Shown here in pieces: positions 1 through 64,000 of a DNA stretch of 64,000 nucleotides; position 1 is the stretch's first letter; each line of letters opens with the position of its first letter. A program made the position numbers and the translations under genes. The notes below the pieces were generated by a model. It was given only the letters and a program-made list of their open reading frames with translations, searched no databases and was not told where the DNA came from. The stretch is from Sulfurospirillum sp. SCADC. GTDB taxonomy: Bacteria; Campylobacterota; Campylobacteria; Campylobacterales; Sulfurospirillaceae. Where the stretch lies: NCBI RefSeq assembly GCF_000743525.1, contig NZ_JQGK01000014.1, positions 1-64,000 on the forward strand. Reading direction: 5' to 3'.

Positions 1-49
1 CTTGTTTTTCAGGGTCGACTACTTATATCATTTGCAGAGGTGAATTTTA

Positions 50-1092
50 TTAGTTTAAAAGTTGTGGCATAATGGCAGAATGCCCATGATTAAAAGGAAG
101 CTGGTTGCGGTACTGTTGTGGTGACGTACCATTCCACTGTTTAAAACTTCGTGTGAAGCTGCTAAGATCATTGTAAGCCAAATAAAGAGCTACCGTTCCA
201 ATATCAATTGAAAAATTGTGCAGATAGTACAGTGCCAATTTTTTTCTCACATCTTCAAGTAATTTTGTATAGACACAGCCCTCTTCTTTGAGGTACATCT
301 GCAACCTACGCACCGTTACATGTAATAAACTTGCAAGGGTTTCGATAGAGACAGATTCATTGCCAAGACGCAGTAAAATCAGCTTTCTCACTTTACTATT
401 CCAGCTCTTATCATAAAAATTGTCAATGATCTTTTCTGCTTGGGATTCAAAGTATTTGAGCAATCCAGGGTAAGCATTTTTAAGAGGTAGCAAGAGCTCT
501 GCTTCTGTGAAAAACAGGGCATTATCGTACGCATTAAAATGTAAATTTTTTCCAAACAACCTCTCGTACTCTTGGATAATAGAGACTTTTGGGTATTGAA
601 AATGGGCAAATTTTGGAACAACGTCATTGAAAGTTGACGGATCAGTGTCATAATCGCGCTTAAATGGATTTCAACTTGATGTGTGGGCACGGGAATCAGA
701 GGATTATCCCCTACACTAAAGCGTAATTTGGTATACCCATTTTCGAGCATAAGCGAAAATTGAAGATTTTTGCCAATTAAAATTGAAAACGTGCATAATT
801 TTTTAAGCATCTCTTCGACATTGGCACTATTGGCAAGCATATAGCCAAGCAACCCCAACGATTCAGAAGATGAAGTCGCACCCAGATGCAACGCTAAACA
901 AGGATCTTTACAAATCTCTGCAGCCTTGTAAAATAAAGCTTTGACTTTGTCACTTTCAATATAACTGTTCTCTTCTAAAAAAATCTCAGCATTAATGCCT
1001 ATCTCGTCTAAAAGCACATCGGTATTGATCTGATACTGTGACCGCAAAACGCTTAAGATAAAGTGCAACGTTACCGCTGAAACATGCTCCAA
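50..1092 (-). pseudogene. AraC-family transcriptional regulator, frameshifted
   Basis: The gene reads from 1092 towards 50. The N-terminal part resembles the sensor domain of OruR/ArgR-like AraC regulators (LALHLGATSSSESLGLLGYM). The C-terminal part (about 559 to 50) has two helix-turn-helix motifs (SIETLASLLHVTVRRLQMYL and IGTVALYLAYNDLSSFTRSF) and the usual end FKQWNGTSPQQYR. The two halves lie in different frames. The second frame can be followed upstream as PKVSIIQEYERLFGKN, so homology continues across the break. A single lost base near 625-630, where the text runs from RQLS into NDVV, would explain it. There is no long homopolymer there, so phase variation looks unlikely. It is either a recent pseudogene or a sequencing error. 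It is divergent from cowN. Confidence 0.8.
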
Positions 1093-1223
1093 GAACGATC
1101 CTTTAGGCTAAAATAAGCTAGCAAAACAACTAAATTATACCGTTTACACCGCGAATCTTTCCCTTTTTTTGTCTAAATTTAACGCAATTTATCAAAAAAA
1201 AGACATCTTTTGTCAAACGCATA

Positions 1224-1241
1224 GAGGCAAACCTACGGCAT
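1224..1241 (+). promoter_or_regulatory. possible sigma-54 promoter of cowN
   Basis: GG at 1226-1227 and GC at 1238-1239 are separated by exactly ten bases, as in sigma-54 -24/-12 elements (core GGCA ... GGCAT). The position would give a leader of about 25-30 bases before the cowN start. Nitrogen-fixation genes are commonly sigma-54/NifA dependent. The -12 side is a weak match and I see no clear NifA upstream site (TGT-N10-ACA), so this is tentative. Confidence 0.4.
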
Positions 1242-1278
1242 AATCTTTTTAATTAAAAAAGTAGCTCAAGGAGAAACA

Positions 1279-1584
1279 ATGATCGAAAAAGTACGTGATC
1301 GCTATGTCACTTTTGCCAACATCGACTGTTATGAAAATGCTATCTTGGTTTTGGATGCGATGTATGAACTTTTTGCACTCTATCCAGAAGCAAAAAATGA
1401 GTTATGGGTGCGTTTTGAAACGTTGATTCCTCAAAATTATAAAGAGGTTTTTGCTAAGAAAGATTCCAAAGATATTTTGTACCATATCTGTTCGCATATC
1501 TTTTATCTCAGTACGCTTTTTGAAGAATATGAATTTGAAAAAGGGGTAATATTGATGGAACAAGCAGAGATGGAGTGCTGTTAA
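1279..1584 (+). CDS. cowN: N2-fixation sustaining protein CowN
   Basis: A 101-residue soluble protein with the CowN pattern: an N-terminal DRYVTFANIDCYENA block, a central ICSHIFYLSTLFEE block and the cysteine pair at the C-terminus (EMECC). CowN lets nitrogenase keep working in the presence of carbon monoxide. It is known from Rhodospirillum rubrum and other diazotrophs. The start is supported by AAGGAG at 1268-1273, five bases before the ATG. No nif gene is in the window, so a nif cluster elsewhere is expected. The convergent neighbour is a peroxide-detoxifying rubrerythrin, which would fit protection of oxygen-sensitive enzymes, but that link is an inference. Confidence 0.85.
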   Translation: MIEKVRDRYVTFANIDCYENAILVLDAMYELFALYPEAKNELWVRFETLIPQNYKEVFAKKDSKDILYHICSHIFYLSTLFEEYEFEKGVILMEQAEMECC

Positions 1585-1600
1585 AAAGCAATAAAAAAGG

Positions 1601-1628
1601 CAGAAACACCTTTGTGTGGGTGTTTCTG
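1601..1628 (-). terminator. hairpin terminator after desulforubrerythrin gene
   Basis: Inverted repeat CAGAAACACC / GGTGTTTCTG with an 8-base loop. On the minus strand it is followed by CCTTTTTTATT, a good U-tract for the rubrerythrin transcript. It lies between convergent genes and may also stop cowN transcripts. Confidence 0.8.
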
Positions 1629-1638
1629 TAGATTGACC

Positions 1639-2289
1639 TTAGATGCCCAAGTCTTGGCGTTTGAAATACTCTTGTCCCACTTTACACAATGGACACGCTT
1701 TGGGTGCTTTTTTACCACGATGAATATGTCCACACACTTCACAAACCCAAATCTCTTCTTCAGCATCTTCAAAGAAGCCATCTTCTTTCATTGCGTCTTG
1801 AAGGGCTTTGTATTCGCGTTCGTGCTCTACTTCTACTTTACCGATGGCATTAAAAAGACGTGCAAGCTCTTTGTGCCCCTCTTCCTCAGCGATTTTGGCA
1901 AACTCTGGGTACATGATGGTATGTTCGTAGTTTTCACCTGCCATCGCGCTGTCAAGGTTTTTCAAGGTAATCTCTGTCTCAGCGCCATCGACCAGTTTAT
2001 GGTACGCTTTAAACTCAGCTCTTGCATGCCATTTTTCATTTTCAGCCGCTTCTCTAAAGTGACGAGAGATCGCATGCCAACCCTCTTCCAAGGCAATGTC
2101 AGCAAAAAGGTCATATTTATTGCGCGCTTGAGATTCACCGGCAAAGGCTTTCATCAAATTGACTGCTGTTAAGTCTTCGGTGATGCACGCCATCTCTTGA
2201 CCACAACAGGTCAGTTTACCGCCACCCACATTTTGAACTTCCACTTCATTCCCGCATTTACTGCATTTGTATGTCTCGTACTGTCTCAT
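1639..2289 (-). CDS. desulforubrerythrin (non-haem di-iron peroxidase)
   Basis: 216 residues in three parts. An N-terminal desulforedoxin-like Fe(Cys)4 knot (CSKCG ... LTCCGQE, residues ~8-30). A ferritin-like di-iron four-helix domain with [22 protein letters not shown] and the second ExxH set [10 protein letters not shown]-terminal rubredoxin knot ([10 protein letters not shown] ... CPLC). This order matches the desulforubrerythrin described from Campylobacter jejuni, a cytoplasmic NAD(P)H-linked hydrogen peroxide reductase in microaerophiles. A good SD (AAAGGAG) lies upstream of the start in the minus-strand leader. It is transcribed alone and ends at the hairpin at 1601-1628. Confidence 0.9.
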
Positions 2290-2371
2290 TCTTACTCCTT
2301 TAAAGTTATAGTGACATTTTAATCTAGTTTTACTTAAATAGTAATAAATTGCAATTAATAATTTTTATTAT

Positions 2372-2965
2372 CTACAGAATTCCTTTTTTACTGAAAAAAT
2401 CTTCAATGACTTTAGGGGCAAACGCTTTGTCGTACATGTAAAGTTCTTGCCACGTTTTGCCTTCTAAAAAACTCTTTGTTCCAATGTCATATTTTGCTTT
2501 GACCTGTTGGACAAACTCTAAGACAGCACTAAACAAAAGTGCGTACTGTGCGGCGGTAAATTTTTTGAGAAGATCAAACAAGCGGTAATAATTGACCATC
2601 TTTTTACTCGACTCTTCCCCCATGCGAAGCGACCAAATGCGTCCAGCAAACTCATGTTGGTACTCAACGCCTGTGCGAATCTGCAAGGAAAACTCTCTTA
2701 GTCCTTGTAAAAATGTCTCTTTGGGTAAAAAATCGGTGGTATTGTGGAAAAAAAGATAGACACTAAACAAAAAAAGATCTTCAACGCAAGGCGCATACGC
2801 TTTAATCTCTGCATACGTCTCTTGTTCAACACTCAGCTGCATTCGAAGATACGCCAGATGCTTAACGCGCCAGTTATCTTTTTGCTCTGCCCTCTTCTGC
2901 CACTCAATCAATGTAGGTCTCGGTATATCGTAACGCTCAACTAAAGGCTTGTAAGATGTCTGCAT
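2372..2965 (-). CDS. conserved hypothetical protein with N-terminal HTH-like segment
   Basis: 197 residues that I cannot assign to a named family. The first 25 residues (YKPLVERYDIPRPTLIEWQKR) look like a helix-turn-helix of the kind that pairs with a Trp-containing recognition helix. The rest is mostly alpha-helical and rich in aromatic residues (FLFSVYLFFHN, MVNYYRLFDLLKKFTAAQYALLF), with no transmembrane segment or signal peptide. It might be a small regulator with a helical ligand-binding domain. Its neighbours on both sides are separated by hairpins or promoter-sized gaps, so it is probably monocistronic. Confidence 0.6.
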   Translation of the reverse strand: MQTSYKPLVERYDIPRPTLIEWQKRAEQKDNWRVKHLAYLRMQLSVEQETYAEIKAYAPCVEDLFLFSVYLFFHNTTDFLPKETFLQGLREFSLQIRTGVEYQHEFAGRIWSLRMGEESSKKMVNYYRLFDLLKKFTAAQYALLFSAVLEFVQQVKAKYDIGTKSFLEGKTWQELYMYDKAFAPKVIEDFFSKKGIL

Positions 2966-3054
2966 CGCTTACTCCCAAGTCAGAATGGACTATTCTATTA
3001 CTTTTTGTGAAATATTTCAATACTTAGGGTTTATTTGAAAAGAAGAGAGGAAAA

Positions 3055-3095
3055 ATGTATACCATTTGTTAATGATAAAAACAAATGGTATACAT
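3055..3095 (-). terminator. strong terminator after the ubiD-hemC operon
   Basis: Perfect 16-base inverted repeat (arms ATGTATACCATTTGTT and its complement) with a 9-base loop. On the minus strand it is followed by TTTTTCCTC, the downstream U-tract. It closes the long minus-strand operon that ends with ubiD at 3106. Confidence 0.85.
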
Positions 3096-3105
3096 AAAAA
3101 AGAGA

Positions 3106-4914
3106 TTAGATATGGAAGTGTTTTAAAAATGCTGGGTTCTTCTCAACCAAACCAAGCTCTATCAAGCGCTTTATCGTTTTTTGATCGCAGTCGGTGTCTT
3201 TGGGCCACTCTCTGGTGTAGCCATCAAGATCATTTTTAGTCGTCGCATCAATGCCAATGAACTCCTCTTCGACAAAAATGTCGCGAAGTGCATCGATGTT
3301 ATTGACCACGCGCCAGATCAACATATAGGCATTATCCACGCTATTGCCCTGCGTATCGACAACGATCAAAAGCTTCATATGCTCTTTTAAAGGTTTGAGT
3401 GCTTCATACACCTCTTTGCCTGCCCTCTTCTTGTCGATGGTCATAACGGTAATCGGTGTTTTTGTTTCTGTTTTATACTGTTTAAGCACAGAAACTTCAG
3501 GAACCAAGGTCGTGACTTTAAACAGAAGATCTCTATCGCTCAAAATGATTTTAGAAGGTGTATCAATCACACTACCCGTACAATCAACACCTAATTTTCC
3601 ACCAAACAGCGCATTTGGAGAAGCGTGATCAAGGGCGTCGCACACACCTTCGCTAATGAGCAAACGTTTCGCACTGACACGATTTAAGATGTAATCACTC
3701 AAAGGCTCGTAATCATCTAAGTCAGGAGCATTTTCATCGACAAAAATGGCGTGTTTAACAAAACTCATCTGTCCTACACCCCAAAATGCGTGCATAAACT
3801 GTTTTGCATGTCCAGGATAGAGCACATTCATCTTGGCTAAAATAAAGTTATGAAACACGCCATTTTCAGGCATGTTGTAATCAATGAGATCAGGAGCTGT
3901 CGTTTTGAGAAGCGGTAAAAAAATGCGCTCCGTCGCCCAGCCCATATATTTATCTTCCAAAGGAGGTTTTCCCACAACGGTCGCTTGATAAACAGGTTTT
4001 TCTTTACATGTAATGCAGGTCACATCCATCACCGGATATGGCTCTTTAAGCGTGTAATAGCCTGTATGATCGCCAAAAGGCCCTTCGATTTCCATTTGAG
4101 AAGGATCAACCCAACCTTCGATGACGATATCCACATCTTCAGGCACATAAATAGGATTGGTCAGTGATTTCACCAAACGAGCACTTTTATCTTTGATAAA
4201 ACCATACAACAAAAGCTCAAACATACCAATCGGCATCGGCGCTTGTCCACACCAAATATAAAGAGGATCACCACCAATTCCAATGCTCACAGGCATTTTT
4301 TTACCCGCTTTTTGGTACTCATGAAAGAAATGTGCGCTGTCTTTATGAATCTGCCAGTGCATGCCCAAACGGTTTTTATCGTAAACTTGCAAGCGGTACA
4401 TGCCTAGATTTTGTTTCGTCCCATCCAAACTTTGTGTGTAAACCTGCCCCATCGTGATAAACGGACCACCGTCTTCACTCCATGTGGTTAAAATAGGGAA
4501 ATCATAGAGATTGGGCTCGTCATACACTTTTGTTTGACAAACACCCTTGCCTTTCAGTCGTTTTGGAAGCGCATTTTTAAGGTTAAACAGTGTTCCAAGC
4601 ATGCCCATTTTATCCATAAACGATGTGGGTGGTTTCATGTGCATGAGTGCTTCGATCTGCTTAGCTACGACGTTAGGATTTTTACCAAAAATAAGCTCAG
4701 TCGCTTTAGTCGATCCAAACACATTCATCAGCACTGGCATATCGAACGATTTTCCCAATCTTTTGCTCACAGGTTTGGTAAATAAAAGCGCTTTGGAGTC
4801 CTCTTTTTTGACTTCGATGTAAGCCAAATGGGGGATTTCTAGGTCAATATCAAGCTCCGTATCGATGACATGTAAAAGGTTATTTTTGCGTAAAAGCTCA
4901 ATGATTCGCTGCAT
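3106..4914 (-). CDS. menaquinone biosynthesis decarboxylase, UbiD family
   Basis: 602 residues, full-length UbiD-type prenylated-FMN decarboxylase. Family blocks are visible: PVLMNVFGSTKATELIFG, GGPFITMGQVYTQ, RLGMHWQIHKDSAHFF, SIGIGGDPLYIWCGQAPMPIG, EGPFGDHTGYY (flavin/metal site region) and the C-terminal REWPKDTDCD. In Campylobacterota, which make menaquinone by the futalosine route, this family member is taken to decarboxylate dihydroxynaphthoate (MqnL-type) because ubiquinone is absent. It is last in the operon, ten bases after hemC. It carries one TTACATGTAA copy, read as ITCK. Confidence 0.9.
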   Translation of the reverse strand: MQRIIELLRKNNLLHVIDTELDIDLEIPHLAYIEVKKEDSKALLFTKPVSKRLGKSFDMPVLMNVFGSTKATELIFGKNPNVVAKQIEALMHMKPPTSFMDKMGMLGTLFNLKNALPKRLKGKGVCQTKVYDEPNLYDFPILTTWSEDGGPFITMGQVYTQSLDGTKQNLGMYRLQVYDKNRLGMHWQIHKDSAHFFHEYQKAGKKMPVSIGIGGDPLYIWCGQAPMPIGMFELLLYGFIKDKSARLVKSLTNPIYVPEDVDIVIEGWVDPSQMEIEGPFGDHTGYYTLKEPYPVMDVTCITCKEKPVYQATVVGKPPLEDKYMGWATERIFLPLLKTTAPDLIDYNMPENGVFHNFILAKMNVLYPGHAKQFMHAFWGVGQMSFVKHAIFVDENAPDLDDYEPLSDYILNRVSAKRLLISEGVCDALDHASPNALFGGKLGVDCTGSVIDTPSKIILSDRDLLFKVTTLVPEVSVLKQYKTETKTPITVMTIDKKRAGKEVYEALKPLKEHMKLLIVVDTQGNSVDNAYMLIWRVVNNIDALRDIFVEEEFIGIDATTKNDLDGYTREWPKDTDCDQKTIKRLIELGLVEKNPAFLKHFHI

Positions 4915-4923
4915 GGTTAGCCT

Positions 4924-5868
4924 TTAAAAAATTTCGTTGAGCGCGATCTTTTCCGCACGTTCCAAGAGCGCTTTTGCTCCTCTATCAAGGACTTTTTGTG
5001 CCAATGCTTTACCCACACTTGCATACTCCGCTCGTGTGGTGGTTATCGCTTCGCTGAGCATTTCAGAGCCATCGGGAAGCCCTAGAATTGCTTTTACATG
5101 TAAAGCATCGCCACGCAATTCTGCGTTCACCCCAATAGGCACTTGGCAACCGCCTTCAAGGATGGTCACAAAGTCGCGCTCAACGCGTGTTTCGATGATG
5201 GCATCTGCATCATTCAGCACGGAGACCAAACGTTCAACCTCGGCATCGCAGACAATTTCAATCCCAAGCGCTGCTTGCCCCGAAGCAGGGATCATCACCT
5301 CTTTAGAAATCGGTGTAAAATAGGTCACTTCTGCGCTCAGCCCCAAACGGTTTATGCCAGCACTCGCTAAAATGATCGCATCAAATTCGCCCTCTTTAAG
5401 CTTTCGAATGCGCGTATTGACATTGCCTCTAAGATTTTTGATCACAAAATCAGGACGTAGTTTTAAAAGCTGCATGCGACGTCTCAAACTCGTTGTTCCC
5501 ACAACTGCTCCATGAGGAAGCGCTTCTAATGAAGCGTATTTTTCAGAAAGCATCGCATCACGCACATCTTCGCGCTTCGTGATGACACCGAGCTTCAAAC
5601 CCTTAGGGAACTCCATAGGCACATCTTTTAAACTGTGCACAGCAATGTGTGCTTCACCACGAAGCATCGCCTCTTCAAGCTCTTTCGTGAAAAGCCCTTT
5701 GCCACCAATTTTGGCTAAAGCGACATCCAAAATTTTATCGCCTTTGGTCATCATGACAGAGAGTTCAACTTCAAGACCAAGATGCGCTTTTTCAAGCTCC
5801 GCTTTGACAAATTCAGACTGCCAAAGGGCCAATTTACTTCCACGGGTTGCAATAATGAGTTTTTTCAT
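4924..5868 (-). CDS. hemC: hydroxymethylbilane synthase (porphobilinogen deaminase)
   Basis: 314 residues, the usual size. It joins four porphobilinogens into hydroxymethylbilane in haem synthesis. Visible marks are the start [14 protein letters not shown], the substrate and cofactor region [11 protein letters not shown], the arginine block LRRRMQL and [12 protein letters not shown], and EGGCQVPIG with the cysteine that carries the dipyrromethane cofactor (around residue 240). It overlaps the upstream dsb-like gene by four bases. With hemA in the same operon it gives two early haem steps in one transcript. An iterated palindrome is read as LHVK near residue 260. Confidence 0.96.
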
Positions 5869-6725
5869 TTAGACTCTTTTATAAATTTTCTATAGCTTCG
5901 TTTTGTATCGTCTTTTTTACCATCCAGATAGATCGTCGGCGTGCCATTGACCATGAGTGCTGCGGCAAGCGCTTGGTCTTGCGTGAGTTTTTGCACAATA
6001 TGCGCTTGATTGATCTGATCAACGGTAAAATTTTTATTTAACGCTGTGTTGAAAAGCTCTAAAATTGCCTTTTCATCGCTGATTTTTATATCAAAAAACT
6101 CTTTGTATACTTTCTTGACAATCGCTTTATCGCCCTGCTCTTCGGCTAAGATCATCGCTTTTACCAATGTAGGTGATGCTGGGTGAATCGAGAGAGGAAA
6201 ATGGTAGTAAAAGAGCGCAAACGTTTGCGGATTGGCTTCCACATCGGCTATCACTTCGGGTAAAAAGTCCATGCAAAAAGGACAGAGTGGATCGCTAAAG
6301 ACAACGAGTTTATGCGGTGCATTCAGATTTCCAGCTAAAAGATGCTCTTTGGTGTACGCGGAGGCATCTACATCGAGCGAATAGCTCTCTTTAATGCTTC
6401 GACCACTGGTAAGATCAGCAAAATCTTTACTCAGAATCTTACCATCGGTAAAGACAACGTCATTGACGGAGAGTTTTTTACCCTCTTGCTTGGTCAGCTT
6501 AAGATCAATGCGCACAAAATAGACCATCCATTCGGGCATCTCTCTCATCGCCTCTTTTTTGAGAATCACCACTTTATCAAAGGTGTAATTTTCATTGGGA
6601 GCAATGGCTTTTTGCAAAAATGTCGTTACTTTGGCATCCAGTTCTGGGGTAGACGCTGCTGCGAAAAGCGTGCTACTGCTTAAGGTGATGATTGTCGTCA
6701 ATAATTTCAACATCAATGATCTCAT
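5865..6725 (-). CDS. DsbA/DsbG-like periplasmic thiol:disulfide protein
   Basis: 286 residues. An N-terminal signal peptide ([21 protein letters not shown]) exports it. A thioredoxin-fold domain follows from about residue 135 with the active-site motif CPFC ([15 protein letters not shown]) and a cis-proline segment near [10 protein letters not shown]. The N-terminal ~110 residues would form the dimerisation part seen in DsbC/DsbG/ScsC-like isomerases. The start at 6725 is supported by GGAG six bases upstream. The gene overlaps the end of fxsA by about 50 bases, an unusually long overlap. The substrate is unknown. Confidence 0.85.
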
Positions 6726-7101
6726 CGTGATCTCCTTGTTTAAAATGCGTTGTTGTGGGGGTTTCGTCTTTTACATGTAAGAATTTTGAAACGATTAAAG
6801 TCACCAATGAGCTAAACTGCAACAGTAAACCTATGATGTCACCTAAGAAACCGGGTAATATCAACAAAATGGCGCCTACAATCGCCCAAAGATTGAGTCT
6901 TTGAAACGATGAAGGGCTGATTTCACCTTGCATCAAGGCAGTGAGATTTTGCATCAGTGTCAAGCGGAAATTGGCAAGCAAAATCCCACCTAAAAGGGCT
7001 GAGATAACAAGTTCACCAAACGTTGCCATCACCCCAATCTCAGAAGCAATATTTAAAGAGACCATCACTTCCAAAAAGAGATAGATCAGAAAATACTTCA
7101 C
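6673..7101 (-). CDS. fxsA: FxsA family membrane protein
   Basis: 142 residues. The N-terminal half shows the FxsA pattern with two to three hydrophobic segments ([63 protein letters not shown]). The PGFLGDIIG loop is characteristic. FxsA is an inner-membrane protein linked in E. coli to F-plasmid exclusion of phage T7, but its normal role is unknown. The C-terminal 35 residues are acidic and hydrophilic. It overlaps proS by four bases (ATGA) and the following dsb-like gene by about 50, so translation is probably coupled. One TTACATGTAA copy is read as LHVK. Confidence 0.9.
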
Positions 7102-8801
7102 GCTAAAAGCTCCCTTAGTATAGCAAGAGCATCTTCTTTTTTGACAACCATTTTCTCCAAAGTTTTTCGCTCAACAATCTCAACAAACCCCTCTTCAAGC
7201 TCTTTACCAACGATCAGTGCGTACGGAAGTCCAATGAGTTCATAATCTTTCATTTTAAAACCAAAACGCTCATTGCGATCGTCCAAAAGGACATTCAAGC
7301 GCTCAGCTTTTAAAGCAGTGTAAATTTTTTCTGCATATCCACTTTGCGCCTCATCTTTACCATTAGAGACAATGATATCCAAAAGATACGGAGCGGTTTG
7401 CTTGTTCCAAATGCACCCTTTTTCATCATGGCTTGCTTCGATCATAACAGCCACCAAACGACTCACACCCACACCATAGCAGCCCATAAAGAAAGGTTGT
7501 GCTTTGCCATTTTTATCTAAGAAGGTTGCGCCCATCGCTTTTGCGTATTTTTGTCCGAGTTGGAAGATGTGCCCGACTTCAATGCCTTTGGTCACTCCAA
7601 GCTCCCCACCGCAACATGCACAACGATCACCTGCTTTGACACTAACTAAGTCTTTGTAACGATCTTCATTGAAGTTAAACATGGAGACACCCACCATGTG
7701 GAAGTCTGTTTCATTCGCACCGCAGATAAGATTCTTCGCCTCTTTAAGCTCTAAATCTATGTAAAATTTTACACATTCTAGTCCAATCGGTCCGATAAAG
7801 CCTGCTTTGAGCCCAGCTTTTTCAACATCCTCTAAAGAAGCATCTAAAAGATCCAGAGCACAACACGCATTTTGTGCTTTAGTCTCTTGCAGTTCATCAT
7901 TGCCGCGTACAAAGAAAACAACCACCTCTTCTTTATCGACATAAACAGCTTTTTTAACGACGGCTTTAATGCTGTAAAAAGGATCCACTTTGAAAAAGTT
8001 ACAGACATCCTCAATGGTTTTCATATCGGGAGTTTTGAATTTGGAAAGATTGGCTTCAGGCGCTTCTGCGCTCGTCGTTTTAGGAGAGCGTTTTGCCGCT
8101 TCAATGTTCGCAGCATACGAGCATTGTTGACACACAACGATGTCATCTTCCCCGTTTTGTGCGAGCACCATAAACTCTTTACTACCACTGCCACCAATGG
8201 CGCCACTGTCTGCCTCAACGGCTCTAAAATCAAGTCCTAAGCGTGTAAAGATTTTGGTGTAGGTTTTCTCCATCACATCAAACTCTTTTTTCATACACGC
8301 TTCATCTTCATGGAAGCTGTAACCATCTTTCATCGTGAATTCGCGACCTCGAAGCAGTCCAAAGCGAGGACGCGCTTCATCGCGGAATTTTGTCGTAATT
8401 TGATAAAGATGCAGTGGCAGCTGTTTGTAGCTGTTGATGCGGTTGCGAACGATGTCTACGACAACCTCTTCATGGGTAGGGCCTAGTACAAATTCGTTCT
8501 CTTTTCGATCTTTAAAGCGACACAACTCTTTGCCAAACACATCGTAACGACCACTTTGTTTCCAAAGTTCCGCAGGGGTAACCACATCCATCTGAATCTC
8601 TTGGGCACCGGTTTCATCCATCTCTTCTTTAACGACATTTTTGATTTTGTCAAAAACGATTTTTCCCATTGGCAAAAAGTTATACAGTCCACTTCCTACT
8701 TGTGAGATAAAACCGCCACGCACCAAGAATTGATGGCTTGGAAGTGTTGCATCTTTGGGTGCATCCTTCGTTGTTGGTGCATACAGTTTTGAAAATCTCA
8801 T
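7098..8801 (-). CDS. proS: prolyl-tRNA synthetase
   Basis: 567 residues, the bacterial (ProS type 1) architecture with an editing insertion. Class II motifs are visible: motif 2 [24 protein letters not shown], the proline pocket region [11 protein letters not shown], and motif 3 in [16 protein letters not shown]. The INS editing domain lies at about residues 230-385 and the anticodon-binding domain is at the C-terminus (DIIVSNG ... [22 protein letters not shown]). It sits between hemA and fxsA with four-base overlaps on both sides. There is no iterated palindrome in this well-conserved gene. Confidence 0.97.
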
Positions 8802-10102
8802 TTTATTCCCCCCATTTGGTATTCACATTTGTATAAATTCATACGTTTTGTTTGGTCTTCATTGATATTAAAAATATATTGAACCGCTTGCACGATCGTG
8901 TCAGCTTCTGGTTTTTCAGCGACCTCTTTAAGGTTTTTAGTAGCGGAGTGTAAAAAAGAGTTAAAGGCATGGTGCAGTACTTTGGAGACTTGATCGTGCA
9001 ATTCTTCAGGAATATACCCTTTTTTGACCGCTTTTTCGAGCTCCTGCAACGAACACTCTTTCGCATGATCGCGAATCTCTTTGATGATCGGATCGACGCA
9101 CATGCTCTGCAACCATTTAAAAAATTCCATGGTGGCTCGACCCACGATGGAGTACGCGATTTTAGCTTGTTCTTCACGAAGAGACATATTGCGATTGACA
9201 ATCTCTTCTAGATCATCCACGGCATAAACATGCAAATTTGCATGCTCCTTAATATCAATATCTCGAGGAACCGCGATGTCGAACCAATAACGTGAAAACT
9301 CTTTCTCTTCGACCATGTCATCGCTAATCACACTGTGAGGCGCACCCGTTGCGGTAAAGACAAGGCGGTAACGGTTGATAAATTCTGTAAGCTTTGAATA
9401 CGGTGCTGTGGTTGCAAGCTCTCCAAGTTCTGCCGCCAAAGCTTGGGCATGCTCAAGATTGCGGTTGATGATAATGACATTGACCCCATTGGCGATCAGA
9501 TGCTTAGCCGCTAGCTGACTCATCTCACCTGCACCTACAACCAACGCACTGAGTCCGCCAATGCTGCCTAGAAGATCTTTGGCTTTATTGACCGCAACAC
9601 TGGAAACGGAGACGGGGCTTTTGGAAATGTCGGTGCGGCTTCGCACTTCTGCGGCACAGCGAAAAGCATGGTGCATCGCACGTCCTAGTTTCTGTCCACA
9701 GTAGTTATTTTCAAAGGCAAATTTAAACGCCTCTTTGAGTTGCCCCGCGATTTGCGTCTCACCTATGACCAGACTGTCCAAGGAAGCGCACACCGTAAAC
9801 AGATGGTGAATGGCGCCATTGTCTTCATAAATATCCGCATGTTCTTCTAACGCTTCACGCGAAACATTGGCAACATGGCTTAAAAGATCAAATGAATCGC
9901 CCAAAGCTGATTGGCAATCTGTGACGCTGGTGATGATCTCCACACGATTACATGTAGAAAGTAAAATCACTTCATTCACCGCAGCACAGCCGATCAACGT
10001 TCCCATAAAATGGCGGCATTTTTCTTCTGAATTAAACGCTAATTTTTCACGAATGCTAATATCTGTGTTTTTGTGTGTAAAACTCATCGTAAGATAGTGC
10101 AT
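8798..10102 (-). CDS. hemA: glutamyl-tRNA reductase
   Basis: 434 residues. It reduces glutamyl-tRNA to glutamate-1-semialdehyde, the first committed step of C5-pathway haem synthesis. The catalytic cysteine is in [10 protein letters not shown] (near residue 50). Other blocks are [28 protein letters not shown], the NADPH-binding [17 protein letters not shown] and [13 protein letters not shown]-terminal dimerisation helix follows. It overlaps ispB by one base upstream and proS by four bases downstream. Confidence 0.97.
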
Positions 10103-10998
10103 TAAAAATTCCTCTCGATCATCTCTTTTATAATGGAGCTTAAGCCCACATCTTCTTCATTTTCAATCACGTCTAACGCTTCCATTCCCAGCCTTCTCGC
10201 ATAGGCAATGGCATCTTGGAGCGCTTTTGTTTCATTCATTTTGGTTTTAATCCACACTTTATCTGCCTCATCAAGCTCTTGTTGAAACAAAGAGAGAAGT
10301 TTAGCTTGATCTGCAAAGCTTAATGCACTGTACATGTAAAGATACGGTAGCGTCGCTTTGCCCTCTTTAAAGTCATTCAATGAAGGTTTACCAAGGGTTT
10401 CGCTGCTTTGTGTAATATCCAAAATATCATCGATGATTTGAAAAGCGAGTCCCAAGTTTTTACCATACAGTGCGTAAATATCGCCATTTTTGCCAGCAAG
10501 AAGTGCTGCGGCTTTGGCTGAAGCTTCTATGAGTGAAGCCGTTTTTTTGTAGATCATGTCAAAGTAACGCTCTTCGCTCTCATTAAAGGTTTGCGAAAGC
10601 TCTACATCTAACAGTTCACCCACGGAAAGCAGTGCTACGGCATGTGAGATGCTGTACGCAACATCTTTGGGCAAAAAGGTAAGTTCACTAAAGCCTTTTG
10701 AGTAGAGAATGTCGCCTAACATAATGGCGGTTTTATTGCCAAAAAGGGCATTAATGGACTCTTCGCCTCGTCTTGTAAACGCATCATCAATCACATCATC
10801 GTGCAGTAAACTCGCCGCATGAATCAACTCAACAATGGCGGCAAGTTTGAGTGAATCTTCATTGACTCCAGCGATCTTTAAAATAAGTTTTGCGCGTAAA
10901 CGTTTTCCTTTAGGAACTCTATGAAAGAGCTCAACACTACGTGGATCACCTAAAGAAGCGACCATCTCAACCATCAAATTTTCAACTTTTCCTAACAC
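10102..10998 (-). CDS. ispB: polyprenyl diphosphate synthase (octaprenyl type)
   Basis: 298 residues. A trans-isoprenyl diphosphate synthase that makes the side chain of menaquinone. The first Asp-rich motif is LLHDDVIDDAFTRRG and the second is FQIIDDILD, with GKRLRAKLIL for the allylic substrate. The start codon is GTG at 10998. It is slightly short compared with E. coli IspB, normal for Campylobacterota. Being in the same operon as a menaquinone decarboxylase supports a quinone role. Chain length cannot be read with certainty from the sequence. Confidence 0.92.
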   Translation of the reverse strand: MLGKVENLMVEMVASLGDPRSVELFHRVPKGKRLRAKLILKIAGVNEDSLKLAAIVELIHAASLLHDDVIDDAFTRRGEESINALFGNKTAIMLGDILYSKGFSELTFLPKDVAYSISHAVALLSVGELLDVELSQTFNESEERYFDMIYKKTASLIEASAKAAALLAGKNGDIYALYGKNLGLAFQIIDDILDITQSSETLGKPSLNDFKEGKATLPYLYMYSALSFADQAKLLSLFQQELDEADKVWIKTKMNETKALQDAIAYARRLGMEALDVIENEEDVGLSSIIKEMIERNF

Positions 10999-11006
10999 GT
11001 GCGTTC

Positions 11007-11462
11007 CTACGGTTTCTTTTTGGGTTTAAACTCAACTTCTATGCGTTGTTGATTATCTTCTATAAATATATCTAAAATTGCCTCTTTATTTCTTTGATCG
11101 AAGTCATTAAAGACAATTTTTGCATAGGTTCGCGCAATCATCTTGTTATTTCCATCGGGTAAAAGCGGAACAATAATGCTCTGTAAAGGGTATTTTTTCT
11201 CTAAAACATACTGTGTGGGGTAGCCTCTATAGTTGACTAAAAGAGTCAACATATTGTTGGTAAAGAGCGTCCAACGAAGTTTTAAGAGGTATTCGTTATT
11301 GGGATTTTCAGCGGTTGGCTTTTTAGTCACCTCTTTATGGTTGATCAAAACCAACCCTGGTTCGTCTTTTTTGAGGATAAATTTATGCTCATATTCGTAT
11401 TCTATCGGTGCACAAAACACATAAGAACACAAAAGTAACAGCCACAATACGCTTTTATTCAT
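11007..11462 (-). CDS. conserved hypothetical exported protein
   Basis: 151 residues with a signal peptide (MNKSVLWLLLLCSYVFCAP) and a predicted periplasmic beta-rich domain (EYEHKFILKKDEPGLVLI, LLKLRWTLFTNNMLTLLVNY). The end is basic (EFKPKKKP). No cysteine sits at a lipobox position that would make a clear lipoprotein. It overlaps the upstream DUF2018 gene by eight bases and lies eight bases before ispB, so it belongs to the operon. I do not recognise the family; it appears restricted to Campylobacterota by context. Confidence 0.75.
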   Translation of the reverse strand: MNKSVLWLLLLCSYVFCAPIEYEYEHKFILKKDEPGLVLINHKEVTKKPTAENPNNEYLLKLRWTLFTNNMLTLLVNYRGYPTQYVLEKKYPLQSIIVPLLPDGNNKMIARTYAKIVFNDFDQRNKEAILDIFIEDNQQRIEVEFKPKKKP

Positions 11463-11733
11463 TTTGGGTTAAAATTTCCCCAACACTGCTAATAAACAGA
11501 TCGTTATTATGCTCAACCACCGCGTCCATTTCGTCCATCAAAACCGTACGAATCATTCCTTCTAGGGCGTCAACACCGACCTGCTTTTCAAGCAAAATTT
11601 CCATAGCGCTGTAACGATCCACGATCTCTAAAAGCTTTGTTTTCACCAGTTCTCTGTTCGCATTAAAGAGAATATCAAAAAATTTACTTCTAGGACTTCC
11701 CATAAAAAAGTCATCTTCGTCTTCGTACAACAT
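11455..11733 (-). CDS. DUF2018 family protein (HP0242-like)
   Basis: 92 residues, acidic and all-helical (FFDILFNANRELVKTKLLEIVDRYSAMEILLEKQVG). This matches the small DUF2018 family typified by Helicobacter pylori HP0242, known structurally as an intertwined, knotted dimer of unknown function. It is the first gene of the long minus-strand operon. A TATAAT-like -10 is present on the minus strand at 11759-11764, with the start 26 bases further on. The assignment rests on remembered family features. Confidence 0.75.
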   Translation of the reverse strand: MLYEDEDDFFMGSPRSKFFDILFNANRELVKTKLLEIVDRYSAMEILLEKQVGVDALEGMIRTVLMDEMDAVVEHNNDLFISSVGEILTQNE

Positions 11734-12094
11734 CGTTTCTCCTCATTCAAAAAAGAAGATTATAGCACACTAAAGCTTGTCTCATCTGAAAAACCACAAG
11801 AGAGATTGCAGACGTTCGAGAAGCATTTTTCACTAACAAAGTGTTAGTAAACACTGCTTTAATTCTTCAAAAATCATACTTAAAAAGTGCCTAAAATAGA
11901 CTATTTACATAAAATTATATGTATAATAATCTTTACAATTTATTGGGTTAGTTTTTTATGCTTTGAGAGTGCTAGCAGTATTATTCATCCTCCATGGGTC
12001 TTTACATGTAACGATAAAAAATGCTTTTACTTCCCTTCCCTCTTCCCAAAAATAATCTCTACTTTTTTAATCATTAGTTATTTGATAAAGTTAC
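11734..12094. other. intergenic region between divergent operons
   Basis: About 360 bases without a supported gene. At 11831-11855 two overlapping small hairpins compete: ACTAACA/TGTTAGT (11832-11848) and AGTGTT/AACACT. They lie upstream of the metY promoter, not in its transcript, so an operator role is more likely than attenuation. One TTACATGTAA copy lies at 12002-12011. A 100-codon plus-strand reading frame from 11887 overlaps the metY start and looks spurious. Confidence 0.5.
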
Positions 12095-12123
12095 TTGACA
12101 TTGAAAAAAAATTAGTCTATACT
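12095..12123 (+). promoter_or_regulatory. sigma-70 promoter of metY
   Basis: TTGACA at 12095-12100 and TATACT at 12118-12123 with a 17-base spacer, a near-consensus housekeeping promoter. It would start transcription near 12130, leaving a leader of about 20 bases. That is too short for a riboswitch, so control is probably by a repressor such as the adjacent Rrf2 protein. Confidence 0.8.
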
Positions 12124-12151
12124 TTCAGCAACGAAACAAAAAGGATTAAAA

Positions 12152-13414
12152 ATGAATCAAGAGACACTTGCTCTGCATTATGGATATGACAAACAGCAAT
12201 TTGGCACAATGTCCGTTCCTATCTACCAAACCACAGCGTATGACTTTGGAAGTGCCGAGACTGCGGCGAACCGTTTTGCACTCAAAGAGCTTGGACCCAT
12301 CTATACACGTCTGAACAATCCAACAACCGATGTTCTCGAAGCGAGAATTGCGGCGGTTGAAAACGGTGAAGCGGCGATTGCAACCGCAAGTGGTCAAGCA
12401 GCGATCTTTTTTGCGATTGCAAACTTAGCAGAAGCTGGCGATAATATCCTCGTTGCGAAGAAAATCTACGGTGGTGCCACCACGCTTTTAACCCATACGA
12501 TTAAACGTTTTGGCATTACCGCAAAAGTCTTTGAGAGCGACCATGCCGATGATTTGGAAGCATTGATTGATGATAAAACCAAAGCGATTTTCTTTGAAAC
12601 GCTTTCAAATCCTCAAATTGCGATCCCCAATATTGAAAAAATCGTCGCTATCGCTCAAAAATACAACATTATTACCGTTGCGGACAACACCGTAGCCACC
12701 CCTATTTTGTTCCAACCCCTTAACCATGGCATTGATGTGAGCGTTCACAGCGCAAGCAAATACATCTCTGGTCAAGGCAGTGCAATCGGTGGTTTGATCG
12801 TGGAAGCTAAAGGGCTCAATGCAAAGCTGATCGGCAATCCACGCTACCCTCACTTTAATGAGCCCGATGAGAGTTACCATGGATTGGTGTACGCGACCTT
12901 ACCATTCCCGATCTTTTCACTCAGGATTCGCCTTTCACTGATTCGTGACATCGGAGCGACCATTGCACCCTTTAACGCTTGGTTGCTGATTCAAGGACTT
13001 GAAACACTTTCCTTGCGTGTCAAAGAGCATTCACGCAATGCCTATAAAGTAGCATCCTTTCTAAAATCGCACCCAAAAGTGAAAAAAGTCTCGTACCCAG
13101 GACTGGAGAGTGACCCTTTACATGTAAGAGCAAAACAGTACTTTGTAGAGGCTCAAACATCGGGACTTTTAAGCTTTGAAGTGGAAGATTTTGAATTTGC
13201 AAAGCATATTTTAAATAGCACTAAAATTTTCTCCGTTGTGGTCAACATTGGTGATTCAAAATCCATCATTACGCATCCAGCAAGCACCACGCATCAACAG
13301 CTTTCAACGGAAGAGTTAGAAAAATCAGGCGTTAAAGCAGGACTGATTCGCCTTAGCATTGGACTTGAAAATGCCGATGATCTCATCTCTGATCTTAAAA
13401 TTGCACTCGGTTAA
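12152..13414 (+). CDS. metY: O-acetylhomoserine sulfhydrylase
   Basis: 420 residues, a PLP enzyme of the Cys/Met metabolism family that makes homocysteine from O-acetylhomoserine and sulfide. Visible blocks are VPIYQTTAYDFGSAE, IYTRLNNPTTDVLEARIA, ASGQAAIFFAIANLAEAGDNI and the PLP lysine in SVHSASKYISGQGSAIGG (near residue 208). The length and the LALHYGYD start fit MetY better than MetB/MetC. It is followed within ten bases by the Rrf2 regulator and then cysK, so the three genes form a sulfide-assimilation operon. One iterated palindrome is read as LHVR. Confidence 0.95.
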   Translation: MNQETLALHYGYDKQQFGTMSVPIYQTTAYDFGSAETAANRFALKELGPIYTRLNNPTTDVLEARIAAVENGEAAIATASGQAAIFFAIANLAEAGDNILVAKKIYGGATTLLTHTIKRFGITAKVFESDHADDLEALIDDKTKAIFFETLSNPQIAIPNIEKIVAIAQKYNIITVADNTVATPILFQPLNHGIDVSVHSASKYISGQGSAIGGLIVEAKGLNAKLIGNPRYPHFNEPDESYHGLVYATLPFPIFSLRIRLSLIRDIGATIAPFNAWLLIQGLETLSLRVKEHSRNAYKVASFLKSHPKVKKVSYPGLESDPLHVRAKQYFVEAQTSGLLSFEVEDFEFAKHILNSTKIFSVVVNIGDSKSIITHPASTTHQQLSTEELEKSGVKAGLIRLSIGLENADDLISDLKIALG

Positions 13415-13423
13415 GGAGAGGCT

Positions 13424-13837
13424 ATGTCCCTACTTTCAACCAAAGGCATGTATGGTTTAAGTGCCATGTACCAGCTTTTTTTAGCAAAAAGCACGAAACC
13501 ATTACAAATCAAGGAGATTTCAGCACGTGCTGAAATTCCCCAAAATTATTTAGAACAGCTTTTAATTCTGCTACGTCAAGCAGGGCTTGTCAGCAGTGTC
13601 AGAGGTGCTTATGGAGGCTATTTATTAGCTAAGAATGCAGAAGATATTTTGATCAAAGATATTCTAATTGCATTAGAAGGCAATCTTGTTGTCACTGATG
13701 TGGACGTGAAAGACCCTGTACTTCGAATGTTTTACGAAGAGAGCAATCATAAAATCCAAGAGATTTTTAACGTGCCTTTATCCGAATTTGAAGTCTATTC
13801 ACAACGTCTTAGTACCCAACTCAACTATAGCATCTAA
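13424..13837 (+). CDS. Rrf2-family regulator, CymR-like
   Basis: 137 residues. A winged-helix DNA-binding domain occupies residues 1-80 (STKGMYGLSAMYQLFLA, IKEISARAEIPQNYLEQLLILLRQAGLVSSVRGAYGGYLLA). The three cysteines that hold an Fe-S cluster in IscR/NsrR are absent, as in CymR, the cysteine-metabolism repressor of Bacillus and Staphylococcus. The gene lies between metY and cysK. CymR of B. subtilis works in complex with CysK. This protein ends in Asn-Tyr-Ser-Ile. A terminal isoleucine is exactly what serine acetyltransferase and other CysK partners insert into the CysK active site. The CymR role is inferred from these facts. Confidence 0.8.
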   Translation: MSLLSTKGMYGLSAMYQLFLAKSTKPLQIKEISARAEIPQNYLEQLLILLRQAGLVSSVRGAYGGYLLAKNAEDILIKDILIALEGNLVVTDVDVKDPVLRMFYEESNHKIQEIFNVPLSEFEVYSQRLSTQLNYSI

Positions 13838-13858
13838 ATCTAACTTAAGGAGATTCTT

Positions 13859-14788
13859 ATGTATGCACACAACGTAACAGAACTTATCGGCAACACACCT
13901 CTTGTGAAACTCAACCATGTATCCAATGCTTCAAACGCGTTGATTCTTGGAAAATGTGAATTTCTTAACCCTTCACACTCCGTTAAAGATCGTATTGGAT
14001 TTAACATGATTAAAACCGCTTTAGAAAAAGGCTTAATTGACCACAGCTCAATTATTATTGAACCCACCAGTGGCAATACAGGCATTGGTTTGGCGATGGT
14101 ATGTGCAAGTCTTGGCTTAAAACTCATTCTTACTATGCCAAGTTCCATGAGCTTAGAGCGTCGCAAACTTTTGGCGGCACTCGGGGCTGAACTGGTATTA
14201 ACAGAGTCAACACTGGGCATGAGAGGTGCTGTGGAAAAAGCGACGGAACTTTCCAAAGAGACACCTAACTCGTTTGTACCACAACAATTTGCCAATGAAT
14301 CCAATCCAGCGATTCACTACGCCACCACAGCCGAAGAAATTTGGAAAGATACCGATGGTAAAATAGACATTTTTGTGGCTGCGGTGGGAACGGGTGGAAC
14401 AATTACCGGCACAGGGAAAAGACTCAAAGAACTTAATCCTAACATTAAAATTATCGCCGTTGAGCCAGACACGTCGCCCGTTCTCTCCGGTGGAGCACCA
14501 GGACCGCATAAGATCCAAGGTATCGGCGCAGGATTTATACCTGCTGTCCTTGATACGAAAATCTACGATGAAGTAATCAAAGTCAGTTATGAAAATGCCA
14601 TTGAAACATCCCGTAATCTTGCCAAACAAGAGGGTTTATTGGTCGGTATTTCTGCAGGTGCCAATGTCCATGTTGCTTCAGCCATTGCGCAACGAGCAGA
14701 AAACAAAGGTAAAACTATTGTTACCATTTTATGCGATACGGGTGAGCGTTACTTAAGTGCTGGTCTGTATGAATACAAAGAGTCGTGA
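13859..14788 (+). CDS. cysK: cysteine synthase A (O-acetylserine sulfhydrylase)
   Basis: 309 residues, a fold-type II PLP enzyme that makes cysteine from O-acetylserine and sulfide. The PLP lysine is in NPSHSVKDRIGFNM (near residue 43). The substrate loop is PTSGNTGIGLAMV and the phosphate loop is VGTGGTITGTGK. The C-terminal part GISAGANVHVA and CDTGERYLS is standard. It is the last gene of the metY operon, with AAGGAG upstream of the ATG, and ends in a rho-independent terminator that overlaps the stop codon. Confidence 0.96.
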   Translation: MYAHNVTELIGNTPLVKLNHVSNASNALILGKCEFLNPSHSVKDRIGFNMIKTALEKGLIDHSSIIIEPTSGNTGIGLAMVCASLGLKLILTMPSSMSLERRKLLAALGAELVLTESTLGMRGAVEKATELSKETPNSFVPQQFANESNPAIHYATTAEEIWKDTDGKIDIFVAAVGTGGTITGTGKRLKELNPNIKIIAVEPDTSPVLSGGAPGPHKIQGIGAGFIPAVLDTKIYDEVIKVSYENAIETSRNLAKQEGLLVGISAGANVHVASAIAQRAENKGKTIVTILCDTGERYLSAGLYEYKES

Positions 14789-14805
14789 AAACGACTCTCT
14801 TTTTG
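14779..14805 (+). terminator. terminator of the metY-cysK operon
   Basis: Arms AGAGTCGT / ACGACTCT with a GAAA tetraloop, followed by CTTTTTG. The cysK stop codon lies inside the hairpin. Confidence 0.9.
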
Positions 14806-14861
14806 CCTTTAACAGATTTTATGGTACCATTTCTCTAACGCTATAGAGGCATGGATACATC

Positions 14862-15659
14862 ATGAAAAGAATACCGAGCATTATGCTTAAAAAGCCTATT
14901 TTATTGGGTTTAATTACCTTTGTTGTCAATCTTTTCATCAGCTCAATACCTGTTTTAATCCTGCATGAAAAGCATCTTCAACAGAACAAAAATATGTTTT
15001 CCATCTCTTCACTTTTAGAGAACGAGCATCTTTTAGAACAGCAAGCGATTGTCAATAGTGCCCTTTTTTATTCCTTCTTATTTTCCATTATTCTCTCCAT
15101 TCTTATTGTTTTTTTAACCACTTTTTTAAAAAAATCTTACCTAGAAGTCGAAAATCTCTCCCATTTTGATGGGCTGACCGGTCTGTACAATCGTTTAATG
15201 TTTATGGAGATTTTTCAAAAAGAGATTCAAAAAATCAAACGCACGCAAAATCACCTCTTTTTGGTAATTGTGGATATTGATGATTTCAAACCTATCAATG
15301 ATACTTACGGGCATCTTGTAGGCGATGAGGCGATTAAAACAACCGCGCATACCTTGCAACATCTTCTTCGCGAATCAGATTCCATTGCTCGTTTTGGTGG
15401 GGATGAGTTTATTATTTGCATCGTTGATAACGGCAAAGATGCCGCTTCAACCATTGTCAATCGCATCTTAAATGAATTTAACCATAAAATCATTCCTGTA
15501 ACACGCAATGAAGAACAACAAGAACTTCAAATCAATCTGAGCATTGGTTACACGGCGTATAAAAACGAAGATGATTTTAAAACGATGCTTCAACGCGCCG
15601 ATCAAGCGCTTTACATCTCCAAAGAAGCGGGTAAAAACACCGCTACATTCCTTGCTTAA
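14862..15659 (+). CDS. membrane diguanylate cyclase (GGDEF)
   Basis: 265 residues. Two transmembrane segments (about residues 12-35 and 67-90) flank a short 30-residue periplasmic loop. A GGDEF domain follows with DGLTGLYNR, the metal-binding IVDIDDFKPINDTYGH and the active-site RFGGDEF. An RxxD product-inhibition site (RESD) sits five residues before GGDEF, so feedback inhibition by cyclic di-GMP is expected. The short periplasmic loop has no recognisable sensor fold. It is monocistronic, between cysK and valS. Confidence 0.9.
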   Translation: MKRIPSIMLKKPILLGLITFVVNLFISSIPVLILHEKHLQQNKNMFSISSLLENEHLLEQQAIVNSALFYSFLFSIILSILIVFLTTFLKKSYLEVENLSHFDGLTGLYNRLMFMEIFQKEIQKIKRTQNHLFLVIVDIDDFKPINDTYGHLVGDEAIKTTAHTLQHLLRESDSIARFGGDEFIICIVDNGKDAASTIVNRILNEFNHKIIPVTRNEEQQELQINLSIGYTAYKNEDDFKTMLQRADQALYISKEAGKNTATFLA

Positions 15660-15730
15660 CCAATAACAAGAGTTCTTGCTAAATCCGTTGTACAAAAACG
15701 CTATTAATCAAGCTTTTACCCCTATTTTTG

Positions 15731-15736
15731 TATAAT
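15731..15736 (+). promoter_or_regulatory. -10 box of valS
   Basis: TATAAT preceded by a T-rich stretch (TTTTTG), the extended -10 style usual in Campylobacterota where the -35 box is weak. It lies about 32 bases before the valS ATG. Confidence 0.6.
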
Positions 15737-15767
15737 TGCCCAAAAAATTAAGAAGGCATACAGACTC

Positions 15768-18398
15768 ATGAGCGAAAAAAGTACTGTTTACAACCCCAAA
15801 GAAATTGAAGAGCGTTTTTACGCTATTTGGGAGCAAAGAGGCTATTTTGAGATCGATGGCAACAGCGCGATTCAAGAAGAAGGCAAAAACTTCTGTATCA
15901 TGATGCCACCTCCCAATGTCACAGGAAGCCTCCACATCGGACATGCGCTTACCTTTACCCTGCAAGACATCATTACGCGTTATAAGCGCATGGACGGTTT
16001 TAAAACACTCTGGCAACCGGGCATGGATCACGCCGGAATTGCGACCCAAAACGTCGTTGAAAAACAACTGCTTGCCCAAGGCATTAAAAAAGAAGAGCTA
16101 GGACGTGAGAAATTCTTAGAGAAAGTCTGGGAATGGAAAGCGTACAGTGGCGGTCAGATTTTCAATCAAATGCGCAAACTTGGAACTTCTCCTGCATGGA
16201 GCAGAGAACGCTTTACAATGGATGATGGACTGAAAAACTCCGTTAAAAAAGCGTTTGTAAAGTACTACCAAGAGGGGCTTATCGTTCGTGGAAATTACAT
16301 GGTTAACTGGTGTACACACGATGGTGCACTCAGTGACATCGAAGTGGAGTACGAAACCCACAAAGGTAAACTCTACCACCTCAAATACTTTTTAAAAGAC
16401 TCCAAAGCGTGTTTGGTTGTCGCCACCACACGACCTGAGACCTACTTTGGCGATACCGCTGTGATGGTACATCCTGAAGATGAGCGTTACAAACATCTTG
16501 TGGGTCAAAAAGTGATTTTGCCACTGATTGGTCGTGAGATTGAAATTATTGCCGATGAGCATGTCGATATGAGCTTTGGAACGGGTTGTGTTAAAGTCAC
16601 GCCTGCGCATGACATCAACGACTACGAAGTGGGTAAACGTCATGATTTGGAATTTATCACGATTTTTGATAGCAACGGTATTTTAAACGACTACTGTGGT
16701 GAATTTCAAGGGCTAGAGCGTCTTGAAGCACGTGCGCCGATTATGGCTAAGTTGGAAGCTGAGGGTTTTGTCGATAAAGTCGAAGATTATGAAAACCAAG
16801 TGGGTCACTGCTATCGTTGTAAAAATGTGGTGGAGCCTTATATCTCAAAACAGTGGTTTGTTAAAAAAGAGATTGCCGATGGTGCTATTGCCAAAGTCAA
16901 TGAACACTTAGCCGAATTTTACCCAAGCCATTGGCTCAACTCCTACAACGCATGGATGAAAGAGCTTCGCGATTGGTGTATCTCACGTCAACTCTGGTGG
17001 GGGCATCAAATCCCTGTTTTTTACTGCGATGAATGCGGACACGAGTGGGCAAGTGAAAAAGAGAGCGAGCATGAATGTCCTACATGTAAAAGTGCTAAAA
17101 TCCATCAAGACCCCGATGTACTCGACACATGGTTCAGTTCAGGTCTATGGCCTTTTTCAACTTTAGGTTGGGAAAATGGTGATGTGTTTAAAGGTGAAAA
17201 ATGGAATGAGAGTGATCTTAAAGATTTCTATCCCAACACCCTGCTCATCACTGGCTTTGACATTCTCTTCTTCTGGGTCGCGCGTATGATGTTCTCAGGT
17301 GAACATACCCTTGGCGAACTTCCATTTAAAGACATTTACCTTCACGCACTCGTCAAAGATGAGCACGGTCAAAAGATGAGTAAAAGTAAAGGCAATGTGA
17401 TCGATCCATTGGTCACGATTGATGAATACAGTGCCGATACCTTGCGTTTTACCCTTGCCATTCTTGCCGTTCAAGGGCGTGACATTAAACTCAGCGGTGA
17501 AAAACTGGAGCAAATTCGCAACTTCACCAACAAACTCTACAACGCATCACGCTTTTTACTCATGAATGCAAACTCATTTGAAGATTTAGACAAGATCGAG
17601 ATTAAAACAGCGCTTGGGTTATACATGAAAAGCCGTTTGGCTGTGGCGATGGAAGAAGTACGCGCTCACTTTAGCGATTACCGTTTTAATGACGCTGCAA
17701 CGACACTTTACCGCTTCTTGTGGGGCGAGTTTTGTGACTGGGGTATTGAGCTTAGTAAAGCAGATAAACCAGCCATCATAGAGCTTGGAGCGATCTTTAA
17801 AGAGGCAATGAAGCTGATTCATCCGTTTATGCCATTTATCTCCGAGTTTTTGTACCAAGAGCTTTCCGATCAAACGCTTGAAGAGAGTGAATCGATCATG
17901 GTCAAGCGCTATCCCCATGCGCTCAAGCAAGATGAAACAATCGAGAAAACCTTTGAACTGGTGATCGAAGCAATCGTAGGCATTCGCCGTGCCAAAGCGA
18001 ACATCGACCTTGGAAACAAAAAAATTGAACACGCGTTTATCAAAGTACCTAATGCCACAAACCTAAAAGATGCGCTGAAATACATTAGTTTATTGGCAAA
18101 AGTTGAAAATATCGACTTTACAGAGACAAAAATAGCCAATGCGGCGACCGATGTAGGCGATAACATTGAAGTGTTTATTCCACTCGATGGCGTTGATCTA
18201 GGTCCCATCGTTGAGCGACTCAACAATCAAAAAATTAAACTTGAAAAAGAGATCATGAAACTCTCAGGCATGCTTTCCAATGAACGCTTTGTCGCCAATG
18301 CCCCCAAAGAGGTGATCGCTGAGAATCAAAAAGGCTTAGATGATGCTAAGGCAAAAATGGCAAAAATTGAGAGTGAACTACACTCTTTGAGTCTCTAA
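15768..18398 (+). CDS. valS: valyl-tRNA synthetase
   Basis: 876 residues, complete class Ia enzyme. The HIGH motif is in PPNVTGSLHIGHAL (near residue 47) and the KMSKS motif in DEHGQKMSKSKGNVID (near residue 530). The CP1 editing domain lies between about 185 and 335 (VVATTRPETYFGDTAVMVHPED). A zinc ribbon is seen at YCDECGHEW ... HECPTCKS, and the C-terminal arm is a coiled coil (IVERLNNQKIKLEKEIMKLSG). Only a one-mismatch form of the iterated palindrome occurs, next to the zinc ribbon (17080-17089). Confidence 0.97.
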   Translation: MSEKSTVYNPKEIEERFYAIWEQRGYFEIDGNSAIQEEGKNFCIMMPPPNVTGSLHIGHALTFTLQDIITRYKRMDGFKTLWQPGMDHAGIATQNVVEKQLLAQGIKKEELGREKFLEKVWEWKAYSGGQIFNQMRKLGTSPAWSRERFTMDDGLKNSVKKAFVKYYQEGLIVRGNYMVNWCTHDGALSDIEVEYETHKGKLYHLKYFLKDSKACLVVATTRPETYFGDTAVMVHPEDERYKHLVGQKVILPLIGREIEIIADEHVDMSFGTGCVKVTPAHDINDYEVGKRHDLEFITIFDSNGILNDYCGEFQGLERLEARAPIMAKLEAEGFVDKVEDYENQVGHCYRCKNVVEPYISKQWFVKKEIADGAIAKVNEHLAEFYPSHWLNSYNAWMKELRDWCISRQLWWGHQIPVFYCDECGHEWASEKESEHECPTCKSAKIHQDPDVLDTWFSSGLWPFSTLGWENGDVFKGEKWNESDLKDFYPNTLLITGFDILFFWVARMMFSGEHTLGELPFKDIYLHALVKDEHGQKMSKSKGNVIDPLVTIDEYSADTLRFTLAILAVQGRDIKLSGEKLEQIRNFTNKLYNASRFLLMNANSFEDLDKIEIKTALGLYMKSRLAVAMEEVRAHFSDYRFNDAATTLYRFLWGEFCDWGIELSKADKPAIIELGAIFKEAMKLIHPFMPFISEFLYQELSDQTLEESESIMVKRYPHALKQDETIEKTFELVIEAIVGIRRAKANIDLGNKKIEHAFIKVPNATNLKDALKYISLLAKVENIDFTETKIANAATDVGDNIEVFIPLDGVDLGPIVERLNNQKIKLEKEIMKLSGMLSNERFVANAPKEVIAENQKGLDDAKAKMAKIESELHSLSL

Positions 18399-18424
18399 AA
18401 CACGAACAATACAAAGGAGAAAGA

Positions 18425-19489
18425 ATGCGTTTTGGTTTAACACTGGTGACTCTTATGGTAGGCTTTATGTCATTCGCCCACGCGGCAAATGATGCGAAAG
18501 TTTATACCTTAACACTTGCCACAACATGGGCAGAGCAAGTACCTTTTTTAGGAACAGCGCCTGCAACACTGGCACAAACTGTTGAGACGATGTCCAATGG
18601 ACGTTTAAAAATCAAGATTGATTCACCCAACAAACACAAATCCCCTTTTGGCGTGATGGATATGGTTAAAGCGGGTCAATACGATCTTGCTTATACCGCT
18701 TCGTACTACTACAAAGGAAAAGACTATAAATTGGTCTTCTTTACCACCGTCCCCTTTGGTATGCTGATCAGCGAGCAATATGCGTGGTATAACTATGGTG
18801 GCGGCAAAGAGTTGGCAGAGAAAGTGTACAGCACACACGGTCTTATCTCTTATCCAATGGGAACAACGGGGATGCAAATGGGAGGATGGTTTAAAAATGA
18901 GATCAAATCCTTAGCAGACCTCAAAGGCTTGAAATTTCGCATTCCAGGACAAGGTGGCGAAGTCATGGCAAAACTGGGCGTGAATGCGATGAGCACCCCT
19001 CCCGGAGAGCTCTACACCGCACTTGAGCGCAATACCATCGACGCGGTTGAGTGGATCAGCCCTGTGTTTGACTTCTCTATGGGCTTTCACAAACTCGCCA
19101 ATTACTACTACACAGGATGGCAAGAGCCTGCAAGCGAAATTCAAATGCTCGCCAATAAAAAGAAAATCGAAGCGTTACCAGCTGATTTAAGAGCGATCCT
19201 AGAAGTGGCTATTCGTTCAGTAGGAAGTCAGTTAATGGAGCAAGCAACGCACGCCAATGCAGAAGCTTGGGCAAATATTGCCAAAGAGTATCCAAATGTT
19301 AAAGTGCAGCAATTCCCTTCCGATGTTATGGCGGCACTTAAAAAAGCTGCACACGAAATCGAAGATGAACAAGCAGCAAAAGACCCTGTCTTTAAAGAGA
19401 TTTTAGAATCTCAACGTGCGTACTTAGCGAAAGTGCGACCTTGGACACTGATGGGTGAATACGGATATTTGAAACAACTCGAAAAATAA
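18425..19489 (+). CDS. orphan TRAP transporter substrate-binding protein (DctP family)
   Basis: 354 residues with a signal peptide (MRFGLTLVTLMVGFMSFAHA). The DctP fold is clear: LKGLKFRIPGQGGEVMAKLGVNAMSTPPGELYTALERNTIDAVEW, then YYYTGWQEPASEIQMLANKKK. The GWQEP block and the arginine in FRIPGQGG resemble the branch that binds 2-oxo acids (TakP) or mannitol/chloroaromatic-annotated members, so a carboxylate ligand is likely. No DctQ or DctM membrane subunit is nearby: the upstream gene is valS and a hairpin follows. It must use distant subunits or have another role, such as a sensor ligand carrier. Confidence 0.88.
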   Translation: MRFGLTLVTLMVGFMSFAHAANDAKVYTLTLATTWAEQVPFLGTAPATLAQTVETMSNGRLKIKIDSPNKHKSPFGVMDMVKAGQYDLAYTASYYYKGKDYKLVFFTTVPFGMLISEQYAWYNYGGGKELAEKVYSTHGLISYPMGTTGMQMGGWFKNEIKSLADLKGLKFRIPGQGGEVMAKLGVNAMSTPPGELYTALERNTIDAVEWISPVFDFSMGFHKLANYYYTGWQEPASEIQMLANKKKIEALPADLRAILEVAIRSVGSQLMEQATHANAEAWANIAKEYPNVKVQQFPSDVMAALKKAAHEIEDEQAAKDPVFKEILESQRAYLAKVRPWTLMGEYGYLKQLEK

Positions 19490-19498
19490 GAGAGTTTA

Positions 19499-19536
19499 AG
19501 GGCTTTTACCGTTTTACATGTAACGGTAAAAGCCCT
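19499..19536. terminator. bidirectional hairpin with the iterated palindrome as its loop
   Basis: Fifteen-base arms (core GGCTTTTACCGTT / AACGGTAAAAGCC) enclose TTACATGT, so TTACATGTAA at 19514-19523 forms the loop and first pair. It lies between the convergent TRAP gene and mogA. The U-tract is weak on both sides. It is probably a shared terminator. Confidence 0.75.
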
Positions 19537-19555
19537 CTTCTGCTTGCCTCGTTGC

Positions 19556-20083
19556 TTACGCTTTGGGGCGAAAAGGTTTCATTACTGCTTCGTTACATGT
19601 AAGAAAAGGTCCCTCTAAAAGATCGATGCAATAAGGAACGGCTGGGAAGACTGCGTCTAAACACTCACGAATGGATTTTGGTTTTCCTGGAAGGTTAATG
19701 ATCAAACTGCGACCTCGAATACCCGCCGTTTGACGCGATAAAATCGCCGTTGGAACGTACTTAAGACTGACTTGACGCATAAGCTCTCCAAACCCTGGCA
19801 TCATCTTCTCGCACACCGCTTCCGTGGCTTCAGGGGTGACATCTCGAAGCGCAGGACCGGTACCTCCTGTGGTGACAATCAGACAACATCCTTGTTCATC
19901 CGCCATATCTTTGAGTGCCTCTTCAATAAGACTCTGCTCATCAGGAATCACTTCGTAAACACTCTCCCACTCAGAGCTTAAATACTCGCTTAATGTCGCA
20001 ATAATGGCTTTGCCAGAGAGGTCTTCATACACACCGGCACTCGCACGATCCGACACGGTTAAAATGCCAATTTTTGCTTTCAC
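19556..20083 (-). CDS. mogA: molybdopterin adenylyltransferase
   Basis: 175 residues, MogA/MoaB-like fold. It activates molybdopterin by adenylation before metal insertion. The signature TTGGTGPALRDVTPEAT and the start KIGILTVSDRASAGVYEDLSG are clear, as is GRSLIINLPGKPKSIRECL. The start codon is GTG with TAGGAG upstream, and GTGA overlaps the panE stop. Molybdopterin enzymes are abundant in Sulfurospirillum-like respirers. One iterated palindrome is read as LTCN near the C-terminus. Confidence 0.95.
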   Translation of the reverse strand: MKAKIGILTVSDRASAGVYEDLSGKAIIATLSEYLSSEWESVYEVIPDEQSLIEEALKDMADEQGCCLIVTTGGTGPALRDVTPEATEAVCEKMMPGFGELMRQVSLKYVPTAILSRQTAGIRGRSLIINLPGKPKSIRECLDAVFPAVPYCIDLLEGPFLTCNEAVMKPFRPKA

Positions 20084-21021
20084 TGTTTTTCTCCTAATTT
20101 AAATTCTAGTAACGTCGAAATCGTTTTGGTATACGGTGCATCTACACCGATTTGATGGAGGGCGCGAATCACAACACCGCAAATCTCTTCGATCTCAATG
20201 CTTCGTCCCTGCTCCAAATCCACCAACATCGAAGGTTTGATCGAATCAAAATGCTTGATCAGCTCAAACATCGCCTCAACATCGGCTTCGGTAATCTTTA
20301 CATGTAAAGCGCGCGCTGCCGCTGCCGTTTCGTGCATCAACCCTTGTACAATGGACGAGAGCTTCGTATGATCAAATAAAACACCTGTTTTCACCTCTAA
20401 AAGTGCACACAAAGCATTGACGCCATTATTAATAATCAGCTTTTTCCAAAGCTCTTGCTCAATGTCATACGTGGTTTGGGTCGGAATGCCTGCTTCATTA
20501 AACGTTGTAGCCAACGTTTCTAAAAAAGCTTCATTCTCAGAGGTTGTGCGCATCATCCCTAAAATCGTCTCAGCAGAACCCACCGCATTCACGCATCCGG
20601 GAGCTACAACGTGGGCTCCAATTTTACGGGTTAATCCGCCTATGACAAACTCTTCCGCGAAATAGTCGCATAAAATCGCCTCATTTTCAACACCATTTTG
20701 CAAAGAGACAATGTAGGGAGGTTTGATCTGTCGTTTGAGCCACTCAGCCAAAGAGGCTGAAGCTTCACGCGTTGCTGTAGATTTTGTTACGAGTAAAATG
20801 ACATCATAATGGTGTGGATCAAGATGCGAAAGGGCTTCCATATCTAACGCTTTTACAGGATGAGAGAAGTGAAGCGTTGGGTGAGAAAGGACAAGCCCAT
20901 TGGTCTGTAAAGCGTCTAAATGCGCACCTCGCGCGACCAACAAAACCTCATGCCCCGCTTCCAATAACTTGGCGGCGATGTAGCTCCCTACTCCGCCAGC
21001 ACCAAAGATGATAATGTTCAT
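20080..21021 (-). CDS. panE: 2-dehydropantoate 2-reductase (ketopantoate reductase family)
   Basis: 313 residues. An N-terminal NADP-binding Rossmann motif IIFGAGGVGSYIAAKLLEAG is followed by LLVTKSTATREA, the active-site region VSLQNGVENEA and WKKLIINNGVNALCALLEVKTG with the catalytic lysine. It reduces ketopantoate to pantoate in the coenzyme A pathway, though some family members act on other 2-oxo acids. Four-base overlaps link it to hisD upstream and mogA downstream. Confidence 0.9.
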   Translation of the reverse strand: MNIIIFGAGGVGSYIAAKLLEAGHEVLLVARGAHLDALQTNGLVLSHPTLHFSHPVKALDMEALSHLDPHHYDVILLVTKSTATREASASLAEWLKRQIKPPYIVSLQNGVENEAILCDYFAEEFVIGGLTRKIGAHVVAPGCVNAVGSAETILGMMRTTSENEAFLETLATTFNEAGIPTQTTYDIEQELWKKLIINNGVNALCALLEVKTGVLFDHTKLSSIVQGLMHETAAAARALHVKITEADVEAMFELIKHFDSIKPSMLVDLEQGRSIEIEEICGVVIRALHQIGVDAPYTKTISTLLEFKLGEKQ

Positions 21022-22313
21022 TTTTGAGAAAGGCGAACGCGCACACTCGCTTCATGCGCTCCAAGACCCTCAGTGTGGGCTAGAAGCGCACACGCCTCAC
21101 CGATCTCATCGATGCCCTGCTTACTCATGCTGATGATCGAAGAGCGCTTCAAGAAGTTCTCAACACCCAACGGTGAGTAAAACTTTGCCGTACCTCCCGT
21201 TGGAAGCGTGTGGTTTGGCCCTGCGATATAATCGCCAATCGGCTCAGGCGTATAAGAGCCCATAAAAATAGCACCAGCATGGCGAATTTTAGGAAGGAGA
21301 TCAAACGGGTGTGATGTCACGATTTCTAAGTGTTCTGGAGCGATTTGATTCATCAACTCCACCGCTTCATCCATCGAAGCGGTGACAATAATAGCACCTC
21401 GCTCTTTGATAGAGACTTCCGCAATCGCTTTGCGTTCCAGTGTCTCAAGCCACGCATACACTTCCGTGTGTGTTTTCTCCGCAATCTCAAGTGAAGGGGT
21501 AATCAAAATGGAGCTTGCCATCTCATCGTGCTCTGCTTGAGAGAGTAGATCGATCGCTAAAAGATGCGGATCGGCACTCGTGTCAGCAAGGACTCCAATT
21601 TCGCTAGGACCTGCGATCATATCGATGTTGACATCGCCAAAAACGAGTTTTTTAGCCGTTGCGACAAAGATATTACCCGGTCCCGTGATAACGTCTACTT
21701 TGGGAATACTCTCAGTACCATACGCCATAGCACCAATCGCACTCGCCCCACCGACTTTAAACGCCTTTGTGATGCCACAGAGGTGCATTGCCGCAAGTAA
21801 AAGGGGATTGAGCTCATTATGAGGAGCAGGTGTACAAACCACAATCTCTTTAACCCCCGCCACAATGGCAGGAATCGCATTCATCAACAAACTGCTTGGG
21901 TATGCCGCTTTGCCGCCTGGAATGTAAAGCCCTGCACGGTCGACGGGTGTCACTTTTTGACCTAAAACCGTTCCATTGTCTTCAAAATCAAGCCATGATT
22001 TTGGCATGAGTTTTTCATGGTACGCATAAATGCGTTTATACGCAAGCTCTAGCGCCTCTTTGAGTTTAACATCCAACGCATCATAGGCTTTTTTCATATC
22101 AGCGGTTTTCACTTCAAGCGCTTCATCGCTTTCAACATGCCATTTATCGAATTTTTCAATGTGATTTTTTAGAGCGCTGTTGCCCTCAGCTTTAATCTCA
22201 GAAAGGATTCCTCCTACAATTTTGGAGACATTTTCCATATCCATATTCCCACGACGGAGCAGTTCATCAAACTTAGCTTGAAAAGTTGGTTCATTGGTTT
22301 TTAAAAGTAACAT
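21018..22313 (-). CDS. hisD: histidinol dehydrogenase
   Basis: 431 residues. It oxidises histidinol to histidine in two NAD-dependent steps. Visible are DRAGLYIPGGKAAYPSSLLM, GPGNIFVATAKKLVFG, DMIAGPSEIGVLAD, the zinc ligands in SQAEHDEMAS and the catalytic pair in NQIAPEHLEI, plus GPNHTLPTGGTAKF. It is the first gene of hisD-panE-mogA, an operon of unrelated cofactor and amino-acid genes. No other his gene is in the window. Confidence 0.97.
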   Translation of the reverse strand: MLLLKTNEPTFQAKFDELLRRGNMDMENVSKIVGGILSEIKAEGNSALKNHIEKFDKWHVESDEALEVKTADMKKAYDALDVKLKEALELAYKRIYAYHEKLMPKSWLDFEDNGTVLGQKVTPVDRAGLYIPGGKAAYPSSLLMNAIPAIVAGVKEIVVCTPAPHNELNPLLLAAMHLCGITKAFKVGGASAIGAMAYGTESIPKVDVITGPGNIFVATAKKLVFGDVNIDMIAGPSEIGVLADTSADPHLLAIDLLSQAEHDEMASSILITPSLEIAEKTHTEVYAWLETLERKAIAEVSIKERGAIIVTASMDEAVELMNQIAPEHLEIVTSHPFDLLPKIRHAGAIFMGSYTPEPIGDYIAGPNHTLPTGGTAKFYSPLGVENFLKRSSIISMSKQGIDEIGEACALLAHTEGLGAHEASVRVRLSQK

Positions 22314-22339
22314 GATTGATCCTCTTTATAAGTGCTTTA

Positions 22340-23212
22340 TTATAGCATATTTGCCTTACGCACATACCTCTGTAGCATCGAAGCATTGCCTAAAATGCCT
22401 CCTTGATGGAGATAGATGGGTGTTCCATCCAGCAAAGGCAGATGCTCCAATAAAGCACTCCAACCGACAGGGTCGTACAGCAAATCAAACTCCACACCCA
22501 TCTCATTACGTAAACGTTGCCATAATACATACAATTCTATGTATAATTTTCCATAGTGGTATTTGTGTTTGGTTTCTAAAATAGTGGGCAAATGTGTCAG
22601 ATCAGGCACAACCATTTTCCACTGCTTTTGCAAATACGCGCTGTCCCCAACGGTGTTACATGTAAAGACCGGAAAGGGTAGATACTTTTGCAAAAAGAGT
22701 GCCGTGGTGCCCGTGCCAGAGGGTAAAAAGAGGTAAGGATTGGAAATGGCATGCGTTTGAATATCTGCTAAAAGTTCGTTCGCTAAAATCTTAACGCCCT
22801 CTTCTGCCTCTTTTTGCCTGCCCCCTTCGTTTACATGTAAACTCTTGGCATCGAGCCAACGAAGCACTTCCTCTTCACGCGTCTGAGATTCGATGATATT
22901 CATGCCATTTGTCAATGCTTCTTTGTAATTACCGATGGGATTTTCTTTGAGAAACCGTGGAATATGATCACACACATAAATAAATTCCCACCCTTTTAGT
23001 CGCGCTAAAACGGAGAGTGAATACATGGCGTTGGATTGGTTGGAACCTGAACTTACCACACGTTGGATATGGGGAAAATCATGATTTAAGAAGTAGTGAA
23101 ATTTACGGGCTTTATTGCCTGAAAAATCTTTATCTAAAAGATCATCGCGTTTAAGATAAAAAGTCTGATGGTTGAACGTTCGTTTTTCAAAGGGGGAAGA
23201 AGGAAAAAACAT
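22340..23212 (-). CDS. PLP-dependent ACC deaminase / D-cysteine desulfhydrase-like protein
   Basis: 290 residues, fold-type II PLP enzyme. The PLP lysine is in DFSGNKARKFHYFL (near residue 36) and VSSGSNQSNAMYSLSVLA is the phosphate and substrate loop. PSGTGTTALFLQKYLP is the second glycine loop. Members include 1-aminocyclopropane-1-carboxylate deaminase and D-cysteine desulfhydrase. The substrate cannot be told here. The start ATG at 23210-23212 has no usable SD, because a TTACATGTAA copy (23215-23224) occupies that position. Another two copies in the gene read FTCN and LHVN. Confidence 0.8.
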   Translation of the reverse strand: MFFPSSPFEKRTFNHQTFYLKRDDLLDKDFSGNKARKFHYFLNHDFPHIQRVVSSGSNQSNAMYSLSVLARLKGWEFIYVCDHIPRFLKENPIGNYKEALTNGMNIIESQTREEEVLRWLDAKSLHVNEGGRQKEAEEGVKILANELLADIQTHAISNPYLFLPSGTGTTALFLQKYLPFPVFTCNTVGDSAYLQKQWKMVVPDLTHLPTILETKHKYHYGKLYIELYVLWQRLRNEMGVEFDLLYDPVGWSALLEHLPLLDGTPIYLHQGGILGNASMLQRYVRKANML

Positions 23213-23229
23213 GTTTACATGTAAAGAGG

Positions 23230-23254
23230 AAGAAGCCCCAAGATGAGGCTTCTT
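23230..23254 (-). terminator. hairpin terminator after fba
   Basis: Arms AAGAAGCC / GGCTTCTT with a nine-base loop, four bases beyond the fba stop codon on the minus strand. The minus-strand sequence that follows is CTCTTT, a modest U-tract. Confidence 0.65.
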
Positions 23255-23258
23255 TTAA

Positions 23259-24335
23259 TTAACAACGATCTAAACAATTGAGATCGGCAAAGGCTTTGAG
23301 TAAGCGACTTTTGATCGCTTCTTCGCCAGGACGAAGCCATTTACGTGGATCATAGTATTTTTTATTGGGTTTATCTTCACCTTCTGGATTACCGATTTGT
23401 CCTTGAAGGTAAGGCGCGTATTTTTCAACATACCCTTTAACCCCTTCCCAAAACGCCCACTGGGTATCGGTGTCGATGTTCATCTTGATGACGCCGTACC
23501 CTACGGCTTCACGAATGTCACTAAGTTCGCTTCCGCTTCCACCGTGAAATACAAAATTGACAGGTTTGGCATCGGTTTTAAATTTTTTCTCAATGTATTT
23601 TTGAGAATTATCCAAGATTTTAGGTGTCAAATTGACGTTGCCTGGTTTATAGACACCATGCACATTACCAAAAGAGGCGGCAATGGTAAAATTAGGGCTG
23701 ATTTTCAAAAGCTCTTCGTACGCATACGCCACATCTTGTGGTTGTGTGTAAAGGGCTGCATTATCCATATGGGTGTTATCCACGCCATCTTCTTCGCCAC
23801 CCGTACACCCAAGCTCAATTTCAAGCGTCATCCCTAGTTTACTCATACGTTTGAGGTAAGAGACACAGGTCTGTACATTTTGCTCTAGTGGTTCTTCGGA
23901 AAGATCCAACATGTGAGAGCTAAAAAGGGGTTTGCCTGTTTTGGTAAAATGCACTTCACTGGCACTAAGAAGCTCATCGATCCATGGAAGCAGTTTGCGT
24001 GCAGCATGATCGGTATGTAAAATCACAGCAACCCCGTACGCTTCAGCCAATGTGTGTACATGTAAAGCACCACTGATCGCACCAAGCACGCCTGCTTTAA
24101 GGCCATTAACACCTTTTCCTGCATAAAACTCAGCTCCACCATTGGAGAACTGAACAATCACAGGAGAATTAGCCGCTTTGGCTGCCTCCAAAACTGCATT
24201 GATCGAATTTGTACCTACGACATTCACAGCTGGAATGGCAAATTGGTTTGCTTTTGCAATCGCAAAAACCTTCTGCAGATCACTTCCTGTAACAACACCC
24301 GGTTTGACAAAATCAAAAATTTTTGCATTTACCAT
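23259..24335 (-). CDS. fba: class II fructose-bisphosphate aldolase
   Basis: 358 residues from the ATG at 24335. This start matches the known beginning (xAKIFDFVKPGVVTGSDLQKVF) and has AAAGGC upstream, while a start at 24377 would add 14 residues from the repeat element. It is a zinc enzyme: ILHTDHAARKLLPW carries the metal-binding histidines, GCTGGEEDGVDNT the monovalent-cation loop and NFVFHGGSGSELSDI the phosphate site. It splits or forms fructose-1,6-bisphosphate in glycolysis and gluconeogenesis. The neighbour order fba-peb4 is also known in C. jejuni. Confidence 0.96.
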   Translation of the reverse strand: MVNAKIFDFVKPGVVTGSDLQKVFAIAKANQFAIPAVNVVGTNSINAVLEAAKAANSPVIVQFSNGGAEFYAGKGVNGLKAGVLGAISGALHVHTLAEAYGVAVILHTDHAARKLLPWIDELLSASEVHFTKTGKPLFSSHMLDLSEEPLEQNVQTCVSYLKRMSKLGMTLEIELGCTGGEEDGVDNTHMDNAALYTQPQDVAYAYEELLKISPNFTIAASFGNVHGVYKPGNVNLTPKILDNSQKYIEKKFKTDAKPVNFVFHGGSGSELSDIREAVGYGVIKMNIDTDTQWAFWEGVKGYVEKYAPYLQGQIGNPEGEDKPNKKYYDPRKWLRPGEEAIKSRLLKAFADLNCLDRC

Positions 24336-24360
24336 GAAAACGCCTTTTATTTCAATTTTT

Positions 24361-24431
24361 ATACGCCTTATGGGCAAAGCCCAAAAAGCTACGCTGCACT
24401 ATGCACTAAAGCTTGCCTCTTTGAGGCAGAA
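24361..24431 (+). repeat. structured intergenic repeat, copy A
   Basis: Element of about 70 bases beginning ATACGCC. Hairpin 1 is GGGC-AAA-GCCC (24372-24382). Then come GCTACGCT and GCACTAAAGCT, hairpin 3 GCCTC-TTT-GAGGC (24416-24428) and the trailer AGAA. It lies just upstream of the fba start on the minus strand. Related copies are at 26174, 41593 and 60065. Confidence 0.75.
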
Positions 24432-24536
24432 TTAAATCAGTATTAACATGCCTTAGATAATTGCCACTAGAGGACATGTAACATCACATATCGAAAGGCT
24501 ATTTGCCTCTATTTTTAAAAAACAAGATTTTTGTGA

Positions 24537-24565
24537 AAAGCCTTGTCTTTTTACGACAAGGCTTT
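24537..24565 (-). terminator. terminator after peb4
   Basis: Perfect 11-base arms AAAGCCTTGTC / GACAAGGCTTT with a seven-base loop, 13 bases past the peb4 stop. The loop and flanks are T/A rich. It separates the peb4 and fba transcripts. Confidence 0.8.
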
Positions 24566-24577
24566 CAATTTTTGAAG

Positions 24578-25390
24578 TTATTTAATCGTTACTTTTGCAT
24601 TTTTTCTAAGTGTTTTTGCTTTATCCGCTACTAAAACACGGAATTTTTCCATTTTTAAGCCATTTTCAATTTGTGCTTTTACCACGTCAAACGTTGCTTT
24701 CTCAGCCGCTTTGGTATCTTCGACTAAAATAACATGGAAACCAAATTGTGTTTGAACAGGTGTTTTAGTGATTTCACCTTTTTTAAGTGCAAATGCTGCA
24801 TCTGAGAAAGGTTTTACCATTTGATTGGCTGCAAACCAACCAAGCTCTCCGCCACCTTGACCGCTAGGACCTGTTGATTTACTCGTTGCAAGCTCAACAA
24901 ATTTGTCATTGAGTTTTTGACCGCTTAGACCATCAAGTTCTTTAATGACATCTTTCGCTTCTTGCTCCGTTTTAACAAGTACGTGTCTTGCTTTAACCGT
25001 TGCTGGTTGCATAAATTTGTCAGCGTTTTTGTCATAATAATCTTTCACATCTTTTGCATCTACTTTAACGCCATCGTAGATTTTTTTCATCCAAACTTCA
25101 AGGGCAAGGTCTGCTTTGATGCGTTTAAGGGCTTCAGCATAATCTTTCTCTTTTTCAACACCACTTTTAGTTGCTTCCGTCGTCAAAAGTTTACGCTCAA
25201 CCGCTTGCTCAACAATTTTTTGTTTTGCATCAGCAGGAAGCTCTTCAAACTTTGCACCTTGCATTGCGCGCATAAGCACTGCAATGTCTTGATCGTTTAC
25301 ATCTTCACCGTTGACAGTTGCATAAACTGTTGCATTTAAACTTACACTTAATACTGCCGCAGCAATACTGCTTAGAATAACTTTTTTCAC
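24578..25390 (-). CDS. periplasmic peptidyl-prolyl isomerase, PEB4/SurA-like
   Basis: 270 residues with a signal peptide (MKKVILSSIAAAVLSVSLNA). An N-terminal SurA-like chaperone segment of about 110 residues is followed by a parvulin domain with VKARHVLVKTEQEAKDVIKEL, GPSGQGGGELGWFAANQMVKPFSDAAFALKKGEIT and TQFGFHVILVED. It matches C. jejuni PEB4/CBF2, a major antigen that helps fold outer-membrane proteins. The neighbouring fba gene is the same as in C. jejuni. It is monocistronic, with a TACAAT-like -10 on the minus strand near 25419. Confidence 0.93.
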   Translation of the reverse strand: MKKVILSSIAAAVLSVSLNATVYATVNGEDVNDQDIAVLMRAMQGAKFEELPADAKQKIVEQAVERKLLTTEATKSGVEKEKDYAEALKRIKADLALEVWMKKIYDGVKVDAKDVKDYYDKNADKFMQPATVKARHVLVKTEQEAKDVIKELDGLSGQKLNDKFVELATSKSTGPSGQGGGELGWFAANQMVKPFSDAAFALKKGEITKTPVQTQFGFHVILVEDTKAAEKATFDVVKAQIENGLKMEKFRVLVADKAKTLRKNAKVTIK

Positions 25391-25478
25391 TAAGATCCTT
25401 TTATAAATTAATACGCGTATTGTACCCCAAATCTTATTACTATTTCTTAAATGAAATGTTAATTTTAAGGATTATCGG

Positions 25479-25484
25479 TATAAT
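25479..25484 (+). promoter_or_regulatory. -10 box of nth
   Basis: TATAAT preceded by an AT-rich stretch without a clear -35, 25 bases before the nth ATG. Confidence 0.55.
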
Positions 25485-25508
25485 TTTTCAAAAACAGATG
25501 AGAATGAC

Positions 25509-26150
25509 ATGAAAAAAGCCACCCAAAAAGAGATTGCAGCGATTAAAGCGCTCTTTTTAGAACACTATGCAACCGCCGTTACCGAACTTAAATACAACTC
25601 TTTATACGAACTCTTAGTCTCGGTGATGCTCTCAGCCCAATGCACCGATAAACGGGTCAATCTCATCACCCCAGCGCTATTTGAGCGCTATCCTGATGCT
25701 ACGTCACTTTCCGTTGCCGATCTTGATGAGGTCAAATTGTTCATCAACTCCTGCTCTTTTTTTAACAATAAAGCGGTCAATCTACTCAAAATGGCTCAAA
25801 AAGTGGTCGAGCTTTATGATGGTGAAATTCCTTTAGATGAGCAAAAACTGATGGGACTCGCAGGTGTGGGGCAAAAAACGGCGCATGTCGTCATGATCGA
25901 ATACGCCAATGCCAATTTAATGGCAGTCGACACCCATGTGTTTCGTGTATCACACCGTTTGGGGCTTTCAAGTGCTAAAACCGCGATTAAAACCGAAGAA
26001 GAGTTGACGAAGATTTTTAAAAATGATCTGCACACCCTTCACCAAGCGATGGTGCTTTTTGGCAGATACACCTGTAAAGCCGTCCATCCCATGTGTGAAG
26101 TCTGTTTTTTAAAAGAGCTGTGTAAAACAACCCAAACGTTTAAGGTTTGA
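25509..26150 (+). CDS. nth: endonuclease III
   Basis: 213 residues. A DNA glycosylase/AP lyase that removes oxidised pyrimidines. The helix-hairpin-helix is LMGLAGVGQKTAHVVM with the catalytic lysine, and the catalytic aspartate is in AVDTHVFRVSHRLGL. The [4Fe-4S] cluster ligands follow C-x6-C-x2-C-x5-C (CKAVHPMCEVCFLKELC). It is monocistronic, and its 3' flank is immediately followed by the hairpin of structured repeat copy B. Confidence 0.96.
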   Translation: MKKATQKEIAAIKALFLEHYATAVTELKYNSLYELLVSVMLSAQCTDKRVNLITPALFERYPDATSLSVADLDEVKLFINSCSFFNNKAVNLLKMAQKVVELYDGEIPLDEQKLMGLAGVGQKTAHVVMIEYANANLMAVDTHVFRVSHRLGLSSAKTAIKTEEELTKIFKNDLHTLHQAMVLFGRYTCKAVHPMCEVCFLKELCKTTQTFKV

Positions 26151-26151
26151 T

Positions 26152-26170
26152 AGAGTTTCTGCAAAACTCT
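26152..26170 (+). terminator. hairpin terminator after nth
   Basis: Arms AGAGTTT / AAACTCT around a five-base loop, followed by TTTA, two bases after the nth stop. An equivalent AGAGTTCT hairpin precedes repeat copy D at 60041, so this terminator may be a standard leading part of that element. Confidence 0.65.
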
Positions 26171-26173
26171 TTA

Positions 26174-26232
26174 CACGCTTTTGAAGCAAAGCTTCAAAAA
26201 GCTACGCTAACGCTGAGTATACTTGAGCAGAA
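26174..26232 (+). repeat. structured intergenic repeat, copy B (diverged 3' part)
   Basis: Starts CACGC. Hairpin 1 is TGAAGC-AAA-GCTTCA (26182-26196), followed by AAAAGCTACGCTAACGCT and a weak third hairpin, then the shared trailer CAGAA. The CTAAAGCTAG spacer of the other copies is missing. It lies between convergent nth and the redoxin gene. A further GCACC-TTT-GGTGC hairpin follows at 26240-26252. Confidence 0.65.
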
Positions 26233-26253
26233 AGCCCACGCACCTTTGGTGCT

Positions 26254-26817
26254 TTAACCCGTAACAGTGTCGATCCATTTAATGGAGCAGCCTTGTGATG
26301 GGTGTTGCACTTTGGGGGCATCTTGCTTACTAAAGAGCATCATCACCGCTTCTCTAAGGTCTTCTTCTTTGACACTGCGCGCATCTTGCCAGTTATCATC
26401 CAATCTTCCATGATAGTAGAGCTTCGCTTCACCATCAAATAAGAATATGTCAGGCGTACACACCGCACCCAAACTTTTGGCGACATCTTGGTTTTCATCG
26501 ATCAGATAAGGAAAGTCGATGTTCATCTCTGCAATTTTGTCGAGCATATGCGAAGGCGAATCTTCAGGATAATTGGGGTGAATGTTAGGATTGATCGCCA
26601 CGGTGGTAATGTCAAGTTTCTTTGCAAATTCAGCCACAGCGATGAGTCGCTTCCAAATAGCATTAGAATACGGGCAGTGATTACACATCACCGCAATCAA
26701 AAAGCCACCTTTTCCAAACAGCTCTTGGCTCTTAAAACGTTTTCCATTAGGATCTTCAAGTTCAAAATGTTCGAGTGTTTTACCCAGTTCAACAGATGCT
26801 GAGTGTATGAGTGACAT
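26254..26817 (-). CDS. thioredoxin-family redoxin (AhpC/TSA-like)
   Basis: 187 residues. A thioredoxin fold with the N-terminal pattern LGKTLEHFELEDPNGKRFKSQELFG and a single reactive-cysteine motif VMCNHCPYSNAIWKRL (near residue 43). A later cis-proline loop is AVCTPDIFLFD. There is no signal peptide, so it is cytoplasmic. The NHCPY motif is typical of a widespread redoxin group annotated as thioredoxin family or thiol-disulfide isomerase, whose substrates are unknown. The gene follows pepD by three bases and is the last of that transcript. Confidence 0.85.
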   Translation of the reverse strand: MSLIHSASVELGKTLEHFELEDPNGKRFKSQELFGKGGFLIAVMCNHCPYSNAIWKRLIAVAEFAKKLDITTVAINPNIHPNYPEDSPSHMLDKIAEMNIDFPYLIDENQDVAKSLGAVCTPDIFLFDGEAKLYYHGRLDDNWQDARSVKEEDLREAVMMLFSKQDAPKVQHPSQGCSIKWIDTVTG

Positions 26818-26820
26818 GGT

Positions 26821-28110
26821 TTAATCCTTATAGATATTAATAATTTTTTGAACAATCAAGGCGGTCTTATCAACAGAAGCAAGATCGCACTCTTCTCTTG
26901 GTGAATGCGGATAACGAATGGTGGGTCCTATCGAAACTGCTTCGATTTTTCGAGGCTGACGCGCGATTAACTCACCACACTCAAGTCCCGCATGAATCGC
27001 TTTAAACGGAGCATGCGCATAAATGCTCTGCATCGCCTCTTGAACACGAAGCGCAAAAGGTGTGACTTCGGGCTTCCATGCGCCATGCCAACCTTCTTGC
27101 GTTACGTCAAAGCCAAGCGCCTTGAAAAACGCCTCTGTCTCTGCTGCTAGTATAGCTAAATTTTCATCATCCATCGCACGTGCGGCACAATCCAACCTAA
27201 GCACACCTTCCTGATGGGAAATCACACCCAGATTAATGCTTATAGAGGGGATATCAAGGGTTCTATCCCACTCGCGTACTCCTTGTGCAAATGCCCCAAG
27301 TGCTCTCATAATTGCATTGGACTCTGCTATAAAATGCGTATAATTCCCTCGTTCTAAAGGTTTTACATGTAACCGTGAATCGTTTACATGTAAAGGTGTT
27401 TTAGACGCTACAATCGTGGTTGCACTCTTTGGAATGGCGTTGCGTCTCTCACCACCTTCGAGCGCGATCAAAACAACATCTTGACTTAAAAGTTCATACC
27501 CAAGTGCTTTAATGGCGGAGGGGATTTTTTTATCGATATCCACGCCCGAATGTCCGCCTAAAAAATCAAACGCATGAATTTCATACAGGTGCATAGACTC
27601 ACTCAACGGTTCAAAATGAAGGTTCAAAGAGGCAATAACATCCACGCCACCAGCGCACCCGATGTAAATTTCACCCTCTTCTTCGGCATCTAAATTGAGT
27701 AGCGATGAAGACTTTAAAGGCATTTCAAACTGCATCGCACCAATAAGTCCCACCTCTTCATCAACCGTAAAAAGGCATTCAAGATTTTCGTTATGTTCCA
27801 TCGCCCAAAACATGATCGCCATACCCATGCCATTATCAGCACCTAACGTAGAGTTTTTGGCTTTGATCAGTCCAGCTTCAATCACAATCTCAATCGGTTG
27901 GGTGTCGCCAATACAGACCATGTCGTAATGTGCTTGCAAACAGACTTTGGGAGCACCTTTTTGGCATAAAATATTGCCCACAGCGTCTTCATGCACTCTA
28001 AAAGCAAGAGCCTGTGCAAAGGTTTTAATTCTCTCTTTCATCTGTGTCGTATGATAACTACAGCGAGGAATGGCGGTAATTGCTCTAAAATGCTCTACTA
28101 TTTGCTCCAT
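26821..28110 (-). CDS. pepD: aminoacyl-histidine dipeptidase (Xaa-His), M20 family
   Basis: 429 residues from the ATG at 28110 (AAGGG upstream); a start at 28152 would add 14 unlikely residues. M20 metallopeptidase blocks are visible: LQAHYDMVC for the first metal ligands, STLGADNGMGMAIMFWAMEH for the bridging aspartate and LFTVDEEVGLIGAMQFE for the catalytic glutamates. A lid domain and HAGLECGELI (final histidine ligand) follow. It hydrolyses Xaa-His dipeptides such as carnosine. Two iterated palindromes only 21 bases apart encode LHVN and LHVK. Confidence 0.93.
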   Translation of the reverse strand: MEQIVEHFRAITAIPRCSYHTTQMKERIKTFAQALAFRVHEDAVGNILCQKGAPKVCLQAHYDMVCIGDTQPIEIVIEAGLIKAKNSTLGADNGMGMAIMFWAMEHNENLECLFTVDEEVGLIGAMQFEMPLKSSSLLNLDAEEEGEIYIGCAGGVDVIASLNLHFEPLSESMHLYEIHAFDFLGGHSGVDIDKKIPSAIKALGYELLSQDVVLIALEGGERRNAIPKSATTIVASKTPLHVNDSRLHVKPLERGNYTHFIAESNAIMRALGAFAQGVREWDRTLDIPSISINLGVISHQEGVLRLDCAARAMDDENLAILAAETEAFFKALGFDVTQEGWHGAWKPEVTPFALRVQEAMQSIYAHAPFKAIHAGLECGELIARQPRKIEAVSIGPTIRYPHSPREECDLASVDKTALIVQKIINIYKD

Positions 28111-28155
28111 CAAAACCCTTGAAAATTTAATAAATGAAATGCTATTATACAACCC

Positions 28156-28386
28156 ATGAAAACAATATTAATCCTTCTCACTGCACTTCTTTTACAAGGT
28201 TGTCTCTATTTTAACGATCGGGGCGTATCGGGTCGCTACTACAATGGCTGTAAAGAATACTACGACGGTATGGGCATCTACCACAAAGAGTGCGATGAAA
28301 ACTTGGTCGAATACAAAACCGTGACCGATGGCGTTTCAAAAGGGGTCGACAAGAGTGTTGAAGCCACCAAAAGCCTTTTTGAATAA
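28156..28386 (+). CDS. small lipoprotein
   Basis: 76 residues. A signal peptide ends in the lipobox LLQGC, so the mature protein of about 61 residues is lipid-anchored at Cys16. It is rich in tyrosine and lysine (GRYYNGCKEYYDGMGIYHKECDE), with two extra cysteines that could form a disulfide, and an amphipathic C-terminal helix. I do not recognise the family. It lies divergent from pepD and seven bases before cmoB, so it may share the cmoB transcript. Confidence 0.8.
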   Translation: MKTILILLTALLLQGCLYFNDRGVSGRYYNGCKEYYDGMGIYHKECDENLVEYKTVTDGVSKGVDKSVEATKSLFE

Positions 28387-28392
28387 GCCTGT

Positions 28393-29292
28393 ATGCCTTT
28401 AAATAACATTCGCCAAGAGCGACTAGCATGGCTAGACTGGAAAGATATTGCACCGATGAGAGAAGCCCTCGCTGCTCTTCCTCACATTGAAAACATCACC
28501 ACAACTTTAGGCAATAGCATTCACATCAATGCTTTACATGTAAAGCGTGAAGAGAAAGAAAAAATCCACGAGTGCGCCCTTGCGCTTCGTCCTTGGCGAA
28601 AGGGTCCTTTTGAGCTGTTTGATACCTTTATCGACACCGAATGGCAAAGCTTTATCAAGTACAATCTCTTAGAGCCTCATTTTAATCTGGAAGGCAAAAT
28701 CGTTGGAGACATCGGCTGCAACAACGGTTATTATCTCTTTCGTATGCTTTCACACAAACCTAAAAAATTGGTAGGGTTTGATCCTTCCGCATTGTATAAA
28801 ACGCAGTTTGATTTTATCAACCATTTTCTCAAAAGCGATATTGTCTATGAAATGCTAGGTGTTGAACATCTGCCTTTGTATGAACACCGGTTTGATACCC
28901 TCTTTTGTTTGGGCGTGCTCTATCACCGAAGCGACCCGATTCAAACCCTTAAAGCACTCTACCAAGGGCTCACTCCTGATGGAGAACTCATTTTAGATAC
29001 GTTTATGATCGATGGCGATACTCCTGTGGCACTTTGCCCCTCAAAAACCTACTCTAAAATTCCCAATGTCTATTTTGTGCCAACCATCCCAGCCCTTACC
29101 AACTGGTTGGAGCGTGCAAAATTTAGGGACATTGAACTCTTAGAGATCAAAAAAACAGATGCTTTGGAACAGCGTAAAACCGACTGGATTTACGGTGAAA
29201 GTTTAGAGCATTTTCTAGATCCAAATAACCCTGAACTTACGATTGAAGGGTTTCCAGCCCCTAAGCGTGTTTACATTAAAGCAAAACGCTAA
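28393..29292 (+). CDS. cmoB: tRNA U34 carboxymethyltransferase
   Basis: 299 residues. It transfers the carboxymethyl group from carboxy-SAM to 5-hydroxyuridine at tRNA position 34. Visible blocks are [26 protein letters not shown], the SAM motif [27 protein letters not shown] and [17 protein letters not shown]. Its partner cmoA, which makes carboxy-SAM, is also in the window on the minus strand at 48394, so the pathway is complete though split. One iterated palindrome, here a 16-bp perfect palindrome, is read as LHVK. Confidence 0.96.
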
Positions 29293-29394
29293 ATCAGTCG
29301 ATTTGCTCATATCTAAAGAATAGATTTTGTGTACAGCTCCTTTTACAGGACGAACACGTGTGTCACGAATTAAATAGAAAAAACAAGGATGCTT

Positions 29395-29940
29395 ATGGCA
29401 AAGAATAACGCGGGATTAGTCAAAGAGATGATCGATAACACCACCAATTTTGAAGATGAATTAGAACTGTTGGATGATGCGTCCCTTGATTCTAGTAACT
29501 TTTTAAATGACGATCTTAAGACGCATCTCAAAATTAAAAGTACTCTCGTTGGCAATCTTGTAGCCATGGCAAAAAATACCTCAAAAGTTGTTTTACAAAC
29601 CACCCATGAGATGAGTGTTGATGAATTTGGGCTCATTCACAGTGGATTTCTCTTTGGTTCAGCAGAATATGCAGCTGTTGCGGCAGTAAATGAGCCCAAT
29701 GTCGTTATCATTGGCTGTCGCTCAAAGTTTTTTGCGCCTGCAAAAGTGGGTGATTTAATCACGTTTGAAGCCAGAGGGCGCTTTGAGGATGCCCGTAAAC
29801 GAGAGATCAAAGTGATTGGCATGATCAATGAGATCAAAGTGTTTGAAGGACTCTTTCAAGCTGTTTTACTTGAGAGACATATCCTTCAAACAAAAATTGA
29901 TGAGCTCCAAGCCAGTTTCAATCCTAAAGATTTAGCCTAA
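29395..29940 (+). CDS. hotdog-fold thioesterase-like protein
   Basis: 181 residues from the ATG at 29395, which has AAGG six bases upstream; the ATG at 29389 abuts the SD and is less likely. The C-terminal two thirds show a hotdog fold (HEMSVDEFGLIHSGFLFGSAEYAAVAAVN with the long central helix, then SKFFAPAKVGDLITFEARGRF), as in PaaI/FapR-type thioesterases. The N-terminal 45 residues are acidic and unassigned. There is no DNA-binding part, so it is not FapR. The substrate is unknown. Its 3' end overlaps the convergent MBL gene by nine bases. Confidence 0.75.
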   Translation: MAKNNAGLVKEMIDNTTNFEDELELLDDASLDSSNFLNDDLKTHLKIKSTLVGNLVAMAKNTSKVVLQTTHEMSVDEFGLIHSGFLFGSAEYAAVAAVNEPNVVIIGCRSKFFAPAKVGDLITFEARGRFEDARKREIKVIGMINEIKVFEGLFQAVLLERHILQTKIDELQASFNPKDLA

Positions 29941-30531
29941 AAAACTAAACCAATAGGGTACATTTTTTTGTTCTACTTTAAGCGTTGTTTTTTCTCCATG
30001 CCCTGGAAAAATCTCCCAATCCGCATCGATTTGTAGGAATTTTTCCAAACTTTGACGCATTTGTTCACTGCTGCTGTAAGGAAAATCATACCTACCAATC
30101 GAGTTTTTAAAGATAAAATCCCCACTAAACAGTGTATTGTCAATTAAGATAGCACTACAACCAGGTGTATGTCCTGGAAAATGCAAAAACTGCACCACAA
30201 TACCTTCTAGTTCAAAGCATTGATCCCCAACCACTTGGACATCGGCATAGCTTGGGGGTGTGCCTTGAATAAAAGGATCACTCTCTAACATAAAACAGTC
30301 TTCGATTGGGGCATACAGAGGAACATGAAGCGCTTTTACCAGTGCTGCATTGCTCCACACATGGTCAAAATGACCGTGCGTATTTAAAATGGCAATAGGA
30401 TGCGATACCTGGGCTAACACCCATTCTGCCGCTTCCATTCCAGGGTCAATAATAATCTCTTTGCCGTCTATTGTAACGATGTAACAATTGGTTCCATAAG
30501 CGCCACACGCTCTACTTTTGATCTGCATCAT
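29932..30531 (-). CDS. MBL-fold metallo-hydrolase (glyoxalase II-like)
   Basis: 199 residues. Metallo-beta-lactamase fold with the metal motif LNTHGHFDHVWSNAAL, the third ligand region HFPGHTPGCSAILID, the bridging aspartate in FSGDFIFKNSIGRYDFPY and the last histidine in FPGHGEKTTL. The HxHxDH motif and short length fit the YcbL/GloB-like subgroup that acts on thioesters such as lactoylglutathione or related thiols. It is convergent with the hotdog gene. The exact substrate is not known. Confidence 0.9.
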   Translation of the reverse strand: MMQIKSRACGAYGTNCYIVTIDGKEIIIDPGMEAAEWVLAQVSHPIAILNTHGHFDHVWSNAALVKALHVPLYAPIEDCFMLESDPFIQGTPPSYADVQVVGDQCFELEGIVVQFLHFPGHTPGCSAILIDNTLFSGDFIFKNSIGRYDFPYSSSEQMRQSLEKFLQIDADWEIFPGHGEKTTLKVEQKNVPYWFSFLG

Positions 30532-30620
30532 TCACTTCTTTTGATTGTTTTTTTTATTTTAACACAACTCATCTAATTTTGCTTTGGAAGCTTAAAAGAT
30601 TGCATTAATTTTAAGTTTAG

Positions 30621-30626
30621 TATAAT
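30621..30626 (+). promoter_or_regulatory. -10 box of the nadE-kdsB operon
   Basis: TATAAT with a TTTAG extension just upstream, 33 bases before the nadE ATG and AAGG at 30651-30654 as ribosome site. It probably drives nadE through kdsB. Confidence 0.6.
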
Positions 30627-30659
30627 TGGAATGTTGCTCAAATTGCTTATAAGGTTACC

Positions 30660-31430
30660 ATGATGAACACATACCAATCCATTGAAAAATTTTTAATTCA
30701 ATTCCTTCAAGATGAGGTGCAAAAAGCTGGTTTTTCCAAAGTGGTTTTGGGTATCAGCGGCGGCGTAGATTCGGCTGTTGTTGCTATTCTTGCCCATAAA
30801 GCTTTTAACGATAATCTACTAGGCATTATGCTGCCTGCTTCGACGTCAAGTCGTGCAAGTTTAGAGCATGCGAGCGAACTTTGCGAAAAATTTGGTATTA
30901 AAGTTGAGAAAATTCCAGTTGGGCCACTTGTCGATACCTACTTTCACGATAAAAAAGATGCTTCAAAACTTCGCATTGGTAATTTCAGTGCACGCATGCG
31001 TATGGCAGTTTTATACGATATTTCAGCACGTGAAAATGCGCTGGTGCTAGGAACTGGCAATAAAAGTGAAATTTTGCTTGGATACGGCACTATTTTTGGC
31101 GATCTTGCTTGTGCGATCAATCCTATTGGCGAACTCTACAAAACCGAAATCTTTGAATTTGCACGCTATCTTGGTGTGCCCGATTCTATTCTCACGAAAG
31201 CACCTTCTGCTGATCTTTGGGAAGACCAAAGTGATGAGGGCGAGTTTGGATTTAGTTATGCACAGATTGATAAAGTGCTCTACGCACACATTGAAGAGGG
31301 CAAAGACAAAGAAGCCCTCCTTGCTTCTGGGTATGAAAAAGAGCTTGTGGAAATGGCACTAGAGCGCATTGCAAGCAATCTTTTTAAAAGAAAACTTCCA
31401 ACCATTGCTGATTTGTCAGCGGTAAAATAA
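30660..31430 (+). CDS. nadE: NAD+ synthetase (ammonia-dependent)
   Basis: 256 residues. It amidates deamido-NAD with ATP. The PP-loop ATP motif is VLGISGGVDSAVVAILAHKA, and LGTGNKSEILLGYGTIFGDLACAINPIGELYKT is the substrate region. There is no glutaminase domain, so ammonia is the nitrogen source. It is first of a plus-strand run nadE-(DegT)-lpxK-argB-thrC-kdsB. As I recall, C. jejuni has nadE-lpxK-thrC-kdsB at the equivalent place, so the DegT-like gene and argB are extra here. Confidence 0.97.
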   Translation: MMNTYQSIEKFLIQFLQDEVQKAGFSKVVLGISGGVDSAVVAILAHKAFNDNLLGIMLPASTSSRASLEHASELCEKFGIKVEKIPVGPLVDTYFHDKKDASKLRIGNFSARMRMAVLYDISARENALVLGTGNKSEILLGYGTIFGDLACAINPIGELYKTEIFEFARYLGVPDSILTKAPSADLWEDQSDEGEFGFSYAQIDKVLYAHIEEGKDKEALLASGYEKELVEMALERIASNLFKRKLPTIADLSAVK

Positions 31431-31439
31431 AGGATAACT

Positions 31440-32573
31440 ATGAGAGAAATACCGTTTTATAAACCATTTATCGACCAAAGAGAAAAGACACTTATCAATG
31501 AAGTTTTAGATTTAGAAAAAGCGAACAAAGTTGAAACCCTTGAAAAAGAGTTTATAAAATACACAGGATGCGGTGATGCTATCTCTACTGTAAACGGAAC
31601 AGCGGCAATGCACCTTGCAATGTGCGCTCTAGACCTCAAACGTGGTGATAAAATCATCTGTTCTGTCAATGCGTTCCCTTCTGTGGCAGAGGTTGTGCGA
31701 CATTTTGATGCGGAGCCTATCTTTGTAGACATTGACAAAGATGATTTTAACATCGATGTTGACCTATTAGAAGGTGTTTTGAAAAACAATAAAGCCAAAA
31801 AACTCAAAGGGGCATTTATCAGCCACATTGCAGGTCAACCTGCGGACATGGCGCGTATTTATGAGTTGGCGAAAATCTACGACATTAAAATTATCGAAGA
31901 TGCGACAGCTGCCCTTGGTGCTACGTACAATGGTAAAAAAATTGGCTCCTTGGAAGCAGACATCACCGTTTTTCGTTTCAATCCCCAATCCAATAACTCT
32001 GTTTCCAGTGCAGGGATAATGACCACTAAAGATCCCGAGCTTTCAGAGCGCGCAAGATTGCTTCGTAACCACGCACTCGTTGGCGAGGGTTGGGATAAAT
32101 TTGGTAACCTAGGCTATGTGTACGATGTGGTTGATATTGGTCTTAAATACGACCTTAATGAACTCAATGCAGCGTATGCCATTGGACAATTAGAAAAAAA
32201 TGAGAGCTTTATTGAACGTCGAATGGAAATTGCAGACATTTATAACCGAGAACTTGCTTCATGTCCTCATGTCAGCACTCCGATTAAAAAACGCGATCAT
32301 GTCTATGCACAGTACATTATCAAAATTGACAAAAACCGAGACAACTTTGCAAAAGAGCTTAAAGAGCGTGGTATTTACACAGGGCTTCACTACATTCCAT
32401 TGCATCTTTTAAGCTACTACAAACACAAATACACCTTACGCGTCAACGATTTTCCAAAAGCGCTGAGCAATTACCAACAAATTTTATCACTTCCTATCTA
32501 CTCAAGTCTCAGTGATAAAGATGTCCTTCACATTTGTGAACAGATCAAAGAGATTGCTAAAAACCGTGTTTAA
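31440..32573 (+). CDS. DegT/DnrJ/EryC1/StrS-family protein lacking the PLP lysine
   Basis: 377 residues with the DegT sugar-aminotransferase fold: YTGCGDAISTVNGTAAMHLA, FVDIDKDDFNIDVDLLEG, IIEDATAALGATYNGKKIGS and LLRNHALVGEGW. The PLP-contacting aspartate (Asp154) is present. In active aminotransferases of this family the segment reads like FSFHxxKNxTTGEGG; here it is FRFNPQSNNSVSSAGIMTT, with Ser184 where the Schiff-base lysine should be. It may therefore be a non-aminotransferase, as with the PLP-fold dehydratase ColD (His instead of Lys) or a cofactor-free regulator such as RbmB-like members. The place between nadE and lpxK suggests envelope sugar work, but this is inference. Confidence 0.82.
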   Translation: MREIPFYKPFIDQREKTLINEVLDLEKANKVETLEKEFIKYTGCGDAISTVNGTAAMHLAMCALDLKRGDKIICSVNAFPSVAEVVRHFDAEPIFVDIDKDDFNIDVDLLEGVLKNNKAKKLKGAFISHIAGQPADMARIYELAKIYDIKIIEDATAALGATYNGKKIGSLEADITVFRFNPQSNNSVSSAGIMTTKDPELSERARLLRNHALVGEGWDKFGNLGYVYDVVDIGLKYDLNELNAAYAIGQLEKNESFIERRMEIADIYNRELASCPHVSTPIKKRDHVYAQYIIKIDKNRDNFAKELKERGIYTGLHYIPLHLLSYYKHKYTLRVNDFPKALSNYQQILSLPIYSSLSDKDVLHICEQIKEIAKNRV

Positions 32574-33504
32574 CCGCTCACGTTTTGTTCTCTGGGTAGA
32601 AGCCTATCTTTTCTACCCAACTTCTTTGTTTCAACGACTCATCTCCTACCTTTTGCTGCCGCTTAGCGCCCTATATTGTGCCATTGTTCTAAGCAAACGC
32701 TTCTTTTCTCGTAAACAAAAACTCTTTTTCACACTCCCCATTGTCAGTATTGGGAATCTTACCGTTGGCGGCAATGGCAAAACACCCTTTTGCATCGCCT
32801 TAGCCAAAGAACACTCCAATATTGCCATCATCCTTCGAGGCTATGGACGAAAATCGCACGGGCTTATTGTGGTCTCCGATAACGGTCAAATTATGTGCGA
32901 TGCAATGGCAAGTGGGGATGAAGCGATGCTGTACGCCAAATCTTTGCCAGAAGCTACGGTGATAGTCAGCGAAGATCGTGTCGAAGCGATTCGCTTTGCC
33001 AAAAAACGAGGCGCAAGAATCATCTTTTTAGACGATGGTTTTTCCAAAAGCTATATCTCAAAAATCGACATCCTGCTCAAACCAAATCCGGAACCACGTA
33101 ATAGCTTTTGCCTCCCCAGTGGACCGTACCGTGAACCAAAATTTCTTTACACATACGCCGATCTGATCGTCTCAGAAGGCAATGATTTTGTGCGCCACGT
33201 GGAAGTCTTAAACCCAAGCCCACGTATGCTGTTGGTCACGGCTATCTCTAAACCCAGTCGTTTAGATGTTTACCTTCCAGAGAATGTTATTGGAAAAATT
33301 ACGTTTGAAGACCATTACATGTACACTGAAAAAGAGCTTGAAAATCTTCTGTTAGAACACAATGCCACAACCATTTTAACCACCCAAAAAGATGCGGTCA
33401 AAATGTCAACGTTCGATATTCCACTCTCCATTCTCAAACTTGAAATCGAAATCTTCCCCGAAACACTCGCTAAAATCAACACACTTTTAGCTCCTAAACG
33501 CTAA
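32566..33504 (+). CDS. lpxK: tetraacyldisaccharide 4'-kinase
   Basis: 312 residues from GTG at 32566, overlapping the DegT-like gene by eight bases; starts at 32512 or 32521 are possible but would overlap it by over 50 bases and extend the usual N-terminus. It phosphorylates the lipid A disaccharide at the inner-membrane face. An N-terminal membrane-binding hydrophobic segment (LISYLLLPLSALYCAIVL) precedes the P-loop IGNLTVGGNGKTPF. Also seen are ILRGYGRKSHG, SGDEAMLYAKSLP, IIFLDDGF and TTQKDAVKM. Confidence 0.93.
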   Translation: MFNRSRFVLWVEAYLFYPTSLFQRLISYLLLPLSALYCAIVLSKRFFSRKQKLFFTLPIVSIGNLTVGGNGKTPFCIALAKEHSNIAIILRGYGRKSHGLIVVSDNGQIMCDAMASGDEAMLYAKSLPEATVIVSEDRVEAIRFAKKRGARIIFLDDGFSKSYISKIDILLKPNPEPRNSFCLPSGPYREPKFLYTYADLIVSEGNDFVRHVEVLNPSPRMLLVTAISKPSRLDVYLPENVIGKITFEDHYMYTEKELENLLLEHNATTILTTQKDAVKMSTFDIPLSILKLEIEIFPETLAKINTLLAPKR

Positions 33505-33537
33505 AATAAGGCTTTAACCTTTACGCAAGGATTTGCT

Positions 33538-34389
33538 GTGCAACATAAAATACACCAAGCACAAATCTTGATGGACGCATTGCCGTACATTAAACTTTTC
33601 AATAAAAAAACCATTGTGATCAAATACGGTGGCGCCGCACAAATTAACCCCGAACTCAAAGAGCAGTTTGCAAAAGACATTGTTCTACTCTATCTTGTGG
33701 GCATTAAACCAATCATCGTCCACGGTGGTGGCAAAAAGATCAATGCCCTCTTAGATAAACTCGAAGTAAAAAGTAACTTTGTGGATGGTCTTCGTGTGAC
33801 GGACGATCAAGTGATGGAAGTCGTTGAAATGGTGCTGAGTGGAAGCATCAACAAAGAGATCACCACACTTCTCAATCACCATGGTGCGAAAGCGATTGGG
33901 ATTACAGGAAAAGATGCCAATTTTATCCACGCAAAACCGATGGATAATGGCAAATACGGTCTTGTGGGCGACATTACCAAAATCGATAAAAAAGTACTCA
34001 AACACCTCATTCGTGAAAAATTTATCCCCGTTATTGCCCCTATTGCTGCAGGAGATGATGTGGATCATCCAGGCTATAACATCAATGCAGACCTCGCTGC
34101 GAGTAAAATCGCGGTGGCAATGAAAGCCAAAAAAATCATCTTTCTAACCGACACCCTAGGTGTGCTTGATAAAGAAGGCAATCTCATCTCAAGCCTCGAT
34201 AAAACAAAAATCAAAGCGCTAAAAAAAGATGGCACGATCAGCGGCGGCATGATCCCCAAACTAGACGCCTGCTTAGAAACGATTCGTGGTGGGGTTGAAT
34301 GCGCGCACATCATTGATGGAAGAGTGCAACACTCCATTTTACTAGAGCTTTTTACCAAAGATGGTATCGGCACGATCATTAAAGAATAA
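33538..34389 (+). CDS. argB: acetylglutamate kinase
   Basis: 283 residues from GTG at 33538 with AAGGA upstream. It phosphorylates N-acetylglutamate in arginine synthesis. Amino-acid-kinase blocks are seen: TIVIKYGGAAQINPELK, IIVHGGGKKINALL, NINADLAASKIAVAMKAKKIIFLTDTLGVLD and TISGGMIPKLDACLETIRGGVECAHIIDG. The N-terminal helix before the kinase core (HKIHQAQILMDALPYIKLF) is typical of arginine-sensitive, hexameric enzymes, so feedback inhibition by arginine is plausible. Confidence 0.97.
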   Translation: MQHKIHQAQILMDALPYIKLFNKKTIVIKYGGAAQINPELKEQFAKDIVLLYLVGIKPIIVHGGGKKINALLDKLEVKSNFVDGLRVTDDQVMEVVEMVLSGSINKEITTLLNHHGAKAIGITGKDANFIHAKPMDNGKYGLVGDITKIDKKVLKHLIREKFIPVIAPIAAGDDVDHPGYNINADLAASKIAVAMKAKKIIFLTDTLGVLDKEGNLISSLDKTKIKALKKDGTISGGMIPKLDACLETIRGGVECAHIIDGRVQHSILLELFTKDGIGTIIKE

Positions 34390-34402
34390 AGAAGGAAATT
34401 GT

Positions 34403-35899
34403 ATGTTTATAGAAACCAGAGGTAATGACGGGCAAAGACCTAATAAAGTTCCCTTTTCATTTGCTATTTTAAATCCAAGTGCCAGCTTTGGTGGACTCTA
34501 TGTTCCTGAGAACTTACCTAAAATTGATACCGTTTTTTTAGAAAAAGCTTCAAAAAAAAGCTACAAAGAGATCACGCTGGACATTTTAAGACTCTTTGAC
34601 ATCGACATTGAAGAAGAGGTGATGCAAGAAGCAGTGGCGTTGTATGACGCATTTGATGATGCTAGTGAGCCTACGCCGTTATCGCAAATTGAAGAAGACC
34701 TTTTTGTAAACGAGCTCTATCATGGTCCAACGCGCGCCTTTAAAGATATGGCGCTGCAACCTTTTGGTTACATTCTCTCCCATCTTGCCCAAAAGCTGAA
34801 TGAGAAGTACCTCATTTTAGCGGCAACCAGTGGCGATACAGGTCCTGCTACACTTGATACCTTTGCCAATAAACCCAATATCAACGTCGTCTGTCTCTAT
34901 CCTGATGGCGGAACCAGCGATGTACAACGCCTTCAAATGACAACCCAAAAAAGCCCCAACCTAAAAATCATCGGCATTCATGGGAACTTTGATGACGCTC
35001 AAAATGCACTCAAAAGCCTGCTCGCCTCTTCTAGCTTTAAAGAGGCACTCCATGCGAAAAATATCAAACTGAGTGCTGCCAATTCGGTCAATTTTGGACG
35101 CATTATTTTCCAAATTATCTACCATATTTACGCCTATGTTGCGTTACTTAAACAGGATAAAGTCGAACTGGGGAAACCTTTTTACACGATCATTCCAAGT
35201 GGTAATTTTGGAAATGCTTTGGGAGCGTATTATGCGAAAAAGATGGGGTTACCGATTGAGAAAATTCTAATCGCTTCTAACATCAACAATATCCTCACCG
35301 ATCTTATCACGACAGGTGTATACGATCTTCGCAACCGAAGTCTGCTTCAAACAATCTCTCCTGCGATGGACATCTTGATCTCATCGAATGTTGAGCGTGT
35401 TTTGTTTGATAAATTTGGAGCCGTTCGTACCAAAGAGCTGATGGACGACCTTAAAGAGAAGAAGATTTATACACTCAGTAAAGAAGAACTTGCGCACTTA
35501 CAAGAAGATTTTGAAGCCGTTTACTCCGATGATAGCTTTGGCAAAGCGCAAATCAAGCATTACGCCGATCAAGGCTACATCATGGATCCACACACCGCAA
35601 CATGCCTCAAAGCCTACAAAGAGCTCAAAACCAAACCACTTCCTTGTGTACTGTGCTCTACCGCAGAATGGACGAAATTTGCCCCAACCATGTTCAATGC
35701 CATCCAACAAAATAGTATCAAATACAGCGATAAAGAGGCACTTGAAGGCATTAGCACATCCTTACATGTAAAGATTCCAAAGTGCATCAGCGCTTTGTTT
35801 AACGAGTCTGTCATGCACGATAAAATCGTTCAAAAAGAAGGCATTGAAGCGGAGATTTTTGATTTTTTGAACCTTACATGTAAAAAGGAATGCCAGTGA
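34403..35899 (+). CDS. thrC: threonine synthase
   Basis: 498 residues from ATG 34403 (AAGAAGGA upstream); the extended start at 34361 lies within argB. A PLP enzyme that converts phosphohomoserine to threonine. The PLP lysine is in HGPTRAFKDMALQPFGYIL and the phosphate loop in AATSGDTGPATLDTFA. SAANSVNFGRIIFQIIYHIYAY and IPSGNFGNALGAYYAK are also standard. The N-terminal FIETRGNDGQRPNKVPFSFAI fits the long bacterial type. Two iterated palindromes (LHVK, LTCK) lie in the last 50 residues. The stop overlaps the kdsB GTG start (GTGA). Confidence 0.96.
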   Translation: MFIETRGNDGQRPNKVPFSFAILNPSASFGGLYVPENLPKIDTVFLEKASKKSYKEITLDILRLFDIDIEEEVMQEAVALYDAFDDASEPTPLSQIEEDLFVNELYHGPTRAFKDMALQPFGYILSHLAQKLNEKYLILAATSGDTGPATLDTFANKPNINVVCLYPDGGTSDVQRLQMTTQKSPNLKIIGIHGNFDDAQNALKSLLASSSFKEALHAKNIKLSAANSVNFGRIIFQIIYHIYAYVALLKQDKVELGKPFYTIIPSGNFGNALGAYYAKKMGLPIEKILIASNINNILTDLITTGVYDLRNRSLLQTISPAMDILISSNVERVLFDKFGAVRTKELMDDLKEKKIYTLSKEELAHLQEDFEAVYSDDSFGKAQIKHYADQGYIMDPHTATCLKAYKELKTKPLPCVLCSTAEWTKFAPTMFNAIQQNSIKYSDKEALEGISTSLHVKIPKCISALFNESVMHDKIVQKEGIEAEIFDFLNLTCKKECQ

Positions 35900-36603
35900 T
35901 TATTATCCCAGCACGCCTTGCTTCCACGCGTTTTCCTAGTAAAATCTTAGCCGATATTCACGGGCTTCCGATGGTCATTGCCACGGCAAAACGCGTGCAA
36001 AATCTGGATGATGTCGCCATTGCCGCCGACACGGAAGAAGTCGTAACACTCGCACAAAAGCATGGTTTTAAAGCGATTTTGACTTCACAAGATCACCAAA
36101 GTGGAACAGATCGTATCAATGAAGCGGCGACAAAACTAAACCTTCCTGAAGATGAGATCATTATCAACGTCCAAGCCGACGAGCCCTTCATCGAAGAAGC
36201 CGTGGTGAAAAGCGTGATTGAGCGCGCAAAAAAAACAGAGGCGATGATAACGAGTGCCTGCAAAAAGATCGATCTTTTACATGTAAAAGATCCTAACCTG
36301 GTTAAAGTCATTTTAGACGTCCATGGAAATGCCATTTATTTTTCACGAAGTGCCATTCCCTATGATCGCGAAGGTGAATTTGAAGGTTATTTTGGACACT
36401 TGGGCATTTACGCATTTCGTAAAAAGGCGCTTGAAACATTTTGCGCCCTTCCCTACGCACCCATCGAGCATATCGAAAAATTAGAGCAACTGCGTGCCAT
36501 CTACCACGGATATAACATTGCGATGGAAGAAGTGCAAAGTCAAAGTTTTGGAATCGACACACCCGAAGATTTAGAAAAAGCATTAGCCTTTTTTACAAAA
36601 TAG
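35896..36603 (+). CDS. kdsB: CMP-KDO synthetase (3-deoxy-manno-octulosonate cytidylyltransferase)
   Basis: 235 residues from GTG at 35896, chosen because AAGGA at 35885-35889 is six bases upstream and GTGA overlaps the thrC stop; the ATG at 35890 touches the SD. It activates KDO for lipopolysaccharide inner core. Blocks: IIPARLASTRFPSKILADIHG, AADTEEVV, SGTDRINEAA, IINVQADEPFI and YFGHLGIYAFRK. A 22-bp perfect palindrome centred on TTACATGTAA (36271-36292) lies in the gene and is read as LHVK. Confidence 0.94.
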   Translation: MIIIPARLASTRFPSKILADIHGLPMVIATAKRVQNLDDVAIAADTEEVVTLAQKHGFKAILTSQDHQSGTDRINEAATKLNLPEDEIIINVQADEPFIEEAVVKSVIERAKKTEAMITSACKKIDLLHVKDPNLVKVILDVHGNAIYFSRSAIPYDREGEFEGYFGHLGIYAFRKKALETFCALPYAPIEHIEKLEQLRAIYHGYNIAMEEVQSQSFGIDTPEDLEKALAFFTK

Positions 36604-36883
36604 CCTCTTCAAACGTTTGATGAAGCGTATCATACACATACGCTTCCATTTTGTTTTCGCCCACTTGAAACATCAACTTACACGACGCAAACCCTGATTT
36701 TAAAAGCCCTTTTTCGACCACTTCTAAAATAAAAGCTCGTGTGCTAAACAGATGCGTTGTCGTATTGCCCTCATACGCAAATGATTCTCCCTCAATGGGT
36801 GTAAATCCCTCTTTTTTAAGATGCTTTTCAAACACCACTTTCTCTTTCAAACCTTCAACATCAACGATCAGTATAACCTTCAT
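36593..36883 (-). CDS. conserved hypothetical protein
   Basis: 96 residues, alpha/beta, small and soluble (MKVILIVDVEGLKEKVVFEKHLKKEGFTPI then AYEGNTTTHLFSTRAFILEVVEKGLLKSG). It resembles small ferredoxin-like folds but no family is recognised. It is two genes' 3' neighbour: it directly follows dsbD on the minus strand with no gap, and its end overlaps the convergent kdsB by eleven bases. It is therefore very likely expressed with dsbD. Confidence 0.7.
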   Translation of the reverse strand: MKVILIVDVEGLKEKVVFEKHLKKEGFTPIEGESFAYEGNTTTHLFSTRAFILEVVEKGLLKSGFASCKLMFQVGENKMEAYVYDTLHQTFEEAIL

Positions 36884-38626
36884 CTACATCCCTACTTTTT
36901 CTAAATGTGCCAAAAATTCATCAGCATTTTTAAATCCTGCTAAACGAAACTCGCTCACCTCTTTGCCCTTTTTGAAAAACAAAATAGCAGGAGGCCCATA
37001 AATCGTAAAGGCTTTTTGCAACGCCTTATCATCATCGCTATTTTTGGTCACATCGGCTTTTAAAAGCGTGAATTTTTCAAGCTTTGCTTTGACCCTGGGA
37101 TCGCTAAAGGTAAATTGCTCAAACTCAACGCAGTTCACACACCAGTCAGCATAAAAGTCCAACATCACAGGTTTTTGGGCATTTTTTAACGCCAGATTCA
37201 GCTCTTCAAGCGTTTTGATCTTCGTAAAGGGTGATGGAGATGGCGCAACACTTGAACTCTCTTTGGCCGTAAACTTCTCAAAAGGGGCTAAGGGATTGGT
37301 CGCACCGCTTAAAAAGCCGACCAAAAGTGCCACACCATACACAAGCGCCATAAATAAAATACTTTTGAGCACTTTTTGCCACCCTTTGGTCTGCTCGCTA
37401 AAGGATTCTAACGCACCAAAATAGATGGAACTGCTGATGATAAGCACCGCCCACAAGGACATGCTCACAAAAGCTGGGATGATGCGTGAGAGCATCCAAA
37501 TGGCAACGCCGAGTAACATCACGCCAAAAAATGCGGTGATATTTTGCATCCAAACACCAGGACGAGGCATATAACGCCCTGCCGTTGTGCCAATGAGCAG
37601 CAGTGGAACGCCCATGCCAAGACTCATCACAAACAGTGCGCTTCCACCCAAAAGGGCATCACCGCTTTGACCTATGTAAATGAGTGCACCTGCAAGCGGA
37701 GCTGCGACACAAGGACCTACGATCAATGCCGATAAAAAGCCCATCACCGCAATACCAAAGACACCTTGGGTTTGGGCTTCTCCTGTTTTTTTATTGACCC
37801 TATTTTGAATGAAACTTGGCATCTTAATCTCATAAAAACCAAACATTGAGAAGGCCAAAATCACAAAGAGAGCACTAAACATTCCAATGATCCAAGGATG
37901 TTGCATCGATGCTTGCAAATTTGCACCAAACAGTGCCGCAAGTACTCCTGCAATGGTGTACGCTAAGGACATCGCAAGGACATAGACCAAAGAGAGCCAA
38001 AACCCTTTTTTGGCACTCATCGAAACGCTGGGTTGCGAGACGATGATCGAAGAGAGGATGGGAATCATCGGAAAAATACAGGGGGTTAAAGAGAGTAAAA
38101 GTCCAAATCCAAAGAAACTCAGGAGTACCAACATAACATCGCCACTCATAAAGCTTCGAGCAATCACATCTTGCTCGGAGAGTGACGCAGCACTGCCACC
38201 TCCTTTGAGTTTAAAGGTAAATTCTTTGGTGATAGGTTGATAGCAAATGCCCATCTCAGAGCAGCCTTGATACGAAAAACTGAGCGTAAAGCTACCTTTT
38301 TTGACCTCGTTCTCAAGCAAGCTTTGAGGGACAAACAGCTCAAAAGATTGACGTTGGGTCATTGCATCGTGAAAATACTCTGCTTTGGGACGCTCAATCC
38401 ACTGCGTCAAATCAAGTGTTTTAGGCTTCGTAAGCTCTAAACTAATTTTGTCATCGTAAAGGTAAATTTTTTCCCCCAACATAACGTTGATCATCACACC
38501 TTGACTACTGTGCGTCGCGGTGACATTAAAAGCCTCTTCAGGCGTTAGGAGTTTAGGTTTTTCAACACCAAAAAGTGTGACCATGAGGAGAAAAAAGAGA
38601 GAGAGAAAGCGTATCGGCTGTTGCAC
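36884..38626 (-). CDS. dsbD: thiol:disulfide interchange protein DsbD
   Basis: 580 residues, the full three-part protein. A signal peptide and periplasmic alpha domain carry the C-x5-C pair (CSEMGIC). The eight-helix membrane domain has the redox cysteines in LTPCIFPMIPIL and IVGPCVAAPLAGAL. The C-terminal thioredoxin-like domain has CVNC (YADWCVNCVEFEQF). It moves electrons from cytoplasmic thioredoxin to periplasmic thiol partners, including cytochrome c maturation and disulfide isomerases, such as the DsbG-like protein encoded at 5865-6725. Confidence 0.95.
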   Translation of the reverse strand: MQQPIRFLSLFFLLMVTLFGVEKPKLLTPEEAFNVTATHSSQGVMINVMLGEKIYLYDDKISLELTKPKTLDLTQWIERPKAEYFHDAMTQRQSFELFVPQSLLENEVKKGSFTLSFSYQGCSEMGICYQPITKEFTFKLKGGGSAASLSEQDVIARSFMSGDVMLVLLSFFGFGLLLSLTPCIFPMIPILSSIIVSQPSVSMSAKKGFWLSLVYVLAMSLAYTIAGVLAALFGANLQASMQHPWIIGMFSALFVILAFSMFGFYEIKMPSFIQNRVNKKTGEAQTQGVFGIAVMGFLSALIVGPCVAAPLAGALIYIGQSGDALLGGSALFVMSLGMGVPLLLIGTTAGRYMPRPGVWMQNITAFFGVMLLGVAIWMLSRIIPAFVSMSLWAVLIISSSIYFGALESFSEQTKGWQKVLKSILFMALVYGVALLVGFLSGATNPLAPFEKFTAKESSSVAPSPSPFTKIKTLEELNLALKNAQKPVMLDFYADWCVNCVEFEQFTFSDPRVKAKLEKFTLLKADVTKNSDDDKALQKAFTIYGPPAILFFKKGKEVSEFRLAGFKNADEFLAHLEKVGM

Positions 38627-38739
38627 AAAATCACCTTTGGTAAAATTTTTCTTTATTGTAGCAAAGAAGCCTAAATGTTTTTTAAATTACAACGATTTTT
38701 GGAGTATCATATCTTTACATGTAAAAGCAGGAGTACGCC

Positions 38740-39621
38740 GTGGGCAAAAAGAAAAAAGAGAAAGCGCTCTTTCAAAATGAAGAGATTGTGGGAGCCAAAG
38801 AGAAAGACGATAAAGTCCAAGTTTGGATTAAAAAAAGTGAACTTAAATATGAAAAAGAGCTCAAAAGACTTCAAATTGAGCTTCTGAAATTTCAAAACCA
38901 TGTCAAAGATCAAGGGCTAAAAGTACTCATTCTCATCGAAGGGCGTGACGCTGCAGGCAAAGGTGGAACGATCAAGCGCATTACAGAACACTTAAATCCT
39001 AGAGGTGCGCGCATTGTAGCGCTCGCCAAACCCTCTGACACCGAACGCTCTCAATGGTATTTTCAACGCTACACAGCGCATTTGCCCTCAGCTGGAGAGA
39101 TCGTCCTTTTTGATCGATCATGGTATAACCGAGCAGGCGTGGAACCGGTGATGGGCTTTTGTAGCCAAGAAGAGCATAAAGAGTTTTTGAGAGAGGTGCC
39201 AAAATTTGAAACGATGTTGGTCAATTCGGGCATCATTTTGTTTAAATTTTATTTCTCTGTAGGGAAAGAAGAGCAAGCCAAACGCTTTCATGAGCGCAAA
39301 ATTGACCCACTCAAACAATTTAAACTCTCCCCTGTTGATGAAAAATCTCAAGAGTTGTGGGATCAATATACCGTAGCAAAATACTCAATGCTCCTAGCCT
39401 CCAATAACCCTCGTGCTCCATGGACCATTGTTCTCTCTGACGATAAAAAAAGAGCACGTCTAAATACCATCAAATACATCTTAAGAAATGTTGACTACCC
39501 CGATAAAATTAAGAAGAAACACCTTCATATGGAAGAGGATATTATTCGTACGGCAAAGCAGGAAATAGAGATTATGGAGAAAAGCTTACCCAATGAGAAT
39601 CTTTCACACCTAAATGGATAA
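38740..39621 (+). CDS. ppk2: polyphosphate kinase 2 family protein
   Basis: 293 residues from GTG at 38740 with AGGAG six bases upstream. The P-loop is LIEGRDAAGKGGTIKRI and the Walker B region is EIVLFDRSWYNRAGVEPVMGF, with RSQWYFQRYTAHLP. PPK2 enzymes phosphorylate nucleoside mono- or diphosphates using polyphosphate. The single-domain length and DAAGKGGTI loop fit class I (ADP/GDP-phosphorylating). The N-terminal 45 residues are highly charged. TTACATGTAA copies lie just outside both ends of the gene (38715 and 39625). Confidence 0.92.
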   Translation: MGKKKKEKALFQNEEIVGAKEKDDKVQVWIKKSELKYEKELKRLQIELLKFQNHVKDQGLKVLILIEGRDAAGKGGTIKRITEHLNPRGARIVALAKPSDTERSQWYFQRYTAHLPSAGEIVLFDRSWYNRAGVEPVMGFCSQEEHKEFLREVPKFETMLVNSGIILFKFYFSVGKEEQAKRFHERKIDPLKQFKLSPVDEKSQELWDQYTVAKYSMLLASNNPRAPWTIVLSDDKKRARLNTIKYILRNVDYPDKIKKKHLHMEEDIIRTAKQEIEIMEKSLPNENLSHLNG

Positions 39622-39640
39622 GCGTTACATGTAAGAAGGT

Positions 39641-39662
39641 GACCTAGCCAAGTGGCTAGGTC
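39641..39662. terminator. hairpin between convergent ppk2 and dnaK
   Basis: Perfect arms GACCTAGCCA / TGGCTAGGTC with a two-base loop (so effectively an eight-pair stem). TTTTTT follows eight bases later on the plus strand and ACCTTCTT on the minus strand. It could serve both transcripts. Confidence 0.7.
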
Positions 39663-39674
39663 ATTAAGCGTTTT

Positions 39675-41561
39675 TTACTCAACTTCAGCGTCGATGACGT
39701 CATCATCTTTTTTAGCTTTTGGTTTTTCACCGCCAGAGCCACCCGCTTCACCTTGATCTTTTTTGTACATCGCTTCTGCGAGTTTATGACTTGCTTCGCT
39801 CAAAGATTTGACTTTCGCATCAATCTCTTCTTTGGTAGCACTCTCATTGCTAAGAACATCTTTAAGCGCTTTGAGTTCTGCTTCGATTTTTGCTTTTTCT
39901 TCAGCGCTGATTGCATCGCCCATTTCACCTAACGATTTCTCTGTTTGGTGAGCCAGCGCGTCCGCTTGATTTCTCGCATCAACCGCTTCTTTACGTTTTT
40001 TGTCTTCTTCTTTGTGAAGCTCAGCATCTTTCACCATTTTTTCGATTTCAGCATCGTCAAGTCCTGAACTACCAGAGATTTTGATCTCTTGCGCTTTTCC
40101 TGTTGCTTTGTCTTTTGCAGATACTGTCAAGATACCGTTCGCATCGATGTCAAACGCCACTTCGATTTGTGGAACACCTCTTGGTGCTGGAGGGATGCTC
40201 TCAAGGTTAAATTGACCAAGTGATTTGTTATCTCTTGCAAATTCACGCTCGCCTTGTAGGGCATGAATGGTAACCGCTGGTTGGTTATCTTCTGCTGTTG
40301 AGAAGACTTGAGATTTTTTAACAGGAATCGTTGTACCTTTTTCGATGAGCTTCGTCATAACACCACCCAACGTCTCAATACCAAGGCTTAGAGGCGTAAC
40401 ATCTAAAAGAAGAATATCTTTGACATCACCCTTAATAACTGCACCTTGAATCGCCGCACCAATCGCTACAACTTCATCAGGGTTTACTGATTTGTTTAGC
40501 TCTTTCTCAAAGAACTCTTTGACTTTTTGCTGAACCAAAGGAACACGTGTTGATCCACCGACCATAACAATCTCTTTGATTTCACCTTTTTTAAGGTCAG
40601 AATCATTGACAACTTCTTTGATTTTTTTAATCGTAAGTGCGACTAAATCTTCGATCATTGACTCAAATTTTGCACGGGTTAGTTTTTTAACCAAGTGTTT
40701 TGGACCCGTTGCATCCGCCGTGATAAACGGTAAGTTTACCTCTGTCTCATTGGATGAAGAAAGCTCTTTTTTAGCATTTTCAGCCGCTTCTTTAAGTCTT
40801 TGAAGAGCCATAACATCTGATTTGAGGTCAATGCCATTGTCATTTTTAAATTCAGCAACTAACCAGTCGATGAGTCTATTATCGAAGTCATCACCACCTA
40901 AGAAAGCGTCACCACCGGTTGCCAAAACTTCAACAACATTGTCACCCGTTTCTAGAACAGTAACGTCAAATGTTCCACCACCCAAGTCGTAAACAACGAT
41001 TTTTTCAGCCTCTTTTTTATCTAAACCATAAGAAAGTGCTGCAGCTGTTGGCTCGTTGATGATACGAAGAACGTTAAGTCCTGCGATCGTACCAGCCTCT
41101 TTTGTTGCTTTTCTCTGAGAGTCGTTAAAGTACGCAGGAACCGTAATAACTGCATCCGTTACTTCTTCACCCAGATACGCTTCTGCATCTTCTTTAAGTT
41201 TCATCAACACTTTTGCGCTGATCTCTTGTGGCGTATAGACTTTGCCATCGATTTCAATCGCGCAGGCACCATTTCGATCTACAACCGCATACGGAAGACG
41301 TTTTTTAGCTTCGTTTGCTTTGTCTTCGTTGCTCATAAGACCCATAATTCTTTTAATAGAATAGATGGTTCTTTTTGGATTGGTAACCGCTTGACGTTTC
41401 GCCGTATCACCGACTAAAACCTCTTCTTTATCGGTAAATGCAACCACAGAAGGCGTTGTATTTTTACCCTCTTTATTGGGTATAACTTTACTCTCACCGC
41501 GCTCATAGACAGAGACGCATGAATTTGTTGTTCCAAGATCAATTCCTATAACTTTTCCCAT
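39675..41561 (-). CDS. dnaK: chaperone DnaK (Hsp70)
   Basis: 628 residues, complete. The ATPase domain has [47 protein letters not shown] and [14 protein letters not shown]. The substrate domain starts near residue 385 ([17 protein letters not shown]), with a helical lid and the C-terminal EEVD-like end [10 protein letters not shown]. It is the third gene of hrcA-grpE-dnaK; the co-chaperone dnaJ is not here, although a CbpA homologue is at 62168. No iterated palindrome occurs in this conserved gene. Confidence 0.98.
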
Positions 41562-41592
41562 TTTTTATCCTTTTACTTTAATTTTGATTTTA

Positions 41593-41668
41593 ATACGCCA
41601 ACAGAGCAAAGCTCTTTTTGGCTATGTTAGCCACTGGGGCGCTAAAGCTAGCCGACACGTCGGCAGAA
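41593..41668 (+). repeat. structured intergenic repeat, copy C
   Basis: Starts ATACGCC. Hairpin 1 AGAGC-AAA-GCTCT (41603-41615), hairpin 2 GGCT-ATGTT-AGCC (41620-41632), spacer GCTAAAGCTA, hairpin 3 GCCGAC-AC-GTCGGC (41651-41664), trailer AGAA. It sits in the 110-base gap between grpE and dnaK inside the heat-shock operon, where it would be transcribed on the minus strand and might modulate dnaK mRNA. Confidence 0.75.
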
Positions 41669-41671
41669 ATT

Positions 41672-42238
41672 TTACTTAACAATACTGACCATTGCTGGTC
41701 TTAAAATACGATCTTTGATTTTGTAGCCTTTTTGGAAAACTTGCAAAATCTCACCTGAACCTTTTTCATCGCTCTCTAATTGCATCACTGCTTCATGGAA
41801 GTTTGGATCAAATGTTCCATCAATTGCAACTAATTCAACGCCATGTTTTTCAAACGCTTTTCGAAATTGCTCAATGGTTAAACCCAAGCCCTCTTTGACT
41901 TTTTCTAAAAGTTCACCACGCTCAATCTCCGCGTTGCTTCCTGCTAAAATGGCCATCTCCAACGAGTCAATGACAGGTAAAAGATCGCGTGCAAAGACTT
42001 CATGTGCATACGAAATCGCTTGCATTTTCTCTTTTTCCAAACGTCGTTTCATATTGTCAAAATCAGCATTAGCTCGTAAATACCGATCTTCAAGTTCAGC
42101 CACTTTGGATTGGAGCTCCTCAAGTTCACTTTTTTGCTCGCACTCACACGCTAGCTCTTCCTCATTTTCAGAACACTCAGGAACTATCTCTGCAGAAACA
42201 TCAGAGACACTCTGTTCCTCTTGTAGTTTTTCATCCAC
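41672..42238 (-). CDS. grpE: nucleotide exchange factor GrpE
   Basis: 188 residues. A long N-terminal coiled coil (ELEELQSKVAELEDRYLRANADFDNMKRRLEKEK) is followed by the beta-domain GVELVAIDGTFDPNFHEAVMQLESDE and the end GYKIKDRILRPAMVSIVK. It releases ADP from DnaK. The N-terminal 35 residues are acidic and disordered. It lies three bases after hrcA in the same operon. Confidence 0.96.
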   Translation of the reverse strand: MDEKLQEEQSVSDVSAEIVPECSENEEELACECEQKSELEELQSKVAELEDRYLRANADFDNMKRRLEKEKMQAISYAHEVFARDLLPVIDSLEMAILAGSNAEIERGELLEKVKEGLGLTIEQFRKAFEKHGVELVAIDGTFDPNFHEAVMQLESDEKGSGEILQVFQKGYKIKDRILRPAMVSIVK

Positions 42239-42241
42239 GTT

Positions 42242-43045
42242 TTACTCCTTAACTTGATTAAAAAAATCTTCAAAATCACTCTCGATGCGACCAAAACAGA
42301 AAAGATCGACTGTTGTGTCTTCATCTTTGAGCTGTGCTTTTTGTTTGATAGCCATACATCCTTGCGGAACAAAGCCATCAAAGTAGAGTCCATCCATCAT
42401 AGATTCTACAAAATGAAGTGTTTGAAACCGTTGGATAAACGCCTCATTTTGGAGCTCTTGCGCGATGGAGTACATCGCTTTCTCACCTTCTTTTAAAATC
42501 GGTGCTTGTGAGAAAATGGCGGAGAGTTTTTCATGCAATTCATACAAGCCGACTTGGGCTGAAATATCTTTAAGTTCACGCATTTGACACCCCACAAGGC
42601 GTTGTAAAAACTGCTCCACTTTGGCATTAAACTTTAAAACAACCTCATGTTCATCAAAAACCAAAATCAAAAAACGATTCTGAACCGTTAACAACTCTTT
42701 AAAAGGCGAATTTGCTGTTTTTTCAACAATGCAAAAAAGGTTGTGTTCATGGGTCGAGCGTTTGATTTTATCGATATTCTTGATCTCCAAAGGATGCGTT
42801 AGGTCGAGCTTTTCTTGCCAATAGCCCATCAAGGCTTGGTGCGTTGGAACCCGTCCACCGCTTACATGTAACTGCTCAAGTGAGCCCACATCCGAGAGCT
42901 TTTTAAAGTAAATGCGTATCGTCGAAGGCGAAATACCAAGGGTCATCTTCATCTGTAATTCAGAAGATCCTATAGGCATTCTTGATTTCAGGTAGGTTTG
43001 AATGATGGCATCTAAAATCAACGCTTGCTTCGAAGGTTTTTTCAT
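42242..43045 (-). CDS. hrcA: heat-inducible transcription repressor HrcA (short type)
   Basis: 267 residues from ATG 43045. A GTG at 43054 is in frame but lies inside the CIRCE-like site. The winged-helix domain spans residues 1-75 (ILDAIIQTYLKSRMPIGSSELQMKMTLGISPSTIRIYFKKLSDVG ... SGGRVPTHQALMGYW). The GAF-like and dimerisation part is shorter than the ~340 residues of Bacillus HrcA, as is usual in Campylobacterota. It represses its own operon (hrcA-grpE-dnaK) through CIRCE elements, and in Helicobacter it works together with HspR. One iterated palindrome is read as LHVS in the wing. Confidence 0.92.
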   Translation of the reverse strand: MKKPSKQALILDAIIQTYLKSRMPIGSSELQMKMTLGISPSTIRIYFKKLSDVGSLEQLHVSGGRVPTHQALMGYWQEKLDLTHPLEIKNIDKIKRSTHEHNLFCIVEKTANSPFKELLTVQNRFLILVFDEHEVVLKFNAKVEQFLQRLVGCQMRELKDISAQVGLYELHEKLSAIFSQAPILKEGEKAMYSIAQELQNEAFIQRFQTLHFVESMMDGLYFDGFVPQGCMAIKQKAQLKDEDTTVDLFCFGRIESDFEDFFNQVKE

Positions 43046-43047
43046 TT

Positions 43048-43074
43048 TTAGCACTCTTCATGTTTAATTGCTTA
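43048..43074 (-). promoter_or_regulatory. CIRCE-like HrcA operator
   Basis: TTAGCACTC, nine bases, AATTGCTTA. The left arm is a perfect match to the CIRCE consensus TTAGCACTC-N9-GAGTGCTAA and the right arm matches six of nine. It covers the ribosome-binding region directly before the hrcA ATG and lies downstream of the -10 box, so bound HrcA would block transcription. Confidence 0.75.
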
Positions 43075-43078
43075 GAAA

Positions 43079-43108
43079 ATTATACAACATTGAGTGTAAT
43101 GTTGTCAA
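43079..43108 (-). promoter_or_regulatory. sigma-70 promoter of hrcA-grpE-dnaK with embedded palindromic operator
   Basis: On the minus strand TTGACA (43103-43108) and TATAAT (43079-43084), both perfect, are 18 bases apart. The spacer is filled by an inverted repeat ACAACATT / AATGTTGT separated by six bases (43084-43105), overlapping both boxes. Such placement is typical of a repressor site. The sequence differs from the HspR (HAIR) consensus and from CIRCE. Confidence 0.8.
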
Positions 43109-43214
43109 GTAATAGGCTAAAAGAGAACGCGCGCAGGTTTACATGTAAAGAAAAAAGTGATTTAACAGGGCATAGGAGTCGTATGGGAGAAAAAAGAGAA
43201 AGAGTCAGAAACAA

Positions 43215-43385
43215 TTAGCGAATAGGATGTTTGAGGCGTTTTCTATTGCGCATGATTAAGAGTTTAAAAAAGTGTTTGATCTCTCCTTTGCTCTCTTTGA
43301 GCTTGAAAAAGAAGGTCTCTTTTTCTGTAATGGCGGTGAAGATGTCATTTAAAGCTTGTCTTTCATTTTGGGACAATGTACTCAT
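43215..43385 (-). CDS. small hypothetical protein (56 aa) translationally coupled to the XRE gene
   Basis: Reads MSTLSQNERQALNDIFTA at the start and RNRKRLKHPIR at the end, with a charged central helix (TEKETFFFKLKESKGEIKHFFKLL). Its ATG overlaps the stop codon of the upstream XRE-type gene as ATGA, which is strong evidence for a real coupled gene. There is no membrane segment or signal. The basic tail (net positive last 20 residues) might bind nucleic acid. I do not recognise the family; a partner or antirepressor of the regulator is possible but unproven. Confidence 0.65.
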   Translation of the reverse strand: MSTLSQNERQALNDIFTAITEKETFFFKLKESKGEIKHFFKLLIMRNRKRLKHPIR

Positions 43386-43630
43386 TTTTCATCCTTTAGT
43401 TCATGTGATATGCGTTGAATCAAACGAAGAGCATCGCCTTCATCGAGTTCACCGAGCATTTTAAAAATGGCGGATGCGGCTTGTGGCTGAGAATTACCCA
43501 ATTTCCAGTCTTGATACGTTCGCATCGATACGCCCAATTTATCTGCCATCTCACGCTGAGAAATCTTCTTGCCTAAAAATTTAGACTCAACAGCATTATG
43601 AAGGAGATTAAAAATATCGTTTGTTTTCAT
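43382..43630 (-). CDS. XRE-family helix-turn-helix regulator
   Basis: 82 residues. The HTH is ISQREMADKLGVSMRTYQDWKLGNSQPQAASAIFKML (residues ~23-60), of the Cro/CI type that follows a short N-terminal helix. A short acidic C-terminal helix (ELDEGDALRLIQRISHELKDEK) could dimerise. It is followed by the coupled 56-residue gene. The AT-rich 5' region carries repeated TATACGATT-like sequences that may be its own operators. Confidence 0.82.
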   Translation of the reverse strand: MKTNDIFNLLHNAVESKFLGKKISQREMADKLGVSMRTYQDWKLGNSQPQAASAIFKMLGELDEGDALRLIQRISHELKDEK

Positions 43631-43912
43631 GTATACGATTCTAGCTAAGGCTGGTTTAATTATACATAAATACGATTTTTTTATAAGTTATTATATCTAA
43701 AAAATAACGTTTTAGTACATTTTTGACACACTATTTTGTTAAAAACTACTTTTATTTAAGTATTTTACTCATTTAATGTTTATATTTATACAGTTTTTCG
43801 TATAAATAAAAAATAAAAAGAACGACTGTAAATTGATTCGAAAAAAAGAGAAGCTAAAAAAGGTTACATGTAAACGAAAAAAGGGAATGAGAGGGAGAAA
43901 AGAAGAGGAGGT
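43631..43912. other. AT-rich intergenic region with repeated TATACGATT-like motifs
   Basis: About 280 very AT-rich bases with no supported gene. Related motifs are TATACGATT (43632-43640, touching the XRE start), AATACGATT (43669-43677) and, inverted, TTTTTCGTATAA (43794-43805). They may be operator sites for the XRE regulator. One TTACATGTAA copy lies at 43864-43873. Confidence 0.5.
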
Positions 43913-43935
43913 GTAGGATGGAAGTTCCATCCTAC
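43913..43935 (-). terminator. terminator after rpsO
   Basis: Perfect inverted repeat GTAGGATGG / CCATCCTAC around a five-base loop, 14 bases past the rpsO stop. On the minus strand it is followed by a C/T-rich stretch ending in CTTTTC. Confidence 0.75.
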
Positions 43936-43949
43936 ATGTAAAGCTCTGA

Positions 43950-44228
43950 CTATTTTTTATTATCTCTAATAGAAAGCTCTTTGATGATTTTGCTGTACGT
44001 CACAAAATCGGTACGTTTAAGATATTTCATCAATCGTTTACGTTGACCAACGAGTTTAAGAAGTCCTAATCTTGAAGAGTGATCTTTTTTATTACTCTGA
44101 AGATGTTCTGTTAAATCAACAATTCTTTTTGAAAGAAGTGCGATTTGTACCTCTGGAGAACCTGTGTCTCCCTCTTTTCTGCCAAACTGACTAACAATTG
44201 CTTGTTTTTCCGCCGAACCTAAAGCCAT
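43950..44228 (-). CDS. rpsO: 30S ribosomal protein S15
   Basis: 92 residues from ATG 44228, which has a perfect AGGAGG upstream; an in-frame extension to 44330 has no family support. S15 binds 16S rRNA early in 30S assembly. FGRKEGDTGSPEVQIALLSKRIVDLTEHLQSNKKDHSSRLGLLKLVGQRKRLMKYLKR is the conserved core. The neighbours Rrf2 and flhA match the order recalled from C. jejuni. The 100 bases of leader may hold the autoregulatory S15 site, but I cannot define its fold. Confidence 0.97.
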   Translation of the reverse strand: MALGSAEKQAIVSQFGRKEGDTGSPEVQIALLSKRIVDLTEHLQSNKKDHSSRLGLLKLVGQRKRLMKYLKRTDFVTYSKIIKELSIRDNKK

Positions 44229-44432
44229 AATGACCTCCTGATTGGTATTTGATTTTTTGCTTTTATACAAAAGCTTGGAATTGTAGCTAAAAAAAGTAAA
44301 ATTGTCTATGCACCCTACTCCTGCCTTCATGCCTCTGCTTGCTTTAGGAATTATCTTCGTAATTAAAGCTAAATATAACGTTTATTTAGTACAATATTTC
44401 TCTTATTTAACCTAGATATTTGAGGAAAACCC

Positions 44433-44837
44433 ATGCTATTAACCAAAGCCAGTGAATATGCACTGCTATCATTAATTATTATTTCTCAAAAAAATACCCC
44501 ACAAGATGTCGATACACTCTCCAGCCAACTCGGTATTTCTAAAAGCTTTTTAGCCAAAATCCTTCAAGCCTTAGCCAAAGAGAACATTTTAAGCTCTTTT
44601 AAGGGGGCTCATGGCGGTTTTCTACTCGCCAAAAAACCCGAAGAACTTACGTTGAAAATGATCGTAGAGTGTGCTGAGAAAAAGCAAACCATGGTTTTTG
44701 AATGCTCACCTTCGACCCAAAAATGCCCCAGTGGCAAGGGAACATATTGTCGTGTTTGGCCTATTCTCAATAAGCTTCAAACAAAAATTGATCTATTTTT
44801 AGATACTATGACACTTAAAGATATTATTGAAATTTAA
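44433..44837 (+). CDS. Rrf2-family regulator with Fe-S type cysteines
   Basis: 134 residues. The winged-helix domain is at residues 1-80 (LTKASEYALLSLIIISQ, SSQLGISKSFLAKILQALAKENILSSFKGAHGGFLLA). Three cysteines follow in the cluster-binding loop (FECSPSTQKCPSGKGTYC), as in IscR/NsrR/RsrR. It is therefore a likely iron-sulfur sensor, unlike the cysteine-free Rrf2 protein at 13424. It lies ten bases upstream of flhA in the same direction, so it may share a transcript with the flagellar export gene. Its ligand or stress signal is unknown. Confidence 0.88.
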   Translation: MLLTKASEYALLSLIIISQKNTPQDVDTLSSQLGISKSFLAKILQALAKENILSSFKGAHGGFLLAKKPEELTLKMIVECAEKKQTMVFECSPSTQKCPSGKGTYCRVWPILNKLQTKIDLFLDTMTLKDIIEI

Positions 44838-44846
44838 GGGTGTTGA

Positions 44847-47039
44847 TTGGCTAAAAATCAAAATGCGCTGCTATCAAGGATCATTCCTTATTTAGAGCCG
44901 ATTGTCAAAGCAAAAGATCTTACTGTTGTTGTTTTTATCGTCTCTATTATGGCGATTATTATCGTTCCACTTCCCAGTGCCATACTCGATTTTTTCTTGG
45001 TTATCTCACTCTCTATTTCGGTTTTGATCATTCTGATTTCGCTTTATATCCCAAAGCCCACGGATCTTTCAACGTTTCCAACGCTTATTTTGATCATCAC
45101 GCTCTTTAGACTCTCGCTGAACATCGCGACCACCAGAATGATCCTTACCAATGGGCATTTAGGCCCTGATGCGGTGAGTGAAATCGTCTCAAGTTTTGGG
45201 CAATTTGTCGTCGGCGGCAATTATGTCATCGGTGTTGTTGTCTTTACAATTCTTGTTTTAATTAACTTTATGGTTATTACCAAAGGTTCCACAAGGGTTG
45301 CAGAAGTTGCTGCACGTTTTACACTCGATGCGATGCCCGGTAAACAGATGGCAATTGACGCTGATCTTAATGCGGGTTTGATTGATGAAAAAACCGCACG
45401 TAAGCGTCGTGAGGAGATCATTCAAGAGGCAAACTTTTACGGTGCGATGGACGGTTCGAGCAAGTTTGTTAAGGGTGACGCGGTTGCTGGTATTATCATC
45501 ACGATTATTAACATTATGGGTGGATTTCTCATCGGCTCCTTTCAACACGGGCTTGAACTTGCGGTCAGTGCGCAAACCTATACGATTTTAACCATTGGCG
45601 ATGGTCTTGTCTCTCAACTTCCAGCCCTTATCACATCAACGGCAACGGGTATTTTAATCACACGAGCCAACAAAGCAGACGATGTCAGCTTCTCCGATGG
45701 TGCCGTTCAACAACTCTTTGGAGAACATAAAACTCTGCTCATCGTAGGTTTTATTTTGGTTTTATTTTCACTGGTTCCAGGACTTCCCACACTCTCCTTA
45801 ATGTTTGTTGGACTCATTTTCCTAGGACTAGGATACCTGGTTAAACAGACCAATGATGGCAGCTTTTCCTTCCAAAAATTCTTTGCCTCAACCCCTCTTG
45901 CGATGCAAAAAGCGAAACAAGAAACGGACAGCAAAGCGCAAAGTACACAAGCGCCTAAAAAGACACCTGAAGAGCTTCGCAAAGAGGAAGAGACAACGCT
46001 AAATGACATCCTTAAACTTGAGATCCTTGAGCTTGATTTGGGTTACCAACTCATCAAATTGGCTGATCCTGCACAAGGTGGTGACCTTTTGGATAGGGTT
46101 AAAAGTATGCGTCGTAAAATTGCCTCTGACTTTGGTTATTTGATTCCTCAAGTGAGGATTCGCGATAACTTGCACCTCACACCCAATCACTATCAACTCT
46201 TGCTCAAAGGCATCGAGATTGGTAATGGTGAGATTTATCCCGATAAATTTATGGCGATGGACAGTGGTTTAACCATCGATAAAGTTCAAGGAATTCCTAC
46301 TAAAGAGCCTGCATTTGGGCTTGATGCGATTTGGATTGATGCCGCCATTAAAGAAGATGCGATCATTAAAGGGTACACGACGGTTGATCCTGCTACGGTC
46401 ATTTCAACACATTTAAGTGAACTGATTAAAAAATACGCCGAAGAGCTTCTTACACGTCAAGAGGTTCAAAGCCTGATTGATAAACTCCAAAAAGATTACC
46501 CTGTCGTGGTGACCGATTGTCTTAAAGTTGCCAATGTGGGACTCATTCAAAAAGTCCTTAAAGCCTTGCTTCGTGAGAAGATACCGATTAAAGATCTTCT
46601 CACGATCGTTGAAACCATCAGTGATGTAGCCGAGGTGACCAAAAATGTCTCGATCATTGTCGAGCAAGTACGTGCCAAGCTTTCACGTGTGATTACCAAG
46701 CTGTATAAAGATGACAATGGTGTTTTAAAGCTTCTGACCTTTAATGCAGGAACCGAGCAGAAGCTCTTGGATGCGCTGCGAGAACGCGATGGCGTGCGTG
46801 ATTTGGTGCTCAATATTGGTCAAATCAACACGCTTGTAAAAGCCAGTAGTGATGAGGCATCCAAACTGCTTCACAAGGGCATTGCACCGGTTGTCATCAT
46901 TGTGGATCCGTTACTTCGTAAACCACTCTCTGATATTTTTGAAAAATTTGGACTTGACATTGTGGTTCTTTCCCACGCTGAGATCGATTCAAGCTCCAAA
47001 TTTGAAGTTATGGGCTCTATAGAGATTGAAAAACTCTAA
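44847..47039 (+). CDS. flhA: flagellar biosynthesis protein FlhA
   Basis: 730 residues from a TTG at 44847, with AAGGG six bases upstream. Seven or eight transmembrane segments fill residues 20-320, with the FHIPEP-type conserved blocks ITLFRLSLNIATTRMIL, RFTLDAMPGKQMAIDADLNAGLI and GDAVAGIIITIINIMGG. The cytosolic C-terminal domain (residues 370-730) forms the nonameric ring that receives export chaperones. FlhA is the main gate of the flagellar type III export apparatus. No iterated palindrome lies in its 2.2 kb. Confidence 0.97.
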   Translation: MAKNQNALLSRIIPYLEPIVKAKDLTVVVFIVSIMAIIIVPLPSAILDFFLVISLSISVLIILISLYIPKPTDLSTFPTLILIITLFRLSLNIATTRMILTNGHLGPDAVSEIVSSFGQFVVGGNYVIGVVVFTILVLINFMVITKGSTRVAEVAARFTLDAMPGKQMAIDADLNAGLIDEKTARKRREEIIQEANFYGAMDGSSKFVKGDAVAGIIITIINIMGGFLIGSFQHGLELAVSAQTYTILTIGDGLVSQLPALITSTATGILITRANKADDVSFSDGAVQQLFGEHKTLLIVGFILVLFSLVPGLPTLSLMFVGLIFLGLGYLVKQTNDGSFSFQKFFASTPLAMQKAKQETDSKAQSTQAPKKTPEELRKEEETTLNDILKLEILELDLGYQLIKLADPAQGGDLLDRVKSMRRKIASDFGYLIPQVRIRDNLHLTPNHYQLLLKGIEIGNGEIYPDKFMAMDSGLTIDKVQGIPTKEPAFGLDAIWIDAAIKEDAIIKGYTTVDPATVISTHLSELIKKYAEELLTRQEVQSLIDKLQKDYPVVVTDCLKVANVGLIQKVLKALLREKIPIKDLLTIVETISDVAEVTKNVSIIVEQVRAKLSRVITKLYKDDNGVLKLLTFNAGTEQKLLDALRERDGVRDLVLNIGQINTLVKASSDEASKLLHKGIAPVVIIVDPLLRKPLSDIFEKFGLDIVVLSHAEIDSSSKFEVMGSIEIEKL

Positions 47040-47080
47040 GCTCCTAGTCTAAATTAAACCATTCAGCATTAAGGATTTTT

Positions 47081-48106
47081 ATGAACTACCTATTACACCA
47101 CCTCTCACACACGGATTTAGATGGCTACAGCTGTCAGATGGTGAGTGCACACTATTTTGATTCGATTCAATTTTACAACTCCAATTACGGCAAAGAGATC
47201 AACGAGTGTTTCAATCAGATTTTATCGGTGATTCAAAACTCAAAATCCCAAAAACATGTGATTCTTATCACTGACCTCAATCTTACGATGGATCAAGCCA
47301 AAGAGTTTGAATCCAAAGTGAGCATTTGCGATAAAGAGATTATGATGTTTGTTTTAGATCATCACAAAACAGGGCAAGAGTGCGCGGATGCTTTTGAGTG
47401 GTATTATCTGGATTCAAGTCGTTGTGCTACCAAAATTACCTATGATTTTTTCAGTGCGCTGTATGGCAAAGATGAAAAACTCAGCCATTATGTCGATGTC
47501 GTCAATGCGGTCGATATTTGGCTTGAAGATAAACCTGAGTTTGAGCTAGGCAAAGTCTGTATGGGGCTTGTCAGTGGTGCAAAAGAGGTCAATAAGATCA
47601 TGTTCCCCGAAGAGAACAGCAAGTACATTTTTGCCCTGCTTAACAAAGCACAAGAGTACTTTACATGTAAAGAGGCGCACATCGCTTTAGACGATGCGAT
47701 TCATGGGATTAAAAAGTCATTTTTCCTCACCGATGCGAACAATACACTGAGTAATTTGGTCTCGTCTTACAACGTCATTTTACTGAGCAAAAACAGAGAC
47801 AAAATGCAGATCAGCTACAAAGAGTACAAAGGCATTCTCACCTACAACATCGGTAATGTCTCCGTCATCGGCAATGACTTTTTAACCGCCAATCCCGATA
47901 TGGACTTCTTTATGGACATCACGTCCAAAAAAACCATCAGCCTGCGCTCCAATGGTAAAGTCGATGTCAGCAAGATGGCAGCACACATCGCCAATGGTGG
48001 TGGTCATCACAATGCCAGCGGTGGACTTCTCAGCAATTTTAAAGATGCTTTTATCTATGATACGATCAAATCACAAGTGATGAGCATCATCACCAATAAA
48101 GGATAA
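47081..48106 (+). CDS. DHH-family phosphoesterase
   Basis: 341 residues. The DHH motif is FVLDHHKTG (near residue 105), with an N-terminal metal site LSHTDLDGYSCQM and DLNLTMDQ. A C-terminal DHHA1 domain ends in the nucleotide-binding HIANGGGHHNASGG. The architecture fits NrnA/oligoribonuclease-like or pAp phosphatase-like enzymes of the DHH superfamily. The substrate cannot be told. It lies 40 bases after flhA and directly before the small acidic gene at 48109. One iterated palindrome is read as FTCK. Confidence 0.88.
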   Translation: MNYLLHHLSHTDLDGYSCQMVSAHYFDSIQFYNSNYGKEINECFNQILSVIQNSKSQKHVILITDLNLTMDQAKEFESKVSICDKEIMMFVLDHHKTGQECADAFEWYYLDSSRCATKITYDFFSALYGKDEKLSHYVDVVNAVDIWLEDKPEFELGKVCMGLVSGAKEVNKIMFPEENSKYIFALLNKAQEYFTCKEAHIALDDAIHGIKKSFFLTDANNTLSNLVSSYNVILLSKNRDKMQISYKEYKGILTYNIGNVSVIGNDFLTANPDMDFFMDITSKKTISLRSNGKVDVSKMAAHIANGGGHHNASGGLLSNFKDAFIYDTIKSQVMSIITNKG

Positions 48107-48108
48107 TC

Positions 48109-48378
48109 ATGGAAGCCAAGGACCTCAAAAAAGAGTTAGAGCGAGCCGAAATTGAAGTCGAAGAGATGGCGATGCAGTTGGCTGACATGTTAGGGGCTGC
48201 CCTCTTCTTCGCAGGTGTTCAAAAAGAAGACCTTCCAAAGGCAATCGATCTTTACCTCAAAGGGCTTGATGAAGTCTTTGAGGATGAGGATGAAGACAGC
48301 GAAATGGGCTTTGAAGAGGTCATTGAAGTGATCGAATATATCCGCAACAAAAACCCTAAACTGTTTCACAAAGCTTAA
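48109..48378 (+). CDS. small acidic conserved hypothetical protein
   Basis: 89 residues, strongly acidic and helical (LKKELERAEIEVEEMAMQLADMLGAALFFAG then VFEDEDEDSEMGFEEVIEVIEYI). There are no cysteines, membrane spans or signal. It begins two bases after the DHH gene, so the two are surely cotranscribed, and a strong terminator follows immediately. I do not recognise the family; an accessory or regulatory subunit of the phosphoesterase is possible. Confidence 0.75.
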   Translation: MEAKDLKKELERAEIEVEEMAMQLADMLGAALFFAGVQKEDLPKAIDLYLKGLDEVFEDEDEDSEMGFEEVIEVIEYIRNKNPKLFHKA

Positions 48379-48408
48379 GTGTAGAGAATTTCTCTACACC
48401 TTTTTTTT
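48379..48408 (+). terminator. strong terminator after the flhA-DHH operon
   Basis: Arms GTGTAGAGA / TCTCTACAC, a three-base loop and a run of eight T. It starts right after the stop of the small acidic gene and overlaps the 3' end of the convergent cmoA. Confidence 0.92.
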
Positions 48409-49104
48409 AGCGATAAATGTCGCGAAATTTCCCCATTTAAAAATAACTTCGATCGTCTCAAATCCTGCATTTTTCAGCATCGCTTTGTTTTCATCTTCCG
48501 TGTAAGGAATCAAAACATTTTCTAACGCTTCCCTTTTTTGTGCGATTTCAAAGTCACTGTAACCTTGTTCACGTTTAAAATCATAATAGAGATCGATCAT
48601 CTCTTTATTAAGTGCTTTATCTTCAAAGACAATCTTCTCACTAAAGATAAAAAGACCATTTGGATTGAGTGCCGCATAGAGTTTAGCGACAAAGTCAGCG
48701 CGCTGCAAAGGGCGAATGAACTGGAGCATGTAATTGGCAATAATCACATCTTTACATGTAAGCTCTATTTGAGTAATGTCTGCAGAGACAAGTTCTATAT
48801 TTGCCCCATACGCGTGCACTTTTTGACGGGCAAGATGCAACATCGCTTCTGCATTATCAACGCCTAAGAGATGGTAGCTTTTATCGCTTTTTTTATGCAA
48901 TGCCAGCAGTGTATTGGCGGTTGAACACCCAAGGTCGACTATGTGTGCGCCCTCTTTAACATGGTGACAAATGGTTTTACATGTAAGCGCAATCACCTCT
49001 TTGTAAAAAGGGATTGAGCGCTCTAACATGTCGTCAAAAACGACCGCAACATCCTCATCAAACTCAAATTGTTTGGTAATCGGTTTGGTAAATACTTTAT
49101 CCAT
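48394..49104 (-). CDS. cmoA: carboxy-S-adenosyl-L-methionine synthase
   Basis: 236 residues. It makes carboxy-SAM from SAM and prephenate, the cofactor used by CmoB. The class I methyltransferase SAM site is AHIVDLGCSTANTLLALH, with FVAKLYAALNPNGLFIFSEKIVFED and the start FDEDVAVVFDDMLERSIPFY. Together with cmoB at 28393 it gives the cmo5U34 tRNA modification. Two iterated palindromes 225 bases apart both read LTCK. Confidence 0.95.
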   Translation of the reverse strand: MDKVFTKPITKQFEFDEDVAVVFDDMLERSIPFYKEVIALTCKTICHHVKEGAHIVDLGCSTANTLLALHKKSDKSYHLLGVDNAEAMLHLARQKVHAYGANIELVSADITQIELTCKDVIIANYMLQFIRPLQRADFVAKLYAALNPNGLFIFSEKIVFEDKALNKEMIDLYYDFKREQGYSDFEIAQKREALENVLIPYTEDENKAMLKNAGFETIEVIFKWGNFATFIAKKKV

Positions 49105-49210
49105 GGCACTTTGCTTCCATTGCTTAAAATTCTTCGCGATTATATCAAAATATTAGTTACTATTAAGCATTCACTTCTTATACTGTCACTACTTCCAAAC
49201 AGGTCTTACC

Positions 49211-49993
49211 ATGAACAAACAACTGCAAGAATTGACCGATCTAACGATGAAAGAGATACGTAATCTTGAAATTGTTTTGCCTGAAATTTACCGTGATATT
49301 TTCTACAGCAAAGCCAAAGACCTTGGCATCAAACTCAGTGACATTGACAAAGAAGCTGCCATGCTCTACGCACTTCGCAAAATTCAACTGATTCGCAATG
49401 AAACGGAACGCTCAGCCTCTGCTTTAAAAGAAAATGTCATGAATGCCAAAATCGCCATCACCAATAAAGACAATATGGCGTTGCAATTTATTGAAAATAA
49501 TATGATTGAGTTAGAGACGAGAATCGCCTCTTTGCTAGAAGAGCTTTACATTGATGAGTTGACGCGTTTGTATAATCGCAGATGGTTGTTTGAGAAGTTT
49601 CTCAAGGACGATCACTTTACCAGCAGTGGACATTTAGCCTTTGTTGATCTCAATCACTTTAAAGACGTCAACGATCAATTTGGTCATCTCGTTGGCGATA
49701 AAGTCTTACATGTCATCGGAAAAGTGCTGATGAAAGTACCCCATACGTCAGCAATTCGTTTTGCGGGCGATGAGTTTATCATCTTAAGCGAACAGCACGA
49801 TGAAGAAGAAATACATAAAATTTTACATACAGTCAATCAAAACCTACTCAAAACGCCGTTTAAACACAATAAAGAGCTTTTTTACATCGATTTTTCATTT
49901 GGTGTTGCCTCTTTTAAGGCTAAAGATAGCTTTAAAAAAGTGTTGGAAGATGCCGATACCAAGATGTACGACTACAAAAAATCGCTCAAATAG
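49211..49993 (+). CDS. soluble diguanylate cyclase (AGDEF)
   Basis: 260 residues, no membrane segment. The N-terminal ~110 residues are helical and unassigned (KEIRNLEIVLPEIYRDIFYSKAKDLGIKL). The GGDEF domain has IDELTRLYNRRWL, AFVDLNHFKDVNDQFGH and the active-site RFAGDEF, an AGDEF variant often still active. No RxxD inhibition site precedes it (PHTS there), unlike the enzyme at 14862. Its 3' end overlaps the convergent ribF by 22 bases. Confidence 0.88.
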   Translation: MNKQLQELTDLTMKEIRNLEIVLPEIYRDIFYSKAKDLGIKLSDIDKEAAMLYALRKIQLIRNETERSASALKENVMNAKIAITNKDNMALQFIENNMIELETRIASLLEELYIDELTRLYNRRWLFEKFLKDDHFTSSGHLAFVDLNHFKDVNDQFGHLVGDKVLHVIGKVLMKVPHTSAIRFAGDEFIILSEQHDEEEIHKILHTVNQNLLKTPFKHNKELFYIDFSFGVASFKAKDSFKKVLEDADTKMYDYKKSLK

Positions 49994-50794
49994 ACTCGAC
50001 ACGTTCCACGGTATTTTCGAGCTTGCTCACAATCGTGTTCAATCTGGGATTTTAGTTCACTTAAGCTGGTAAATTTTTGATTCGCGCGCAAAAACGCCAC
50101 AAAAAAGAGCTCAACCGTGCCATGGACTGCTGGAAGTGTTGCATCTAAAATATGCGTCTCAATGGAAAATGCTCCATCGGTACTCTCTCTTACCCCAATA
50201 AACGAAACGGAATCGTACATCATGTGTGCAATGCGCGTACGCGTAGCATAAACGCCTGCATGCGGAATAAGATACTCCAAAACTTTGAGGTTTAACGTAG
50301 GCACAAGCTCTGTTTTACCAAGCCCTTGACCAGGGACAATATCGCCTGTGATCGCATATTCACGCCCTAAAAAGCGGTTTGCCTCTTCTAAACGCCCCTC
50401 CTTCAAGTAGGTACGAATCAGGCTTGAATGCACCGAAATACCCTGATAGCAGAACTCATCAACAATCACTACGTCACCATCAAAAAAGGTTTTCAGATCT
50501 TTCGCCGTACATGAGCGGTGTTTTCCAAAACAAAAATCATAGCCAACAACAATTTTACGAAGATGGGGAAACTCTTTGGTTAAAAGCGCTACAAACTCCG
50601 CGCCACTGAGATCTTTTACTTTGAGAAAATGAAAAAACATACACGGATAGCCCGCATATTCGCTGCGCTTAATCCCTGGTGTCAGGTTCGCTTGGTCTTT
50701 ATCGATGACAAACAGCGCACCATTGGTCCCTAGATGATTAAGAAGCTGTCTGTGCCCTACATGGATGCCATCGAAACTTCCGATGGCTAGGGTA

Positions 50795-54201
<3,407 letters not shown>

Positions 54202-54212
<11 letters not shown>

Positions 54213-54915
54213 CTTTTTTCATCTCCTCGACTTGAATACTCGCTTGCGTCGTATCTGACTCCTCTTTTTGAGGCTCTTCATGCGCTGGTATCGTTGTTTC
54301 GCTTGCCTCAGGCGTGTTTACATGTAAAGACTCTTCCACACTCTTTTCAGCCAGAGGCAGCTCTTCTTCAAGAGGCGAAGCGGTCGTTTCATCCACAGAA
54401 ACAGAACCTTCAGCAGCGTCTTGCTCTTTAGCCTCTTCAAGTTCTACGTAAAGGGCTAACGCCTCTTTCGTGGCAGATGCCACTTCATTGTACGTTCCCT
54501 CACGAATGTGCTTCCAAATATCGCGTCTGACCAGACTTAAGACATAACGCCTATCGCCTCCAACCACGCGACTAAGTTCATGACCGCCACAGGTTGGGCA
54601 GATAAAAAAGGTGATTTTATGCTGCAATGTCTCTTCTAAACGACAATTTTCATCATCCACCATTAACATGCTTTGACACTTAGGACAATAACACCAAAGC
54701 CCGATGACATCGCCTTTTTTATACTTCCAACGCCACAGCACTTTAAATAAAATGAGTTCGTGAAATCTAAAATATTTAGGACGCATTAAATAACGAGCCA
54801 CAAAAGGGAAGGCAATTAAAATGATACAAATCGCAATGGCGCCACTATTGACAACCCATTGGGGAATAGCGTAAAGCTCGCTGATACGGTTTAAAAGATC
54901 GATTATTTTTTCCAA
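54202..54915 (-). CDS. membrane-anchored zinc-ribbon protein with acidic tail
   Basis: 237 residues of unknown function. One transmembrane segment near the N-terminus (VVNSGAIAICIILIAFPFVARYL) is followed by a cytoplasmic zinc ribbon (CPKC ... CPTCGG, residues ~77-113). The last 75 residues are a low-complexity acidic tail (EEELPLAEKSVEE ... EEPQKEES), probably disordered. One iterated palindrome falls in this tail and reads LHVN. It overlaps the TSUP gene by eleven bases, so it is coexpressed. Possible roles include a membrane-bound nucleic-acid or protein adaptor. Confidence 0.75.
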
Positions 54916-54924
54916 AAAAGATTC

Positions 54925-56070
54925 CTAAAAGGTTGTTTGATTGAGCGCGCGAAGCACACTAAGGGCTTGCAGATGCTCTTTAACGTCATGAACACGCAGT
55001 ATCGTTGCTCCATGTTCATACGCCTTCAGATGTAGGGCTAACGTACCCGCTAGTCGCTCAGAAATGGGTGTAGGGATGATCGTGTTAATCATCGATTTGC
55101 GACTGGCTCCAAAAAGCAATGGATAGCCAAAATGCAAAAAATGTTTGTGATGTTGCAGAAGTGTTAAATTGTGCTCTAAATTTTTTCCAAAACCAATGCC
55201 GACATCCAAAACGATCTTATGGATGCCAAAGCTTTGTGCCTTCGCAATGCGCTCTTCAAAAAAAGCATCTACCGAAAATAAGACATTATCATACTGAGGT
55301 TCGTGTTGCATGGTGGTGGTTTCACCTTGCATGTGCATCAAAACGACCGTAGCATCGTACTTGGCGGCAACGCGTGCCACATCATCATTGGCAAGTGCTG
55401 TGATGTCATTCACGATACTAAATCCATGCGAAAGGGCATATTCCAAACACACAGGCGAATAGCTATCAAGAGAAAAACGTGCTTTTTCAAACAGTTTGTG
55501 CTCGTAAATAAGATCAATGATAGGCTTCACGCGAGCAAGCTCTTCTGTTTCACTGACACTCAAACTCCCCGGACGACTTGAAACACCACCCAGATCGATG
55601 ATACTTGCACCCTCGCCTATCATCGATTCAATGTGTTTGAGGGCAGCTTCACCACTAAAACGACTGCCCTCAAAAAAGCTGTCTTCATTCGTGTTAATGA
55701 TGCCCATAATCTCAAAATCATTCTTACATGTAACGCAAAATTCACTGAGTTTTAACGCAACTTCTTTGAGTCCAAAAGGTTGCGCTTTCTCTTTGCGCGC
55801 GAGCTCTTTAAGCTGTTTGTCATTGGCAATTAACAGCGCATCAACCAAAGGGACTTTACATGTAATCGTATCTTTTGGTACGGCAAGATCGGCGCCAATA
55901 GATAAAGCATCTTGTTTGAGAATATTCGCTGCAGGCGTTTTAAGATCTTTGATATAAATGAAATTCAGATGCGCCTTTTGCGCTAAAATCGCACTTCCCT
56001 CACGGGTGACACCCAAGCGGTGAAAGAGCGCTGCAACATCGCTATTTGTGTTTAATTGACAGAGTTTCAT
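54925..56070 (-). CDS. folP: dihydropteroate synthase (long epsilonproteobacterial form)
   Basis: 381 residues, about 100 longer than E. coli FolP because of an N-terminal extension that is usual in Campylobacterota. The catalytic core starts near residue 120: IMGIINTNEDSFFEGSRF, IDLGGVSSRPGS, FSLDSYSPVCLEYAL, IVNDITAL and VVLMHMQG, IVLDVGIGFGK, FGASRKS. It joins pABA to dihydropterin pyrophosphate in folate synthesis and is the sulfonamide target. Two iterated palindromes are read as VTCK and ITCK. It overlaps holB by four bases. Confidence 0.94.
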   Translation of the reverse strand: MKLCQLNTNSDVAALFHRLGVTREGSAILAQKAHLNFIYIKDLKTPAANILKQDALSIGADLAVPKDTITCKVPLVDALLIANDKQLKELARKEKAQPFGLKEVALKLSEFCVTCKNDFEIMGIINTNEDSFFEGSRFSGEAALKHIESMIGEGASIIDLGGVSSRPGSLSVSETEELARVKPIIDLIYEHKLFEKARFSLDSYSPVCLEYALSHGFSIVNDITALANDDVARVAAKYDATVVLMHMQGETTTMQHEPQYDNVLFSVDAFFEERIAKAQSFGIHKIVLDVGIGFGKNLEHNLTLLQHHKHFLHFGYPLLFGASRKSMINTIIPTPISERLAGTLALHLKAYEHGATILRVHDVKEHLQALSVLRALNQTTF

Positions 56071-56720
56071 CGGTACTTTCTTAGCATAATCGAGAGTAAA
56101 AGCGAGGTTAAAATCGTTTGCGCTCTGGTATTGAGTTCTACCAAATGCAACAGTTTTGCAAAATGTTCCAGCTCTTTTTCACTAAAATGCAGATGATGCT
56201 CATGAATCGATTCATACACGATGGCTTGAACCAACTCTTTGAGTAGCCCTTTTTCAACATTTTGGTGCTTTTGAATAAACGGATATATATCGCCAAGATC
56301 GAGTTTTGCAAGGTTTAACCCACTGTGCGTCACCTCTTGTTCCATCACCAGCTCTTTTTGCAGTAATCGTGAACGAACCGTTGGCAAAAAAGCTGTTTTA
56401 GAAGGGGCAACGACAATGAAAACGATGTGGCGAGGAGGTTCTTCCAAAATTTTTAAAAGTGCATTTTGCGCCTCAACGCGGTACCCTTTGGCGATGAGAA
56501 TAAGGTATTTATTTTCAGATTCTGCGATGTACGCCTCTTTGATCACCTCTTTGGCATCATCGATGAGAAATTCATCTTTGATGAAAAAGAGATGGCGCTC
56601 TTTAGCGTAGGCTTCATGCAGGCTCTCTTTGGCTTTTTCCACATTTTTACAGATCAAAATATGGCTGAAAACCTCTTCATCATTCGTTTTCAAAGGTAAC
56701 CTCGGCAAAAAGCACGGCAT
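56067..56720 (-). CDS. holB: DNA polymerase III delta' subunit
   Basis: 217 residues, a reduced clamp-loader delta' with the LLKILEEPPRHIVFIVVAPSKTAFLPTVRSR block typical of delta'/DnaX proteins. A functional P-loop is absent, as in other delta' subunits. It loads the sliding clamp with the other DnaX complex members. The start is uncertain: ATG 56720 makes a 41-base overlap with hobA, and TTG 56693 would shorten it. The order lysC-hobA-holB-folP matches H. pylori. Confidence 0.88.
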   Translation of the reverse strand: MPCFLPRLPLKTNDEEVFSHILICKNVEKAKESLHEAYAKERHLFFIKDEFLIDDAKEVIKEAYIAESENKYLILIAKGYRVEAQNALLKILEEPPRHIVFIVVAPSKTAFLPTVRSRLLQKELVMEQEVTHSGLNLAKLDLGDIYPFIQKHQNVEKGLLKELVQAIVYESIHEHHLHFSEKELEHFAKLLHLVELNTRAQTILTSLLLSIMLRKYR

Positions 56721-57231
56721 CGATACTTTTATCGAGAAGTCTAAAGAGTTGAATCAATTTAATATCTAAACTATCGTCATCGCTTAAAAGGTAAAAGCTA
56801 TTTTGAACATGCTCGTCCATAATCCATAAAAAACTATCGTCTTTACGTTTAGCGATTTGCATCTTTATGTCGCTATTTTTGCCGACATAAAAGAAGGTAT
56901 AACCACTCGGAAAGGCTTGAGAGAGCATGTTTTCCAAAAGCTCTATATCTTCTTTCGTTTTGACTTGGTACAAATTTGGATAGAGTGTTTGCAATGCAAT
57001 AAAAGGCAAAATTGGTCTATTTTTATGATGATTGTTGATGGCACGAAGCATATAGTGGCAAAACCATGCTCGATCATCATCGGTAATCACAATAAACGTA
57101 TGGCCATCCAAAAGATTTTTGAGCATGGAAGCGGCAAGAGGAACCCATTCGAACCTCTTCTCTTCCATCCAGCTCATCATAGAGCCGTCTTTTCGTATCT
57201 CTTCTAATGTCCACTTTAAAAATTGTTGCAT
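56680..57231 (-). CDS. hobA: DnaA-interacting initiator protein HobA
   Basis: 183 residues. The N-terminus FLKWTLEEIRKDGSMMSWMEEKRFEWVPLAASMLKNLL and the alpha/beta core TFIVITDDDRAWFCHYML match H. pylori HobA (HP1230). HobA is a SIS-fold tetramer that bridges DnaA molecules at oriC, a functional counterpart of DiaA limited to Campylobacterota. The gene lies three bases after lysC and before holB, so a replication initiation factor and a clamp-loader subunit share a transcript. It is a good lineage marker. Confidence 0.9.
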   Translation of the reverse strand: MQQFLKWTLEEIRKDGSMMSWMEEKRFEWVPLAASMLKNLLDGHTFIVITDDDRAWFCHYMLRAINNHHKNRPILPFIALQTLYPNLYQVKTKEDIELLENMLSQAFPSGYTFFYVGKNSDIKMQIAKRKDDSFLWIMDEHVQNSFYLLSDDDSLDIKLIQLFRLLDKSIDAVLFAEVTFENE

Positions 57232-57234
57232 GAA

Positions 57235-58437
57235 TTATTTGTCCAATTGGTAGGCACTGTGAAGGGCGCGAACCGCAAGTTCACCGTATTTTGCTTGAAT
57301 GACCATAGAGATTTTAATCTCACTGGTGCTGATCATTTCGATGTTAATGCCCTCTTTTGCCATCGTGTCAAACGCTTTGCACGCTACACCACTGTGCGAT
57401 TTCATACCCACACCGACCACAGAAACTTTAACGATGTCACTGTCATACTCCATAACATCACTGGCTCTAAGCTCGCTCATCGCCGATTTAGTCATCTCAA
57501 GTTCATTTTGAGGTACTGTAAAACCAAGGTTGGTGGTGCCATCGTGTCCTACATTTTGGATAATCATATCAACGTTAACGTTACTATCAGCGAGTTTTTT
57601 AAAAATCTCAGCCGCAATGCCAGGCTTATCTGTCACACCACGAAGGGTAACTCTGGCTTGGTTTTTATCGAGTGCAATACCGCTCACTAATGGTTGTTCC
57701 ATAATCTTATCTTCCTTTGTAATAAGTGTTCCTTCGTGTTTGTTAAAGCTGCTGCGTGTCACAAGATTGACGTTAAGTTTTTTTGCCATTTCCACAGAGC
57801 GGCTTTGAAGCACTTTTGCTCCTAAACTCGCAAGTTCTAACATCTCATCGTAACTGATTTTATCGAGTTTTTTAGCTTTTGGCTCAATGCGAGGATCGGT
57901 TGTATAGACACCATCCACATCGGTGTAAATCTCACACAAATCTGCTTCTAACGCTCCTGCAATTGCCACCGCAGAAAGGTCACTACCACCACGACCCAAT
58001 GTAGACACTTCACCACTTTCAGTCACACCTTGAAACCCTGCAACAACGACAATTTTGCCCTCTTTGAGCTCTTCTTTCATCCGTGTGGTATCGATGTATT
58101 CAATACGCGCTTTGGTATGAACCGCATCGGTCACAATCCCAGCACGACGTCCGCTCATCGAAACAGCAGCATATCCCTCTGCTTCAAGGGCAATCGCAAG
58201 TAACGCACTGGTGACACGTTCGCCTGAACTTAACAACATATCGACTTCACGATGATTGGGTGTAGCACTAAAATGCGCTGCATACTCTAAGAGTTTATTG
58301 GTCTCACCACTCATTGCAGAAACAACGACAACAAGATCGTGTCCCTCTTGTTTGCTTTCTATGACTCGTTTGGCAACAGCCTCAATGCGCTCAACATTAC
58401 CAACACTCGTTCCTCCGTATTTTTGAACGATCAACAT
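57235..58437 (-). CDS. lysC: aspartate kinase
   Basis: 400 residues. The kinase domain begins IVQKYGGTSVGNVERIE and includes VVVVSAMSGETNKLL, VVAGFQGVTESGEVSTLGRGGSDLSAVAIA and YTDVDGVYTTDPR. Two ACT domains at the C-terminus (from about residue 265) would bind lysine or threonine. It makes aspartyl phosphate for lysine, threonine and methionine; thrC in this window lies downstream in the pathway. It follows rppH by one base. Confidence 0.97.
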   Translation of the reverse strand: MLIVQKYGGTSVGNVERIEAVAKRVIESKQEGHDLVVVVSAMSGETNKLLEYAAHFSATPNHREVDMLLSSGERVTSALLAIALEAEGYAAVSMSGRRAGIVTDAVHTKARIEYIDTTRMKEELKEGKIVVVAGFQGVTESGEVSTLGRGGSDLSAVAIAGALEADLCEIYTDVDGVYTTDPRIEPKAKKLDKISYDEMLELASLGAKVLQSRSVEMAKKLNVNLVTRSSFNKHEGTLITKEDKIMEQPLVSGIALDKNQARVTLRGVTDKPGIAAEIFKKLADSNVNVDMIIQNVGHDGTTNLGFTVPQNELEMTKSAMSELRASDVMEYDSDIVKVSVVGVGMKSHSGVACKAFDTMAKEGINIEMISTSEIKISMVIQAKYGELAVRALHSAYQLDK

Positions 58438-58438
58438 C

Positions 58439-58909
58439 TTAAAGATACCCTTCTTTTTTGAAATAGTCTAACACTTGCTTATACACGGGGCGCTTGAAAT
58501 AGGTAATAAAATCAAACACTTCTTCTAAACTGACAAATTTGTAGTCGCAAAACTCTGGCTCTTTGGTTGCTAGATTAATCTTGGCATCTTTTTTGAGTCT
58601 TACTAAAAAATATTTTTGGCTCTGTCCATCAAAAGGGTACATTTTTTGAGCAATTTTTTGAGGAAAATCATACTGTAACCACTCAGGATATTCCGTAATA
58701 ATTTCCACGTCTCTCGTGCCGATTTCTTCTTCAAGCTCGCGATAAAGGGCTTCTTGAGGGGTTTCTCCTGTATCAATGCCGCCTTGAGGAAATTGCCACG
58801 CACCTTCAATATCACTACGACTGGCAATAAACACTTGGCATTGAAATGGGTATTTTGCAGAGACAATCACGGCAGCAACATTGGGTCTGTATCGTTTTAA
58901 TGATTCCAT
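58439..58909 (-). CDS. rppH: RNA pyrophosphohydrolase (Nudix)
   Basis: 156 residues. The Nudix box is [22 protein letters not shown], here seen as GGIDTGETP then REL and [29 protein letters not shown] and WQFPQGG match RppH/NudH. It removes pyrophosphate from the 5' end of mRNA, or hydrolyses dinucleoside polyphosphates. It is the first gene of the operon running to ribF. The plus-strand hemW is divergent. Confidence 0.95.
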
Positions 58910-58985
58910 AATTGCGCATTACCTCTATATTTTTGTTAAAATAGTATCGAAATAGTCATTAAACTTGCTTGATACAAGGAAATAC

Positions 58986-60041
58986 ATGTTAGCTTACCTC
59001 CATATCCCTTTTTGCGACAGCAAATGCCATTATTGTGCTTTTAACTCTTACGAGAACAAGGGTACTCTTAAGCAAAACTACATGCAGCAGATTGTCAAGC
59101 AACTGCGCTATGAGTTGGAAAAATTTGATACTCCCAAGAAAAGTATTCGCTCTTTGTTTATTGGAGGTGGAACACCTTCTACCATTCCGTATGCGTGGTA
59201 TGAGCCTTTTTTTGAGATAATCACACCCTATTTGGAAGACAATGCTGAAGTTACCTCCGAAGCCAATCCTCAATCGGCAACCAAAGAGTGGCTAGAAGGG
59301 ATAAAAAACTTAGGCGTGAATCGTCTAAGCTTTGGAGTGCAGAGTTTTAATGCGCAAAAACTGGCATTTTTAGGGCGCAATCATACCCGGCAACATGCGT
59401 TGCACGCTATTGAAACGGCAGCCAAACTGGGCATTCAAAATATCTCTCTTGATCTCATTTATGGCACCACACTGGACACGCCAGCCCTGCTGCAAGAAGA
59501 CCTTGCCATCGCCACTGCTTTGCCCATCAATCATCTCAGTGCCTACGCGCTCACCCTTGAAGAAGAGACACCCTTTTTCAAACGAAACGATGTTGCCAAT
59601 GGCTCAGAGAAACTTGCCAAAGATTTTGTACAAGCGATTATACAAGCGGGATTTCCCCAATACGAAATCTCCAATTTTGGAACCTACCAAAGCGTGCATA
59701 ACAAAGGGTATTGGGAGCATCAAGACTATTTAGGAATCGGAGCAGGTGCGGTTGGTTTTTTAAAAAACAGGCGTTTTTATCCTGCCAAAGAGATCGAAGC
59801 GTATGTGCAAAATCCTCTTTTTCAAGAGATCGAAAAACTGAGCAGTGACGATTTACATGTCGAAAAAATTTTCCTCGGATTAAGAAGCATGATTGGCATC
59901 TCTTTAGCCTGTTTTAGCCCAAAAGAGATGGTACAAGTGAATATTTTAGTGGAAGAAAACAAGCTTACATGTAAAGATCATCGCGTCTTTAACACCGACT
60001 ACTTTTTAAGCGATGAGATAGCGCTGTTTATTACGCAATAA
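58986..60041 (+). CDS. hemW: radical SAM haem chaperone HemW (HemN-like)
   Basis: 351 residues from ATG 58986 (AAGGA upstream); a TTG at 58965 is in frame but lies before the SD. The radical-SAM motif is IPFCDSKCHYCAF with three cluster cysteines. Blocks RSLFIGGGTPSTIP, SEANPQSATKEWLEGIKNLGVNRLSFGVQSF and DLIYGTTLDT are seen. The fourth cysteine of HemN (CxxxCxxCxC) is replaced by phenylalanine here, so it is HemW, which inserts haem, rather than coproporphyrinogen oxidase. One iterated palindrome is read as LTCK near the C-terminus. Confidence 0.92.
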   Translation: MLAYLHIPFCDSKCHYCAFNSYENKGTLKQNYMQQIVKQLRYELEKFDTPKKSIRSLFIGGGTPSTIPYAWYEPFFEIITPYLEDNAEVTSEANPQSATKEWLEGIKNLGVNRLSFGVQSFNAQKLAFLGRNHTRQHALHAIETAAKLGIQNISLDLIYGTTLDTPALLQEDLAIATALPINHLSAYALTLEEETPFFKRNDVANGSEKLAKDFVQAIIQAGFPQYEISNFGTYQSVHNKGYWEHQDYLGIGAGAVGFLKNRRFYPAKEIEAYVQNPLFQEIEKLSSDDLHVEKIFLGLRSMIGISLACFSPKEMVQVNILVEENKLTCKDHRVFNTDYFLSDEIALFITQ

Positions 60042-60063
60042 GAGTTCTTACAGAACTCTTTTA
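60041..60063 (+). terminator. terminator after hemW
   Basis: Arms AGAGTTCT / AGAACTCT with a three-base loop, then TTTTA. The stem starts on the last base of the hemW stop codon. A similar AGAGTT hairpin precedes repeat copy B after nth. Confidence 0.8.
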
Positions 60064-60064
60064 T

Positions 60065-60139
60065 CACGCCTTTTAGGCAAAGCCCAAAAGGCTACGCTAA
60101 GCCGCTGTGGCACTAAAGCTAGCCTCATACGAGGCAGAA
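60065..60139 (+). repeat. structured intergenic repeat, copy D (most complete)
   Basis: Begins CACGCC. Hairpin 1 GGC-AAA-GCC (60076-60084), hairpin 2 GGCT-ACGCTA-AGCC (60090-60103), spacer CACTAAAGCTAG, hairpin 3 GCCTC-ATAC-GAGGC (60122-60135), trailer AGAA. It lies between convergent hemW and the Kef-type gene and is preceded by the hemW terminator hairpin. Confidence 0.75.
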
Positions 60140-60142
60140 GAG

Positions 60143-60162
60143 TTCTTGCAGTTTTGCAAGAA
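60143..60162 (-). terminator. hairpin after the Kef-type gene
   Basis: Arms TTCTTGCA / TGCAAGAA with a four-base loop, two bases past the stop on the minus strand. The minus strand continues into CTCTTCTGCC; the U-tract is weak. Confidence 0.6.
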
Positions 60163-60164
60163 GT

Positions 60165-61772
60165 CTAATAATCTTCTTCATCCATCGCCACTTTCAAAAG
60201 CGCTTTAGCGGCTTCTCGTCCTTCGTTGACAATATGTTTCACCTGAAGTGCTTTAAGGAGTTTTTTCTCATCGTAGTCACTCGCTTTGGCAACGATCTTA
60301 ATCGGAGCATCAAACGATTTAAGCACTTCACAGAGCAAAATGAGTTTTTTCTCATTATTAATCGCGATAATAACCGCTTTAGACTCTTCCACAAACGCAT
60401 TTTTCAAAATACTCTTCTCAGCCGCATTTCCAAAATAGACAGATTCGCCCCTGTTTTGCCCGAGTTTCACTAGATTGATGTCGTGCTCCAAAACCAAATA
60501 ATTGACATTCATCTTCTTGAGACGATAGACAATCTCTTGCCCTAATTTTCCGTATCCACACACAATGATGTGGTCTTTAATGCCTGAAGAGTGAATCATA
60601 AAATCGCCATTATTAGGCTCTTTCGTGATAGTATCCACAATTTTTTTCATATTTTTAAGAATAAAGGGCGTCATGATCATCGATAATACAACCGTCACAA
60701 TCAATATCTGAGAGGTCTTCGCACTGATAAGATGTGTTGAGCTTGCAAGTGCTAAAATCGCCAACGAAAACTCACCCGCTTGACACAACGCCAAACCTGT
60801 TTTCAAGGCAACGCGACCTCCGACTGCAAAAAATAAAATGCAAAAAACAACCAGTGTTTTAAACGAAACCATCGTCGCTAAAAAAAGTAAAATCGTGCCG
60901 TAATTTTGGGAAATCAAGCTAAGGTCAATCTGCATACCAACGGTGATAAAAAAGAGTCCAAGCAACAAGTCTCGAAACGGAACCAAGTCGGCTTCGATTT
61001 GATGTTTGTACTGCGTCTCGGACATCATCATACCTGCTAAAAATGCACCCAAAGAGTAGGAAAAGCCTAAAGTGTGTGCTAAAAATGAGGCGCCTACAAC
61101 GAGAAGCAACACCGAAGCGATGAAAATTTCTTGGGTATCTGCCCAGACAACCAGCGATAAAAAGCGATCAAGAAGGTATCTTCCGATGATAAACATAAGG
61201 CCTAAGATCAGAACAGCACTGTAAAACGTCTGCAAAAGAAGATCGGTGAGTGAACTATTTTGATTTGAAAAGATGTTAAGCATTAATAAGATCGGAATGA
61301 CTGCAATATCTTGAAAGAGTAAAATTCCAAGCGCTTTACGTCCGTAAATGGTATGAATCGTTCCGCTGTCATTGAGAATCTTAAGCACAATCGCCGTGGA
61401 TGAGAGTGCAAGTGCATACCCAATGATGATCGCACTCTTCTTCTCCATACCAAAAAAATACTCAGCGCTTAAAGCAATCACGCCTCCGACAAGAGAGACT
61501 TGGAGTAAGCCATAAAAGAAAACATCTTTTTTCATGCTAAGGAGATGTTTGATGGAAAACTCAAGCCCAATGGTAAACATCAAAAAAACAACACCAAACT
61601 CTGCGATATGCGTTAAAGATTCATTATTGCGACCCAGTTTGTACATGTAAGCAATGGCAAATCCTGTGATAATATAACCAATAATCGTTGGTATATTAAA
61701 ACGCTTCAACAAAAGGTTAAAGAGGGTTGCTAACGCCGTTGCACTTAAAATGATCGCTAAAATATTATCCAC
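60165..61772 (-). CDS. Kef-type monovalent cation:proton antiporter (CPA2) with RCK domain
   Basis: 535 residues. The CPA2 membrane part has about twelve segments with the family marks FNLLLKRFNIPTIIGYIITG, VVFLMFTIGLEFS and the ALALSSTAIVLKILND unwound helices. A cytosolic TrkA-N/RCK domain follows (HIIVCGYGKLGQEIVYRLKKMNVNYLVLEHD). It would exchange K+ or Na+ for protons, possibly gated by NAD(H) or thiol adducts as in KefB/C. There is no KefF/G partner nearby. It ends three bases before hspR begins, in the same direction, so the three genes downstream of the cbpA promoter may be one transcript. Confidence 0.9.
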   Translation of the reverse strand: MDNILAIILSATALATLFNLLLKRFNIPTIIGYIITGFAIAYMYKLGRNNESLTHIAEFGVVFLMFTIGLEFSIKHLLSMKKDVFFYGLLQVSLVGGVIALSAEYFFGMEKKSAIIIGYALALSSTAIVLKILNDSGTIHTIYGRKALGILLFQDIAVIPILLMLNIFSNQNSSLTDLLLQTFYSAVLILGLMFIIGRYLLDRFLSLVVWADTQEIFIASVLLLVVGASFLAHTLGFSYSLGAFLAGMMMSETQYKHQIEADLVPFRDLLLGLFFITVGMQIDLSLISQNYGTILLFLATMVSFKTLVVFCILFFAVGGRVALKTGLALCQAGEFSLAILALASSTHLISAKTSQILIVTVVLSMIMTPFILKNMKKIVDTITKEPNNGDFMIHSSGIKDHIIVCGYGKLGQEIVYRLKKMNVNYLVLEHDINLVKLGQNRGESVYFGNAAEKSILKNAFVEESKAVIIAINNEKKLILLCEVLKSFDAPIKIVAKASDYDEKKLLKALQVKHIVNEGREAAKALLKVAMDEEDY

Positions 61773-61774
61773 GC

Positions 61775-62149
61775 CTATTCCCCAAATAAAATGATCTCGT
61801 AACTGTTTTTATGTTTTACCAAAGGATTTTTGGTTTGCGTACTTTTTTTCGTAAGCCCACTGAGTTCCAGTCGTAAACTCTCCACCAATGCTTCAAAATC
61901 ATCAATTTTTTCTTTGAGCTGCATAATGATGTCTACACCTGCTAGATTGACACCAAGATCACGTGTGAGACGTTGAATCATCTTGATTTTATCAATATCT
62001 TGTTGCGAATAAAGCCTCATCTTACCATCGGTTCTTGAAGGCCTTACAAGCCCCTCTCGCTCATACTGGCGAAGTGTTTGAGGGTGAATGGTTAAAACTT
62101 TGGCGACAACACTGATCAAATACACCGGTTCTTCATACCCATGATGCAT
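61775..62149 (-). CDS. hspR: heat-shock repressor HspR (MerR family)
   Basis: 124 residues. A MerR-type winged helix YLISVVAKVLTIHPQTLRQYEREGLVRPSRTDGKMRLYSQQDIDKI is followed by LGVNLAGVDIIMQLKEKIDDFEALVESL, a dimerisation coiled coil. HspR represses its own cbpA-hspR operon and, with HrcA, other chaperone operons in Helicobacter and Campylobacter. Its gene lies 18 bases after cbpA. HrcA is also in this window at 42242, so both repressors of the network are visible. Clear HAIR operators were not found by eye. Confidence 0.93.
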   Translation of the reverse strand: MHHGYEEPVYLISVVAKVLTIHPQTLRQYEREGLVRPSRTDGKMRLYSQQDIDKIKMIQRLTRDLGVNLAGVDIIMQLKEKIDDFEALVESLRLELSGLTKKSTQTKNPLVKHKNSYEIILFGE

Positions 62150-62167
62150 GGCATACTCCTCGTAAGC

Positions 62168-63064
62168 TTAATTTGGTAAATGCTCTTCCAACAGTGCTTT
62201 TAAGGAGCTATCCAAGGAAGCAAGTGGAGGAAGAACAATATTTGCCACTAAGTACAGATCACCTTTACTTTGCGTTTTACGGTTCAATGCACCATACTCT
62301 TTGACTCTAAATTTTTGTCCATTTTTAGTATCTTCTTTGACTTTCAGTGTAATCTCTTTATAGAGTGTATCCACAGCGATTTTACCGCCAAAAAGAGCTG
62401 TTTTAAGCGGAATATCAATGCTCTTAACCAGATCATCACCTTCTCTGGTGTATTCAGGGCTAGAGGCAACTTCCACACTTAAGATCAGATCGCCTTTTTG
62501 ACCTTGAAACGATTTACCTTTTTCTTTCACGCGCATCTTTTCACCGTTTTTGATGCCAGCAGGAATTTTCACATCAAAACTTTCGTTATTGTAAGAGAGG
62601 GAATGTTTACCGCCTAAAATAGCGACGTTAAACGGAATAATAATTTTAGCACTGACATCTAAGTCTGGCTCACTAAATCCCCCAAAACCGCCACCACCAA
62701 AACCGGAGTTGCTAAAGCCACCAAAACCACTACTTCGACCGCTACTAAAGCCTCCAAAACCGCCACCGCCGCCAAAGATACTGCGTAAGATGTCATCTAA
62801 ATTCGCACCGCCTTGGGCATTGGCAAAATCATGGAAATTCTGACCACCAAACATGCTATCGCCGTATTGATCGTACTGACGACGTTTTTGCTCATCACTG
62901 AGGATTTCATACGCGGCATTAATCTCTTTAAATTTCTCTTCGGCACCAGCATCTTTGTTGATGTCAGGATGAAACTTGCGTGCCAATCTTCGGTAGGCTT
63001 TTTTAATCTCTTCTGCACTCGCATCGGAGGCAATATCTAATGTTTCGTATAAACTTTTACTCAT
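62168..63064 (-). CDS. cbpA: co-chaperone / curved DNA-binding protein CbpA (DnaJ family)
   Basis: 298 residues. The N-terminal J domain ([35 protein letters not shown]) has the essential HPD. A glycine/phenylalanine-rich linker rich in [11 protein letters not shown] follows, then the C-terminal substrate domains I and II. The zinc-finger of DnaJ is absent, as in CbpA. It stimulates DnaK ATPase. It is first of cbpA-hspR, linked to the Kef-type gene. A -10 like TATAAT is seen upstream on the minus strand. Confidence 0.93.
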
Positions 63065-63112
63065 GAATGTTAACCTTATTTTGGACTCTTTTATCCATTA
63101 ATATTTATAGCG

Positions 63113-63142
63113 ATTATACCATAAAAGTTTAGTCTAGATCAA
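63113..63142 (-). promoter_or_regulatory. possible sigma-70 promoter of cbpA-hspR
   Basis: TATAAT (minus strand, 63113-63118) with TTGATC at 63137-63142 and an 18-base spacer. It leads into cbpA about 50 bases downstream. No obvious CTTGAGT-N7-ACTCAAG (HspR) site overlaps it. Confidence 0.45.
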
Positions 63143-63195
63143 TCAACTTCCCTGCTGCTTAGCTTAATATTTACTTTATATTTACCTCTCTCCTT

Positions 63196-63201
63196 TATAA
63201 T
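63196..63201 (+). promoter_or_regulatory. -10 box of htrA
   Basis: TATAAT, 33 bases before the htrA ATG, with AAAGGAG at 63221-63227 as ribosome-binding site. Confidence 0.55.
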
Positions 63202-63234
63202 TCCATAAGACTAAGACTTCAAAGGAGTTTGATT

Positions 63235-64000
63235 ATGAAAAAAATGATTTTAATATCGCTTGTTGCATCGCTATCTCTCTTTGGCGCGACGATTGACATC
63301 GCTCAAATGCCTAAAGATTCTGAACGCAAAGATGCCACAGCTTCGAACGTGATTCTCTCTTACCATACCGCCATTAAAGATGCTAAAAAAAGTGTTGTCA
63401 ACATTGCAACGACTAAAAAAAGCAAGCAAAATGACCAACTCAATGAACTCATGCAAAATCCGTTCTTTAAAGAGTTCTTTGGCAATAAAATGCCGGAACT
63501 CAAACAACAAGAACGTAAATCGCACTCTTTGGGCTCAGGAGTCATTATCTCCACCAATGGCTACATCGTTACCAACAACCACGTCGTAGAAGGTGCGGAT
63601 GAGATCGTTGTTACGCTTCCTGATGATGAAAAAGAGTACAAAGCCAAAGTGATCGGCGAAGATCCTAAAACCGATCTAGCAGTGGTTAAAATCGAAGCCA
63701 AAGATCTTCAGGTCGCTAAATTTGGCGACTCGTCTAACCTCTTAGAAGGTGATCTTGTCTTTGCCATTGGTAACCCTTTTGGCGTGGGTGAGACGATCAC
63801 TCAAGGGATTATCTCAGCACTCAATAAAAATAATGTCGGACTGAATCAATACGAAAATTTCATCCAAACAGACGCTTCCATCAACCCTGGAAATTCTGGT
63901 GGTGCGCTGGTGGATAGCCGAGGGGCTCTCATTGGTATTAACAGTGCAATTCTCTCTAAAACAGGCGGAAATAACGGTATAGGTTTTGCCATTCCTTCCA
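63235..64000 (+). CDS. htrA: periplasmic serine protease HtrA/DegP (5' part only)
   Basis: About 255 residues are visible before the window ends. A signal peptide (MKKMILISLVASLSLFGA) is followed by the trypsin-like protease domain with the catalytic triad: His in TNNHVVEGAD, Asp in KTDLAVVKIEA and Ser in NPGNSGGALVDS. Two PDZ domains should lie beyond the window. It degrades and refolds damaged periplasmic proteins and in C. jejuni also cuts E-cadherin. It is divergent from the cbpA-hspR heat-shock operon. Confidence 0.93.
   Translation, partial: MKKMILISLVASLSLFGATIDIAQMPKDSERKDATASNVILSYHTAIKDAKKSVVNIATTKKSKQNDQLNELMQNPFFKEFFGNKMPELKQQERKSHSLGSGVIISTNGYIVTNNHVVEGADEIVVTLPDDEKEYKAKVIGEDPKTDLAVVKIEAKDLQVAKFGDSSNLLEGDLVFAIGNPFGVGETITQGIISALNKNNVGLNQYENFIQTDASINPGNSGGALVDSRGALIGINSAILSKTGGNNGIGFAIPS

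Follow-up and report, generated by a model that had tools for sequence, protein, structure and literature searches.

The enterobacterial RU/ERIC and the neisserial Correia/NEMIS repeats are about 100–170 bp long, palindromic, intergenic, structured, and MITE-like. RU-1 to RU-3 elements have been described (PMC2759123), as have GTAG-tagged REPs with RAYT (REP-associated tyrosine transposase), and GTAG repeats have also been published for the epsilon division (PMC3733652). Here, a window of 64,000 nucleotides from Sulfurospirillum sp. SCADC (contig NZ_JQGK01000014.1, positions 1 to 64,000) was analysed, in which the original prediction had placed four copies of an intergenic hairpin repeat with a common plan, at 24361, 26174, 41593, and 60065. 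All four copies are present at these regions.

Architecture of the element

The unit predicted at 60065 (60065–60139) was too small. The element is a full-length class A copy of 126 bp that spans 60041–60166 on the plus strand; with one additional hairpin on either side, it folds into five hairpins in total (HP0-HP1-HP2-HP3-HP4, the outer two terminal; single-stranded DNA fold z = −6.6). HP0 (60041–60059, plus strand) is the left terminal palindrome AGAGTTCTTACAGAACTCT and forms the left IS-like end. HP1 (60068–60092, plus strand) has a GC-AAA-GC loop core and arms that vary with compensation, with GTAG directly 5′ on the minus strand. In the HP2 region (60096–60119, plus strand), GCT...AGC surrounds GCC-gctgt-GGC, and the fold gives the inner hairpin only. 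HP3 (60122–60135, plus strand; GCCTC-ATAC-GAGGC, then AGAA) is restricted to class A, and HP4 with the right IS-like terminal repeat TTCTTGCAGTTTTGCAAGAAGTCT occupies 60143–60166 (plus strand). The target-site triplets are ATA on the left (60038–60040) and AAT on the right (60167–60169). The two flanking genes (radical SAM and Na+/H+ exchanger type) are convergent, and their stop codons, at 60039–60041 and 60165–60167, lie partly within the element, whose inverted repeat can provide stops through its terminal TAG/CTA.

Two subclasses with a common hairpin 1 were distinguished in this genome, class A with 39 and class B with 49 copies. The 3′ half of class A consists of hairpin 3 (GCCTC/GAGGC) followed by AGAA, and that of class B of CTACGTTAACACTGGGTTTTCTTCGGCAGAAAGCCCACGCACCnTTGGTGC. 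Unlike the three class A copies of the window, the copy at 26174 belongs to class B and has a different 3′ half without hairpin 3. The other two class A copies are cores without either IS end: one (24356–24433, plus strand) has genes for a PpiC-type isomerase and a fructose-bisphosphate aldolase on either side, the other (41588–41670, plus strand) has grpE and dnaK on either side and orthologous copies with compensated arms, and both are antisense to both neighbours. The class B element (26152–26252, plus strand) comprises HP0 (26152–26170, plus strand), HP1, the B-type 3′ half, and a 3′ hairpin, GCACC-TTT-GGTGC (26240–26252, plus strand), and has no right IS end.

Many copies are flanked by extra palindromes (HP0 AGAGTTCTTnCAGAACTCT on the left, HP4 CTTCTTGCAAAAnnnnTTTTGCAAGAAGTCT on the right), and full-length copies end in AGAGTTCTTnCA...TGCAAGAAGTCT, i.e., in terminal inverted repeats. 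Since a class A copy in a genome from another family of the order (G364) also bears HP0 and HP4, both are assigned to the ancestral element. Hairpin 1 had been proposed as a GC-AAA-GC core with varying outer pairs, which is correct, but it had been drawn too short, as the AAAA/TTTT and GCC/GGC flanks pair too (GCCTTTTAGGC-AAA-GCCCAAAAGGC). Directly 3′ of HP1, most copies have CTACG on the plus strand, corresponding to GTAG at the foot of the hairpin on the minus strand. An extra insertion (about CAAAGTTTCCTTGA or CGAAGTTTCCTTGA) was seen within the 3′ arm of hairpin 1 at L207 and near 2165201 and 2557722 of G019, which we take to be S. halorespirans.

Distribution of the repeat family

The covariance model that had been suggested as a check was built from the four window copies and two further copies found by pattern. 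Its only matches in the window were the same four copies that had helped to build it (60059–60141, 93 bits; 41588–41670, 83 bits; 24356–24433, 79 bits; 26168–26234, 56 bits). The 2.66-Mb genome contained 88 copies (E ≤ 1e-3; best E 1e-20), and under stricter filters each other Sulfurospirillum genome contained 7–77 copies, with 24 of 24 genomes of the genus positive, including S. cavolei UCH003 (G021). In a sample of Campylobacterales, matches were obtained in 125 of 399 genomes, spread over 27 of 87 genera. The repeat is short, non-coding, and dispersed, with a full length of about 125–165 bp, a core of about 75 bp, and no notable open frame. As claimed, all window copies are intergenic (4/4), and so are about 95% of the genome copies according to mechanical ORF calling. 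Searches with the repeat gave no match in phage sequences and a single partial match in plasmids, in Sulfurovum. No paper on Sulfurospirillum repeats was found in the open-access literature; the family is large and apparently undescribed, in Sulfurospirillum as well as in other Campylobacterales, and the element is of a known, MITE-like kind that was not found described for these bacteria.

A different repeat, the palindrome TTACATGTAA (core of TTTACATGTAAA), occurs 32 times in the window at an expectation of 0.03 (e.g., at 20298, 27363, 27384, 43139, and 59965). Genome-wide, 1309 copies were counted in 2.66 Mb against 1 of the reversed control, and 820 in 1.6 Mb of G019. It is a HIP1-like highly iterated palindrome, located about once per 2 kb within and between genes, and is a stronger anomaly than the hairpin repeat itself. 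Among the open-access papers listed for the palindrome string, none dealt with it.

Insertion polymorphism

For 44 copies, both flanks (about 90% identical) could be placed at a syntenic site within 1.6 Mb of G019, and at 23 of these sites the element was missing or largely missing. The G019 site syntenic to 60065 has no element, and the corresponding site of G007 (presumably S. multivorans) is filled, with AAT duplicated on both sides. No other Sulfurospirillum genome in which the junction was readable has an element at the site of the copy at 26174. Between grpE and dnaK, the copies of many species form one lineage, and other species have lost the copy or keep remnants. As orthologous sites are often cleanly empty, the repeats are insertions.

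Such clean empty sites, the presence or absence of copies between close relatives, and the loss of the repeat at many sites argue against a functional structured RNA (a terminator, an attenuator, or an element for mRNA stability) that would be maintained because of its fold and would spread through conversion, with no transposase involved. The strong covariation, found also among the grpE-dnaK orthologues (see below), would fit such an RNA, as would the orientation of class A: where its copies lie between tandem genes, most run antisense to the two neighbours (19 vs 5). Class B copies, however, show no strand bias there (16 vs 14), and no Rfam 15 family matched the repeat at gathering score, with E-value matches at chance level only. 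We regard a functional RNA of this type as highly improbable.

A matching IS5-type insertion sequence

By self-comparison of G019, a 909-bp IS was detected in three copies, with the ends AGACTTCTTTCA.../...TGAAAGAAGTCT (also given as AGACTTCTTTCATAACCC) and 3-bp duplications. It has two overlapping ORFs with matches to HTH_Tnp_4, DDE_Tnp_4, and the IS5-family transposase model; taken singly, each scores below the curated cut-off of the last. A 62%-identical IS with the ends TAGACATCTTGCAAAACTCA...TGAGTTTTGCAAGATGTCTA is present in G007, G016, G023 (Sulfurospirillum diekertiae JPD-1), G010, and G014, with the same ANT triplet (AAT, ATT, or ACT) on both sides of nearly all copies. At the right end, the class B consensus AAATGAGTTTTGCAAGAAGTCTA and the IS found in S. 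diekertiae and S. multivorans share 22 of 23 bases at the exact terminal register, and a related IS in a genome of another family (G264) ends in exactly this sequence (23/23); the left end matches the IS more weakly (about 16/20). Alignment of the whole element to the IS scored above 200 of 200 shuffles. The core by itself gave no significant similarity, and its derivation from the IS was rejected on this basis.

In both-ended repeats, the same triplet lay on both sides, outside AGAG...TCT, in 11 of 28 candidates, a set that includes false or decayed ones; the corresponding figures were 15% for cross-pairs and 0–3 of 28 when the register was shifted. AAT/AAT and ATT/ATT border the two repeats of G019 whose end pairs are cleanest; at the 60065 site, the triplets are ATA/AAT in the window and AAT/AAT in G007. 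The 3-bp target duplication of the repeat is mostly ANT, and that of the IS is ANT. Two other assignments were rejected: TA at the ends would fit an IS630-type TA duplication, but the empty sites do not, and the 3-bp reading suits both IS and repeat; what is presumably an IS982-type IS in G019 has ends unrelated to the repeat. At 1124091–1124357 of G019 (L241), a different MITE-like element of 267 bp has the same IS5-type ends without the hairpin core.

In S. diekertiae JPD-1, the IS lies inside an OmpR-type response-regulator gene adjoining a membrane histidine kinase gene (L428, about 1449483–1452860), which indicates recent activity. This insertion is probably the disruption of RR2 by a two-gene, multicopy transposase in published work on JPD-1, where a 106-bp polymorphism upstream of cbiB was reported as well (PMC7755780). 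No IS of matching type was found in the genome of the window, and a clear one was present in only 6 of 24 Sulfurospirillum genomes, compared to 24 of 24 for the repeat. Its copies in the window's genome would therefore stem from past residence of the IS.

Given the IS-matching ends and the 3-bp target duplications common to both, the repeat is most likely a MITE of that IS, and from the family, its structure, insertion polymorphism, ends, short duplications, and the recent IS activity, we infer with good confidence that it is moved in trans by an IS5-type transposase. The transposase would come from an autonomous IS that is, or once was, resident, and it would recognise AGAGTTCTTnCA.../...TGCAAGAAGTCT, excise the element, and insert it at an A/T-rich triplet, whereby 3 bp would be duplicated. 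Between the IS ends, the element carries a conserved non-IS core, made up of hairpin 1 and either the class A or the class B version of the 3′ module, and many copies, chiefly of class A, have lost the IS ends or never had them. Counting against the MITE reading are the absence of the IS from the window's genome, the weaker left end, the end-less class A copies, and the non-IS core. The earlier suggestion of a MITE-like family is upheld by insertion polymorphism, ends, and target duplications; that of a mobile RNA element found no support; ends, target duplications, and the matching IS indicate DNA transposition.

Comparison with RAYT-mobilised repeats

The repeat had also been called REP-like. 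The REP hallmark GTAG (PMC3733652) does immediately precede hairpin 1 on the minus strand, and hairpin 1 might be a palindrome with a GTAG tag that a RAYT mobilises in single-stranded DNA form. A RAYT-like gene is located upstream of gyrA in nearly all Sulfurospirillum (protein vs REP_Tyr_transpos: 74.5 bits, just under the cut-off of 80), and outside the family, repeat and RAYT co-occur loosely, though above chance (odds ratio 3.4, p 1e-6, uncorrected for phylogeny). The matching RAYT that was to be looked for thus exists, but it is bordered by its own unrelated inverted repeat GGGGTCAGGGCTAAACTTTTAAC, an arrangement reported for "TIRtrons" (PMC3733652). At 30 RAYT-type loci, no hairpin repeat was present within about 1.5 kb. 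Moreover, of the 94 genomes outside the family that carry the repeat, 42 have no RAYT; the ends and the 3-bp duplications are consistent with IS5, and the sizes of the core (about 75 bp) and the full element (about 125–165 bp) are unlike those of REPs (20–40 bp). Mobilisation by RAYT is therefore considered unlikely. The RAYT-like gene with inverted GGGGTCAGGGCTAAACTTTTAAC flanks (L137, G000:C22:13485-14240) has orthologues at the same place upstream of gyrA in many Sulfurospirillum species.

Covariation of the hairpin arms and its possible causes

That the arms vary while pairing is kept was confirmed at several levels. In the six-copy alignment (21–22 pairs in four helices), 91.7% of the cells were paired, with 10 two-sided pair changes vs 4.3 after shuffling. 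In 88 distinct copies, whose alignment was fitted to the structure and hence leans towards pairing, 91.6% of the cells were paired vs 75.6% in shuffles, two-sided changes numbered 223 vs 56.7 (0 of 500 shuffles as high), and the covariation score was 0.351 vs 0.136; slid registers all gave much lower pairing than the true one. Six orthologous grpE-dnaK copies of different species, aligned freely, showed 94% pairing and five pairs changed on both sides, with hairpin 3 arms such as GCCGA/TCGGC, GCCAA/TTGGC, and ACTGA/TCAGT.

The covariation, including that at an orthologous site, supports the proposed selection on structure, but quasipalindrome correction could give the same pattern. The arms of a passive MITE would then be matched by template switching within the palindrome, with no selection involved. 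Class A hairpins, whose arms take nearly every sequence while pairing stays near-perfect and the loop does not change, look as expected of such arm-to-arm copying. Intermediate G-U and one-sided states do occur, however, and the unpaired core (CTACG, ACACG, AGAA) is conserved as well, which speaks against correction, though not decisively. Quasipalindrome correction is a possible, though not the favoured, account; it addresses why pairing persists and not what the element is. The strong structural conservation of the core may reflect a function of its own.

The IS ends are absent from 71 of the 85 class A copies collected, and in the flanks of these 71 copies target duplication was not above chance; a duplication of 8–10 bp, hinted at by the single sites L186, L189, and L006, was likewise not above chance in the 71 copies and was rejected. 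These copies are inferred relatives that have decayed or were mobilised differently. Rather doubtful is a scenario of one core with two vehicles, in which the hairpin core has its own function or mobility as a GTAG-tagged structured RNA or single-stranded DNA unit that spread through Campylobacterales, became enclosed by IS5 ends in part of the copies, and takes another route in end-less class A.

Significance and comparison with known systems

Read as a MITE of the IS5-type element, a large repeat family is explained and tied to a recently active IS, which in JPD-1 interrupts a probable response regulator of tetrachloroethene respiration. Hairpins, stop codons (TAG/CTA of the terminal inverted repeat), and possibly terminators can come to lie between genes with each insertion. 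The end-less class A copies and the covarying arms offer a tractable case of whether MITE hairpins are selected or merely corrected.

With IS5-family MITEs, the repeat has in common that it is short and gene-less, with terminal repeats matching an IS, a duplication equal to that of the IS, and many dispersed intergenic copies. It departs from them in its interior, where a conserved core of several hairpins shows no relation to the IS and has two alternative 3′ modules, and in that most class A copies are end-less. RU/ERIC and Correia/NEMIS are alike in size, palindromes, intergenic place, structure, and MITE-like nature but differ in sequence, taxon, end sequences, and the likely transposase family. 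GTAG-tagged REPs with RAYT (PMC3733652) share GTAG at the foot of hairpin 1 and alternative complementary stem residues, whereas here this hairpin is one of a larger element with IS5-like ends, and the RAYT has other flanks.
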